Part shown: positions 1-42,346 of the stretch, one piece after another
Layout: each line of letters starts with the position of its first letter
Numbering within the stretch: the stretch's first letter is position 1
Source: a virus
Strand: one strand, 5' to 3'
Virus record (IMG/VR): IMGVR_UViG_3300007541_000044
Location: 1-42,346 of that record
DNA length: 42,346 nucleotides
Notes under the pieces: generated by a model
What the model was told of the DNA's origin: nothing
The model's database searches: none
What the model saw: the letters and a program-made list of their open reading frames with translations, nothing else
Made by a program: the position numbers and the translations under genes

Positions 1-1
1 A

Positions 2-280
2 AACGCAATTTTTGCTCAATATGCATTAAGAGCGGATAGTGCTACTAATGCGACCAATGCTCTGATCGCTCAAACTGCTGTATTTGCCGAAACTGCTGAC
101 AGTGCAAACACAGCCACTTTTGCATTGAACGCACAATCTGCACAAATTGCAACTTTTGCTGACAGTGCAACTAATGCTACAAATGCAATCAATGCACAGT
201 TTGCACAGAACTCTTTGACTGCTGACAGCGCTTTGAATGCCGCTAATGCTATTCTTGCTCAGTATGCCCTAACTTCAGGT
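2..280 (+). repeat. Degenerate in-frame Ala-rich repeats of fibre shaft
   Basis: Units encoding variants of ADSATNATNAxxAQxA recur about every 18-22 codons, with visible DNA-level echoes such as gacagtgcaac followed by taatgc. The copies differ mainly at synonymous sites, so the repeat is kept at protein level. The array continues off the left edge. Confidence 0.6.
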
Positions 281-943
281 GATGCTCTGTTCAACATTTA
301 TGATTCTTCTAACGGTGTTAGAATTCTTGGCGAGGCAACAGTTGACAGCGATCTGTATGTTAAAGGCGACGCAAGAGTTGACGGCAATCTGAATGTTGGT
401 GGTGTCATAACTGGAGACGGTTCTGGGCTTACCAATGTTACAAGTACCACAGTTTCGTTGACTTCACAACAAACAGATGCTGTTACGCTTGATTCAACAG
501 GCGTTCATTATCTGATGCTGAGAACTCTTCAGACAGGATTTGACAGCGTAAGCACCACAGCGGATTTGGTGTACGATCCTCAGACCTTTACTTTAAGCGC
601 TACGGCTTTCTCGGGCGACGGTACAAACCTCACTAACGTAACTTCTGTAAGTTCTACTAATGCCGCAAACGTTGCTGTGACGACCGTAGCTGACAGCGCA
701 ACATATTACGTTCACTTGGGAAGTACAACTTCTGGTAACGATAACGTAAACGTTAATACAGACTTGACTTATAATCCTTTTAGAAACAAATTGTCTACAG
801 GAATTTTTGCTACTGATAACTGGGAAATGTTTGAAAGTGCAAACGAACTCTTCTTCTCTTATCAAGGCGTGAAGAAGGTCAAGTTCGATTCTGCGGGTAA
901 TGTTTTCATGACAGGTAACCTGACACAAGGCGCATCGTTATAA
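2..943 (+). CDS. Tail-fibre-like structural protein, 5' truncated by window edge
   Basis: The frame is open from the first codon of the window, so the true start lies upstream and the TTG at 125 is not a convincing start. The visible N-terminal ~90 residues are Ala/Asn-rich with Ala about every third position and repeated ADSATNATNA-type units, which suggests an elongated trimeric shaft. Two GDGSGLTNV/GDGTNLTNV motifs follow, a motif I associate with phage tail appendages. A compact C-terminal part ends with VFMTGNLTQG. The next gene begins 27 bases downstream behind a late promoter. Role as a fibre or appendage is inferred from composition and from the neighbouring tail genes; the receptor is unknown. 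DS dipeptides are frequent, as in the other exterior virion proteins here. Confidence 0.7.
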   Translation, partial: NAIFAQYALRADSATNATNALIAQTAVFAETADSANTATFALNAQSAQIATFADSATNATNAINAQFAQNSLTADSALNAANAILAQYALTSGDALFNIYDSSNGVRILGEATVDSDLYVKGDARVDGNLNVGGVITGDGSGLTNVTSTTVSLTSQQTDAVTLDSTGVHYLMLRTLQTGFDSVSTTADLVYDPQTFTLSATAFSGDGTNLTNVTSVSSTNAANVAVTTVADSATYYVHLGSTTSGNDNVNVNTDLTYNPFRNKLSTGIFATDNWEMFESANELFFSYQGVKKVKFDSAGNVFMTGNLTQGASL

Positions 944-946
944 ATA
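939..946 (+). promoter_or_regulatory. T4-type late promoter TATAAATA
   Basis: This is an exact match to the T4 late promoter box recognised by gp55-RNA polymerase. It overlaps the stop codon of the upstream fibre gene and lies 24 bases before the next ATG. It sits in the left arm of a 7-bp inverted repeat (CGTTATA 936-942, TATAACG 951-957). Confidence 0.75.
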
Positions 947-970
947 TCGCTATAACGTTGAGGAAACAAA

Positions 971-2251
971 ATGGCAGACATTAGAATATCAGAACTATCA
1001 GATTTACAGAACGTCGAAGATAACGACGTTCTTGTAATCAATGATACTTCTGCGGCTACGACTAAAAGAATTACTCGCGAAAGATTCCTTTTAGGCATTA
1101 CAAGAAATGTCACGGACTCTGGCGACAATGTTATCATCAAAGAAGATGCGACGGTAAACAACGATCTCATTGTTGGTGGTGACATTGATGCGACGGGCGA
1201 CGTATCTTTTGGTTCGTTAACTGATGTTACTGCTGGCATCACAGCTAATCGATTCATTGGCACAGGTATTCAGAATCACGACAGCAACGGTGCTATTCCT
1301 ACTGCGGCGGCTGTTATCGATTATCTTGACTACTTCTTGTCGGATCTTTATGACTCAGCGACGCTTCCTGTTACCCTAGACGCTCTAACAAACGTTAGCA
1401 TTGTTACACCTCTTGCAGGAGAAGTTCTGAAGTGGAGTGGTTCTGCTTGGGTAAATGGCACTGACTCTGCCGGTATCGACAATCTTGGTGCGTTGACTGA
1501 TGTTCTTATCGGTGGGCTCACTGACGGGCAAGTGCTGAAATATAACGGTGCTTACTGGGTAAACGCTACAGACTCTAGCGGACCGACCACACTTGTTGAG
1601 TTGTCAGATGTTGTCATCACTTCACCAACTGTAAATCAAGTTCTTAAGTATAACGGAACGAAGTGGGTTAACGCCGCTGACTCTTCTGGCGGTGGTGGCG
1701 GTGGTGGCGGTGGGCTTGACAGTGCGCTAGCTACTCAACTTATTAACACTGAGATTACTTTAAATAGTCTGAGTGGTGTTTCTATTTCTTCTCCTACGAC
1801 GAATCAGGTAATTAAGTACAATGGATCGCAGTGGGTAAATGCGGCTGATTCGGGCGGAACAGGTTCGGGTCTTTCTTCTCGTGCAAATCTTACGGTACAG
1901 ACTGCATCCATTGCAGACCAAGATTCTGCTGATGTTGTCATTTCAGGTTATAAAGCATACTCTCTATTCAAGATTCAAACCGATCGTGCGGCTTGGGTGC
2001 GTGTTTATACTGACTCTGCGTCCAGAACGGCAGACCTTGGTCGACTACAAGCCGAAGACCCTCTTCCGGGTGCTGGTGTTGTTGCAGAAGTAATTACCTC
2101 TGGTGCAGAAACGATTAATCTTGCTCCTGCTCCTACTGGTTTCAACAATTCTTCGCCGGTGACGAATTCGATGCCGCTCAAGATTGTTAACTTGAGTGGA
2201 GTCACCAACCCCGTTGAAGTCACGCTGACGGCATTAAAGCTTGAAATATGA
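971..2251 (+). CDS. Repeat-containing tail fibre/appendage protein
   Basis: 426 residues, preceded by a late promoter and a GAGGA ribosome site. The N-terminus (MADIRISELSDLQ) resembles the start of fibre proteins in marine T4-like phages. Four imperfect ~30-residue units with the core QVLKYNGxxWVNAxDSSG begin near residues 139, 173, 209 and 264. A nine-glycine linker lies near residues 238-246. After residue ~300 a separate C-terminal domain follows (AYSLFKIQTDRAAWVRVY). At least ten DS dipeptides are present, several at the end of each repeat. The last codons overlap the protease gene by ATGA, so the two are probably made together. A fibre or baseplate-decoration role is inferred from repeats and position; I cannot name the T4 equivalent. 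Confidence 0.7.
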   Translation: MADIRISELSDLQNVEDNDVLVINDTSAATTKRITRERFLLGITRNVTDSGDNVIIKEDATVNNDLIVGGDIDATGDVSFGSLTDVTAGITANRFIGTGIQNHDSNGAIPTAAAVIDYLDYFLSDLYDSATLPVTLDALTNVSIVTPLAGEVLKWSGSAWVNGTDSAGIDNLGALTDVLIGGLTDGQVLKYNGAYWVNATDSSGPTTLVELSDVVITSPTVNQVLKYNGTKWVNAADSSGGGGGGGGGLDSALATQLINTEITLNSLSGVSISSPTTNQVIKYNGSQWVNAADSGGTGSGLSSRANLTVQTASIADQDSADVVISGYKAYSLFKIQTDRAAWVRVYTDSASRTADLGRLQAEDPLPGAGVVAEVITSGAETINLAPAPTGFNNSSPVTNSMPLKIVNLSGVTNPVEVTLTALKLEI

Positions 2252-4725
2252 GTTTAAAAGTCTATAACGTCATATTGCATCGAACAGAGGATCTCGACGC
2301 GTTTTACGCGGATATGGAATCCCCTGGTGGTAATCTTTACATACCGAATCGTGCTGTAGAATATGCCGCAAGACTTCCGTTTAGTCGCGTAACGCCTTAC
2401 AGACTCACAGAAGAAGAGGTCGAATTACTTAAAAACGATCCTCGTGTTCACACTGTTGAGCCTTCTTTAGACGAACATAATATTGGTCCCGAGCCTGTTT
2501 GGACACAATCGGGTAACTGGAGTAAGTCGCTGGGTGCGATCAACAACACTTATCGCAACTGGGCTCTGTATCAATGTACAGCCGCCGACGATCCTAATTG
2601 GGGCGAAAATGGTGCGTCTACTCTCGTGTCCAGTAGCGTTACAGTCAACGCAGAAGGGCTTGATGTTGATGTAATTGTCGTTGACGGTACGCCTAATTTA
2701 GATCATCCAGAATTCGCTGTCAATGCAGATGGTACTGGTGGTTCACGTATTATTCAGTACAACTGGTTTCAGCATACCGATTCTGTTACGGGTGGGCTTT
2801 ATTCTAACGGCACTTGGGATTACGACATTTGCAGTTTAGGTGATTCGTCTAACAACAATCACGGCGCGCACGTGATGGGCACTATTGTAGGTAATACTCA
2901 GGGTTGGGCAAGAAAAGCAAATGTTTACACTATCAGCCCATACTCTTCTAATTACAATTGGAAAACGTCTGGTGTAAGTTCTAGTTATGTGCTTGACTAT
3001 GTGCGAGCATTTCATCGAAACAAAGGTACTAATCCAAAAACTGGTCGTAAAAATCCAACGATTATCAATAACAGTTGGGGCTACAATTACGGGGTCACTG
3101 GTGAGTTTCCTTGGGCTAATGGCGACAGCGATATCGAAAAAATAGTATATCGCGGAACTACGTATAACGCGCCATTCACTTCTGAACAAATCTACAACTA
3201 TGCTGTGCCTGCTTGGTGGTCACTTACGAGAGCATATCGTGACTTTGGGTTTGATGTGAATACAGTAGCTGGAATTCCTGACGCATATACCTCAAACGTC
3301 CCTTGGTTTTTTCAATCGGTTGCAACAAAAACTCAAGAATGTATTGATGACGGAATCATAGTAGTATCTGCGGCAGGCAATAATAGTTCATATATTGACT
3401 CAGCAAATGGACCCGATTATAACAATCATGTTATTCTAAGAAACAAACGTTTCGGTTCTCTTCGTGCCGCTTATCAAAACGGCGACTCTGCTGTTTATTA
3501 TAACAGAGGTGCCGCCCCTGGGAATAGTTCGATTTGTGTAGGCAATGCTTCAATATATGAAAACAACCAGAGAGACTTTTCAAGTAACTTTGGACCAAGA
3601 ACAGATATCTTTGCCCCCGGCAATGAGATTATAAGCGCAATTCGTTTTAATGGCATTTACGACAAAGATACGACGGATGCTCGTAGCGGAAGTCATTACA
3701 TTGGTCAGATTAGTGGCACAAGCATGGCGTCTCCTCAGGTCACTGGTGTGCTTGCGTGTATGTTACAAAATTATCCTGACATGAAGCAGGCTGAGGCTCT
3801 AGCGTATCTTCAAAATAATTCGTTTAAAAACATTATGTTTGACTCTGCCCTTGATTGGGGCGATGTAACAAGCTGGAGCTATCCCGCTTTAAACGCTATA
3901 ACCACTGACTTAAAAAACACAGTCAACTACTATCTTCGATATAAAGAAGAGCGTCAAGTAACGGGCCCAACTGTACCCAAGTTGAATTTCAAAGAACGCC
4001 CAACAACTGGTGTTACGTGGCCCAGACTTAAGATTGCAAAAACCCGTAGATCAACTGGTGACATTCTGTACCCTTCAGCGGGTTCGAATCCAGAAGCGCC
4101 ACCAGAATCATTGTTGACTTACGTTGGTGATTTTGGAATCTCTTACGTTTCTGTTGATACTTATATTGACAGTGCTTCAGGGCTCGACTACTCGCCTTCT
4201 TATGCACCGGCAGGTTACGTGGGCGACTTCCTTGCTTCGTATACTGGAGATTATTTAGGTTCGTATCTTTCTACGTATGCTGGCGGTGTAGGATCGTCAT
4301 TTGAAGGAACTCCCTATGAGGGGTCTTATGACGCAGAAACTGGTGGCGGCACTACGTTTGTTGAGTATCTAGGTACATATATCCAAGGTGAAGCATCGTA
4401 TACTGGTAACTTCACGTCCGATTATTCAACATACACAGGTGATTTTGTTTCGAATTATGATGTACTTGTATATACAGGACCTGTTGTCACATATGGCTCG
4501 TATGTTCAAAATACAGGTTCTTATAGCCCAGGTAATCAGCTTGGCTATGTTGGTGCATATTCGGCTATTGACAGCGGCGGTGGCGGAGAAATATTCTTGG
4601 CGACATACATAGGTACATACGTACCTACTTATACTGATGCGGGTGTTTCTTCTTACCTAGCTTCTTATGATGCGGCTGATACGACTACATATACAGGCAA
4701 CTTTACGGTAGAATATAATGCATAA
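2248..4725 (+). CDS. Subtilisin-like (S8) serine protease with Tyr-rich C-terminal tail, virion-associated
   Basis: 825 residues. Residues ~1-75 look like an I9-type inhibitor propeptide (LTEEEVELLKNDPRVHTVEP). The S8 domain follows with D146 in IVVDGTPNLDHPE, H205 in NNNHGAHVMG and S492 in SGTSMASPQVTG, the order of the subtilisin triad; AAGNNSS near 380 fits the oxyanion-hole Asn. From ~residue 625 to the end there are many Y-x-G-(D/N/T)-(F/Y) repeats. There is no signal peptide, so the protein is probably carried in the virion rather than secreted. It overlaps its neighbours by 4 and 8 bases within the tail block. It may process fibre proteins or degrade host surface proteins; both roles are inference. 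All catalytic residues are present, so an active enzyme is likely. Confidence 0.85.
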   Translation: MSLKVYNVILHRTEDLDAFYADMESPGGNLYIPNRAVEYAARLPFSRVTPYRLTEEEVELLKNDPRVHTVEPSLDEHNIGPEPVWTQSGNWSKSLGAINNTYRNWALYQCTAADDPNWGENGASTLVSSSVTVNAEGLDVDVIVVDGTPNLDHPEFAVNADGTGGSRIIQYNWFQHTDSVTGGLYSNGTWDYDICSLGDSSNNNHGAHVMGTIVGNTQGWARKANVYTISPYSSNYNWKTSGVSSSYVLDYVRAFHRNKGTNPKTGRKNPTIINNSWGYNYGVTGEFPWANGDSDIEKIVYRGTTYNAPFTSEQIYNYAVPAWWSLTRAYRDFGFDVNTVAGIPDAYTSNVPWFFQSVATKTQECIDDGIIVVSAAGNNSSYIDSANGPDYNNHVILRNKRFGSLRAAYQNGDSAVYYNRGAAPGNSSICVGNASIYENNQRDFSSNFGPRTDIFAPGNEIISAIRFNGIYDKDTTDARSGSHYIGQISGTSMASPQVTGVLACMLQNYPDMKQAEALAYLQNNSFKNIMFDSALDWGDVTSWSYPALNAITTDLKNTVNYYLRYKEERQVTGPTVPKLNFKERPTTGVTWPRLKIAKTRRSTGDILYPSAGSNPEAPPESLLTYVGDFGISYVSVDTYIDSASGLDYSPSYAPAGYVGDFLASYTGDYLGSYLSTYAGGVGSSFEGTPYEGSYDAETGGGTTFVEYLGTYIQGEASYTGNFTSDYSTYTGDFVSNYDVLVYTGPVVTYGSYVQNTGSYSPGNQLGYVGAYSAIDSGGGGEIFLATYIGTYVPTYTDAGVSSYLASYDAADTTTYTGNFTVEYNA

Positions 4726-7700
4726 TGGCTTTCTCGACAAAAGAAGACGATTTCTTAATCTGCGCGAAATGCAGGTCGAAAACGTTTTGCCTGAACATTT
4801 TGCTCAGTTCTACCCTAAGTTTATTTCGCTTCTAAAAAACTATTATGAGTGGCAAGATCAGAACGATCCCAACGAATTGTTGAATCATCTTTTTGCTGTT
4901 CGCGATATTAATGAAACTGATATCAGTTTGCTTTCTTTTATCGAAGATGAGTTTCTTCTAGGTGAAGCATACTTCGAAGGCTTTGGTGAAAATGATTGGG
5001 AAAAAAGAGCCGCGGCTAACTTCTCTAATCAACTGTTTCGTTCGAAAGGCACGAAGTTTGCTATTGAATGGTTCTTCCGTTCTTTCTACGGGCTTGATGC
5101 TGAAGTAGAATATCCTAAAGAAAATGTTTTTACATTAAACGATACCGCATCTCAGATTGGTCCGGACTCTTTACACTATCTGACGAACGATAAGTTGTAT
5201 CAAGCCTTTGCTTTGCTGATTCGTGTAGGTGTGCCTATCTCCAAATGGAGAGATATTTTCAAACTCTTTGCGCATCCTGCTGGGCTTTATCTGGGCGCAG
5301 AAGTTTCTGTTGATGATATTATTACTGACAACATCAACTCTGTAATGCTCGACTCTGCTGTTACACAAAGAGCTTCTAGCGTTTTTACGATCACGCCTTT
5401 ACCTTCTTCGATAAGTGAAGGTGGAACAATTAACTTTAGAGTAAATGCGTCCAATGTTCCTGGCAATATTGGTTCGATTTATTATTACGTAACACACGAC
5501 ACTACTTCTGATTCTGACTTTGTTGGTTCTGTTCCTTCTTTCGATAGTGCCGCTTATCTTGCGATCAACGATAGCGCAGGATCAGCCGTTGGGCGCTTTT
5601 CATTAATCACAGCGATTGACAGTGTAGAGACAGAAGGCACTGAGCAGTTTCAAGTATTTTTGCGTGATACCTTAGGTAGAACACGCGGTGGTACCGTTGT
5701 GTCTATTAACGATGTAGTATCTTCGTACAGTCTTGTGCCTAGCTCGACACTCGTGAGCGAAGGGACGCCTGTTGTATTTACTGCTACTGGTACGAATGTC
5801 CCTAGCGGTGGAAGTACTACATTATACTATTATGTCGAACACATTACAACTGATAGCAACGATTTTTTTGTTGCGCCGCCAGACTCTGCGTCGCCTCTTC
5901 CGTTCTTGATTCGAAACGATTCTGGATCATTTACGTTGACTCCTGTAAGAGATGGTGATTTGCTTGACTCGGGTGAACAATTTAAAGTAATCATTCAGAC
6001 TTTTGATGGTATCAAAAAAGACTCTGCTACGGTGACAATTGCAAACACTGCACCTGTGTTCAGTCTTTCTGCTATTGGAGCAGTCACAGAAGGAAGTAAT
6101 CTTGTTGCATCTTTTACTGCTGATGCAAATGATATTGGTGATACACTTACGTGGAGCATTACTGGGCCCGCCGCCAGCGACAGTAGATTTGCGGCAACAT
6201 CTGGCTCGACGATTCTAACGTCGACAAGTCAAAACATTGTTGTTGCAACAACTTCTGGTGACAGTTATCTCGGAACAGTTTCTGGTACGTTCTCTATTAC
6301 CAATGCCAAGTACGATCCTGATCTTACGATTTCTAGTGGTTTCTCTATCGTTGATGAACCTGCTGAGTATTCAATTCTCATGAATCCTTCGATCATTACC
6401 GAAGGTGATTCTGCGAGATTCCAGCTTACTGGTCGCAATATTCAAGACAGCACATACTTCTTTTATATTGATAACATTACCACCAACGATTTAGATTTTC
6501 TAGCAGGCAGACCTAAAAACACTTCTCGTGAAGGTGTGTCTGTAACAGACAACTTTGGGCAATCACAAAAAGTTTTCTTCTCTGACAGTAGTGAAGTGGT
6601 AGATCAGAACTTTATTGCATACATGTACGATCAAGCGATTGGTGGTACGCTTCTTGCGTCTCAACAATTTACGATTGTGGGTACAGCATACACGATTAAC
6701 GAATCCGTTACAAGTGTTAACGAAGGCGGATCTGTTACGTTTACGTTTACTGGACCAGATGGGGTTTACTACTATTGGATCAACGTGGTAAGTGGTTTCA
6801 TCACACAAGGTGATTTCTCTTCTGGTTTTGCTACTGAAGTTGGAAGCCCAGGAAGGGCGTCTTTCATTGTGTCGGGTGGTACAGGGCAATTTTCTGTTTC
6901 TTTAACATCTGACGTAAGATTTGAAGGTAACGAAACTTTCACGGTCAAAGTTTCGACAACTGATGTAAGCGGTGCTGTCATTGAGTCTGACGTTGTGACC
7001 ATTAACGATACGTCCAAGCAAGAATACACGATGACGATTCCAAATATCGTCGAAGGTAATGCTCTCGTTGTTAATGTTGCAACAAACAATGGTCCTTCCG
7101 AAGCGTTGTTCTACGAAATTTCAGGAGCGGCGGCGGCTAAATTTGGTACGACTCAAATTTACTCTCTGTATACTGGCGCGCAGACTTCATTTTCTGTGAA
7201 TCTTGGAACTTCTACTACAAACAATGCGCACGAAGGCGGTCTGGCGGGAACAGTCACTTTGTCACGGGGCGGCTATGTTGGTAGCGGCGGCACGTTGATT
7301 ACAACTGCAAACTTTACGGTACTTGATGCTTCGGCTGTTTACACACTAGCCGCCAGCACAACTACACCCACAGAAGGCGGTTCGATTAACTGGACTATTG
7401 GTGGTTCAAATATTCCTAACGGCACTTATTACTATCGAATTACCGATATCTTTGCTACGACGACAACAGGTTCGACAGCATCTGGAAGCTCAATTATCAA
7501 TCTTTCGGATACTTCTGGCATTGCCATTGGTATGAGAACGAATGGCATTGGTATTCCAGGAACTGTAACGTTCGTTAACTCCACTTCTGTGACAATGAGT
7601 ACACCAGTAACTGCAACCATTTCTGCTGGCTCTACAGTGCAATTCTTAACGCAAGCTCTGTTTGACGATTTTTCAAGTGGATATGCAAGCACCGTGTCGG

Positions 7701-8302
7701 TCACGTCCAATGCTGGAGGATTTACAACGACTACTGCTGTAAATGCCGACACCATTAATGACACATACACTATGGGGCTTTACACTTCTTCCTCTTCGAA
7801 TACGCCTGTAGCAACTGTTGGCTTTACAATAACAGATGCAACACCTAATTCGACCGTTAACATTGCAATTGATCCGGCAGAAACTGCAACTACGTGGGAT
7901 CTCACTTTTGGCGGTGCGGGATCACTCGCACAAGCAATTATTCGCTTCCAGTCTAATGGAACGATATTAGCGACAGGTAATATTGACCCAGGTGGAACTA
8001 ACATTCAAATAGGGACATGGACTTCTGGTACACCAGTAGGCAATTTCAATGTCACTGCTACTATTGCTAGCGGTCCTACGGGTAGCGGTAATTCTTACGG
8101 TTCTTACGGCACTTCACTTTCGCTGTCTTCAAATCGTTCTTGGTATCTAGAACTTGCGGCACCTGCTGTGGGAAGTAGGGATTCATTTATGACGGTTAGT
8201 ATTACCGTTACTGATGCTAGCGATCCTTCGAATACAGATACTCAATTGTTTACATTTAAGTGCGAAGCTGAAGCGCTTGGTAATGATAGTGAGCTTCAAT
8301 AA
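4718..8302 (+). CDS. Large tail/baseplate-associated protein with tandem Calx-beta-like repeats
   Basis: 1194 residues. The N-terminal ~200 residues (LPEHFAQFYPKFISLLKNYY, SKGTKFAIEWFFRSFYG, HPAGLYLG) resemble an attachment domain I associate with large tail proteins of marine T4-like phages. It is followed by repeats starting with (S/T/N/V)EG-x-(x)-hydrophobic strands at about residues 232, 346, 457, 561, 667, 778 and 884. The spacing of 104-114 residues suggests seven Ig- or Calx-beta-like beta-sandwich domains. Repeats contain YYY(V/I) strands and DS-rich loops. The last ~200 residues form a different, Gly/Ser/Thr-rich tip. The start overlaps the protease gene by 8 bases. A fibre with an N-terminal virion anchor and a C-terminal receptor-facing end is the simplest reading. 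Confidence 0.7.
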   Translation: MHNGFLDKRRRFLNLREMQVENVLPEHFAQFYPKFISLLKNYYEWQDQNDPNELLNHLFAVRDINETDISLLSFIEDEFLLGEAYFEGFGENDWEKRAAANFSNQLFRSKGTKFAIEWFFRSFYGLDAEVEYPKENVFTLNDTASQIGPDSLHYLTNDKLYQAFALLIRVGVPISKWRDIFKLFAHPAGLYLGAEVSVDDIITDNINSVMLDSAVTQRASSVFTITPLPSSISEGGTINFRVNASNVPGNIGSIYYYVTHDTTSDSDFVGSVPSFDSAAYLAINDSAGSAVGRFSLITAIDSVETEGTEQFQVFLRDTLGRTRGGTVVSINDVVSSYSLVPSSTLVSEGTPVVFTATGTNVPSGGSTTLYYYVEHITTDSNDFFVAPPDSASPLPFLIRNDSGSFTLTPVRDGDLLDSGEQFKVIIQTFDGIKKDSATVTIANTAPVFSLSAIGAVTEGSNLVASFTADANDIGDTLTWSITGPAASDSRFAATSGSTILTSTSQNIVVATTSGDSYLGTVSGTFSITNAKYDPDLTISSGFSIVDEPAEYSILMNPSIITEGDSARFQLTGRNIQDSTYFFYIDNITTNDLDFLAGRPKNTSREGVSVTDNFGQSQKVFFSDSSEVVDQNFIAYMYDQAIGGTLLASQQFTIVGTAYTINESVTSVNEGGSVTFTFTGPDGVYYYWINVVSGFITQGDFSSGFATEVGSPGRASFIVSGGTGQFSVSLTSDVRFEGNETFTVKVSTTDVSGAVIESDVVTINDTSKQEYTMTIPNIVEGNALVVNVATNNGPSEALFYEISGAAAAKFGTTQIYSLYTGAQTSFSVNLGTSTTNNAHEGGLAGTVTLSRGGYVGSGGTLITTANFTVLDASAVYTLAASTTTPTEGGSINWTIGGSNIPNGTYYYRITDIFATTTTGSTASGSSIINLSDTSGIAIGMRTNGIGIPGTVTFVNSTSVTMSTPVTATISAGSTVQFLTQALFDDFSSGYASTVSVTSNAGGFTTTTAVNADTINDTYTMGLYTSSSSNTPVATVGFTITDATPNSTVNIAIDPAETATTWDLTFGGAGSLAQAIIRFQSNGTILATGNIDPGGTNIQIGTWTSGTPVGNFNVTATIASGPTGSGNSYGSYGTSLSLSSNRSWYLELAAPAVGSRDSFMTVSITVTDASDPSNTDTQLFTFKCEAEALGNDSELQ

Positions 8303-8317
8303 AAGCTAAATAATAGT

Positions 8318-8668
8318 ATGAAAAAAGATGATCCAAATATCAGGTCTGACTACGAATATTCTCGCGCAACTTACTATGAGTTGATTGACAAGGGAAGGGA
8401 GTCGCTTGACCTCATGATTGAAGTAGCACGTGAATCAGAACATCCACGTGCGTTCGAAGTTTTATCAAACATGATCAAGAACATATCGGACGTTAACGAT
8501 AAGCTCATGGAGCTTAATAAAAAGACGCGAGATATTACACAAGAAAAAGAAGAACCAAAAGCAATCACCAATAATAATGTGTTTATTGGCAGTACTACTG
8601 ATCTGCAAAGACTATTGATGAAAAGTGAAGAGGAAAAGGTGATTGATGTTAGCCCATCGAATGAGTGA
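8318..8668 (+). CDS. gp16: Small terminase subunit (gp16-like)
   Basis: 116 residues, shorter than T4 gp16 (164). It is largely helical with a central predicted coiled coil (residues ~30-75, MIKNISDVNDKLMELNKKTR) and the conserved C-terminal STTDLQRLL stretch seen in gp16 proteins of T4-like phages. It would form the ring that recognises DNA for packaging and stimulates the large terminase. It directly precedes and overlaps gp17 by 8 bases (ATGAGTGA), the canonical arrangement. A near-late box (GCTAAATA, 8305-8312) lies too close to the ATG to be accepted as a promoter. Confidence 0.85.
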   Translation: MKKDDPNIRSDYEYSRATYYELIDKGRESLDLMIEVARESEHPRAFEVLSNMIKNISDVNDKLMELNKKTRDITQEKEEPKAITNNNVFIGSTTDLQRLLMKSEEEKVIDVSPSNE

Positions 8669-10262
8669 TCACGATCATTACCTTGGAAATATTAATGTAA
8701 AAAGAGATGGTGTTCGGCAAGAATGGTCTGAACACCAAGTGAGAGAGTATGCTCGTTGTATGTCTGATCCTAGTTATTTTGCTAGGACTTATGTTAAAAT
8801 CATTTCTCTTGATAAAGGGCTTGTCAACTTCGACCTCTACCCCTATCAAGAAAAGATGTTTACCCACTTTAACACTAATCGATTTTCTATTGTTCTTGCT
8901 TGTCGTCAATCTGGCAAATCCATTTCTTCTGTAGTTTATCTACTTTGGTATGCGATTTTTCATCCCGAAAAAACAATTGCAGTCTTGGCTAACAAGGGTG
9001 CAACAGCAAGGGAGATGCTCGCACGTGTTACACTCGCTCTGGAAAACTTACCCTTCTTTCTTCAACCGGGGTGTCGCGCTCTTAACAAAGGCAGTATCGA
9101 ATTTTCTAATAATTCTAGGATTATTGCCGCTGCCACTTCTGGCAGTTCTATTCGTGGCATGTCTGTTAATCTACTATTTCTCGATGAGTTTGCTTTTGTT
9201 GAGCGAGCAAGTGAATTCTATACTTCGACGTACCCCGTTATATCATCGGGTAAAGACACCAAAGTTATTATCACGTCTACCGCGAACGGAATAGGAAACA
9301 CCTTTCACAAGATTTGGGAAGGTGCTGTTCAACAAACTAATGAATACAAGCCATTCACAGTAAACTGGTGGGACGTTCCTGGGCGTGATGAAGAATGGAA
9401 GAGACAGACGATTTCAAACACGTCTCAATTACAGTTTGATCAGGAATTTGGTAACACGTTCTTTGGAACAGGCGACACACTGATTAACTCAGATACTTTG
9501 CTTGATTTGAGAGCAAAGCCACCTGTTAAAATGTTGGAAGGCGGAGACGTAAAGATTTACGTCGAGACTGTGAAAAATCACGAATATCTCATGCTTGTCG
9601 ATGTAGCAAAAGGAAGAGGACAGGATTACTCTACGTTTAACGTAATCGATATATCGGAACGACCTTTTAAACAAGTCGCAGTGTATCGGAACAATACTAT
9701 CTCTCCAATACTCTTCCCAGATATTATATATAAGTTTGCGAAAGTCTACAACAACGCGTACGTGATTGTTGAATCAAACGATCAGGGCGGTGTGGTTTGT
9801 AAAGGTTTATATTACGACCTTGAATATGAAAATGTTCACGTGGAATCTGCTGTAAAGGCAAACGCCATCGGCATTGAAATGAATCGCAAAGTAAAACGTC
9901 TTGGCTGTTCTGGCATTAAAGATTTACTAGAGCAGAGAAAATTAGATGTTTGCGATGAACAGACTATTTTAGAAATATCGACATTTGTTTCAAAGGGTGT
10001 ATCTTACGAAGCTAGCGAAGGCAATCACGATGATTTAATGATGAATCTCGTGATGCTGGGTTACTTTGTAGCCACACAAATGTTTGCTGACATGACAGAC
10101 ATTAATCTAAAACAAATGATGTTTGAAAATCAAATGCGCGAGATTGAAGAAGCAATCGTTCCTTTTGGCTTTGTCGACGACGGTACTGATGCGATCAAAG
10201 AGCTTGAAGACAAAGAGCGCATGAAGTACGCTCCATGGCAAATATGGGAAGATGTATACTGA
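8661..10262 (+). CDS. gp17: Large terminase subunit, ATPase-nuclease (gp17-like)
   Basis: 533 residues from the ATG at 8661, chosen over upstream TTG/ATG codons because it gives a tight ATGAGTGA overlap with gp16 and the N-terminus MSDHDHYLG. The packaging motor has a Walker A CRQSGKS (81-87), Walker B LLFLDE with D175/E176, and a C-terminal RNase H-like nuclease with D314 in LMLVDVAKG, a further acidic ESNDQGG segment and a GNHDDLMMNL motif. T4 gp17 is 610 residues; this one lacks some N- and C-terminal length. It translocates and cuts DNA at the portal. A late promoter and 85-base gap follow before the sheath gene. Confidence 0.97.
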   Translation: MSDHDHYLGNINVKRDGVRQEWSEHQVREYARCMSDPSYFARTYVKIISLDKGLVNFDLYPYQEKMFTHFNTNRFSIVLACRQSGKSISSVVYLLWYAIFHPEKTIAVLANKGATAREMLARVTLALENLPFFLQPGCRALNKGSIEFSNNSRIIAAATSGSSIRGMSVNLLFLDEFAFVERASEFYTSTYPVISSGKDTKVIITSTANGIGNTFHKIWEGAVQQTNEYKPFTVNWWDVPGRDEEWKRQTISNTSQLQFDQEFGNTFFGTGDTLINSDTLLDLRAKPPVKMLEGGDVKIYVETVKNHEYLMLVDVAKGRGQDYSTFNVIDISERPFKQVAVYRNNTISPILFPDIIYKFAKVYNNAYVIVESNDQGGVVCKGLYYDLEYENVHVESAVKANAIGIEMNRKVKRLGCSGIKDLLEQRKLDVCDEQTILEISTFVSKGVSYEASEGNHDDLMMNLVMLGYFVATQMFADMTDINLKQMMFENQMREIEEAIVPFGFVDDGTDAIKELEDKERMKYAPWQIWEDVY

Positions 10263-10274
10263 AATCACTTAATT

Positions 10275-10282
10275 TATAAATA
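10275..10282 (+). promoter_or_regulatory. T4-type late promoter TATAAATA for tail sheath
   Basis: An exact TATAAATA box, continued by AATA, sits in the 85-base gap between gp17 and gp18. The sheath ATG is 64 bases further on, with AGGA (in aaaaaaggacacg) as ribosome site. The rest of the gap shows nothing else. Confidence 0.8.
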
Positions 10283-10346
10283 AATACAGTGAATTCTACC
10301 CGTATTATGTTTTCTTATCATATATTAACGAAAAAAGGACACGACC

Positions 10347-12083
10347 ATGGCATTAATACCGTCTGAGTCTCCCAACATTCTCGTAAAAGAATTTGACCTG
10401 TCTGGTGTGGTGCCAGCCGTCACTTCTACTACGGGAGCGTTGATTGGGGATTTTAACTGGGGTCCGGTTGATCAACCAATTCTTATCGGCAACGAAGCTG
10501 AATTGGTCTCTAACTTTGGATCTCCTGCTATCGATTCTGCCGCCGATGTATCAGATTTTCTGTCGGCATCTATGTTTTTAAAATATTCTGGCAGTGCGTA
10601 TGTAGCTCGCGTCGCAGACGATTCTGCACGTAACGCTGTTGCTTCTGGTCCGGCTACGATTCTGGTGAAGAATCTAGACGACTGGAACGCACAAAAAAGC
10701 TCTTTGACTAACAACAAAATTATTGCAAAGTATCCTGGCACATTGGGCAACAGTCTCAAAGTTTCCATCTGCCCTTACAGCGATAATGACAGCGCGTTCA
10801 ATAACTGGACTGTAGACGGTGTTCTCTTTAGAGCATTGTTCGACGAAGCGCCAGCAACATCTGCATATGTTCAAAACTTTGCAGGTGACTCCGCTGTAGG
10901 TGATGAAGTTCACGTTGTTGTGTACGACGAAGATGGCAAAATTTCTGGAACACCAGGGACCGTTCTAGAAACATTCCCCTTTGTTTCTCTTGCTACTGAC
11001 GCTAAAAAGGCAAATGGTGCAACTAACTACGTAGTTGACATTTTAAACAATCAATCTTCTTATGTTTGGGCGGCGAATCTCGCCAATGAATTCCCAGGCA
11101 TTAAAGGGTCGTCTGTGTTCACTGGTGCGCAAAGACAAACCGTAGCGAATTTCTCGCTCGGTGGTGGCGTTCATAAAGCACTTGATGTTGGTGATTATCT
11201 TAACGGTTTCGATCTTTATGACGATCCCGACAATATTCAAGTTGACTTTCTAATTGCGCCAGGGCTACAAGATAGCGCTGATCAAACGACTCTTGTTAAC
11301 TACATGGCAGGTATTGCCGCAAATAGTAGAAAAGATTGTGTTGTCGTTGCATCGCCGCCAAAGAGTTTGATTGTTGACGTTGCTAATACAGGTAACATCG
11401 CAAACACTACGAGAGAGTGGGCTAACACTGTAAATTCGTCTTCGTACGTTATTCTGGACAACAACTATTTGAAAGTCTATAATAAGTACAATGACAACTA
11501 CACGTTTATTCCTGCCGCAGCCGCTACAGCGGGTATCATGGCTTCTACGGATAACGTAGCCGCGCCTTGGTTCTCTCCTGCAGGTCAGAGACGTGGACAG
11601 TATTTTGGTGTAACTTCGCTGGCATACAATCCTTCGAAGTCGCAAAGAGATACGCTTTACAAAGCCGCAGTGAACCCAATTGTGAATCTCCCAGGTCAGG
11701 GTATTTTGCTTTTCGGTGATAAGACTAAACTTGGTCGTCCTTCTGCCTTTGATCGCATCAACGTCCGTCGCCTCTTCTTGGTGATGGAACGAGCAATCAA
11801 GGGTGCCGCGCAGAACGTTATGTTCGAATTCAATGATGAATTCACTCGTGCGGAATTCGTTAATATTGTCGAGCCTTTCTTGAGAGAGATTAAGGGTCGA
11901 CGCGGTATTACTGATTTCAGAGTGGTGTGTGATGAAACAAACAACACTCCAAATATCATTGATAATAACCAATTTGTCGCTTCGATCTTCGTGAAGCCTG
12001 CACGTTCTATCAACTACGTAACATTGAACTTCGTAGCGGTCAGAACTGGTGTAGACTTTGATGAAGTCGTTGGGCTTGTTTAA
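10347..12083 (+). CDS. gp18: Contractile tail sheath protein (gp18-like)
   Basis: 578 residues; T4 gp18 is 659. The N-terminus (MALIPSESPNILVKEFDLSG, then GALIGDFNWGP) and the C-terminal domain (AFDRINVRRLFLVMERAI, FEFNDEFTRAEFVNIVEPFL, GVDFDEVVGLV) are typical of myoviral sheath subunits, which polymerise around the tube and contract on infection. It is followed 20 bases later by the tube gene, as in T4. Five DSA tripeptides occur (in IDSAAD, DDSARN, NDSAFN, GDSAVG, QDSADQ), encoded with both TCN and AGY serine codons. Confidence 0.97.
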   Translation: MALIPSESPNILVKEFDLSGVVPAVTSTTGALIGDFNWGPVDQPILIGNEAELVSNFGSPAIDSAADVSDFLSASMFLKYSGSAYVARVADDSARNAVASGPATILVKNLDDWNAQKSSLTNNKIIAKYPGTLGNSLKVSICPYSDNDSAFNNWTVDGVLFRALFDEAPATSAYVQNFAGDSAVGDEVHVVVYDEDGKISGTPGTVLETFPFVSLATDAKKANGATNYVVDILNNQSSYVWAANLANEFPGIKGSSVFTGAQRQTVANFSLGGGVHKALDVGDYLNGFDLYDDPDNIQVDFLIAPGLQDSADQTTLVNYMAGIAANSRKDCVVVASPPKSLIVDVANTGNIANTTREWANTVNSSSYVILDNNYLKVYNKYNDNYTFIPAAAATAGIMASTDNVAAPWFSPAGQRRGQYFGVTSLAYNPSKSQRDTLYKAAVNPIVNLPGQGILLFGDKTKLGRPSAFDRINVRRLFLVMERAIKGAAQNVMFEFNDEFTRAEFVNIVEPFLREIKGRRGITDFRVVCDETNNTPNIIDNNQFVASIFVKPARSINYVTLNFVAVRTGVDFDEVVGLV

Positions 12084-12103
12084 GCGCACAGGAGTATAAA
12101 AAA

Positions 12104-12631
12104 ATGGCATTACTAGGAGTAGATGACTTTAAGTCCAAGTTGAGAGGTGGTGGTGCGCGCCCGAACATGTTCAAGGCGACACTCAACTTCCCAGCATATG
12201 CAGGAGGTGACGTAGAACTTACGTCATTTCTCTGTAAAGCGGCTCAGTTACCTCAGTCTACAACTAATTCATTCCCCGTACCGTTTCGTGGGCGTGAACT
12301 GAAAGTAGCGGGTGACAGAACATTTGTGGATTGGACTGTAACGATTATCAACGATACTAACTTTGCAGTTCGTGATGCATTTGAGCGTTGGATGAACGGC
12401 ATTAACGCTCACGCCGCAAATACGGGTCTGACAAATCCAATTGACTATCAAGCAGACTTGATTGTTGATCAATTGGACCGCGACGAATCTGTGATTAAGC
12501 GATATACTTTCCGTGGGGCATTCCCTACTGAAGTAGGTTCAATCGCCTTAGATTACGATACTCGTGATACATTGGAAACGTTTGATGTTACATTTGCCTA
12601 TCAGTATTGGGAAAGCAACACAACGTCCTAA
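12104..12631 (+). CDS. gp19: Tail tube protein (gp19-like)
   Basis: 175 residues, against 163 in T4. The tube-protein pattern is clear: an N-terminal RPNMFKATLNFPAY strand, the PFRGRELKVAGDRTF loop, AFERWMNGIN, and a C-terminal GAFPTEVGSIALDYDTRDT followed by an aromatic strand. It stacks as hexameric rings inside the sheath and conducts DNA. It shares the sheath late promoter, and a strong terminator follows 14 bases after its stop, so gp18-gp19 looks like one late transcription unit. Confidence 0.96.
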   Translation: MALLGVDDFKSKLRGGGARPNMFKATLNFPAYAGGDVELTSFLCKAAQLPQSTTNSFPVPFRGRELKVAGDRTFVDWTVTIINDTNFAVRDAFERWMNGINAHAANTGLTNPIDYQADLIVDQLDRDESVIKRYTFRGAFPTEVGSIALDYDTRDTLETFDVTFAYQYWESNTTS

Positions 12632-12644
12632 GGGCGTACTAAAT

Positions 12645-12679
12645 ACTAGGGAGCCTTCGGGCTCCCTAGTTTAATTTTT
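12645..12679 (+). terminator. Rho-independent terminator with UUCG tetraloop
   Basis: An 11-bp perfect stem (ACTAGGGAGCC at 12645-12655 with its complement at 12660-12670) is closed by the very stable c(UUCG)g loop and followed by TTAATTTTT. It separates the sheath/tube unit from the portal gene. Confidence 0.93.
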
Positions 12680-12689
12680 AGGAATAATT

Positions 12690-14276
12690 ATGGCAGATTA
12701 CGATAACGGTTTAAAGCTTTTTGGATTTGAAATTCGAAGAGCTAAGAAAGCTGAAAAAGAACAGCAGAAACTTCAGTCTGTTGTTCCGCCAACTGATAAC
12801 GACGGAGCAGGATATGTCACTGCTACGGCGGGTCACTTTGGGCAATATATTAACATGGAAGGCGATGAGTCAAAAGATAATCATCATCTTATTCTGCGTT
12901 ATCGTGGTGTTGCTATGCATCCCGAAGTTGACATGGCAATTGACGAAATTGTTAATGAGACGATTTCGGCTTCTGAACTACAGTCATCTGTAGAAATTTC
13001 TTTGGACGATATTGAAGCCGGAGAAAAAATCAAAGAGCAGATTCGTGAAGAATTTGAAAACATTGTGGGTATGCTTCGCTTCAACGAAGTTGGTCATGAA
13101 ATTTTTCGTTCTTGGTACGTCGACGGAAGAATCTATCACCATTTGCTTGTAAACGAATCAAATCCCAAAGCAGGTATTCAAGAAATTCGTAATATTGATT
13201 CTGTTAAGATTCGTAAAGTTCGCGAAGTTAAATATAAGAAAGATCCACAGACTGCTGTAAAAATTGTAGACAAAGTTGAAGAATACTACATATATGAAGA
13301 CAAGCCGGGTCAGACACAGACGGGTGTTAAACTGTCTAATGATTCGATCAGTTATGTAACTAGTGGTCTATTAGATGAGACAAAAAAGAAAGTTGTCTCG
13401 CACTTACACAAAGCACTAAAGCCTATCAATCAGCTACGCATGATGGAAGACAGTCTTGTCATCTATCGTCTCGCACGTGCGCCCGAGCGTCGAATTTTTT
13501 ATATCGATGTGGGTAACTTGCCGCGCGGTAAAGCTGAGCAGTACATGCAAGATATCATGACCAAGTATCGTAACAAGTTGGTCTATGATGCAAGCACTGG
13601 GCAAATTAAAGACGACCGTAAGCATATGTCCATGCTTGAAGACTTCTGGCTCCCTCGACGCGAGAACGGGCGAGGTACAGAGATTTCTACACTGCCTGGC
13701 GGTGAGAATCTTGGGCAAATTGACGATATCATTTATTTCCAAAAAAGATTATATCGTTCTTTAAATGTGCCTGTCAATAGACTAGAGCAAGAAGCACAGT
13801 TTTCTCTTGGTCGTTCTACAGAAATTTCACGCGACGAAGTTAAGTTTCAAAAATTTGTTGATAGACTTCGCCGTAGATTCTCTTGGGTTTTCTTGGGTAT
13901 TCTCAAGAAGCAGTTGATTATCAAAGGCATTATTACCGAAGAAGATTGGGAAGAGTGGAAAGATAATATCTACGTTGACTTTGTGAAGGACAATCACTTC
14001 ACTGAGTTGAAAGAAATGGAAATTCTTCGTGAGCGCATTGGCATCATGAATGAAATTACACAGTACGTTGGCGAATACTACTCAAAAGAGTGGGTCATGC
14101 GTAACGTATTGAGAATGTCTGACGAAGACATTGATAACATGAAGAAAGAAATCGATAAAGAAATTAAATCTGGTGAAATTGAAGATAAGGATGAAGAAGA
14201 ACAAGCGCCTGCGCCTCCACCAGAGCCGAAGCCTGTTCCCGTAAAAGTTGTGCCTGATACTAAAAATGAGGAGTAA
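12690..14276 (+). CDS. gp20: Portal protein (gp20-like)
   Basis: 528 residues, almost the T4 length (524). Recognisable segments include YRGVAMHPEVDMAIDEIVNE, the wing region GRIYHHLLVNE, RAPERRIFYIDVGNLPRGKA, the LPGGENLGQIDDIIYFQ stretch and RLEQEAQFSLGRSTEISRDE. The C-terminus is acidic and Pro-rich. Twelve subunits form the vertex ring that nucleates the prohead, holds the terminase and joins the tail. The ribosome site is AGGA (12680-12683). The prohead core gene follows directly. Confidence 0.97.
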   Translation: MADYDNGLKLFGFEIRRAKKAEKEQQKLQSVVPPTDNDGAGYVTATAGHFGQYINMEGDESKDNHHLILRYRGVAMHPEVDMAIDEIVNETISASELQSSVEISLDDIEAGEKIKEQIREEFENIVGMLRFNEVGHEIFRSWYVDGRIYHHLLVNESNPKAGIQEIRNIDSVKIRKVREVKYKKDPQTAVKIVDKVEEYYIYEDKPGQTQTGVKLSNDSISYVTSGLLDETKKKVVSHLHKALKPINQLRMMEDSLVIYRLARAPERRIFYIDVGNLPRGKAEQYMQDIMTKYRNKLVYDASTGQIKDDRKHMSMLEDFWLPRRENGRGTEISTLPGGENLGQIDDIIYFQKRLYRSLNVPVNRLEQEAQFSLGRSTEISRDEVKFQKFVDRLRRRFSWVFLGILKKQLIIKGIITEEDWEEWKDNIYVDFVKDNHFTELKEMEILRERIGIMNEITQYVGEYYSKEWVMRNVLRMSDEDIDNMKKEIDKEIKSGEIEDKDEEEQAPAPPPEPKPVPVKVVPDTKNEE

Positions 14277-14280
14277 GATT

Positions 14281-14577
14281 ATGGCAGAAGACACATTGAT
14301 TGACGAATTGCAAGCAGAACCTATTCAAACGGATTCTAAGCCTATCGAAGACTTGCTGAAAGCAATTCAAGATCATAACTTTACGCAAGCTGAGCGCCAC
14401 TTCAACGATATTGTTGGTGATCGTTTGCAAGACACTCTTGATCAAGCAAAGGTTAGAATTGCTTCTGCAATGTATAACGAACCTGAGCCTGAAGAAGACG
14501 AAGAAGAAGACTTGCCAGAGTACGAAGAAGACGACGAAGACGAAGACGACGACGAAGACCTCGTCGCTCCAGTTTAA
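14281..14577 (+). CDS. gp67: Prohead core protein (gp67-like)
   Basis: 98 residues from the ATG at 14281 (MAEDTLIDEL), preferred over an upstream in-frame codon inside gp20. The helical N-terminal half (IEDLLKAIQDHNFTQAERHF, then DQAKVRIASAMYNEP) is followed by an extremely acidic tail of Glu and Asp runs. The layout and composition match T4 gp67, an internal scaffold component cleaved by gp21. It sits directly after the portal gene as in T4. The identification rests on position, composition and the conserved helix. Confidence 0.8.
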   Translation: MAEDTLIDELQAEPIQTDSKPIEDLLKAIQDHNFTQAERHFNDIVGDRLQDTLDQAKVRIASAMYNEPEPEEDEEEDLPEYEEDDEDEDDDEDLVAPV

Positions 14578-14589
14578 AATTATTTTTTT

Positions 14590-14597
14590 TATAAATA
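14590..14597 (+). promoter_or_regulatory. T4-type late promoter TATAAATA
   Basis: An exact box (followed by AAT) begins at the end of a run of eight T, 14 bases before the ATG at 14611. It would drive the methyltransferase-like gene and the core/protease/scaffold/capsid genes behind it. Confidence 0.75.
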
Positions 14598-14610
14598 AAT
14601 ATTAGCCAAA

Positions 14611-15249
14611 ATGATTGTAGATGACACTGTAAGAAAATTATTGGAAAAAGGCGCTAACGCGCATTTGTACGAAGTGATGGGTAATAAGGGCAGATATTTG
14701 ATGCCCGATAACTTCAGTACAGTCCAATATATGAACACACATGGCCATGTCAATCTTGTTAAGTTTAAGGAGCTTGTAGTTAAGGCGTTCTTAAAGATTG
14801 ATAAAAATGCGGCGTATCTGAATATGGGTACTGCTGTAGGTCATTTGGAGCTAGCGAACAGATTAATGGGAAGCCCTATTCATATTAGTTCAGTTGAATG
14901 GGATGATCAATACGACTGTTGTGAAAAGCTCAGGGAAGTGTTCGAAGTACCGGTTCATTACAGATGCAATGACGTTTTGAAAGATGATTTTGAAATTAGA
15001 GATATCAGAACGTATTTTGATTATGTTATTTTAGAAAGATTTTTTCCAGTGTATCGTAGTGATACACATGAAAGAACAGAAGAGGTATTAAGAAAGTTTA
15101 TACCTTATGCTAAAAGAGCATTAATTGTTGAGTCAGATGGCAACTGGACGAAAGAACAGTGGAACTGGCTCAGCAATAACTCTGAAAGAAGAGTCAAGAT
15201 TTCAAACGAATGGAACTGCTTTGTAGTTAAATTGGAAAATTTTAAATGA
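14611..15249 (+). CDS. SAM-dependent methyltransferase-like protein inserted in the prohead operon
   Basis: 212 residues. A Rossmann-like core is suggested by AYLNMGTAVGHLELANRL (motif I-like), an acidic strand end ISSVEWDDQYDC, and the later strands FDYVILERFFPVY and ALIVESDGNW. No target-recognition domain is visible, and the glycine-rich motif is degenerate (NMGTAVG). It overlaps the gp68-like gene by 4 bases and is expressed from its own late box. It separates gp67 from gp68, which adjoin in T4. Substrate unknown; it could also be a nucleotide-binding fold without methyltransferase activity. Confidence 0.5.
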   Translation: MIVDDTVRKLLEKGANAHLYEVMGNKGRYLMPDNFSTVQYMNTHGHVNLVKFKELVVKAFLKIDKNAAYLNMGTAVGHLELANRLMGSPIHISSVEWDDQYDCCEKLREVFEVPVHYRCNDVLKDDFEIRDIRTYFDYVILERFFPVYRSDTHERTEEVLRKFIPYAKRALIVESDGNWTKEQWNWLSNNSERRVKISNEWNCFVVKLENFK

Positions 15250-15452
15250 AGACATTTAAGAACATTCGCGAAGCGAAAGGCAAGATGCCTCCAGGGGAGC
15301 ATGTCTTCAATCAAAAAGTGAATCGTCATTCTGTGATGATTCACAAAGATAATAAAGGGTTCACTGTCTACATTGACGGTGACAAACTAGACACTTATCG
15401 TTCTCAGAAAGAAGCAGAGAAGATGGGTGTAGCTTTTGCAAAGGAAATGTAG
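15246..15452 (+). CDS. gp68: Small prohead core protein (gp68-like)
   Basis: 68 residues, much shorter than T4 gp68 (141) but similar to the short basic proteins I recall at this place in marine T4-like phages. Features are MKTFKNIREAKGKMPPGEHV, a beta-rich centre (VMIHKDNKGFTVYIDGDKLD) and the ending SQKEAEKMGVAFAKEM. It lies immediately upstream of the gp21 protease with no gap, the conserved position for gp68. The scaffold role is inferred from context and family resemblance. Confidence 0.65.
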   Translation: MKTFKNIREAKGKMPPGEHVFNQKVNRHSVMIHKDNKGFTVYIDGDKLDTYRSQKEAEKMGVAFAKEM

Positions 15453-16118
15453 ATGAAACTTATTGCCGAATATATCGATAACGAATTGCAAGTTATCACT
15501 GAAGCAAAGAGCAACGGTGACAAGTCCTACGTGATTGAAGGCATCTTTGCACAAGCAGAACAAAAGAATCGTAACGGTCGTATCTATCCTCGCCAAATCA
15601 TGGAGCGAGCAGTAGAAAAATATTCGACCGAACAAGTTGCTAAGAAGCGTTCTGTGGGGGAGTTGAATCACCCCGAAGGACCGACTATCAACTTGGATAA
15701 AGTTTCTCACCTTATCACTGACCTTCGATGGGAAGGCAATGATGTGGTTGGAAAGGCACAAATATTGGATACTCCGATGGGCAAGATCGTTAAGGGCTTG
15801 CTAGATGGCGGTGTTCAGCTAGGTGTGTCAACTCGTGGCATGGGTAGTCTTGAGCAAAGAAATGGCACAATGTATGTACGTGACGACTTTATTTTGAATA
15901 CTGTCGATATCGTACAGGATCCTTCCGCACCAGCGGCTTTTGTAAATGGTATCATGGAAGGCGTTGAGTGGATTTGGAACAACGGTGTCATTCAAGCACA
16001 AGAAATTGAAAAAATGGAGACTGAAATTAAAGCCGCTCCGAAAAAGCATCTCTACGAGACGCAAGTTCGCGAGTACAAAAATTTCCTCTCGTTGCTCAAA
16101 TCAAACTTTAAGGAGTAA
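15453..16118 (+). CDS. gp21: Prohead maturation protease (gp21-like)
   Basis: 221 residues (T4: 212). The S78/herpesvirus-assemblin-type protease motifs are visible: H73 in VGELNHPEGP and S126 in LGVSTRGMG, with IVQDPSAPAAF downstream. It cleaves scaffold and capsid proteins after Glu in (L/I)-x-E sites during head maturation. It starts at the base after the gp68-like stop and is followed by the scaffold gene after a 5-base gap with AAGGAG as ribosome site. Confidence 0.95.
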   Translation: MKLIAEYIDNELQVITEAKSNGDKSYVIEGIFAQAEQKNRNGRIYPRQIMERAVEKYSTEQVAKKRSVGELNHPEGPTINLDKVSHLITDLRWEGNDVVGKAQILDTPMGKIVKGLLDGGVQLGVSTRGMGSLEQRNGTMYVRDDFILNTVDIVQDPSAPAAFVNGIMEGVEWIWNNGVIQAQEIEKMETEIKAAPKKHLYETQVREYKNFLSLLKSNFKE

Positions 16119-16123
16119 AACAT

Positions 16124-17161
16124 ATGTCTAATCTAGACCAAAATGTTGAGCTTCCTGTCGATGAGGACAACCAAATCGAGGAAGCGAGTGCTCAGAAGAT
16201 GCCTGTAGGTACTGAGGCAGATTCTATTGCGTCTGTGGATAAGACGGATACTACTAAGAAAGCTCCCGCCCGCAAAGGCGATAGCACTAAGCAGGATCCG
16301 ATGCCAAAGACCAAAGCAGGAATGCTTAACGCAATGTACAGCAAGATGGCTGGTATGAAAAAAGACCAACTTCATGCAATGTACAGCAAGATGGAAGGTT
16401 TTGAAGTAGACGAAGACGGTGAAGCAGTTGAACTGCCCGAGTTTTCTTATACTGACGAACTTGACGCGCTTGTGGAAAGCGAAGCAACATTGTCGGATGA
16501 GTTCAAAGCGAAAACTGCTGTGATCTTTGAAACTGCTATTCGTTCTAAGCTTGCTGAAGAAATTGAGCGCTTGGAAGATGAGTATCAAACCCGTCTTGAC
16601 GAAGAACTGGATGCTACGCGTACAGACCTCGTTGAGAAAGTTGATAGCTACCTCAACTACGTTGTTGAGAACTGGATGCAGGAAAACAAGCTCGCTGTTG
16701 AAGCTGGGCTTCGCACTGAAATCGCTGAAGATTTCATGGGCAAACTGAAAGACTTGTTCGTTGAGTCTTACATTGACGTTCCTGAATCCAAAGTTGACCT
16801 AGTTGATGAGTTGGCCGAACAAGTTGAAGAGCTTGAGCAGAAGCTCAACGCACAAACGGCTAACGTTATTGAAATGTCTGAGCAGGTTGAAATGTATCAG
16901 CGTGAGGCTGTAATTCGTGAAGCCGCACGTGATCTCGCCGAAACTCAGGTTGAAAAACTTAAGTCTCTCGTAAGTTCGCTTGACTTTGAAGACGAAGATT
17001 CCTTCGCACAAAAAGTTAAGACTGTGAAAGAGTCCTACTTCAAGAAAACGACTGTTTCTACCGAAGAAGAACTGATCGAAGACTGGGATACTGACCAGAC
17101 GCGCCAAGTTTCTAGCGTGATGGACATGTATCTTAACGCCATCAAAAAAACTAATAAGTAA
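16124..17161 (+). CDS. gp22: Major prohead scaffold protein (gp22-like)
   Basis: 345 residues, longer than T4 gp22 (269). The N-terminal third is charged and disordered with a KAPARKGDS segment and two copies of AMYSKM. The remainder is a long predicted coiled coil rich in Glu, Lys and Leu (DELAEQVEELEQKLNAQ, RDLAETQVEKLKSLVSS), ending LIEDWDTDQ and MDMYLNAIKKT. It forms the internal core on which gp23 assembles and is digested by gp21. It is placed between protease and capsid genes, as in T4. Confidence 0.93.
   Translation: MSNLDQNVELPVDEDNQIEEASAQKMPVGTEADSIASVDKTDTTKKAPARKGDSTKQDPMPKTKAGMLNAMYSKMAGMKKDQLHAMYSKMEGFEVDEDGEAVELPEFSYTDELDALVESEATLSDEFKAKTAVIFETAIRSKLAEEIERLEDEYQTRLDEELDATRTDLVEKVDSYLNYVVENWMQENKLAVEAGLRTEIAEDFMGKLKDLFVESYIDVPESKVDLVDELAEQVEELEQKLNAQTANVIEMSEQVEMYQREAVIREAARDLAETQVEKLKSLVSSLDFEDEDSFAQKVKTVKESYFKKTTVSTEEELIEDWDTDQTRQVSSVMDMYLNAIKKTNK
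16331..16394 (+). repeat. Two direct 19-bp repeats inside the scaffold gene
   Basis: The 19-mer gcaatgtacagcaagatgg occurs exactly at 16331-16349 and 16376-16394, 45 bases apart and in frame. It encodes the duplicated AMYSKM(A/E)G segment, so it looks like a recent 15-codon duplication. Confidence 0.85.
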
Positions 17162-17172
17162 GGAGTACTGCA

Positions 17173-18552
17173 ATGACTGTACAAGTGTCTTATGACAAAC
17201 TGATTGAGAAATGGTCTCCCATTCTCGAAGAATCTTCTGCTGGTGAAATCAAAGATTATCACCGTAAAGCTGTAACGGCGGCTGTTCTTGAGAACCAAGA
17301 AAATGCTTTCCGTGAAGAAGCTGGTATGCTCGCAGAAGCACCGACTAACACTAACTTCACTGCTACTGGTGCCGCGGCTGGCGTAACTGGCGCAAACTGG
17401 AACCCCGTTCTGATTGCTCTCGTTCGTCGTGCTATGCCTAACCTGATGGCATACGACCTCGCAGGCGTTCAGCCTATGACTGGTCCTACTGGCTTGATCT
17501 TCGCTATGAAGTCTCGCTACAAGACTACTCGTGGTGGCGCAACTGATGGTCGTGAAGCTCTGTTCCAAGAAGCTCAAACCCCGTTCTCTGGCGACTCTTC
17601 GATTTCTCAAGACTCGGCAGACAAAGCTGGCAACAAAGGTCCTTCTGGTCTTGCTGGCGTTTCTGACACCGACGGTGACTCTTCTATCGTTGACTCTGGC
17701 TCGACTTACGTGCCTGGAGTTGGCGGTGGTATGCCTACCGCTGATGCTGAAGCACTCGGTTCGACCGGTTCTGCATTCGCAGAAATGGGCTTCACCATTG
17801 AGAAGGCTACTGTTACTGCTAAGAGCCGCGCTCTGAAAGCAGAATACAGCCTTGAACTTGCTCAGGACCTGAAAGCAATCCACGGTCTTGACGCAGAGAC
17901 AGAACTTGCGAACATTCTCAGCACTGAAATTCTTGCTGAAATCAACCGCGAGATTATCCGTACGATCAACGCTCAAGCCAAGATTGGTTGCCGTCAAGCT
18001 GGTCTCCAGACTGCTGGTATCTTCGATCTTAGCACTGACGCTGACGGTCGTTGGTCTGTTGAGAAGTTCAAGGGTCTGTTGGTTCAACTTGAGCGTGAAG
18101 CAAACGTAATCGCTAAAGAAACTCGTCGCGGCAAGGGCAACATCGTTGTGTGTTCGTCTGACGTTGCTACGGCTCTTGTTGCGGCTGGTATGCTCGACTA
18201 CGCTCCTGCTCTTAGCACGAGCCTTCAGGTTGACGACACTGGCAACACCTTCGCAGGTGTATTGAACGGTCGTACTCGCGTCTATATCGATACGTATGCA
18301 ACTTCTGACTACGTGACGGTTGGCTACAAGGGTACTAACCCCTACGACGCTGGTGTGTTCTACTGCCCCTACGTGCCTCTGCAAATGGTACGTGCGGTTG
18401 GTGAGAATGACTTCCAGCCTCGCATCGGGTTCAAGACTCGCTACGGTATGGCTTCCAACCCCTTCGTTGGTGCTACTCCCGCAGACGGGCTTGCTACGAA
18501 CCGTACGAACCAGTACTACAGAATCTTCCGCGTGGACAACATCCTCGCCTAA
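17173..18552 (+). CDS. gp23: Major capsid protein (gp23-like)
   Basis: 459 residues (T4: 521). Conserved segments include LVRRAMPNLMAYDLAGVQPM, GLIFAMKSRY, KSRALKAEYSLELAQDLKAI, RVYIDTYA and the C-terminal GVFYCPYVPLQMVRAVG. A predicted gp21 site is L53-A54-E55 followed by APTNTNF, so a ~54-residue propeptide is removed on maturation. Residues ~137-180 form a Ser/Asp/Gly-rich surface-loop-like segment with DS at 141, 147, 169 and 174. AAGGAG-type ribosome site. A UUCG terminator follows. Codon choice is strongly biased, as expected for the most abundant protein. Confidence 0.98.
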   Translation: MTVQVSYDKLIEKWSPILEESSAGEIKDYHRKAVTAAVLENQENAFREEAGMLAEAPTNTNFTATGAAAGVTGANWNPVLIALVRRAMPNLMAYDLAGVQPMTGPTGLIFAMKSRYKTTRGGATDGREALFQEAQTPFSGDSSISQDSADKAGNKGPSGLAGVSDTDGDSSIVDSGSTYVPGVGGGMPTADAEALGSTGSAFAEMGFTIEKATVTAKSRALKAEYSLELAQDLKAIHGLDAETELANILSTEILAEINREIIRTINAQAKIGCRQAGLQTAGIFDLSTDADGRWSVEKFKGLLVQLEREANVIAKETRRGKGNIVVCSSDVATALVAAGMLDYAPALSTSLQVDDTGNTFAGVLNGRTRVYIDTYATSDYVTVGYKGTNPYDAGVFYCPYVPLQMVRAVGENDFQPRIGFKTRYGMASNPFVGATPADGLATNRTNQYYRIFRVDNILA

Positions 18553-18588
18553 GCATTCTAAAAAGAGCGAGGTTCACTCGCCACTTTC

Positions 18589-18614
18589 AAAGCGCCCTTC
18601 GGGGCGCTTTTTTT
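18589..18614 (+). terminator. Rho-independent terminator with UUCG tetraloop after capsid gene
   Basis: A 9-bp stem (AAAGCGCCC 18589-18597 with GGGCGCTTT 18602-18610) is closed by c(UUCG)g and followed by a T run. It has the same architecture as the terminator at 12645. Confidence 0.94.
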
Positions 18615-18619
18615 ATGCG

Positions 18620-18627
18620 TATAAATA
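18620..18627 (+). promoter_or_regulatory. T4-type late promoter TATAAATA
   Basis: An exact late box lies six bases after the capsid terminator and 30 bases before the ATG of the gp3-like gene, restarting late transcription for that gene. Confidence 0.8.
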
Positions 18628-18657
18628 TAGATAACATTTTCTTTCAGGTATTTCAAA

Positions 18658-19164
18658 ATGGCTGACTTTACTTGCGATCCAAGTTATCTTGCTCCAACAG
18701 GTTTTAAGGTAGCGCTTGATCGAAAGAACTATCCCAACATTCAGTTCTTTGCACAACAAGTGCAACATCCTGCTATGGACATTAATGCAACTGAACAATC
18801 TTATCGTAGAATTGGTGCTGTTATTACACCTGGTGATACGCTGGGTTTTGGTACGCTTTCGATGGACGTTCTCATGGACGAAAACATGAATGTCTATCAA
18901 GAAATCTATGACTGGATGCACAGACTAGTCGAAGATAAAACAAAAGAAAACACAGGTAGAATGTTTAGTGGTGATGATGAACTTTCGTCTTATTGTGACG
19001 TGCGCGTATCTGTACTGACAAGTCACAACAACATTTCAAGAACGTTCAAGTATGTAAATGCATTACCGACAACCCTTGGCGATATTACGTTTGCATCGAC
19101 ACAAGAAGGGCAATATATCACGTTCCCAGTTTCTTTTCGATTTGATTACTTTGAGTTTGTGTGA
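18658..19164 (+). CDS. gp3: Tail completion / sheath stabiliser protein (gp3-like, tube-related fold)
   Basis: 168 residues, close to T4 gp3 (176). The C-terminus (VNALPTTLGDITFASTQEG, then alternating aromatic residues ending FEFV) parallels that of the tube protein at 12104, suggesting a common tube-type fold. In marine T4-like phages I recall gp3 lying between gp23 and uvsY, which is the position here. gp3 caps the tail tube and joins it to the head. A gp54- or second gp19-like role is the alternative; the fold class is surer than the exact name. It has its own late promoter, and the next gene's sigma70 promoter begins inside its 3' end. Confidence 0.65.
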   Translation: MADFTCDPSYLAPTGFKVALDRKNYPNIQFFAQQVQHPAMDINATEQSYRRIGAVITPGDTLGFGTLSMDVLMDENMNVYQEIYDWMHRLVEDKTKENTGRMFSGDDELSSYCDVRVSVLTSHNNISRTFKYVNALPTTLGDITFASTQEGQYITFPVSFRFDYFEFV

Positions 19165-19170
19165 TATAAT
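19142..19170 (+). promoter_or_regulatory. Sigma70-like promoter for uvsY operon
   Basis: TTGATT (19142-19147), 17-base spacer, TATAAT (19165-19170) with an extended TGA before the -10. The -35 lies in the end of the gp3-like gene. It marks the switch from late structural to early/middle recombination genes. Confidence 0.75.
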
Positions 19171-19201
19171 ATAAAGTCTTTAATTACATTATGAGGTAAG
19201 A

Positions 19202-19645
19202 ATGAATCTGCAAAAAATTTTAGAGGGTTGGAAGATCGACTCACACATTGAGTTTAACAAACTGGATGTGTCTTCGCAAGAGACTCCTAAATTACACGCT
19301 AAATATCTAGAGATGTACAGTATAGCCAAGCTGAAACTCAAAGATGCTGAGTTTAAACAGAAACTTTTATTGAAAGATAAATGGTTGTACTACAACGGCA
19401 AGATGCCTGTTGAAACTGTGATTGAAAAAGGTTGGAATCCCGACCCTTTTGATGGTCTTAAAATTCTCAAGGGTGAAATGGATCATTACTATAATAGCGA
19501 TCCCGAGATTATGGCAAGTGAAGCTCAGATTGCTTATTTAAAAGAAACCGTAGATACCTTGAAAGAAATTTTAGATCATATCAAATGGCGACACTCGACT
19601 ATCAAAAATATGCTAGATTGGAAAAAGTTTGAGGCTGGTTTTTAG
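19202..19645 (+). CDS. uvsY: UvsY recombination mediator
   Basis: 147 residues (T4: 137). It is mostly helical and charged, with LHAKYLEMYSIAKLKLKDAE, LKDKWLYYNGK, and the conserved C-terminal pattern IKWRHSTIKNMLDWKKFEAG, close to the T4 ending (DMRAFEAG). UvsY loads the UvsX recombinase onto gp32-coated single-stranded DNA. Its own sigma70-like promoter lies upstream. The stop TAG overlaps the GTG start of the following accessory gene, so the accessory pair is translationally coupled to it. Confidence 0.9.
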   Translation: MNLQKILEGWKIDSHIEFNKLDVSSQETPKLHAKYLEMYSIAKLKLKDAEFKQKLLLKDKWLYYNGKMPVETVIEKGWNPDPFDGLKILKGEMDHYYNSDPEIMASEAQIAYLKETVDTLKEILDHIKWRHSTIKNMLDWKKFEAGF

Positions 19646-20337
19646 TGCGCACACTACTAATGAGCGATGTTCATATCGGCTTTAAATTCTCAAGAGCAAA
19701 GGATGCTGTTGATGTATTAGAGAATGAGAAGTTCGATAGACTGATACTCGTTGGTGATATATTCGATATTGAAAACATGATGAAACGCCCATACTGGGAC
19801 GAACATCACACAGAGTTTCTTAAAAAGATTCTCAAGCTTGCAAAGAAGATGGATGTGATCTATGTAATAGGTAATCATGACTATCCATTATACTATCTTC
19901 AAGAGTACACTGACAAGTTGGCTAAGATTCATCTATGTCGTGAGTTCGAATACGAATCTGGTGGTAAAAAGATAACTTGTGTTCACGGTGATCAGTTCGA
20001 TTCTGTGTCACATAAATTACAGTCGATAGGTGATTTCTTTTATAATTTACTTCTGCATCTCAACACATTTGTGGCTAGAATTCAAAAACTGTTTGGTATG
20101 AAATACTGGTCGCTGAGTAAATGGTGTAAAGATAAAGTTAAGAGTACTATCAACAAAGCCTTCTCAATCGATGATAAACTCAGGCATCTAAATAACAGCG
20201 ATGTTGTGGTGTATGGGCACACTCACATGCCTTATGTCACTGATGATTTGGTTAATACGGGTACGTTTGTTGAAATAGCAACGTATGTGATTGAAAAAAA
20301 CGGCGTGTTCACGCTGAAGGATTTAGACGAATGTTAA
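19645..20337 (+). CDS. LpxH/COG2908-like metallophosphoesterase
   Basis: 230 residues with a GTG start in a TAGTG overlap. Calcineurin-type metal ligands are all present: D8/H10 in MSDVHIG, D38 in LVGDIFD, N77/H78 in IGNHD, H in CVHGDQFD and GHTHMP. The middle segment (IGDFFYNLLLHLN, then GMKYWSLSKWCKDKVK) resembles the bacterial UDP-2,3-diacylglucosamine-diphosphatase-like family rather than the DNA-repair SbcD type. Members of that family hydrolyse a pyrophosphate in lipid A or related glycolipid precursors. The next gene is a glycosyltransferase, which supports envelope-glycolipid chemistry. Substrate is inferred, not shown. Confidence 0.8.
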   Translation: MRTLLMSDVHIGFKFSRAKDAVDVLENEKFDRLILVGDIFDIENMMKRPYWDEHHTEFLKKILKLAKKMDVIYVIGNHDYPLYYLQEYTDKLAKIHLCREFEYESGGKKITCVHGDQFDSVSHKLQSIGDFFYNLLLHLNTFVARIQKLFGMKYWSLSKWCKDKVKSTINKAFSIDDKLRHLNNSDVVVYGHTHMPYVTDDLVNTGTFVEIATYVIEKNGVFTLKDLDEC

Positions 20338-21047
20338 AGGATTTGGTGACTATTGTTGTCCCATGTAAAAACGAAGAAGACTATATTCAACACTTGCTTT
20401 ATGGTTTATCACAACAGATTGGTACCCACGGCATTCGTATTATCATCGCAGACAAGTCAGACGATGATACAAGGTCTGTCATACATCATTATGGCACTCA
20501 ATACAAGTTAAACTATGAGATTGTAGAAGGCGGTCCAGTATCCGAAGCGAAGAACAATGGTGCGAAACTAGTAACAACACCTTACGTTCTGTTCATTGAT
20601 GCTGATGTTCGATTCTTCTCAAACAGAGTCATATTCGATACTGTAACACAGTTACAGAAAGAAGACTTGGATTTAATCGGTTTAAGTATCAAGTGTTATG
20701 ATGATGACAGAGTGGCTAAGATAGGATTCTCTATCTTCAATGTAGTCAATCGAATCATGTCTCGTTGGATACCATTTGCTGTTGGGGCTTACATGTTGAC
20801 CCGAACTGACAAGTTTCGCGAACTAGGGGGATTTCCGGCCAAGTATTCAACATCTGAAGATTTCTTTTTATCGAAGATGTATGACCCCAAACGATTCCGT
20901 ATCGCAAAACATTACTTCGGTCAAGACAGTAGACGATTCAAGAAGATGGGATATTTTGGAATGTCTTGGTACCTTATCAAGAACTTTATCAATCGCAATA
21001 ACAGCAGGTATTGGGAAGAGAAAGACTTCTCTAAATATTGGGACTAA
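20331..21047 (+). CDS. Family 2 glycosyltransferase
   Basis: 238 residues. GT-A fold motifs are clear: the start VTIVVPCKNEEDYIQHLL, ADKSDDDTR, SEAKNNGAKL, the metal-binding D90-x-D92 in VLFIDADVRF, and an ED motif in STSEDFFLSK. A hydrophobic middle segment (GFSIFNVVNRIMSRWIPFAVGAY) could contact membrane, as in lipid-linked sugar transferases. It overlaps the phosphoesterase gene by 7 bases and touches uvsW by TAATG, so it is embedded in the recombination operon. Sugar donor and acceptor are unknown; lipid or polysaccharide modification is inferred from the pair. Confidence 0.88.
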   Translation: MLKDLVTIVVPCKNEEDYIQHLLYGLSQQIGTHGIRIIIADKSDDDTRSVIHHYGTQYKLNYEIVEGGPVSEAKNNGAKLVTTPYVLFIDADVRFFSNRVIFDTVTQLQKEDLDLIGLSIKCYDDDRVAKIGFSIFNVVNRIMSRWIPFAVGAYMLTRTDKFRELGGFPAKYSTSEDFFLSKMYDPKRFRIAKHYFGQDSRRFKKMGYFGMSWYLIKNFINRNNSRYWEEKDFSKYWD

Positions 21048-22528
21048 TGCAGATTATTAAACTCAAAATGAAAGATCATGCGATGCTTCAGTTGACGGAG
21101 TGTGAACCACATATCGTCTCTGAATTGTCAGAGCATTTTACTTTCGAAGTCCCGGGCGCTAAATTTATGCCTGCTGTAAAGAAGCGCCTGTGGGACGGCA
21201 AGATTCGCATGCTTGATCGCAACACTGGGCAGATTAATGCGGGCTTGTATTGGGCGATTAAGAAGTTCTGCATGGAACGTGGCTATGGCATTAAAGTCGA
21301 AGAAGGACCTTACGGCTATCCATACGACACAAACAAAGTCAATCATATGCAAACAATGCAGTGGCTTGACACGTTAAACATGCCTTACAAGCCTCGTGAC
21401 TATCAGTACGACGCATTGACGCACGGAATTAAGTACAAAAGGGCAATTCTGATTTCGCCTACAGGTTCTGGTAAATCGTTTATCATCTACATGTTGATGA
21501 GATGGTATCTGGAGCAACAACAAAACCCGAAAAAAGTTCTCATCGTTGTTCCCACAACTTCTCTTGTAGAACAGCTATACAGCGACTTTAAAGATTATGG
21601 GCTTAACGTCGAAACTTACTGCCATCGTATCTATTCTGGTAAAGACAAAGACACTGAGTTGCCGATTGTCATCTCGACTTGGCAATCAATCTACAAATTG
21701 CATCCTGTGTGGTTTCATCAATTTGGCGCAGTCTTTGGTGACGAAGTGCATGGCTTTAAATCTAAGTCTCTGTCGTCCATCATGAACAAAGCAAAGAACG
21801 CTGAGTATCGATGGGGTACGACAGGTACTCTTGACGGTACGCAAGTACACAAGCTAGTGCTTGAAGGTCTTTTTGGACCTGTTCATCGTGTAACAACGAC
21901 ACACGAACTGCAAGCTAAGGATACGCTTGCTAAGCTGAATATAGATATACTATTGCTTGAATATTCAAAAGAGCAATGTAAGTCAATGGAAGGAAAATCT
22001 TATCATGAAGAAATCGATTTCATCGTCTCAAATGACAAGCGAAACAAATTCATCGCAAATCTCGCTGTTGACAGAACTGGAAATACGCTTGTTCTATTCA
22101 ACCTGGTGGATCGTCATGGTAAGGTGCTTCGGGATTTAATTCAAGAACGACTCAAAGATGGACAGCGATTATTCTACGTTAGTGGCGAGACCAAAACTAG
22201 CGACCGAGAGCAGATTCGAAATATTGTCGACAAGCAAAAAAATTCTATTATACTTGCTAGTCTGGGCACTTTTAGTACCGGCATTAATATCAAAAATATA
22301 CATAACATTATATTTGCGTCTCCTTCAAAAAGTCAAATAAGGGTACTCCAATCGATAGGAAGAGGTCTGAGAAAATCAGACGATGGTACTGATACGCATT
22401 TGTTTGATATTGCAGATGATTTACATGTCGGTGCTAAGAAGAACTTTACTCTTTTACACAGCGGCGAAAGAATTAAAATATATAATAATGAGAAGTTTCC
22501 CTATAAAATCATCAAGATTGGAATTTAA
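21047..22528 (+). CDS. uvsW: UvsW superfamily 2 DNA/RNA helicase
   Basis: 493 residues (T4: 503). The start is the ATG at 21047 in a TAATG overlap, not the TTG three codons upstream. The N-terminal substrate domain has KFMPAVKKRLWDGKIRML. Helicase motifs are Walker A SPTGSGKS (137-144), VVPTTSLVEQL, DEVH in motif II, GTTGTL in motif III and QSIGRGLRK in motif VI. UvsW unwinds R-loops and branched DNA and helps switch T4 from origin- to recombination-dependent replication. Here it is separated from uvsY by two accessory genes. Confidence 0.96.
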   Translation: MQIIKLKMKDHAMLQLTECEPHIVSELSEHFTFEVPGAKFMPAVKKRLWDGKIRMLDRNTGQINAGLYWAIKKFCMERGYGIKVEEGPYGYPYDTNKVNHMQTMQWLDTLNMPYKPRDYQYDALTHGIKYKRAILISPTGSGKSFIIYMLMRWYLEQQQNPKKVLIVVPTTSLVEQLYSDFKDYGLNVETYCHRIYSGKDKDTELPIVISTWQSIYKLHPVWFHQFGAVFGDEVHGFKSKSLSSIMNKAKNAEYRWGTTGTLDGTQVHKLVLEGLFGPVHRVTTTHELQAKDTLAKLNIDILLLEYSKEQCKSMEGKSYHEEIDFIVSNDKRNKFIANLAVDRTGNTLVLFNLVDRHGKVLRDLIQERLKDGQRLFYVSGETKTSDREQIRNIVDKQKNSIILASLGTFSTGINIKNIHNIIFASPSKSQIRVLQSIGRGLRKSDDGTDTHLFDIADDLHVGAKKNFTLLHSGERIKIYNNEKFPYKIIKIGI

Positions 22529-22530
22529 AT

Positions 22531-22989
22531 ATGCACTCCGAAGACCTTGCGCAGTTTAAGTTTAGCAGTGGGCAAGAAATTGTCTGTGAGGTCATGGAAT
22601 GGCCAGAAGAGAATAGTAGGGATATTATCGTAAGAAACGCAATGGCGATTGTTGTAGGCGAAACTTACGATGGTGAAAGAGTTTACATGTTTAAGCCTTG
22701 GGTACATTTTTTAGAAAAGCCGACCGAATACATTGTGATTAATTCATTTCATGTAGTCTGTCAAAATCGCCCTAGCGAACATTTGATTTTAGAATACGCT
22801 CACGCTGTAGGTGAAATGCATATGCATGCCAAAGAAAGGGATATGGAATACAGAAAAGAAAAAAGAGAAAACGTTGAGCGTTTACAGTCTGCGCTTAAAG
22901 ATTATGTAAATAAACAAAGCGATGATGAACCAGAAGAAGCGAAGACAAACATTGTGAAGTTCCCATCGAAAGATGATACGGTTCACTAG
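22531..22989 (+). CDS. Conserved hypothetical protein, SH3/Sm-like barrel suspected
   Basis: 152 residues, two bases after uvsW. The first ~90 residues look all-beta (FKFSSGQEIVCEVMEWPE, DIIVRNAMAIVVGE, RVYMFKPWVHFL, YIVINSFHVVCQNRP). A charged helix with coiled-coil tendency (KERDMEYRKEKRENVERL) and an acidic tail follow. I recall similar proteins downstream of uvsW in marine T4-like phages, without known function. The barrel-like pattern could bind RNA or protein; that is a guess from strand pattern only. Confidence 0.7.
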   Translation: MHSEDLAQFKFSSGQEIVCEVMEWPEENSRDIIVRNAMAIVVGETYDGERVYMFKPWVHFLEKPTEYIVINSFHVVCQNRPSEHLILEYAHAVGEMHMHAKERDMEYRKEKRENVERLQSALKDYVNKQSDDEPEEAKTNIVKFPSKDDTVH

Positions 22990-22998
22990 TATACTCTG

Positions 22999-23014
22999 TT
23001 CCCTGCGCGGGGAA
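22999..23014 (+). terminator. Weak hairpin, possible terminator
   Basis: TTCCC and GGGAA flank a six-base loop, then ATTGATTTT. The stem is only 5 bp and the T run is short, so termination is uncertain. It is the only structure seen between 22990 and the gp55 promoter. Confidence 0.3.
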
Positions 23015-23072
23015 ATTGATTTTAGCACAGATTTTTAATTTTGTCAAGCTTTTATTTCATTTAATTTTAGAT

Positions 23073-23078
23073 TATAAT
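23073..23078 (+). promoter_or_regulatory. Possible -10 box (TATAAT) for gp55
   Basis: TATAAT lies 29 bases before the gp55 ATG in a very AT-rich 118-base gap. The best -35 (TTGTCA at 23041) is 26 bases away, too far, so the promoter would depend on AT-rich upstream DNA or an activator. A perfect 10-bp palindrome TTATGCATAA (23086-23095) covers the likely transcript start. Confidence 0.45.
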
Positions 23079-23107
23079 TTATTCATTATGCATAAGAGTA
23101 CTGATTT

Positions 23108-23695
23108 ATGAAAGAAGAAAAACCGCACTACGTCAACAACGCGAAATTTTCTCAAGCGGTCGTAGACTACGTTGAACGTTCTAACTCCGAAGTTCAAGCT
23201 GGTCGCTCAAAACCCATCGTGCCTGACTACATTGCAGAATGTTTTCTAAAGATTGCAGAGGGATTATCTCACAAAGCTAACTTCGTTCGCTACACCTATC
23301 GCGAAGAAATGGTAATGGATGCTGTAGAGAATTGTCTCAAAGCAATTGACAACTACAACCTTGAGACCGCTACTCGTACAGGCAAGCCTAATGCATTTGC
23401 ATACTTCACACAGATTGCATGGTATGCCTTTCTTCGAAGAATCGAAAAAGAAAAGCGCCAGCAAGACGTGAAAATGAAATTCATTGCTGAAGCTGGAGTT
23501 GAGCATTTTCTTGACAACACTAGCGCGGACGACTATGACGATGCTTCTGTCATGCCTTTCCTAGAAGAGCTAAGGGGTAGAATTGATATGGTCAAAGAGA
23601 ATGACCGCATCTTCAAAGAATACGCTACAAAAGAGAAACGAAGAAGAAAGACCAAAGTCGACTCTGACCTGAGCAACTTCTTTGTTGAAGATTAG
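23108..23695 (+). CDS. gp55: Late-transcription sigma factor (gp55-like)
   Basis: 195 residues (T4: 185). Diagnostic segments are IAECFLKIAEGLSHKANFVR, TYREEMVMDAVENCLKAIDN and ATRTGKPNAFAYFTQIAWYA, followed by a charged C-terminus ending LSNFFVED; hydrophobic-acidic C-termini of gp55 contact the sliding clamp in T4. It redirects host RNA polymerase to TATAAATA promoters; six exact boxes of that type occur in this window. It stands alone between two intergenic regions with their own promoter signals. Confidence 0.94.
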   Translation: MKEEKPHYVNNAKFSQAVVDYVERSNSEVQAGRSKPIVPDYIAECFLKIAEGLSHKANFVRYTYREEMVMDAVENCLKAIDNYNLETATRTGKPNAFAYFTQIAWYAFLRRIEKEKRQQDVKMKFIAEAGVEHFLDNTSADDYDDASVMPFLEELRGRIDMVKENDRIFKEYATKEKRRRKTKVDSDLSNFFVED

Positions 23696-23697
23696 TG

Positions 23698-23726
23698 TTG
23701 CATTGCGTATGCAATTATAGTATAAT
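23698..23726 (+). promoter_or_regulatory. Sigma70-like promoter with overlapping inverted repeat, for gp47-gp46
   Basis: TTGCAT (23698-23703), 17-base spacer, TATAAT (23721-23726). The -35 is also the left arm of a perfect inverted repeat TTGCAT-TGCGT-ATGCAA (23698-23714), which looks operator-like. The gp47 ATG is 31 bases downstream. Confidence 0.8.
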
Positions 23727-23756
23727 ACACGCAAAATACAACACCTGGAATTTATT

Positions 23757-24830
23757 ATGAAAGTAGCGATCCTCAACGATACGCATTGTGGTGTACGTAA
23801 TTCTTCGGATATCATGATGCAGTATCAAGAAAAATTCTATTCGGAAGTTTTCTTTCCGTATCTTCTTGAGAATGGTATCAAAAAGATTTTGCATCTTGGC
23901 GACTACTATGATAATCGTAAGTTTATCAATTTCAAAGCGCTAGAGCATAATCGTAAAATCTTTTTAGAAAAACTGCGCAAGCACAATATTCACATGGATA
24001 TCATCCCAGGTAACCATGACGTGTTTTATAAGAACACGAACAATCTTAGCTCCCTCAAAGAGTTGCTTGGTCATTACATGGCAGAAGTGCGCATCATTGA
24101 GAAGCCAACTGTTGTTGAGTATGATGGCACACCTGTTGCACTCGTACCATGGATCAATGATGAGAACGAAGCAGAGACAGAAAAGTTTCTGAAGACGTGT
24201 AAGGCGTCTATCGTAGGCGCTCACTTAGAATTAGAAGGCTTTGAGATGCAAGCGGGCATTCCGTGTACCCATGGTATGAGCGCTGATGATTTCAAAAGAT
24301 TTGATCTGGTTCTGACTGGTCATTTTCATACCAAGTCGACGCGAGGCAATATTCACTATCTGGGTTCACAGATGGAATTCTTTTGGTCTGATGCTCACGA
24401 TCCAAAATACTTTCACGTGCTTGACACAGACACTCGCGAACTTACTGCTGTACAGAATACTGTAACTCTGTTCGAAAGAATCTACTACGACGACACGGTA
24501 GAAAAAGCAGAGTATAAGTATCGAACTGGTCAGTTGCCGAATGTGACTGATAAGTTTGTGAAGATGATTGTGTTGAACAAATCCAATCCCAAGCTGTTCG
24601 AACATTACATTAATCGTATTCAATCTAAGCGCATCCATGAACTGAAGATTGCTGAGAACTTCGAAGAGTTTGTTGGTGCTTCTGTTGAAGACGATAAGGT
24701 TTCGGTAGAATCTACTGAAGATTTGCTGAGCAGTTATATCGATGCTGTCGAAACGCCATTAGACAAGAATCGAATTAAACAGATGGTGCATGAACTAATG
24801 ATTGAAGCACAGACGGCAGACATTGTATGA
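23757..24830 (+). CDS. gp47: Recombination nuclease subunit gp47 (Mre11/SbcD-like)
   Basis: 357 residues (T4: 339). Metallophosphoesterase motifs are complete: D8/H10 in LNDTHCG, LHLGDYYDNR, IPGNHDVF, GAHLE and GHFHTKS. It pairs with gp46 to resect DNA ends for recombination-dependent replication and host DNA degradation. The C-terminus (DLLSSYIDAVETPLDKNRI) probably binds the gp46 coiled-coil base. In T4 gp47 and gp46 lie close together; here a methyltransferase-like gene sits between them with 4-base overlaps on each side. Confidence 0.96.
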   Translation: MKVAILNDTHCGVRNSSDIMMQYQEKFYSEVFFPYLLENGIKKILHLGDYYDNRKFINFKALEHNRKIFLEKLRKHNIHMDIIPGNHDVFYKNTNNLSSLKELLGHYMAEVRIIEKPTVVEYDGTPVALVPWINDENEAETEKFLKTCKASIVGAHLELEGFEMQAGIPCTHGMSADDFKRFDLVLTGHFHTKSTRGNIHYLGSQMEFFWSDAHDPKYFHVLDTDTRELTAVQNTVTLFERIYYDDTVEKAEYKYRTGQLPNVTDKFVKMIVLNKSNPKLFEHYINRIQSKRIHELKIAENFEEFVGASVEDDKVSVESTEDLLSSYIDAVETPLDKNRIKQMVHELMIEAQTADIV

Positions 24831-25375
24831 CATGGTTTGATCCTAAATTTCCAAAACCCGAGTTGACCGAAGACGAATATAACTTTCTGAAAGAGCATCT
24901 TTACTCTGATGATATTATGCTAGAATATGGCAGTGGGCATTCTACACCAAATCTAGCCCCTTATGTCAAGGAATTGTGGACTGTTGATCATCATGAAGGC
25001 TGGTATAACAAAGTAAAAGATATGTGTTCTGGTTTTACTAATGTCAGACACGTCCATGTACCTCTCGACGCGCCACGCGTCGCACCAGCCGGGTGGCGCG
25101 ATAATCCAGAGGCAGTGTACGGATATCCTACACCTTTTGAGTGTGTGAAGTCTTACACAACTTGGTGTTTGACACAAGATCAAAAGTTTGATATAGTGTT
25201 CATCGATGGCAGAGGTCGCCAATGGGTGGCTCAGTTCATTCTGAATAATCTTAAGCCCGATAGTTTCGTGTTCGTGCACGATTATATCGACCGTAAACGA
25301 TACTTTACAATCGAACGATTTTATGATAAAGTGGAAGTCGTTGGTTGCATGGCAAAGTTTAAAGCTAAAATATGA
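24827..25375 (+). CDS. Methyltransferase-like protein wedged between gp47 and gp46
   Basis: 182 residues with ATGA overlaps on both ends. The pattern MLEYGSGHSTPNLAPYV (motif I-like EYGSGHST), LWTVDHHEGWYNKV (acidic loop after strand 2), FDIVFIDGRGRQWVA (motif IV-like) and DSFVFVHDYIDRKRY matches a class I SAM-methyltransferase-like fold often found in viruses and polysaccharide clusters. No DNA-recognition domain and no NPPY-type motif are present, so DNA adenine or cytosine methylation is unlikely. Sugar or small-molecule methylation is a reasonable guess given the other glycan genes. Confidence 0.7.
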   Translation: MTWFDPKFPKPELTEDEYNFLKEHLYSDDIMLEYGSGHSTPNLAPYVKELWTVDHHEGWYNKVKDMCSGFTNVRHVHVPLDAPRVAPAGWRDNPEAVYGYPTPFECVKSYTTWCLTQDQKFDIVFIDGRGRQWVAQFILNNLKPDSFVFVHDYIDRKRYFTIERFYDKVEVVGCMAKFKAKI

Positions 25376-27081
25376 TTAAATTTAAAAATCTTCGTTACCG
25401 TAACTTTTTGTCTACGGGTGATAACTTTACCGAAATTCCTCTAGATCGTGCTAGGTCTACTCTTGTCGTTGGTCAAAACGGCGCTGGCAAATCGACGGTG
25501 CTTGATGCGCTGTCGTTTGCCCTTTTTGGTAAAGCACACCGAAACATTACCAAGAACCAGTTGGTCAATTCTATCAACGGCAAGGCTACGCTTGTCGAAG
25601 TAGAATTTTCCATTGGTCCTTCTCAATACAAAGTTGTACGTGGTGTCAAGCCAAACAAGTTTGAGATTTGGAAAGATGACGTGCTTGTCAATCAAGACTC
25701 GCACAACAAAGAGTATCAGAAAATTCTTGAACAGAACATTCTGAAACTGAATCACAAATCGTTTCACCAGATTGTTGTTCTAGGCAGTAGCAGTTTTATT
25801 CCTTTTATGCAACTGCCTGCACAGCATCGTCGTGAGGTGATCGAAGACCTGTTGGATATCAACGTCTTTTCTAAGATGAATCTTTTGTTGAAAGAACGCG
25901 TTTCGATCCAAAAAGAAAAAGATCGGCACAATCGATCCGAGCTTGATCTAATAGAAGAGAAGATCGATACACAAAAGAAATATCTGCAAAAACTAGCAGA
26001 CCTAAACAAGTCTCAGATTCAAGACAAGCTGAAAGAAATCACTTTGCTTGAAGAGGGTATCAACACTCTTATGCTAACCAAGGGTACTCTGAACGAAATG
26101 TCAGCAGAACCTTTGAAAGAAAAGATTGCTGATCTGAACAAAAAGATTTCTGATATTGAAAAATACGATCATCAATTTTCGGTCAAACAAAAAGCTTTGA
26201 ATAAAGAGATCAAATTTTATGAAAGTAACGACACATGCCCAACCTGTGACCAGAGTATCGGAGATACGCTTAAGTCAGAAAAGATTAAAGTCGCCGCCGA
26301 AAAGTGGGACAACGTCGAAGAAGGAAGACACGTCGCGGCAGGGCAAATCAAGCGACTCAATGAACAACTGAATGCTCTGAATGATGAGCTAGAAGCACTG
26401 CAAGACAAAATAAATCAGGAAATGAAGCTTGCTCTTGAAATCCAAATGAATCAAAAACGCATCTGCGTTCTACAAAAAGAACTGCGAAAGGTAGAAGAGA
26501 CAGAGGTCGATGATTCAGAAGACGCACAGAAGCTATACGAAGAATATGTTTCGAAAAAGAATGCGCTTCTTGACGAGCGTATGATGCTGGTGGATGATAT
26601 CGCTTATACTTCTGTTATTACTGAACTATTGAAAGATACGGGTATCAAAACCAAGATTATCAAGCAGTATCTGCCCGTGATCAATAATCTTGTAAACAAG
26701 TACCTACAAGTGTTAGACTTCTACGTATCGTTCCATCTGGATGATACATTTAAAGAGTCTATTCGTTCTCGCTACAGAGACGAGTTTTCTTACGACTCTT
26801 TCAGTGAAGGCGAGAAACAGCGTATCGACCTCGCGCTACTGTTTACTTGGCGTATGGTTGCGCGAATGAAGAACAGCGTTGCGACTAATCTTCTCATTCT
26901 TGACGAAACATTTGATAGTAGTTTGGACGCAGACGGGGTTGACAATCTGACCAAGATTCTAGAAACCCTTGACGAAGAAACACGAGTGTTTGTTATTTCA
27001 CACAAAGGAGAGATGCTTGACGGCAAATTCGACGAGAAAATTGAATTCGTTAAAGACAAGAATTTTAGTAAAGTCGCTTGA
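25372..27081 (+). CDS. gp46: Recombination ATPase subunit gp46 (Rad50/SbcC-like)
   Basis: 569 residues (T4: 560). Walker A GQNGAGKST starts at residue 34. A long coiled coil is interrupted by the zinc hook C289-P-T-C292. The ABC signature SEGEKQR begins at 478, followed by Walker B LLILDETFDSSLD and the H-loop FVISHK. It works with gp47 as the end-processing complex. The 3' end overlaps the -35 box of the clamp promoter. Confidence 0.97.
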   Translation: MIKFKNLRYRNFLSTGDNFTEIPLDRARSTLVVGQNGAGKSTVLDALSFALFGKAHRNITKNQLVNSINGKATLVEVEFSIGPSQYKVVRGVKPNKFEIWKDDVLVNQDSHNKEYQKILEQNILKLNHKSFHQIVVLGSSSFIPFMQLPAQHRREVIEDLLDINVFSKMNLLLKERVSIQKEKDRHNRSELDLIEEKIDTQKKYLQKLADLNKSQIQDKLKEITLLEEGINTLMLTKGTLNEMSAEPLKEKIADLNKKISDIEKYDHQFSVKQKALNKEIKFYESNDTCPTCDQSIGDTLKSEKIKVAAEKWDNVEEGRHVAAGQIKRLNEQLNALNDELEALQDKINQEMKLALEIQMNQKRICVLQKELRKVEETEVDDSEDAQKLYEEYVSKKNALLDERMMLVDDIAYTSVITELLKDTGIKTKIIKQYLPVINNLVNKYLQVLDFYVSFHLDDTFKESIRSRYRDEFSYDSFSEGEKQRIDLALLFTWRMVARMKNSVATNLLILDETFDSSLDADGVDNLTKILETLDEETRVFVISHKGEMLDGKFDEKIEFVKDKNFSKVA

Positions 27082-27106
27082 TTTAAAGCGCAGAAAAGTG
27101 TATGAT
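27078..27106 (+). promoter_or_regulatory. Sigma70-like promoter for sliding clamp operon
   Basis: TTGATT (27078-27083), 17-base spacer, TATGAT (27101-27106), 38 bases before the gp45 ATG. A short hairpin GCAG-AAAA-CTGC (27123-27134) sits immediately before the GAGGA ribosome site and may affect translation. Confidence 0.7.
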
Positions 27107-27143
27107 CTATTGAAATTAACGTGCAGAAAACTGCGAGGATATT

Positions 27144-27821
27144 ATGGAATTAACTGAAAAAGCTTTGATTGTTCTGAAAAACTTTGCTACAATCAATCCG
27201 AATATTGTGATTAACAATGGTAATGTAGTAAAGACCATTTCAGAAGCCAAGAACGTTCTGGGTTCAGCCGAGCTTGATGTGAGCTTTCCCAAGACGTTTG
27301 GTATCTATGACCTAAACGAATTTCTTAGCGTACTTTCGCTTATTGAAAAGCCCTTGCTATCTTTTGTCGATGACAATTATGTCAAGATTAGTGACTCTTC
27401 TCTGCGAACTCAGGTGAAGTATCATTATTCTGATATAAGTATGCTCACAGTGCCTAGCAAAGATATCACTATGCCTGAGTGCGAAGTATCGTTCACTCTG
27501 GATTCTGAGACGCTTTCTAGGGTTAAGCGAGCCGCTTCTGTTCTCGGTCATAACGAAATGGAACTGTCTGTAAAAGACGGGGCTTTAGAACTTTGTGTTG
27601 TCGACCAAAACGATCCTACTTCGAACGTTTATTCTATTTTGGTCGATGGCACTTTCACTGATCCAAACTTCAAGTTTGTTTTCAACATTTCAAACTTGAA
27701 GATGGTAGATGGCGATTATCGCGTTGATATTTCGTCGAAGTTGATTTCACATTTTGTGAATGAAGAAAGCGGCATCCAATACTGGGTCGCACTTGAAAAA
27801 ACTAGCACATACGGAGAGTAA
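27144..27821 (+). CDS. gp45: Sliding clamp (gp45-like)
   Basis: 225 residues (T4: 228). The clamp pattern is visible in FPKTFGIYDLNEFLSVLSLI, the central VSFTLDSETLSRVKRAASVL and the C-terminal DYRVDISSKLISHFVNEESG followed by IQYWVALEKTS. Three copies encircle DNA, tether the gp43 polymerase and activate late transcription with gp55. It heads the replication operon gp45-small ORFs-gp44 behind a sigma70-like promoter. Confidence 0.95.
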   Translation: MELTEKALIVLKNFATINPNIVINNGNVVKTISEAKNVLGSAELDVSFPKTFGIYDLNEFLSVLSLIEKPLLSFVDDNYVKISDSSLRTQVKYHYSDISMLTVPSKDITMPECEVSFTLDSETLSRVKRAASVLGHNEMELSVKDGALELCVVDQNDPTSNVYSILVDGTFTDPNFKFVFNISNLKMVDGDYRVDISSKLISHFVNEESGIQYWVALEKTSTYGE

Positions 27822-27823
27822 TA

Positions 27824-28021
27824 ATGAGCGACAAAACTAGCAATCAGCAATTGATGGATCTTGCCAATCGCGTTACGCGTAGCACAGTTGCTGTGATTGA
27901 CACCGTGACGGGTCGTGGTGGATTTCGTGGTGAAGAACTTACCACTATCGGTCAACTTCGCGATCAGTGCATTGCTCTGATTCAACTTGTTGAGCAAATG
28001 CAATCTGAATCCGAAGGATAA
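27824..28021 (+). CDS. Small conserved protein between gp45 and gp44
   Basis: 65 residues starting two bases after gp45. Helical sequence MSDKTSNQQLMDLANRVTRS, then GGFRGEELTTIGQLRDQCI and a second helix ending EQMQSESEG. The FRGEEL-TIGQLRDQC core is one I recall from short proteins next to gp45 in marine T4-like phages; no function is known. Co-transcription with the clamp suggests a replication-associated accessory. Confidence 0.7.
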   Translation: MSDKTSNQQLMDLANRVTRSTVAVIDTVTGRGGFRGEELTTIGQLRDQCIALIQLVEQMQSESEG

Positions 28022-28033
28022 ATGTGATATAAT
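28005..28033 (+). promoter_or_regulatory. Candidate promoter for 53-residue gene and gp44
   Basis: An extended -10 (TGA-TATAAT, 28028-28033) identical to that of the uvsY promoter is preceded at 17 bases by a weak -35 CTGAAT (28005-28010). Extended -10 promoters tolerate poor -35 boxes. Confidence 0.5.
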
Positions 28034-28041
28034 CTACTCCA

Positions 28042-28203
28042 ATGGAAAGAATTTGGACTATATGGAAGTACGCCATCGGTAGCTACAGTGACGAAAAGAC
28101 CGCAGACTATGATAATGCGGTCGCAGTCATTCGAACGATTGTTGTCTCGGTAAACTTTGTGACATGTCTATTCATCATGTCAAATATAGTTCACAACTGG
28201 TAG
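28042..28203 (+). CDS. 53-residue membrane protein upstream of gp44
   Basis: An ATG to TAG frame fills the 209-base gap between the 65-residue gene and gp44. The product begins MERIWTIWKYAIGSYSDEKT and ends with a hydrophobic segment (VIRTIVVSVNFVTCLFIMSN), then IVHNW, suggesting one transmembrane helix with the charged N-terminal part outside the membrane. The motif WKYA(I/L)GS(Y/F)SDEKT is one I recall from small proteins of T4-like cyanophages, which supports a real gene. A promoter-like -10 lies 9 bases upstream of the ATG, so the leader would be very short. Confidence 0.75.
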   Translation: MERIWTIWKYAIGSYSDEKTADYDNAVAVIRTIVVSVNFVTCLFIMSNIVHNW

Positions 28204-28230
28204 TATTTAAATTATGTTATGGAGTGAATT

Positions 28231-29172
28231 ATGTCAGAAGATTTTCTTTGGGTTGAAAAGTATCGTCCGCGTAAAGTAGAAGATACGATTTTACCCAAAA
28301 AACTAAAAGATGTTTTTGCTAAGATCGTGCAGTCTGGTGAATTGCCCAACATGCTTTTCACTGGCACTGCAGGTCTAGGCAAGACCACCGTTGCTCGTGC
28401 AATTTGCGATGAACTTGGCTATGACTATATTGTCATCAATGGTTCTGAAGAGGGCAACATCGACACTCTGCGAGGCAAGATCAAGCGCTTCGCATCTACT
28501 GTTTCGCTTTCGGGTGGTGTGAAAGTCGTCATTCTAGACGAAGCAGATTATCTAAACCCACAATCGACTCAGCCTGCTCTTCGTGGCTTTATTGAAGAGT
28601 TTTCTAGTAACTGTCGATTCATTCTTACCTGCAATTTCAAGAATCGCATTATTGAACCTCTACACTCTCGCTGTGGTGTGTACGAATTCAATACGAATAA
28701 GAAAGAAATGCAGACACTCTGCGCGGACTTCTTTGTTCGATTGATCCATATTCTTGAACAAGAAGAGGTTGCATTCAATAAAGACCTGCTTGCACAACTG
28801 ATTATGAAACACGCACCTGACTGGCGCCGTGTGATTAATGAGTGTCAGCGCTATTCAATTGGCGGGCAACTGGAAACCACAGTTCTCAATAATGATGTTT
28901 CTGGCAATTATACTACTCTTTTCAAAGCTCTTAGAGAAAAAGACTTTAAAAAGATGCGGAGTTGGGTTGCGCAGAATGTCGATATTGACGTTTCGGCTAT
29001 TTTTAGACATATATACGACAATATGTACGAGCATGTTGATCCGCAATCAATTCCACAGCTGGTACTTATCTTAGCAGACTATCAGTACAAAAACGCATTC
29101 GTAGCGGACCACGAATTGAATGTTGTCGCGTGTATGACTGAAATAATGGCGAATGTGGAGTTTAAGAAATAA
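28231..29172 (+). CDS. gp44: Clamp loader large subunit (gp44-like)
   Basis: 313 residues (T4: 319). AAA+ features: WVEKYRPRKVEDTILP at the N-terminus, Walker A GTAGLGKT (45-52), Walker B VVILDEADYL, sensor 1 FILTCNFKNRI and the SRC motif LHSRCGVYEF. Four gp44 subunits with one gp62 open and load gp45. GGAG ribosome site. Its natural partner gp62 is 1.36 kb downstream, separated by two inserted genes. Confidence 0.97.
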   Translation: MSEDFLWVEKYRPRKVEDTILPKKLKDVFAKIVQSGELPNMLFTGTAGLGKTTVARAICDELGYDYIVINGSEEGNIDTLRGKIKRFASTVSLSGGVKVVILDEADYLNPQSTQPALRGFIEEFSSNCRFILTCNFKNRIIEPLHSRCGVYEFNTNKKEMQTLCADFFVRLIHILEQEEVAFNKDLLAQLIMKHAPDWRRVINECQRYSIGGQLETTVLNNDVSGNYTTLFKALREKDFKKMRSWVAQNVDIDVSAIFRHIYDNMYEHVDPQSIPQLVLILADYQYKNAFVADHELNVVACMTEIMANVEFKK

Positions 29173-29937
29173 ATGTATAACACAGATAATATTTTTTATC
29201 TGCCTGGAAATATCGATATTAGGCTGTGCCCTAAGAACGCACACACGAGTACTAAAGGTCTCTTTATACGACTAATGTCTATTCTAGACAAATCACGTAA
29301 CTATCTTGAGTTGATGACCAACTATGAGCCTTCAACAAAGAGGGCTCCACAGTCGTGGCGACAATTGCAAGTTTGGCAAAGGGGTGATCAGTTTGACATC
29401 CCTTTTAGAAAAAACAGTGTTCGATTTGCTTTAAAGCGCGATCCTTTTGAGCGATTTAAGTCTTCGGTTGAAATGTTGCAGTTGCAAGCGCTCAGCACGA
29501 AGATTGATCCTCAAGCGAATGTTGAAGGAATGGATCGCGACTATAAGTTTTATGATTCTGTTACAAAACTGCTGGATGATCTTGAAGCTGGTAAAGTTCT
29601 GAACATGCACTTTTGGACTCAAACGTATTACCTTGGAGACAAAAGTCGTTACGATTATATTTACGATATAAACGATTACGAAAATTTTGTTCGTCATATT
29701 TTATCTTTTTACAACATAACCTATCGTCGAGATTATTTTTATTATCATCAAAATATATCGAACAACACTGACGCAGAAGTAGTACATGCTGAGAAACAAG
29801 ATGGTGGCACTATTCACTATCAGTACGATTTTGAAAGGGTGTCTAATCACGAATTGATTACCAAGAAAATGACTCCTCATGATTATGCAAGGGTGCGCAA
29901 ACTATATAAACTCGATTTCGATAACGGTTGGTGCTGA
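29173..29937 (+). CDS. Carbohydrate-sulfotransferase-like protein
   Basis: 254 residues starting on the base after the gp44 stop. Two PAPS-binding-like motifs are visible: residues 20-28 PKNAHTSTK (5'-phosphosulfate loop, K-x-x-x-T-S-x-K type) and 89-98 RDPFERFKSS (3'-phosphate loop, RDP-x-x-R-F-x-S). The C-terminal MTPHDYARVRKLYKLDFDNG resembles the end of family 2 membrane-type sulfotransferases, but no transmembrane helix is present, so it would be soluble. Family 2 enzymes transfer sulfate to sugar hydroxyls; the substrate here is unknown. Another P-loop transferase is the alternative. Confidence 0.7.
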   Translation: MYNTDNIFYLPGNIDIRLCPKNAHTSTKGLFIRLMSILDKSRNYLELMTNYEPSTKRAPQSWRQLQVWQRGDQFDIPFRKNSVRFALKRDPFERFKSSVEMLQLQALSTKIDPQANVEGMDRDYKFYDSVTKLLDDLEAGKVLNMHFWTQTYYLGDKSRYDYIYDINDYENFVRHILSFYNITYRRDYFYYHQNISNNTDAEVVHAEKQDGGTIHYQYDFERVSNHELITKKMTPHDYARVRKLYKLDFDNGWC

Positions 29938-30536
29938 TGAAAGTCTCTGAACATACATTTCCCTGGAAACATTGGGTTATTGACGACTTCTTGCCCGAAG
30001 AAGAATTTAAGTATATTCAGACAGTAACAAAAAAATGGACTGGTCCTAGAAGTTCTTTTGAGAAGTTGAATCTAAGGCTCGACGATTTTAAATTCTACGA
30101 AGAGACCTTCATGCATTATGAAGAGTGCATGAAGGTTAAAGAAATTTTAACAAGAGCCGCTAAAAAACTTGAAGAACATTTTCAAGTGGCTGGGCAGTAT
30201 CAATCTCTCCATTTAGAATATGTAAATTGTGGCAGAGATTTCTATTATCGTGTCCACAAAGATTCGAAGGAAAAACTGATGAGCCATGTTTTGTATGTAT
30301 CAGAAGATGGCGATGGGACAAGGCTCTTTTCTAATATTAACAAAGATGATGAAACATGTGTTGACTGGAAGCCAAATCGTGTAGTATCATTTAAGGCTAA
30401 CAACGTTAGCTATCATGACTATTACTCTACGATAGATAATCGAATCACCTTTAACATATGCTTTGTACTGACCAAAATTAAATATCACAAGCCTGCTTTA
30501 CGCGCAGAGAAAGACCTGACATTGAGAGTTTTCTGA
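29937..30536 (+). CDS. 2-oxoglutarate/Fe(II) oxygenase-like protein
   Basis: 199 residues from the ATG at 29937 (TGATG overlap with the upstream gene), preferred to a TTG three codons earlier. A double-stranded beta-helix fold is suggested by LHLEYVNCGRDFYYRVHKDS, LMSHVLYVSEDGDGTRLF and RVVSFKANNVSYHDYYS. Candidate ligands are H107-x-D109, distal H160 and R169 for 2-oxoglutarate. Such enzymes hydroxylate proteins, nucleosides or small molecules. It is coupled to the sulfotransferase-like gene and overlaps gp62 by one base. Assignment is from motif spacing only. Confidence 0.6.
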   Translation: MKVSEHTFPWKHWVIDDFLPEEEFKYIQTVTKKWTGPRSSFEKLNLRLDDFKFYEETFMHYEECMKVKEILTRAAKKLEEHFQVAGQYQSLHLEYVNCGRDFYYRVHKDSKEKLMSHVLYVSEDGDGTRLFSNINKDDETCVDWKPNRVVSFKANNVSYHDYYSTIDNRITFNICFVLTKIKYHKPALRAEKDLTLRVF

Positions 30537-30913
30537 TGAACCCATTTGATTATGTAAACGCGATTAACTATGACAAAAAAGATATCATGGACGATGATTT
30601 AAAAGAGAAAGCCTACAATGCCTTTCTTACTAACCGTTCACTGAGTTATTTTCCAGACACCGTAGCCGCATCAAATGTGATGAATCAGTATCATCATCTT
30701 GATAAAAAGTTACAATTCCATTTTTTACTAAATATAGTAAGAAAGCGAAAACGTTTCTCTAAGTGGGAGAAACAACACGTTTTCGATGATGTGGAAGCGG
30801 TAAAGGAGTATTATGGATACAGCAACGAAAAAGCGCGTTCTGCTCTATCACTCCTTTCACCTGATCAACTAGAAGAAATAAAAAGAAGGATCTATAAAGG
30901 TGGAAGAAAATAA
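30536..30913 (+). CDS. gp62: Clamp loader small subunit (gp62-like)
   Basis: 125 residues, shorter than T4 gp62 (187) but like the short gp62 forms of marine T4-like phages. Conserved parts: MNPFDYVNAINYDKKDIM, NRSLSYFPDTV, MNQYHHLDKKLQFHFLLN, VRKRKRFSKW and EYYGYSNEKARSALSLL. It completes the gp44 clamp loader. It overlaps the preceding gene by one base and lies just before regA, as in T4. Confidence 0.9.
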   Translation: MNPFDYVNAINYDKKDIMDDDLKEKAYNAFLTNRSLSYFPDTVAASNVMNQYHHLDKKLQFHFLLNIVRKRKRFSKWEKQHVFDDVEAVKEYYGYSNEKARSALSLLSPDQLEEIKRRIYKGGRK

Positions 30914-30932
30914 AATTTGGAAGCCAGCAGAC

Positions 30933-31307
30933 ATGCTGGAAGTTACGTTGAATGAGCCTGATGACTTTTTGAAAGTTCGCGAAACGCTTACTCGTATGGG
31001 TGTAGCATCCAGACGCGAGAACAAGCTTTTTCAATCCTGTCATATTCTTCATAAGCAAGGGCGATACTTTATCGTTCATTTTAAAGAGTTGTTCTTGCTT
31101 GACGGTAAGAAGTCGAATCTAGAAGACGCTGACGTTCTTCGACGCAATACGATTGCTACACTGCTCGCAGATTGGGGTCTGGTGCACATTGTAGACAAGT
31201 CGCAAGTCGCTGAGTGTGCGCCTCTTCGTCAAGTCAAAATCATTTCTCATAAAGAGAAAGATCAATGGGAACTTTGCCCCAAGTACAATATCGGGAATAA
31301 AGCTTGA
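30933..31307 (+). CDS. regA: RegA translational repressor
   Basis: 124 residues from the ATG at 30933 (MLEVTLNEPDDFLKV), matching the T4 RegA start (MIEITLKKPEDFLKV) and length (122); a GTG at 30900 would add 11 residues and also has a plausible ribosome site. Conserved segments: RETLTRMGVASRRENKLFQS, CHILHKQGRYFIVHFKE, NTIATLLADWGLV and WELCPKYNIGN. RegA binds start regions of early phage mRNAs, including gp45 and gp44 in T4, and blocks translation. A small gene starts in its stop codon. Confidence 0.95.
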   Translation: MLEVTLNEPDDFLKVRETLTRMGVASRRENKLFQSCHILHKQGRYFIVHFKELFLLDGKKSNLEDADVLRRNTIATLLADWGLVHIVDKSQVAECAPLRQVKIISHKEKDQWELCPKYNIGNKA

Positions 31308-31332
31308 CATTGAACGAACATATTGATAGAAT
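31304..31332 (+). promoter_or_regulatory. Near-consensus sigma70 promoter at end of regA
   Basis: TTGACA (31304-31309), 17-base spacer, TAGAAT (31327-31332). The -35 contains the regA stop codon. It could give early expression of the Hsp20 island (ATG 170 bases downstream) in addition to the late box at 31425. The match may also be coincidental with a coding start. Confidence 0.5.
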
Positions 31333-31429
31333 GGAACGAATGTTTGGGCAACTGCCAAATCCTGTGCACGAGCCCATTCGTTTTAAATACTATCTAAAAT
31401 TGTATCGATACTATACTAATCGCGTATAA
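31304..31429 (+). CDS. Small basic 41-residue protein after regA
   Basis: A TTG in the TTGA overlap with the regA stop (or ATG codons at 31331/31340) opens a frame with the sequence HIDRMERMFGQLPNPVHEPI followed by RFKYYLKLYRYYTNRV. The LPNP-x-x-EPI(R)-x-x-YY-x-KLY pattern resembles short proteins I recall in marine T4-like phages, so it is probably real. It is rich in Tyr and Arg/Lys. The same TTGA start overlap is seen at 40989. The stop codon lies inside the following late promoter. Function unknown. Confidence 0.6.
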   Translation: MTLNEHIDRMERMFGQLPNPVHEPIRFKYYLKLYRYYTNRV

Positions 31430-31432
31430 ATA
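31425..31432 (+). promoter_or_regulatory. hsp20: T4-type late promoter TATAAATA for Hsp20 island
   Basis: An exact late box lies 69 bases before the Hsp20 ATG, within the otherwise early replication block. The expected transcript start (about 6 bases after the box) coincides with the first base of the hairpin at 31438. Confidence 0.8.
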
Positions 31433-31437
31433 GCGTT

Positions 31438-31459
31438 GCGATGCCGATTGTCGGGTCGC
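31438..31459 (+). other. 5'-terminal mRNA hairpin in Hsp20 leader
   Basis: GCGAT pairs with GTCGC and CCGA with TCGG, with one bulged G and a UUG loop. It would form the very 5' end of the late transcript; such structures protect mRNAs from 5'-dependent decay. The strong AGGAGGT ribosome site (31489-31495) lies downstream and is not in the stem. Confidence 0.5.
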
Positions 31460-31501
31460 ATATACAACACAACCTTGCTTAATTAATTAGGAGGTACCGT
31501 T

Positions 31502-31960
31502 ATGGTAACTAAAGCATTTACATTCCCACGTTCGCATTTCATTGGATTTGACCATGTGTGGAACGAGATTGAACGTCTGGCTGACGTAGCAGACAATAAA
31601 CTCTACCCCCCTCACAATGTTGTGAAACACAGTGAATCAACGTATACTATCGAACTAGCGCTCGCTGGTTATAAAGCAGATGATCTTCACGTAGAAGTAA
31701 AAGAAGGCATTCTTGTAATTACAGGAGACAATCGTTCGACCGTAGATACCGAGGAAACTCGCGAGTATCTGCATCGCGGAATCTCTGGAAAGAAGTTCAC
31801 ACGCACCTTTAGATTATCAGAACATGTTGTTGTCGATGGAGCAGACTTCGTGGATGGGCTACTGGTCATAGACCTGAAAGTAGTTATCCCCGAGGAGAAG
31901 CGTCCCCGTACCATACCCATTGGCACTCAACAATATCTGGAATCTGAAGGAGAAGAATGA
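31502..31960 (+). CDS. hsp20: Hsp20 family small heat-shock protein
   Basis: 152 residues. An IbpA-like N-terminus (HFIGFDHVWNEIERLAD) is followed by an alpha-crystallin domain (YTIELALAGYKADDLHVEV, VKEGILVITGD, then EYLHRGISGKKFTRTFRLSE) and a C-terminal tail with PRTIPI supplying an I-x-I-type anchor. It is an ATP-independent holdase that would protect folding or assembling proteins. Hsp20 is a hallmark of T4-like cyanophages and related marine phages and sits here between regA and gp43. It has the strongest ribosome site in the window (AGGAGGT) and a late promoter, and is translationally coupled to the following secreted peptide. Confidence 0.95.
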   Translation: MVTKAFTFPRSHFIGFDHVWNEIERLADVADNKLYPPHNVVKHSESTYTIELALAGYKADDLHVEVKEGILVITGDNRSTVDTEETREYLHRGISGKKFTRTFRLSEHVVVDGADFVDGLLVIDLKVVIPEEKRPRTIPIGTQQYLESEGEE

Positions 31961-32151
31961 AAAAACTGGCACTCATTGCCTTAGTTTTTCTTTCACCATT
32001 CACCAGTGCTACAGAGATTGAAGAGATTGTGGTCAAGGCGCCGAGAATTACCATCGCCTTTGAAAAACTCTCTTCAAATCATAAGCGGAATCCTATTACT
32101 GGAAACTGGCACTACGTGAAGAAAAAAGAAGAAAAACGCAACAAGGCGTAA
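31957..32151 (+). CDS. Small secreted protein with TonB-box-like mature N-terminus
   Basis: 64 residues, ATGA overlap with hsp20. Residues 1-18 form a classical Sec signal (KK, then LALIALVFLSPF, cleavage predicted after T16-S17-A18). The mature 46-residue peptide begins TEIEEIVVKAPR, which closely resembles the TonB box at the mature N-terminus of TonB-dependent outer-membrane receptors of marine gammaproteobacteria (E-E-(I/V)-(V/I)-V-T-A). The rest is basic (HKRNPITGNW, KKKEEKRNK) with no barrel domain and no Cys for lipidation. Expected location is the periplasm. It could occupy TonB; the gene itself is well supported, the function is inference. Confidence 0.75.
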   Translation: MKKLALIALVFLSPFTSATEIEEIVVKAPRITIAFEKLSSNHKRNPITGNWHYVKKKEEKRNKA

Positions 32152-32153
32152 TG

Positions 32154-32161
32154 TATAAATA
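32154..32161 (+). promoter_or_regulatory. T4-type late promoter TATAAATA
   Basis: An exact late box begins two bases after the stop of the secreted peptide and 56 bases before the ATG at 32217. Confidence 0.78.
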
Positions 32162-32171
32162 ATAACGGTTC

Positions 32172-32196
32172 GCGGGATTCCGTTAAAAAATCCCGC
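32172..32196 (+). other. 5'-proximal mRNA hairpin in leader of 38-residue gene
   Basis: GCGGGATT (32172-32179) and AATCCCGC (32189-32196) form a perfect 8-bp stem with a 9-base loop, starting about five bases after the expected late transcript start. No T run follows, so it is not a terminator. Confidence 0.6.
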
Positions 32197-32216
32197 TCCC
32201 TAATATGGAGACGAAG

Positions 32217-32333
32217 ATGATCAAAGTAATAGGCGATTACGTCAAAGATTTTTTTATGGGTCTTACTCATACTCAAGCTGGTTGGGTTACAGTAGCTACA
32301 GTCGGTGTTATTTTTCTGCTTGCTATCGTTTAA
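32217..32333 (+). CDS. 38-residue single-span membrane peptide
   Basis: ATG preceded by GGAG (32207-32210). The product begins MIKVIGDYVKDFFMGLTHTQ and continues AGWVTVATVGVIFLLAIV, i.e. a short amphipathic N-terminus and one transmembrane helix reaching the C-terminus. The GLTH-x-QAGWV motif is one I recall in tiny proteins of marine T4-like phages. It sits behind a late promoter and a leader hairpin, so it is likely produced late at the inner membrane. A holin-like or lysis-timing role is possible but unsupported. Confidence 0.75.
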   Translation: MIKVIGDYVKDFFMGLTHTQAGWVTVATVGVIFLLAIV

Positions 32334-32345
32334 ACGGGGTTAACA

Positions 32346-33074
32346 ATGATTGAAGGTTACATGCAAGTTGATCTTGCCAATCCTCTTGCTGTAAAATATC
32401 ATGAAGTAGCTTTAAAATCGTTTGAACGTGTGAAAGATATTTTTCACATTAATGTGGTGCAGTGTGTAACACCCGACACTCTTCTTGATCTACCTTTCTC
32501 CGATAAGAAAAGTAGATCACCTCAAGAAAAAGCGTCAATTTGTTCTCAGTATAGAATGATGAAGCGAATCTCACAAGGTGAGAGACTTTGGATTATGGAG
32601 CATGATGCATATCTCAGACCTGACCACGAAGACATTTTTCGTATGATTATGTCCAAGTATCAGCAAATGCTGACGTGTAATATTGGCATTGCGATGGAAT
32701 GCTATACTGCCCATCCTCGCATAGCAAATCTTTTTTGTGAACACGTAGAAAAAGATGCAGAAATAGCCGCAACAGGTCCTATGGGCATTCTACACAACGC
32801 AACGGATCAGTTTGCGACGAAACATAAAAATCAATTGGGTAATGTTTACTGGCCCAAAGCAGGTCAGGACAATAAGACTGGTCTTTCTAATAACGTTTCG
32901 TCAGCGCATCGTAAGCCTCGCAAGATTCTAGAAGCTCCCGTCACACAATTGATTGATATCAATCACGGCACTACTGTGACTGATCGACCAAAAAATCAAG
33001 TTAAGAATTTTTATACACCCGAAACTCACCCTAATTTTCACTTCGTTGATCTTGCAATCGAACTGAATAAGTGA
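32346..33074 (+). CDS. Glycosyltransferase-like protein (GT25/GT-A-like)
   Basis: 242 residues. The centre has LWIMEHDAYLRPD (E85-H86-D87), the acidic motif after a hydrophobic strand that GT25-like and other GT-A enzymes use for metal and nucleotide-sugar binding. Before it, SPQEKASICSQYRMMKRISQ resembles the K-x-x-A-C-x-x-SH-x-x-x region of GT25 proteins. An INHGTTVTDRP segment lies near the C-terminus. It follows the late-promoter membrane peptide by 12 bases and ends just before the polymerase gene, whose promoter lies in its 3' end. Donor and acceptor are unknown. A non-catalytic relative cannot be excluded. Confidence 0.55.
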   Translation: MIEGYMQVDLANPLAVKYHEVALKSFERVKDIFHINVVQCVTPDTLLDLPFSDKKSRSPQEKASICSQYRMMKRISQGERLWIMEHDAYLRPDHEDIFRMIMSKYQQMLTCNIGIAMECYTAHPRIANLFCEHVEKDAEIAATGPMGILHNATDQFATKHKNQLGNVYWPKAGQDNKTGLSNNVSSAHRKPRKILEAPVTQLIDINHGTTVTDRPKNQVKNFYTPETHPNFHFVDLAIELNK

Positions 33075-33080
33075 TACTAT
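33052..33080 (+). promoter_or_regulatory. Sigma70-like promoter for DNA polymerase
   Basis: TTGCAA (33052-33057), 17-base spacer, TACTAT (33075-33080) with an extended TGA. The gp43 ATG follows only 6 bases after the -10, so the transcript would be nearly leaderless or the next gene may be the true beneficiary. Confidence 0.5.
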
Positions 33081-33086
33081 TACAGC

Positions 33087-35522
33087 ATGAAATTTTATAC
33101 GTACGTTACTCGACACGGTAGCAATATACTCTATCGCGGTTATGAAAATGGGTCTGCGGTTACTCGCAAGATTCCCTACCGCCCTACTTTGTTTGTAGAA
33201 AGCTCTCGCGCTACAGGCAAGTACAAGACTCTTTTCGGTAAGTCTGTCGAACCTATGCAGTTCGATAGCATGTCCGAAGCATCTGACTTCATGAAACAAT
33301 ATGAGAACGTTCCGAACTTCTCTGTTCATGGTCAGACTAACTACGTCACTCAGTTTATTGGTGACACCTTTCCCAATGCGATGACGTTTGATCGTGACCT
33401 GATCAAAGTCATGACCATCGATATTGAGGTCGCTTCTGATGCAGGCTTTCCGCATCCGAGAGAAGCGGCACACCCTGTTATCTCAATTGCCGCAAAAACT
33501 AATCAGTCCGACATGTATTATGTTTGGGGCAATGGTGAATATGACACCTCTCTGAATGACCATGAGATTACATACTTTCATTGTGATAACGAATATGTTC
33601 TGTTAAGCTCATTCATCACGTGGTGGAAAGACAACTGCCCTGATGTACTGACTGGCTGGAATAGTAAGCTGTTCGATATTCCCTATCTGATTCGCCGTGC
33701 GTCTCAGGTCGTTCATGCTGATGCGATCAAAAAGTTTTCGCCGTGGGGTCTCGTGCGCGAGCGCGAGGTTCGCATCATGAATAACACAGAAATTGCTTAC
33801 GATATCGAAGGCGTTTCTCAGATGGACTATCTTGATCTATTCAAGAAGTTCGGTAAGCAAACCTGGGGTGAGCAAGAATCATACAAGCTAGATCATATCG
33901 CGCACGTGGTGCTCGGTGTACGTAAGTTGTCGTACGATGAGTACGGTTCACTCCACAGTCTGTATAAGCATGATTACCAGAAGTTCATTGACTATAACAT
34001 TAAAGACACTGAGCTTGTAGACCGATTCGAAGAGAAGATGGGTCTCATTTCTCTTGCCATGACCATGGCGTATCAAGCAAAGACCAATTACGGTGATACG
34101 CTCGGTACGACCGCAATCTGGGATTCTATCATCTATAACGAATTGACGCGAAAGAACGTGGTCATTCCGCCCAAGCCACCTATCGATCATGACGCTGGCA
34201 AGATTGTCGGTGGCTATGTGAAAGACCCCATGATCGGTGCGCATGACTGGGTTGTGTCATTCGACCTCAACTCTCTGTATCCGAACATTATTGTTCAGTA
34301 CAACATGTCGCCCGAGACAATGTGCTATGATGAAAGCGTAGAAACGACCAAGTGCGCAAATGGTGCTATGTTCCGAAAAGATTTCGAAGGCATTATTCCA
34401 AACGTGATTCGTAAGTTTTACGATGACCGAGTTAGTCTTAAGAAAGCTATGCTTGAAGCAAAGCAACGATACGAAGAGGCACCTACTAAGAAACTTGAGA
34501 ACCAAATCGCCACGCTAGACAATCAACAGATGGCAATCAAGATTCTCATGAACTCGCTCTACGGTGCGCTAGCCAACAAATACTTCCGCTACTTCGATCA
34601 GAAGATTGCAGAAGGTGTTACCATGTCTGGTCAGCGCGCCATCAAGACTGCTGAGAAAGCAGTGAACGATGAGATGCAAGAGATTCTTGGCACCAAAGAC
34701 GATTATGTAATTGCCATCGATACCGATTCGGTGTACATTAATTTTGCACAGTTGGTGAATCTGCACAAGCCAGCCAACCCTGTCAAGTTTCTGAGTAAAG
34801 TCGCAGAACATTTCGAAAAGAAAATCGCAGACGCGTATGCGAAGCTGGCGGAAGAGACGGGCTCGTACGTGAATCGTATGGTCATGAAGCGCGAAGCAAT
34901 TGCGGATCGTGGCATCTGGATGGCGAAGAAGCGCTACATTCTGAACGTGCATAACAACGAAGGTGTACAGTACGCACAGCCTAAGTTAAAGATGATGGGT
35001 ATTGAAGCGATCAAGTCTAGCACACCACAAGTGGTGCGTGACAAGATGCGCGACACGTTTAAGGTTATCATCGAAGGTACCGAATCAGACACACAACGCT
35101 TCATTTCTGACTTTAGGTCCCAATTTAGAAACCTTACGCCAGAAGAGATTGCGTTTCCTCGCGGGGTGTCTGAGATTACGAAGTGGGCTGATCGTCGCGA
35201 TATCTACGGCAAGGGTACGCCTATTCACGTACGTGGATCGCTTCTATATAATCACTATGTTAAGCAAGCTAAGTTGCAAGACAAGTACGAATTGATCAAA
35301 GACGGCGAGAAGATTAAGTTTTTATACCTTCGCCAACCTAACAAGATCAAAGAGAACGTGATATCTTTTCCGATGCAACTGCCTAAAGAACTTGGCTTGC
35401 ATACTGCTGTAGATTATGATATGATGTTCGTTAAAACATTTCTTGATCCGCTTGAGCCAATTCTCGCCGCAGTCGGTTGGTCAGCAGAGCCAAGAGCAAC
35501 ACTTGAGGACTTTTTTGGATGA
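33087..35522 (+). CDS. gp43: Family B replicative DNA polymerase (gp43-like)
   Basis: 811 residues (T4: 898). The proofreading exonuclease has D112-I-E114 in TIDIEVASD, with further motifs [13 protein letters not shown] and YNIKDTELV. Polymerase motifs: [12 protein letters not shown] with D393; [27 protein letters not shown] with D545 and D547. The C-terminus ends RATLEDFFG, resembling the clamp-binding tail of T4 gp43 (a hydrophobic-Phe-Phe motif). All catalytic residues are intact. It overlaps the following methyltransferase-like gene by ATGA. It is preceded by an accessory glycosyltransferase-like gene instead of directly by regA. Confidence 0.98.
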
Positions 35523-36121
35523 AGTTAGATCATCTTTCGTTTCCCGAAATCGGTTGGGGCTACATGCCGCCTACCGAGGAAATCTATAGGGCTTTTTCGT
35601 TTTGTCAAAATCTTTACAATCCAAAAAGTGTTCTTGAGATTGGGTTCCATCTCGGGCACTCTACCACCTATCAGCTAGAAATTTTTAAAAACGCGAAAGT
35701 AGTTTCTGTTTCGCCGTACGTTGATCGAACAGGTAAAGGTAAAGATAGAATTGATCCCACTGAGCGTTGGAAAATGGCGCTCAAGCTACACGAAATCTAT
35801 GGTGAAAGATGGCATTGGATTCCAGGCAAGTCTCATATTGTTGAAGAAGAGATATCGATTCATAAGTATGACTTTGCTCTAGTTGATGGTGGGCATTCTT
35901 ATCCGCCAGCATTCTTTGACATGAATCTCTGTATTAAATTAGGTATTAAAAGATTTTTAATTGACAACTTTGAGTTGGTTCCTGTTCGTGATGCATTCAC
36001 CGATATCAAAGAATTGAAGCTAATCAAAGTCTTTTATTATAATCAGACATTCAAAGGCAAAACAAAGAAGAATCAAATAGCACTTGTAGAGGTTGACAAT
36101 CCACAACATAGTTTGCTATAA
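35519..36121 (+). CDS. Class I SAM-methyltransferase-like protein after gp43
   Basis: 200 residues, ATGA overlap with gp43. Motifs: [20 protein letters not shown] (motif I, E-I-G-x-x-x-G-x-S), [31 protein letters not shown] (motif IV of the Methyltransf_24-type family) and [13 protein letters not shown]. This family methylates sugars or small molecules in many polysaccharide clusters; no DNA-binding part is present. Its 3' end carries the -35 and most of the spacer of the promoter for the prim-pol-like gene. Third methyltransferase-like insertion in this window. Confidence 0.75.
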
Positions 36122-36122
36122 T
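36093..36122 (+). promoter_or_regulatory. Full-consensus sigma70 promoter
   Basis: TTGACA (36093-36098), 18-base spacer, TATAAT (36117-36122) with an extended TGC before the -10. Both hexamers are perfect. It lies in the end of the methyltransferase-like gene and reads into the prim-pol-like gene, whose ATG is 9 bases after the -10. Confidence 0.85.
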
Positions 36123-36131
36123 ACCAATATT

Positions 36132-37058
36132 ATGAAAACTGAACTGACTATTTTCAAGAATCGCTTCGACAACAAAACTCACAAGCGAATGTCCTTCGAT
36201 TCGTGGAATGAGTTTGTTGATCTTCTCTATGGGCTGTCTAAAATACCAGAAACGAAAAAGACTGCGGGTCTTATCAGCCCTGCAATCTACACCGAAGGCA
36301 CTACTCGCTCAAACGATAACGTAGAATATTGGGGCAAGTGGGCTGCGGTCGATGTGGATGATTTCGACACTGGAGGTCATAATCTTGAGTCAATACTTGT
36401 TAGTAGGCTTTTTCGCTGGTCTTATGTTTGTTATTCTACAGCAAGCAGTACGGTCGATTTACCAAAGTTTCGAATTGTCTTCGAACTTACACGCAAAATT
36501 GAGAGAGAAGAAATACGACACTTCTGGCATGCCCTCAATGCAGAACTTGGAGAAATTGGAGATCGACAAACTAAAGATTTGTCACGAATGTATTACGTCC
36601 CTGCGGCGTACATTGATGCTAACAATTTTATCTTTCGTAACGTTGGCGAGCCTATTGATCCTGACTATCTAAAAGCAAAACACCCGTACAAAGAACGCGA
36701 AGGTAATAACTTTATTGATCGTCTGCCGCCTGAACTGCAAAAAGCTGTAATAGAGCATCGTAAGCAGGCGCTAGATAAAACTCACATTTCTTGGACAGAC
36801 TATCGTGACTGCCCATTCTGGCCAAGAAATCTTTCAATGCAGTATCAGACTATAACAAGTACTGGATGGTATCACAAGATGTACCAGATTATGGTTGCTA
36901 CAGCGGGCAATGCGATCAAGAACGGCTACCCTATCACGGCAGGTCAGATTGCAGAACTTTGTAGAAAATTTGACAATGACAATGGAAAGTGGTATACTAA
37001 TCGACCGCTAGAGAAAGAAGCGGACCGTGCAGTTGAATATGCTTATCGAAACAATTAG
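36132..37058 (+). CDS. Archaeo-eukaryotic primase/prim-pol-like protein
   Basis: 308 residues from the ATG at 36132 (MKTELTIFKN); a 13-codon extension to a TTG at 36093 is rejected because it would run through a consensus promoter. The AEP-like pattern is D74-V-D76 in WAAVDVDDFD, the strand YVCYSTASS (100-106), PKFRIVFELTRKI with R114, and DRQTKDLSRMYYVPA, as in RepB/prim-pol domains of viruses and plasmids. The C-terminal ~110 residues (MYQIMVATAGNAIKNGYPIT, then AGQIAELCRKF) look like a PriCT-type helical domain. No helicase domain is attached. Probable role: primer synthesis or repair synthesis; activity is inferred. Confidence 0.65.
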   Translation: MKTELTIFKNRFDNKTHKRMSFDSWNEFVDLLYGLSKIPETKKTAGLISPAIYTEGTTRSNDNVEYWGKWAAVDVDDFDTGGHNLESILVSRLFRWSYVCYSTASSTVDLPKFRIVFELTRKIEREEIRHFWHALNAELGEIGDRQTKDLSRMYYVPAAYIDANNFIFRNVGEPIDPDYLKAKHPYKEREGNNFIDRLPPELQKAVIEHRKQALDKTHISWTDYRDCPFWPRNLSMQYQTITSTGWYHKMYQIMVATAGNAIKNGYPITAGQIAELCRKFDNDNGKWYTNRPLEKEADRAVEYAYRNN

Positions 37059-37067
37059 GAGAAACTG

Positions 37068-38033
37068 ATGAGTGATAATGTAACTGAAATTAAACAGCCG
37101 AAGCTTAGCGAGCCTATGGTCGCCGCTGATGGCTCTGTTGTACGTGTAGACGAAGAAGGTTGGGAGTATGACGCTTCCAATGAGTCGCGCCCCGAAGATT
37201 TACGCGAAGCTAAAGCAAATCGTCTTCGCGTAGGCGTTATTGGTAACAATCTCCTTGCTAGCGCTACGGATGTTGCTTTCAATACGAAATCTACTGAACG
37301 GAAAGTGGTTGCTTCGACAAGCGATGTTGATGAACTTATTCAATGGCGCCCTGGTCTTGCTGTTATCTGTTCTGAGATTCCCCTTCTCAAAAACGATACG
37401 CTAGACGATGCGGACTTCCTCAACGCTGTCAACAAGCTTGTCAAGCAAATTGACTGCGGTATCTGCATTCGTTCTACGCTGAACATCGAAACCATTGAGC
37501 GTTTGATCATGTCTCTTGGTCCTGATGTGTTTGATGCAAAGGTTATCTACATGCCTGAAGTCAACGATTCGCAGAGCATTGGTGATGTTATCTCGGCAGA
37601 CTTTGCTCTTGTCGGTGGCGGTGATAAAGCGCTTCCTGCATTCATGCAACTTATCAAGCACACCACTCATATTTCTGCACAAGAAGTTATGACTGGTACT
37701 GTTTTCGAAGTGGCTTATGCCAAGCTTGGTCTTGCTGGCTTTAAAGCTGTGAAGCAAACGTTCTTCAATCAACTCTATGATACGATCATGGACGTGAAGA
37801 ATGCAAATCCCGCTATCGTTCGTCGCCTGATGGAAAAGTCTCCTCTGATGACGGATCGAAGCACGATGATTCCGACTTTCATTCGTGCCCGCGTTAATGA
37901 AGAAGTCAGCTACAAGCAAGCGCGTTCTTATGCTGGTGAGTATCTAAACAGCGATGTGCGTATGCTGATTGGTATGACCGACAAGCTTTCTCTGCTTGAT
38001 GAGTGTGTAAACATTAAAAACCTGAAGGACTAA
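37068..38033 (+). CDS. Nucleotide-sugar (UDP-glucose) dehydrogenase-like protein, probably degenerate
   Basis: 321 residues. Residues ~54-60 (RVGVIGNN) resemble a Rossmann strand but lack the full GxGxxG. The middle EVMTGTVFEVAYAKLGLAGF followed by KAVKQTFFNQLYDTIMD is like the central dimerisation helix of UDP-glucose/GDP-mannose dehydrogenases (E-x-x-K-x-x-x-N, NE). I see no catalytic-Cys motif of the G-x-C-(F/L)-P-K-D type, and the C-terminal UDP-binding domain is missing. AGGAG ribosome site, upstream of uvsX. I recall similar proteins before uvsX in marine T4-like phages. An altered enzyme or structural relic is likelier than an active dehydrogenase. Confidence 0.55.
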   Translation: MSDNVTEIKQPKLSEPMVAADGSVVRVDEEGWEYDASNESRPEDLREAKANRLRVGVIGNNLLASATDVAFNTKSTERKVVASTSDVDELIQWRPGLAVICSEIPLLKNDTLDDADFLNAVNKLVKQIDCGICIRSTLNIETIERLIMSLGPDVFDAKVIYMPEVNDSQSIGDVISADFALVGGGDKALPAFMQLIKHTTHISAQEVMTGTVFEVAYAKLGLAGFKAVKQTFFNQLYDTIMDVKNANPAIVRRLMEKSPLMTDRSTMIPTFIRARVNEEVSYKQARSYAGEYLNSDVRMLIGMTDKLSLLDECVNIKNLKD

Positions 38034-38039
38034 TATTAT

Positions 38040-39092
38040 ATGTCTGTGATGAACAAGCTTAAAAAGAACTCAAAAGTCAAGTTCACTTCGGTGCTTGCAG
38101 ATTCTGAGTTTTTCCAAGAGCGTGAGATTACCAGAATGGACGTTCCTATGCTGAACGTCGCCCTTTCTGGCAGTCTGAAAGGTGGGCTAGCGTCAGGGCT
38201 TACAGTCCTGGCGGGCCCATCTAAACACTTCAAAACTTCGTTTGCTCTTAAGATGGCGGCTGAGTTTCTGAAGTCTGATCCTGAAGCTGTGATTTTGTTC
38301 TATGATTCTGAGTTTGGTTCGCCTCAAGCTTACTTTGAAACGTTTGGCATTGATGTAACTCGTGTACTGCACACGCCTATCACCAATGTTGAAGAACTCA
38401 AGTTTGATCTAATCAACCAGCTAGAACAACTTGATAAAGAAGACAAGGTGATCATCGTTATTGACTCTATCGGTAACCTTGCGTCGAAGAAAGAGCTTGA
38501 AGACGCGCTAGACGAAAAGTCTGTTGCAGATATGTCGCGAGCAAAAGCGCTCAAGGGTTTGTTCCGTATGACCACTCCCTATCTGACGATGAAGAACATT
38601 CCTCTTTTAGCGATTAACCACACGTACAAAGAAATCGGTCTGTTCCCAAAAGATATCGTCGGTGGCGGTACGGGTATCTACTACAGCGCAGACAATATCT
38701 GGATTCTAGGGCGTCGTCAGAACAAGACGGGCACTGAGGTAACTGGTTATGATTTCATCATTAATGTCGAGAAGTCTAGATTTGTTAAAGAGAAGTCTAA
38801 GATTCCTATTAGTGTTTCTTGGGACGGTGGCATTGAGCGTTTTAGCGGTCTTCTGGATATTGGTCTTGCTTCCGGTTTTGTTACTAAGCCTTCTAATGGT
38901 TGGTATCAGCGTGTTGACACTAACACTGGCGAAGTCATTGGAAACAAAATCAGAGAAAAAGACACTCTGAGCGAAGACTTCTGGGCAGATATTCTAGCCG
39001 ATGCTAAATTCGAAGAGTTTGTCGAGAAGCAATACAAGATTGGTGCAGGTAGTACCGGTATCGAACTTGCTTTGGACATGGAAGACGAATAA
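38040..39092 (+). CDS. uvsX: UvsX recombinase (RecA-like)
   Basis: 350 residues (T4: 391). Walker A-like GPSKHFKT (59-66) corresponds to T4 GPSKSFKS. Further UvsX segments: FYDSEFGSPQAYFETFGID, VIIVIDSIGNLASKKELED, ADMSRAKALKGLFRMTTPYL, LLAINHTYKEIG, VGGGTGIYYSADNIW and NVEKSRFVKEKSKIPI. It forms filaments on single-stranded DNA and drives strand exchange with UvsY. The C-terminal acidic tail is shorter than in T4. TAATG overlap with the next gene. Confidence 0.97.
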   Translation: MSVMNKLKKNSKVKFTSVLADSEFFQEREITRMDVPMLNVALSGSLKGGLASGLTVLAGPSKHFKTSFALKMAAEFLKSDPEAVILFYDSEFGSPQAYFETFGIDVTRVLHTPITNVEELKFDLINQLEQLDKEDKVIIVIDSIGNLASKKELEDALDEKSVADMSRAKALKGLFRMTTPYLTMKNIPLLAINHTYKEIGLFPKDIVGGGTGIYYSADNIWILGRRQNKTGTEVTGYDFIINVEKSRFVKEKSKIPISVSWDGGIERFSGLLDIGLASGFVTKPSNGWYQRVDTNTGEVIGNKIREKDTLSEDFWADILADAKFEEFVEKQYKIGAGSTGIELALDMEDE

Positions 39093-39415
39093 TGGCTATT
39101 CGTAAAGTGAGTGAGGGGATCGACTACGCGTTGGTCCCTTCTTCAGAAGCAGAGAATCAGCAAGCATGGGATGTTCGCATTCTAGAAGGTGACTTTGCTG
39201 AGTCTGTGGTTCGATTCGGGAATATTGCATTTGACGGAGAAAACGATTGCTTAAATTTTAATTTTATGTTAGTATCTACACCTGACACTAATTTGACAGA
39301 AGCAAACACAGGTCTTCAAGATCGCGTAGCTGAGATTCTTAGCAGTGTTCTTGAAGATGCCGCCGCCAGCGGTTCTCTTGTACTAGGCAATCCCGAGGAA
39401 CAAAGTGAAGATTGA
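39092..39415 (+). CDS. Conserved small protein between uvsX and gp41
   Basis: 107 residues, starting in the uvsX stop and overlapping gp41 by 11 bases. Predicted beta-rich N-terminal half (YALVPSSEAENQQAWDVRIL, ESVVRFGNIAFDGEND, LNFNFMLVSTPD) followed by an amphipathic helix (GLQDRVAEILSSVLEDAAAS) and an acidic end. I recognise it only as a position-conserved hypothetical of marine T4-like phages. The tight overlaps suggest it is made in step with UvsX and the helicase. Confidence 0.7.
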   Translation: MAIRKVSEGIDYALVPSSEAENQQAWDVRILEGDFAESVVRFGNIAFDGENDCLNFNFMLVSTPDTNLTEANTGLQDRVAEILSSVLEDAAASGSLVLGNPEEQSED

Positions 39416-40778
39416 TTTAGAACAAACGATTTTACGTAATCTTTTGACGAACGAGCCTTACATGCGTAAGGTCGTTCCCTTTCTTAAGAAAGAATATTTC
39501 GAAGGTGTGTATCAACATATCTTCACTGAGGTAACTAAGTTCGTGGGCAAGTACAATAAACTGCCTACCCTTGAAGCATTTAAGATTGAGATTGATCAGT
39601 CTGACCGTTTGACGGATCAGATGTATACTCATGCCATTGACATTCTTCCAAATATTTTTGAAAAGAAAGAAGAGAATCAGCAATGGCTATTGGATACAAC
39701 AGAAAAGTGGTGTCAGGATCGTGCAGTCTATCGTGCAATCATGGAGTCTATCTCTATTATTGATGGCAAGCACGAGAAGCTTACGAAGAATGCATTGCCT
39801 GACATTCTACAGAATGCGCTAGCCGTATCGTTTGACACTAACATTGGGCACGATTACCTTGAAAATGTTGATGAGCGATACGCCTTTTATCATGAGCAAG
39901 AAGAGCGAATCCCCTTTGATCTTGATTACTTCAATCGAATCACAAAGGGCGGGCTACCAAATAAGACCCTTAATATCGCGCTCGCTGGCACAGGCGTCGG
40001 TAAGTCGCTGTTCATGTGTCACGTTGCGGCTAGTGCCCTTTCGCAGGGTCGTAATGTCCTGTACATTACGATGGAGATGGCAGAGGAGCGCATTGCTGAA
40101 CGCATTGACGCAAATCTGCTGAATGTGCCGATCGATCAACTGGAGAACATGTCTCAGACAATGTTCAAAGATCGGGTGCGCGGTATCGCTGAGCGCACAA
40201 ACGGTAAGTTGATCATTAAGGAGTACCCGACTGGGCAAGCACACTCAGGTCATTTTCGGGCGTTGCTAATGGAACTAAAACTTAAAAAGAAATTTGTTCC
40301 TGAGATAATCTTCATTGATTATCTAAATATATGTGCATCGTCGAGAATGAAATCCATGGGTGGCGCTATCAATTCTTATACCTATGTGAAAGCTATCGCT
40401 GAAGAGATTCGCGGGCTGGCGGTAGAGTTTGATGTGCCTATTGTGTCAGCAACACAAACGACCCGGTCGGGTTACGGCAATTCTGATCCTGGGCTTGAAG
40501 ACACTTCGGAGTCTTTCGGCCTTCCTGCAACGGCTGACTTGATGTTTGCTTTAGTCTCCAACGATGAACTAAACAGTCTTGGTCAGATTATGGTGAAGCA
40601 ATTAAAGAATCGTTACAACGATCCTAACACAGAAAAGCGATTCGTCGTCGGTGTTGATCGTTCTAAGATGAAACTTTATGATGTAGATGAGACACAGCAA
40701 GACCTTGTTGATGATGATATTCCGGTCTTTGATAAGTCGTCTTCGGGCGAAAAACTCAAAGCCATTAAAATCTTCTAG
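39405..40778 (+). CDS. gp41: Replicative DNA helicase (gp41/DnaB-like)
   Basis: 457 residues (T4: 475), GTG start within the previous gene. The N-terminal helical domain has LEQTILRNLLTNEPYMRKVV. The RecA-like motor has Walker A GTGVGKS (195-201), YITMEMAEERIAERIDANLL, Walker B EIIFIDYLNI and the DnaB-type segment PIVSATQTTRSGYGNSDPGL. It unwinds DNA 5' to 3' at the fork and recruits primase. The T4 primase gene 61 is not in this window. Confidence 0.97.
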   Translation: MKIDLEQTILRNLLTNEPYMRKVVPFLKKEYFEGVYQHIFTEVTKFVGKYNKLPTLEAFKIEIDQSDRLTDQMYTHAIDILPNIFEKKEENQQWLLDTTEKWCQDRAVYRAIMESISIIDGKHEKLTKNALPDILQNALAVSFDTNIGHDYLENVDERYAFYHEQEERIPFDLDYFNRITKGGLPNKTLNIALAGTGVGKSLFMCHVAASALSQGRNVLYITMEMAEERIAERIDANLLNVPIDQLENMSQTMFKDRVRGIAERTNGKLIIKEYPTGQAHSGHFRALLMELKLKKKFVPEIIFIDYLNICASSRMKSMGGAINSYTYVKAIAEEIRGLAVEFDVPIVSATQTTRSGYGNSDPGLEDTSESFGLPATADLMFALVSNDELNSLGQIMVKQLKNRYNDPNTEKRFVVGVDRSKMKLYDVDETQQDLVDDDIPVFDKSSSGEKLKAIKIF

Positions 40779-40788
40779 GAGGTGAATC

Positions 40789-40992
40789 ATGGACCCTTAT
40801 CTACACACTTTTATAGCAACTGCGTTACTGTTTGGCTCTTACATGGCCGGTAGACACTTTGGCTATCGTGACGGGCTCGTTGACGTATGGTCTTCGCTAC
40901 TGACCGTATTTAAAGCGAAGAAGATGGAAATTAACGATAACGATGATCTTATCATAACCTATGAGAATGGAAAAGAGAGGAAAGTTAATTGA
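40789..40992 (+). CDS. Small membrane-anchored protein
   Basis: 67 residues with an excellent AGGAGG ribosome site (40778-40783). An N-terminal hydrophobic segment (LHTFIATALLFGSYMAGRHF) should anchor it in the inner membrane; the remainder (FKAKKMEINDNDDLIITYEN) is polar and probably cytoplasmic. The stop TGA overlaps a TTG start of the next gene. Function unknown; small membrane proteins at this place recur in marine T4-like phages. Confidence 0.7.
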   Translation: MDPYLHTFIATALLFGSYMAGRHFGYRDGLVDVWSSLLTVFKAKKMEINDNDDLIITYENGKERKVN

Positions 40993-41282
40993 CAATTAAT
41001 TATAAGTTTCGTGAGCCTGAACTAATCGAAGAGTTTAAGAAGTATATCGACTCTACGTACAGCGGGCATTATGGGCAAGGTGGATTGCAGTCTTCTGAAA
41101 TCATCGTTGATCGTGGTCATGGTATGGGATTCTTTTCCGGGAATGTCGACAAATACAACGGGCGTTATGGCAAGAAAGGCGAATCTCCTGCTGATCATCG
41201 GAAAGACATTGTGAAGATTATTCACTACGGTTTTCTTATGCTGTACGAGCATGATCGCATTCATGGTGAAGTTAATGAGTGA
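40989..41282 (+). CDS. DUF3310-like protein
   Basis: 97 residues with a TTG start in a TTGA overlap. The segment GFFSGNVDKYNGRYGKKGES followed by RKDIVKIIHYGFLMLYEHD matches the GN-x-x-KY-x-x-R-x-G-x-K-x-x-x-x-x-DL-K-x-x-HY pattern of DUF3310/SaV-type phage proteins. The N-terminal half (LIEEFKKYIDSTYSGHYGQG, then LQSSEIIVDRGHGMGF) is specific to T4-like relatives as far as I recall. The molecular role is unknown; members occur near nucleotide-metabolism genes. Confidence 0.75.
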   Translation: MTINYKFREPELIEEFKKYIDSTYSGHYGQGGLQSSEIIVDRGHGMGFFSGNVDKYNGRYGKKGESPADHRKDIVKIIHYGFLMLYEHDRIHGEVNE

Positions 41283-41520
41283 AGACATTTTTGATTTTGG
41301 TTTCACTGCGGTAACAGAAGAAGAACTTGAAGCCGTTCAGCAAACCAAAGAAACGAAAGATGCACTTGAAACCCGCCTCGATAAGTTGTATAATGCTATT
41401 CAACCTCTTCTGGATAATCTGAGAAAGAATCCAGAGAAAGACTACATTTATTGGCCAAATCGTTCCGATAAAATCGATTCTTTCCGTGAGCTTATTGATT
41501 CAATTTATGAAGGTAAGTAA
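41275..41520 (+). CDS. Small conserved protein (MSEDIFDFGFTAVTEEEL type)
   Basis: 81 residues from the ATG at 41275 in an ATGAGTGA overlap, preferred to an ATG 24 bases upstream. Sequence blocks DIFDFGFTAVTEEELEAVQQ, LDKLYNAIQPLLDNLRKNPE and KDYIYWPNRSDKIDSFRELI are ones I recall almost unchanged in T4-like cyanophages. It is acidic and helical with a possible coiled coil in the middle. Function unknown; the strong conservation implies a core role. Confidence 0.8.
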   Translation: MSEDIFDFGFTAVTEEELEAVQQTKETKDALETRLDKLYNAIQPLLDNLRKNPEKDYIYWPNRSDKIDSFRELIDSIYEGK

Positions 41521-41522
41521 TT

Positions 41523-41744
41523 ATGAAAAGCTTCGACAAGAAGCTCGCAAAGCAAGCGGTCAGCGATACGATCATAGCGACGCCTCTAAACATAGTTCTG
41601 AATTACGTTCTACTTAAAGTTTTTCTTCCATTTGAATTGAGCGCAGAGGTTATGACAATCGTCTTTACCTCTGTATTTTTTGTCGTAGCATGTATACGAA
41701 AGTATTTTGTTTTTTCTTATTTTAACAAGAGGATTTTTAAATGA
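41523..41744 (+). CDS. Small two-span membrane protein
   Basis: 73 residues. A basic N-terminus (MKSFDKKLAKQAVSD) is followed by two hydrophobic segments, near residues 18-35 (IIATPLNIVLNYVLLKVF) and 42-58 (EVMTIVFTSVFFVVACI), and a basic C-terminus (YFNKRIFK). Both ends are predicted cytoplasmic. The pattern recalls short phage membrane proteins of the DUF2061/GtrA-like size class, without firm assignment. ATGA overlap with the peroxiredoxin. Confidence 0.65.
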   Translation: MKSFDKKLAKQAVSDTIIATPLNIVLNYVLLKVFLPFELSAEVMTIVFTSVFFVVACIRKYFVFSYFNKRIFK

Positions 41745-42271
41745 GTACGCATGAACCTGTTCCGTATGTGACTTTTCGAACTCGCGTTCGCGACGAATCC
41801 ATTGGTGGTGACAATCCTTATCGCTGGCAAGATGTGACCACTGAAGACCTGTTCACTGGCAAGCGTGTTGTAGTGTTCTCGCTACCTGGTGCGTTTACGC
41901 CCACTTGCTCTACTATGCAACTGCCTGGCTTCGAAGAGAACGCTCAGAAGTTCTATGACGCGGGCATTGACGAGATTTATTGCATTTCTGTGAATGATTC
42001 ATTTGTGATGAATGCATGGGCAAAGGCTCAAGGGCTCAAGCATGTTAAAGTGATTCCTGACGGTTCGGGTTACTTCACTGATGACATGGGTATGCTTGTC
42101 GATAAAGACAATCTAGGATTTGGTAAGCGCTCTTGGCGCTATGCGATGGTCGTAGACAACGGCATCGTCGAAAAATACTTTGTCGAGCCTGGGCGTAAAG
42201 ACAACTGCGAGACTGACCCCTACGGTGAGACCACTCCCGAAAAAATCATGGAATACTTGGGTATTGAGTAA
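41741..42271 (+). CDS. Peroxiredoxin (Prx5-type thioredoxin-fold peroxidase)
   Basis: 176 residues. The Prx active site PGAFTPTCST with C56 is complete (P-x-x-x-T-x-x-C), followed by EIYCISVNDSFVMNAWAK and PDGSGYFTDDMGML, all typical of the Prx5/AhpE-like group. C156 near the C-terminus matches the position of the resolving Cys in atypical 2-Cys Prx5; C81 is a third Cys. It reduces hydroperoxides, probably guarding the infected cell from oxidative stress. It overlaps the upstream membrane protein (ATGA) and touches the next gene (TAATG). Confidence 0.93.
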   Translation: MSTHEPVPYVTFRTRVRDESIGGDNPYRWQDVTTEDLFTGKRVVVFSLPGAFTPTCSTMQLPGFEENAQKFYDAGIDEIYCISVNDSFVMNAWAKAQGLKHVKVIPDGSGYFTDDMGMLVDKDNLGFGKRSWRYAMVVDNGIVEKYFVEPGRKDNCETDPYGETTPEKIMEYLGIE

Positions 42272-42346
42272 TGACTGCTGAGAACGAATGGATTCTAACC
42301 TGGATTGAACGCACCAAACAGTGGCACCGTGATCGTAATTTGATTG
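42271..42346 (+). CDS. Start of probable MazG-like nucleotide pyrophosphohydrolase, 3' truncated
   Basis: 25 codons are visible before the window ends. The sequence contains ILTWIERTKQWHRDRNLI; the W-x-x-(D/A)RNLI pattern is typical of the start of phage MazG-like nucleotide pyrophosphohydrolases, but the catalytic EExxE part lies outside the window. TAATG overlap with the peroxiredoxin gene. Confidence 0.5.
   Translation, partial: MTAENEWILTWIERTKQWHRDRNLI

Follow-up and report, generated by a model that had tools for sequence, protein, structure and literature searches.

A predicted secreted peptide of marine T4-like phages carries a TonB-box-like mature N-terminus and may act as a TonB decoy

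In marine Gram-negative bacteria, TonB supplies the energy for taking up iron, B12 and much carbohydrate; phages and bacteriocins also use it as a way into the cell. The TonB boxes of TonB-dependent receptors (TBDRs) bind the TonB C-terminal domain by parallel pairing with strand beta3, a form of beta augmentation (PMC11658791). Boxes are also found in proteins that are not receptors, such as the group B colicins and klebicin C, which carry one near a flexible N-terminus (PMC11658791). A free pentapeptide with a TonB-box sequence, ETVIV, has served to inhibit TonB in vivo, as cited from Tuckman and Osburne (1992) in PMC5413942. Phages encode small envelope proteins, T5 Llp and Cor of phi80 and N15, whose presumed role is to close TonB-dependent routes of entry or uptake. 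These proteins are lipid-anchored, with a lipobox and a Cys at mature position +1 as their hallmark, and bind one receptor, FhuA. In the case of Llp, the FhuA plug is jammed and the TonB box is left untouched (PMC9586334).

The gene described here lies in a stretch of 42,346 nucleotides (the window), part of a T4-like virus record with terminase, portal, capsid, gp43, gp44-46 and UvsX-like genes (named from ORF translations). The nearest named relative of the window by DNA is Phage C48C1 (Kyanoviridae). The features of the locus are listed in Table 1. The precursor consists of a signal peptide, MKKLALIALVFLSPFTSA, and a mature chain, TEIEEIVVKAPRITIAFEKLSSNHKRNPITGNWHYVKKKEEKRNKA, with cleavage placed after residue 18 by a simple signal-peptide rule. 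The T-S-A cleavage site is followed by TEIEEIVVKAPR, and the peptide sequence bearing the box is TEIEEIVVKAPRITIAF. The first-pass annotation of this DNA had described a Sec signal with a T-S-A site, a box at once behind it and no barrel thereafter; the ORF is organized exactly so, comprises 64 aa in all and has no Pfam Plug or barrel match. The same annotation held that only 46 basic residues follow the box, which is incorrect in length, as 46 residues make up the whole mature chain including the box. Nor is the chain merely basic, because it contains a second conserved motif (consensus H-x-Q-[ND]-P-x-[TS]-G-x-W-x-Y-V), and only its last ~10 residues are variable.

Table 1. Features of the hsp20-peptide locus in the window
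Feature	Position	Strand	Basis
Predicted secreted TonB-box peptide gene, 64 aa	31957..32151	+	ORF; homologues in viral contigs
hsp20, small heat-shock protein, translationally coupled partner	31502..31960	+	Pfam PF00011 E=5.5e-15; phrog_432 E=5.8e-37
T4-type late promoter TATAAATA for the hsp20-peptide pair	31425..31432	+	77 bases upstream of hsp20
Signal peptide, residues 1-18, signal-peptidase-I type site T-S-A	31957..32010	+	Sequence; rule-based call
TonB-box-like segment EIEEIVVKAPR, residues 20-30, mature N-terminus	32014..32046	+	Conservation, dN/dS, genome string and HMM searches
Second conserved motif HKRNPITGNWHYV, residues 42-54, predicted short beta hairpin	32080..32118	+	Invariant residues; strands in both AlphaFold2 models
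Variable charged C-terminal tail	32119..32148	+	Alignment

Like TBDRs (Pfam PF07715 Plug, PF00593 barrel), the phage peptide places [DE]IEE[IV]VVKA immediately behind a signal peptide, and TBDRs of SAR86, marine gammaproteobacteria and Rhodobiaceae carry the same box string. Unlike TBDRs, it has neither a plug nor a 22-strand barrel, and the short mature chain ends with a hairpin motif of its own. Group B colicins and klebicin C enter from outside, have no signal peptide and contain large toxin domains, alongside receptor-binding domains in group B colicins, whereas the phage peptide has a Sec signal and a small mature chain; import from outside in the manner of group B colicins was rejected as the main reading on account of this signal. 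ETVIV, as described in the source cited above, is a short synthetic peptide added from outside, whereas the phage peptide is gene-coded, predicted to be exported and equipped with the second motif. The window peptide contains no Cys, so it has no lipobox; its cleavage site is A-like and followed by T/S/N, and the Cys of 31 of the 35 homologues sits at position 10, inside the hydrophobic core of the signal peptide. A lipoprotein was thus ruled out, and in this respect the peptide, which is of the signal-peptidase-I type and whose mimicry is predicted to be aimed at TonB, differs from Llp and Cor.

The start codon of the peptide gene overlaps the hsp20 stop codon (ATGA, 31957-31960) and is preceded by a Shine-Dalgarno sequence rated good (AAGGAGA, 31947-31953). 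Together with the late promoter upstream of hsp20, the overlap is consistent with the earlier view that the peptide is coupled to hsp20 and expressed late. TATAAATA occurs six times in the window, where 1.73 occurrences would be expected; every copy is on the + strand, a short way ahead of an ORF. The promoter is retained ~500-570 nt before the peptide gene in 24 of the 30 distinct homologous loci with enough upstream DNA. Similarly, hsp20 lies directly upstream in 39 of the 40 loci in which this side is readable, the exception being L043. Given that the gp43 proteins of family-bearing phages are only 44-73% identical and that other genes vary widely, hsp20 and the peptide gene travel together as a pair.

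The peptide gene is followed by ORFs for a 42-aa membrane peptide, a 242-aa protein and gp43. The first of these (32205-32333) encodes a single-span peptide and has its own TATAAATA late promoter at 32154-32161. At the equivalent site, related phages without the box peptide have a small ORF for a single-span membrane protein or else no recognisable feature; the small membrane ORFs that come after hsp20 in these phages resemble the product of 32205-32333. The L050 group differs in encoding a 95-aa version, MKRILALVLALGLSASVSA (signal peptide) and NDIEEVKVYATKI...DTWHYIG, which matches the family HMM with E=4.8e-5. This divergent relative (L050:3515-3802, and L261-L270) has the box DIEEVKVYATKI and the motif DTWHYIG, occupies the same place downstream of hsp20 and, in L050, adjoins another small secreted ORF (3249-3518). 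Elsewhere in the window, an 825-aa protein with a subtilisin-like serine protease signature (NNSWG, GTSMASPQVTG) is encoded among tail-fibre-like genes (2248-4725). A peroxiredoxin-like gene (41741-42271) is possibly a host-derived auxiliary gene and a clue to the host; a search of the window for tRNA genes, another such clue, gave none.

Scans of viral contigs yielded 43 and then 56 loci encoding 35 distinct proteins. All 35 have a signal peptide by the rule-based call and a box resembling [DE]-[ILVM]-E-E-[VIL]-V-V-K-A no more than a few residues behind the cleavage site. These homologues, together with synonymous change far above non-synonymous change, indicate a real gene, and by sequence the peptide is a conserved, previously undescribed phage family. 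No relatives were detected in 50,697 named phage genomes, nor in Phage C48C1, and matches to Pfam, PHROG, NCBIfam and PDB sequences were at chance level only. Cellular genomes contained no full-length relatives, and a host origin of the whole gene is therefore unsupported. An earlier description of the peptide was not found in the open-access literature.

In the codon alignment, dN/dS for pairs of >70% identity is ~0.013 in the box, ~0.118 in the signal peptide, ~0.161 in the middle and ~0.202 in the tail; since the pairs are non-independent, it is the contrast between the box and the rest that counts and not the exact digits. For the hairpin motif synonymous change is saturated, and pN/pS is 0.18 versus 0.03 for the box. 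Six residues are invariant in all 35 members (E22, E23, H42, P46, W51 and Y53), while V25 and V26 are kept in 33. The EE[IV]VV core is thus the most conserved part, and by these measures the box is the most constrained stretch of the peptide.

Across 84,980 species genomes, just 19 stretches contain [DE]IEE[IVM]VVKA as an exact string. Five of them lie right behind a signal peptide, and all five belong to TBDRs by Pfam Plug (two from SAR86, two from other gammaproteobacteria and one from Rhodobiaceae). Another seven lie just before a plug and follow a CarboxypepD-like domain at the N-terminus; four of these were scanned, and each showed Plug. The remaining seven are unrelated strings, either internal or out-of-frame. 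A search of 2.9 million viral contigs found the string 41 times, 40 times in the peptide family and once in an unrelated 414-aa protein. The family HMM gave 8, 17 and 1 matches (26 in total, E<=1e-3) in sets of 296, 203 and 18 marine-type genomes (517), which represent the orders of three receptor-bearing marine bacteria. Because these orders were picked for holding matching receptors, the match rates are not general, and specificity is what counts. All 26 matches cover the part with the signal peptide and the box (model positions ~1-39) and fall in frames of 475-1142 aa; each of the 21 whose DNA was read looks like a TBDR N-terminus, and Pfam Plug was found in 18 of 18 scanned. With the ten box columns shuffled and the rest of the model untouched, there were no matches in the set of 296 and two in the set of 203, both in frames of ~435 aa, not of receptor size. 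One marine gammaproteobacterial genome was examined over ~0.8 Mb: two of the 143 signal-peptide-like ORFs there have a box, and both are TBDRs by sequence. From the string, HMM, control and ORF results it follows that, in the collections searched, the box combined with a signal peptide is specific to TBDRs and the phage family. The phage box is indistinguishable by profile from TBDR boxes; string, HMM and permuted control, as independent tests, all point to TBDRs, as the first-pass annotation had proposed in calling the segment a TonB-box mimic. At the level of sequence, TonB-box mimicry is well supported.

A sister of this string, IEE[IV][IV]VTA, is present in several phage proteins that lack a signal peptide (L315, L305, L333, L367 and L295). 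These proteins have 89-522 aa and belong to no clear family, two have weak tail-protein matches, and the string lies mostly near the N-terminus; it could be due to chance or mark virion proteins that meet TonB. The box string by itself was rejected as proof because of these non-secreted proteins, and only the combination of box and signal peptide is diagnostic. The same strings would fit a coincidental likeness, in which the peptide has no link to receptor boxes and is simply a small phage protein of the periplasm or envelope whose N-terminus forms a V-rich strand or helix; one conceivable task is remodelling of the envelope late in infection, together with Hsp20. The strict linkage to hsp20, which encodes a cytoplasmic chaperone, would suit such a role, as would the AlphaFold2 model of the precursor (26 sequences, mean pLDDT 69), which draws residues 21-41, across the box, as a helix of low confidence. 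However, this helix vanishes once the signal peptide is removed: in the model of the mature chain (23 sequences) the N-terminus with the box is unstructured (pLDDT 59-63). Moreover, position, length and residues all fit receptor boxes, and the profile matches are receptors whenever they were read and disappear with the permuted control, so that coincidence is quite unlikely. The first-pass annotation had raised the possibility that the box is buried in an unrelated fold; AlphaFold2 gives no confident fold of this kind, and the mature N-terminus is modelled as accessible. In both models the second motif forms short hairpin strands (pLDDT ~80). A fold search with the mature model found no structural relatives, and the model is too weak for more to be expected.

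The reading favoured here, with a likelihood a little above even, is that the peptide acts as a TonB decoy in the periplasm, in competition with TBDRs, and that this likely serves to exclude TonB-dependent phages or bacteriocins late in infection. The peptide would be expressed late, exported by Sec and retained as a periplasmic mini-protein, whose free mature N-terminus would be a working mimic of the TonB box of host TBDRs. Since receptor boxes pair with TonB and ETVIV has served to block it, a free box in a late periplasmic peptide should compete for TonB. The peptide thus probably occupies TonB during infection, and TBDRs would be starved of energy at a late stage. The benefit may be the exclusion of phages or bacteriocins that require TonB, or the protection of progeny and cell at lysis, while the stop of nutrient uptake would be a side effect. 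On the other side, T4-like phages of this kind are not known to depend on TonB themselves. We infer TonB binding, inhibition and benefit and, from the marine Gram-negative setting only, a host that possesses TonB. Nothing supports release of the peptide at lysis to act on neighbours. In its working the peptide would resemble a TonB-box inhibitor peptide, and in its service perhaps Llp and Cor; it is a member of neither group and is not a receptor.

The conserved hairpin motif implies that there is more to the peptide than a decoy alone; behind the box it would probably add stability or a second contact. It is also the main reason to keep in play a tether, judged unlikely, in which the box docks the peptide at TonB so that HxQNPxTGxWxYV can act there, with any receptor block incidental. 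The hairpin could act, for example, on ExbD, peptidoglycan or a receptor, or TonB force could move the peptide. Four residues of the motif are invariant across the 35 members, which a pure decoy would not need, and of the whole peptide only the hairpin reaches some confidence in the models. However, the motif has no relatives in PDB, Pfam, NCBIfam or PHROGs, so that no partner is suggested, and the box is more constrained than the motif.

Blockade from the receptor side is highly improbable. Here the peptide would bind a TBDR from the periplasm, with its box or its hairpin in place of the receptor's own N-terminus, and close it. Llp on FhuA shows that small phage proteins can jam a TBDR from this side (PMC9586334), and the box could pair with strands of the plug or signalling domain, as in FpvA (PMC11658791). 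However, Llp uses no TonB box, and the lipobox and cysteine pair of Llp and Cor are missing. Furthermore, the box has been kept in phages that share only 44-73% likeness in their other genes. Receptors vary, so a target that is itself conserved, such as TonB, is the better match. The comparison with T5 Llp made in the first-pass annotation holds only loosely: Llp is an earlier case of a phage blocking TonB-dependent entry, but it jams the plug and leaves the box alone.

If the decoy reading is correct, the peptide would be a natural gene-coded TonB-box decoy by which phages attack the energy hub itself. It would provide a small genetic tool and a lead for TonB blocking, and how late-infected cells exclude competitors would become directly testable with one 46-residue peptide. 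More tentatively, with a likelihood a little short of even, an exported family of TonB-box mimics in marine T4-like phages, a case of short-linear-motif mimicry, may hijack or shut off host TonB, resulting in a general blockade of all TBDRs. Aimed at the hub and not at one receptor, this would be a previously undescribed phage strategy.

Apparent full-length TBDRs are also present in many viral contigs (L294, L321, L334, L365 and ~30 other loci among L294-L373). They comprise 590-690 aa, with a signal peptide followed by DEIEEIVVTAQQEK, show Pfam Plug in four of four scanned and match phrog_5687 (function not annotated). Many of them adjoin UvsX, UvsW or terminase genes whose products are 23-31% identical to window proteins, and distant T4-like phages seem to carry a TBDR of their own.
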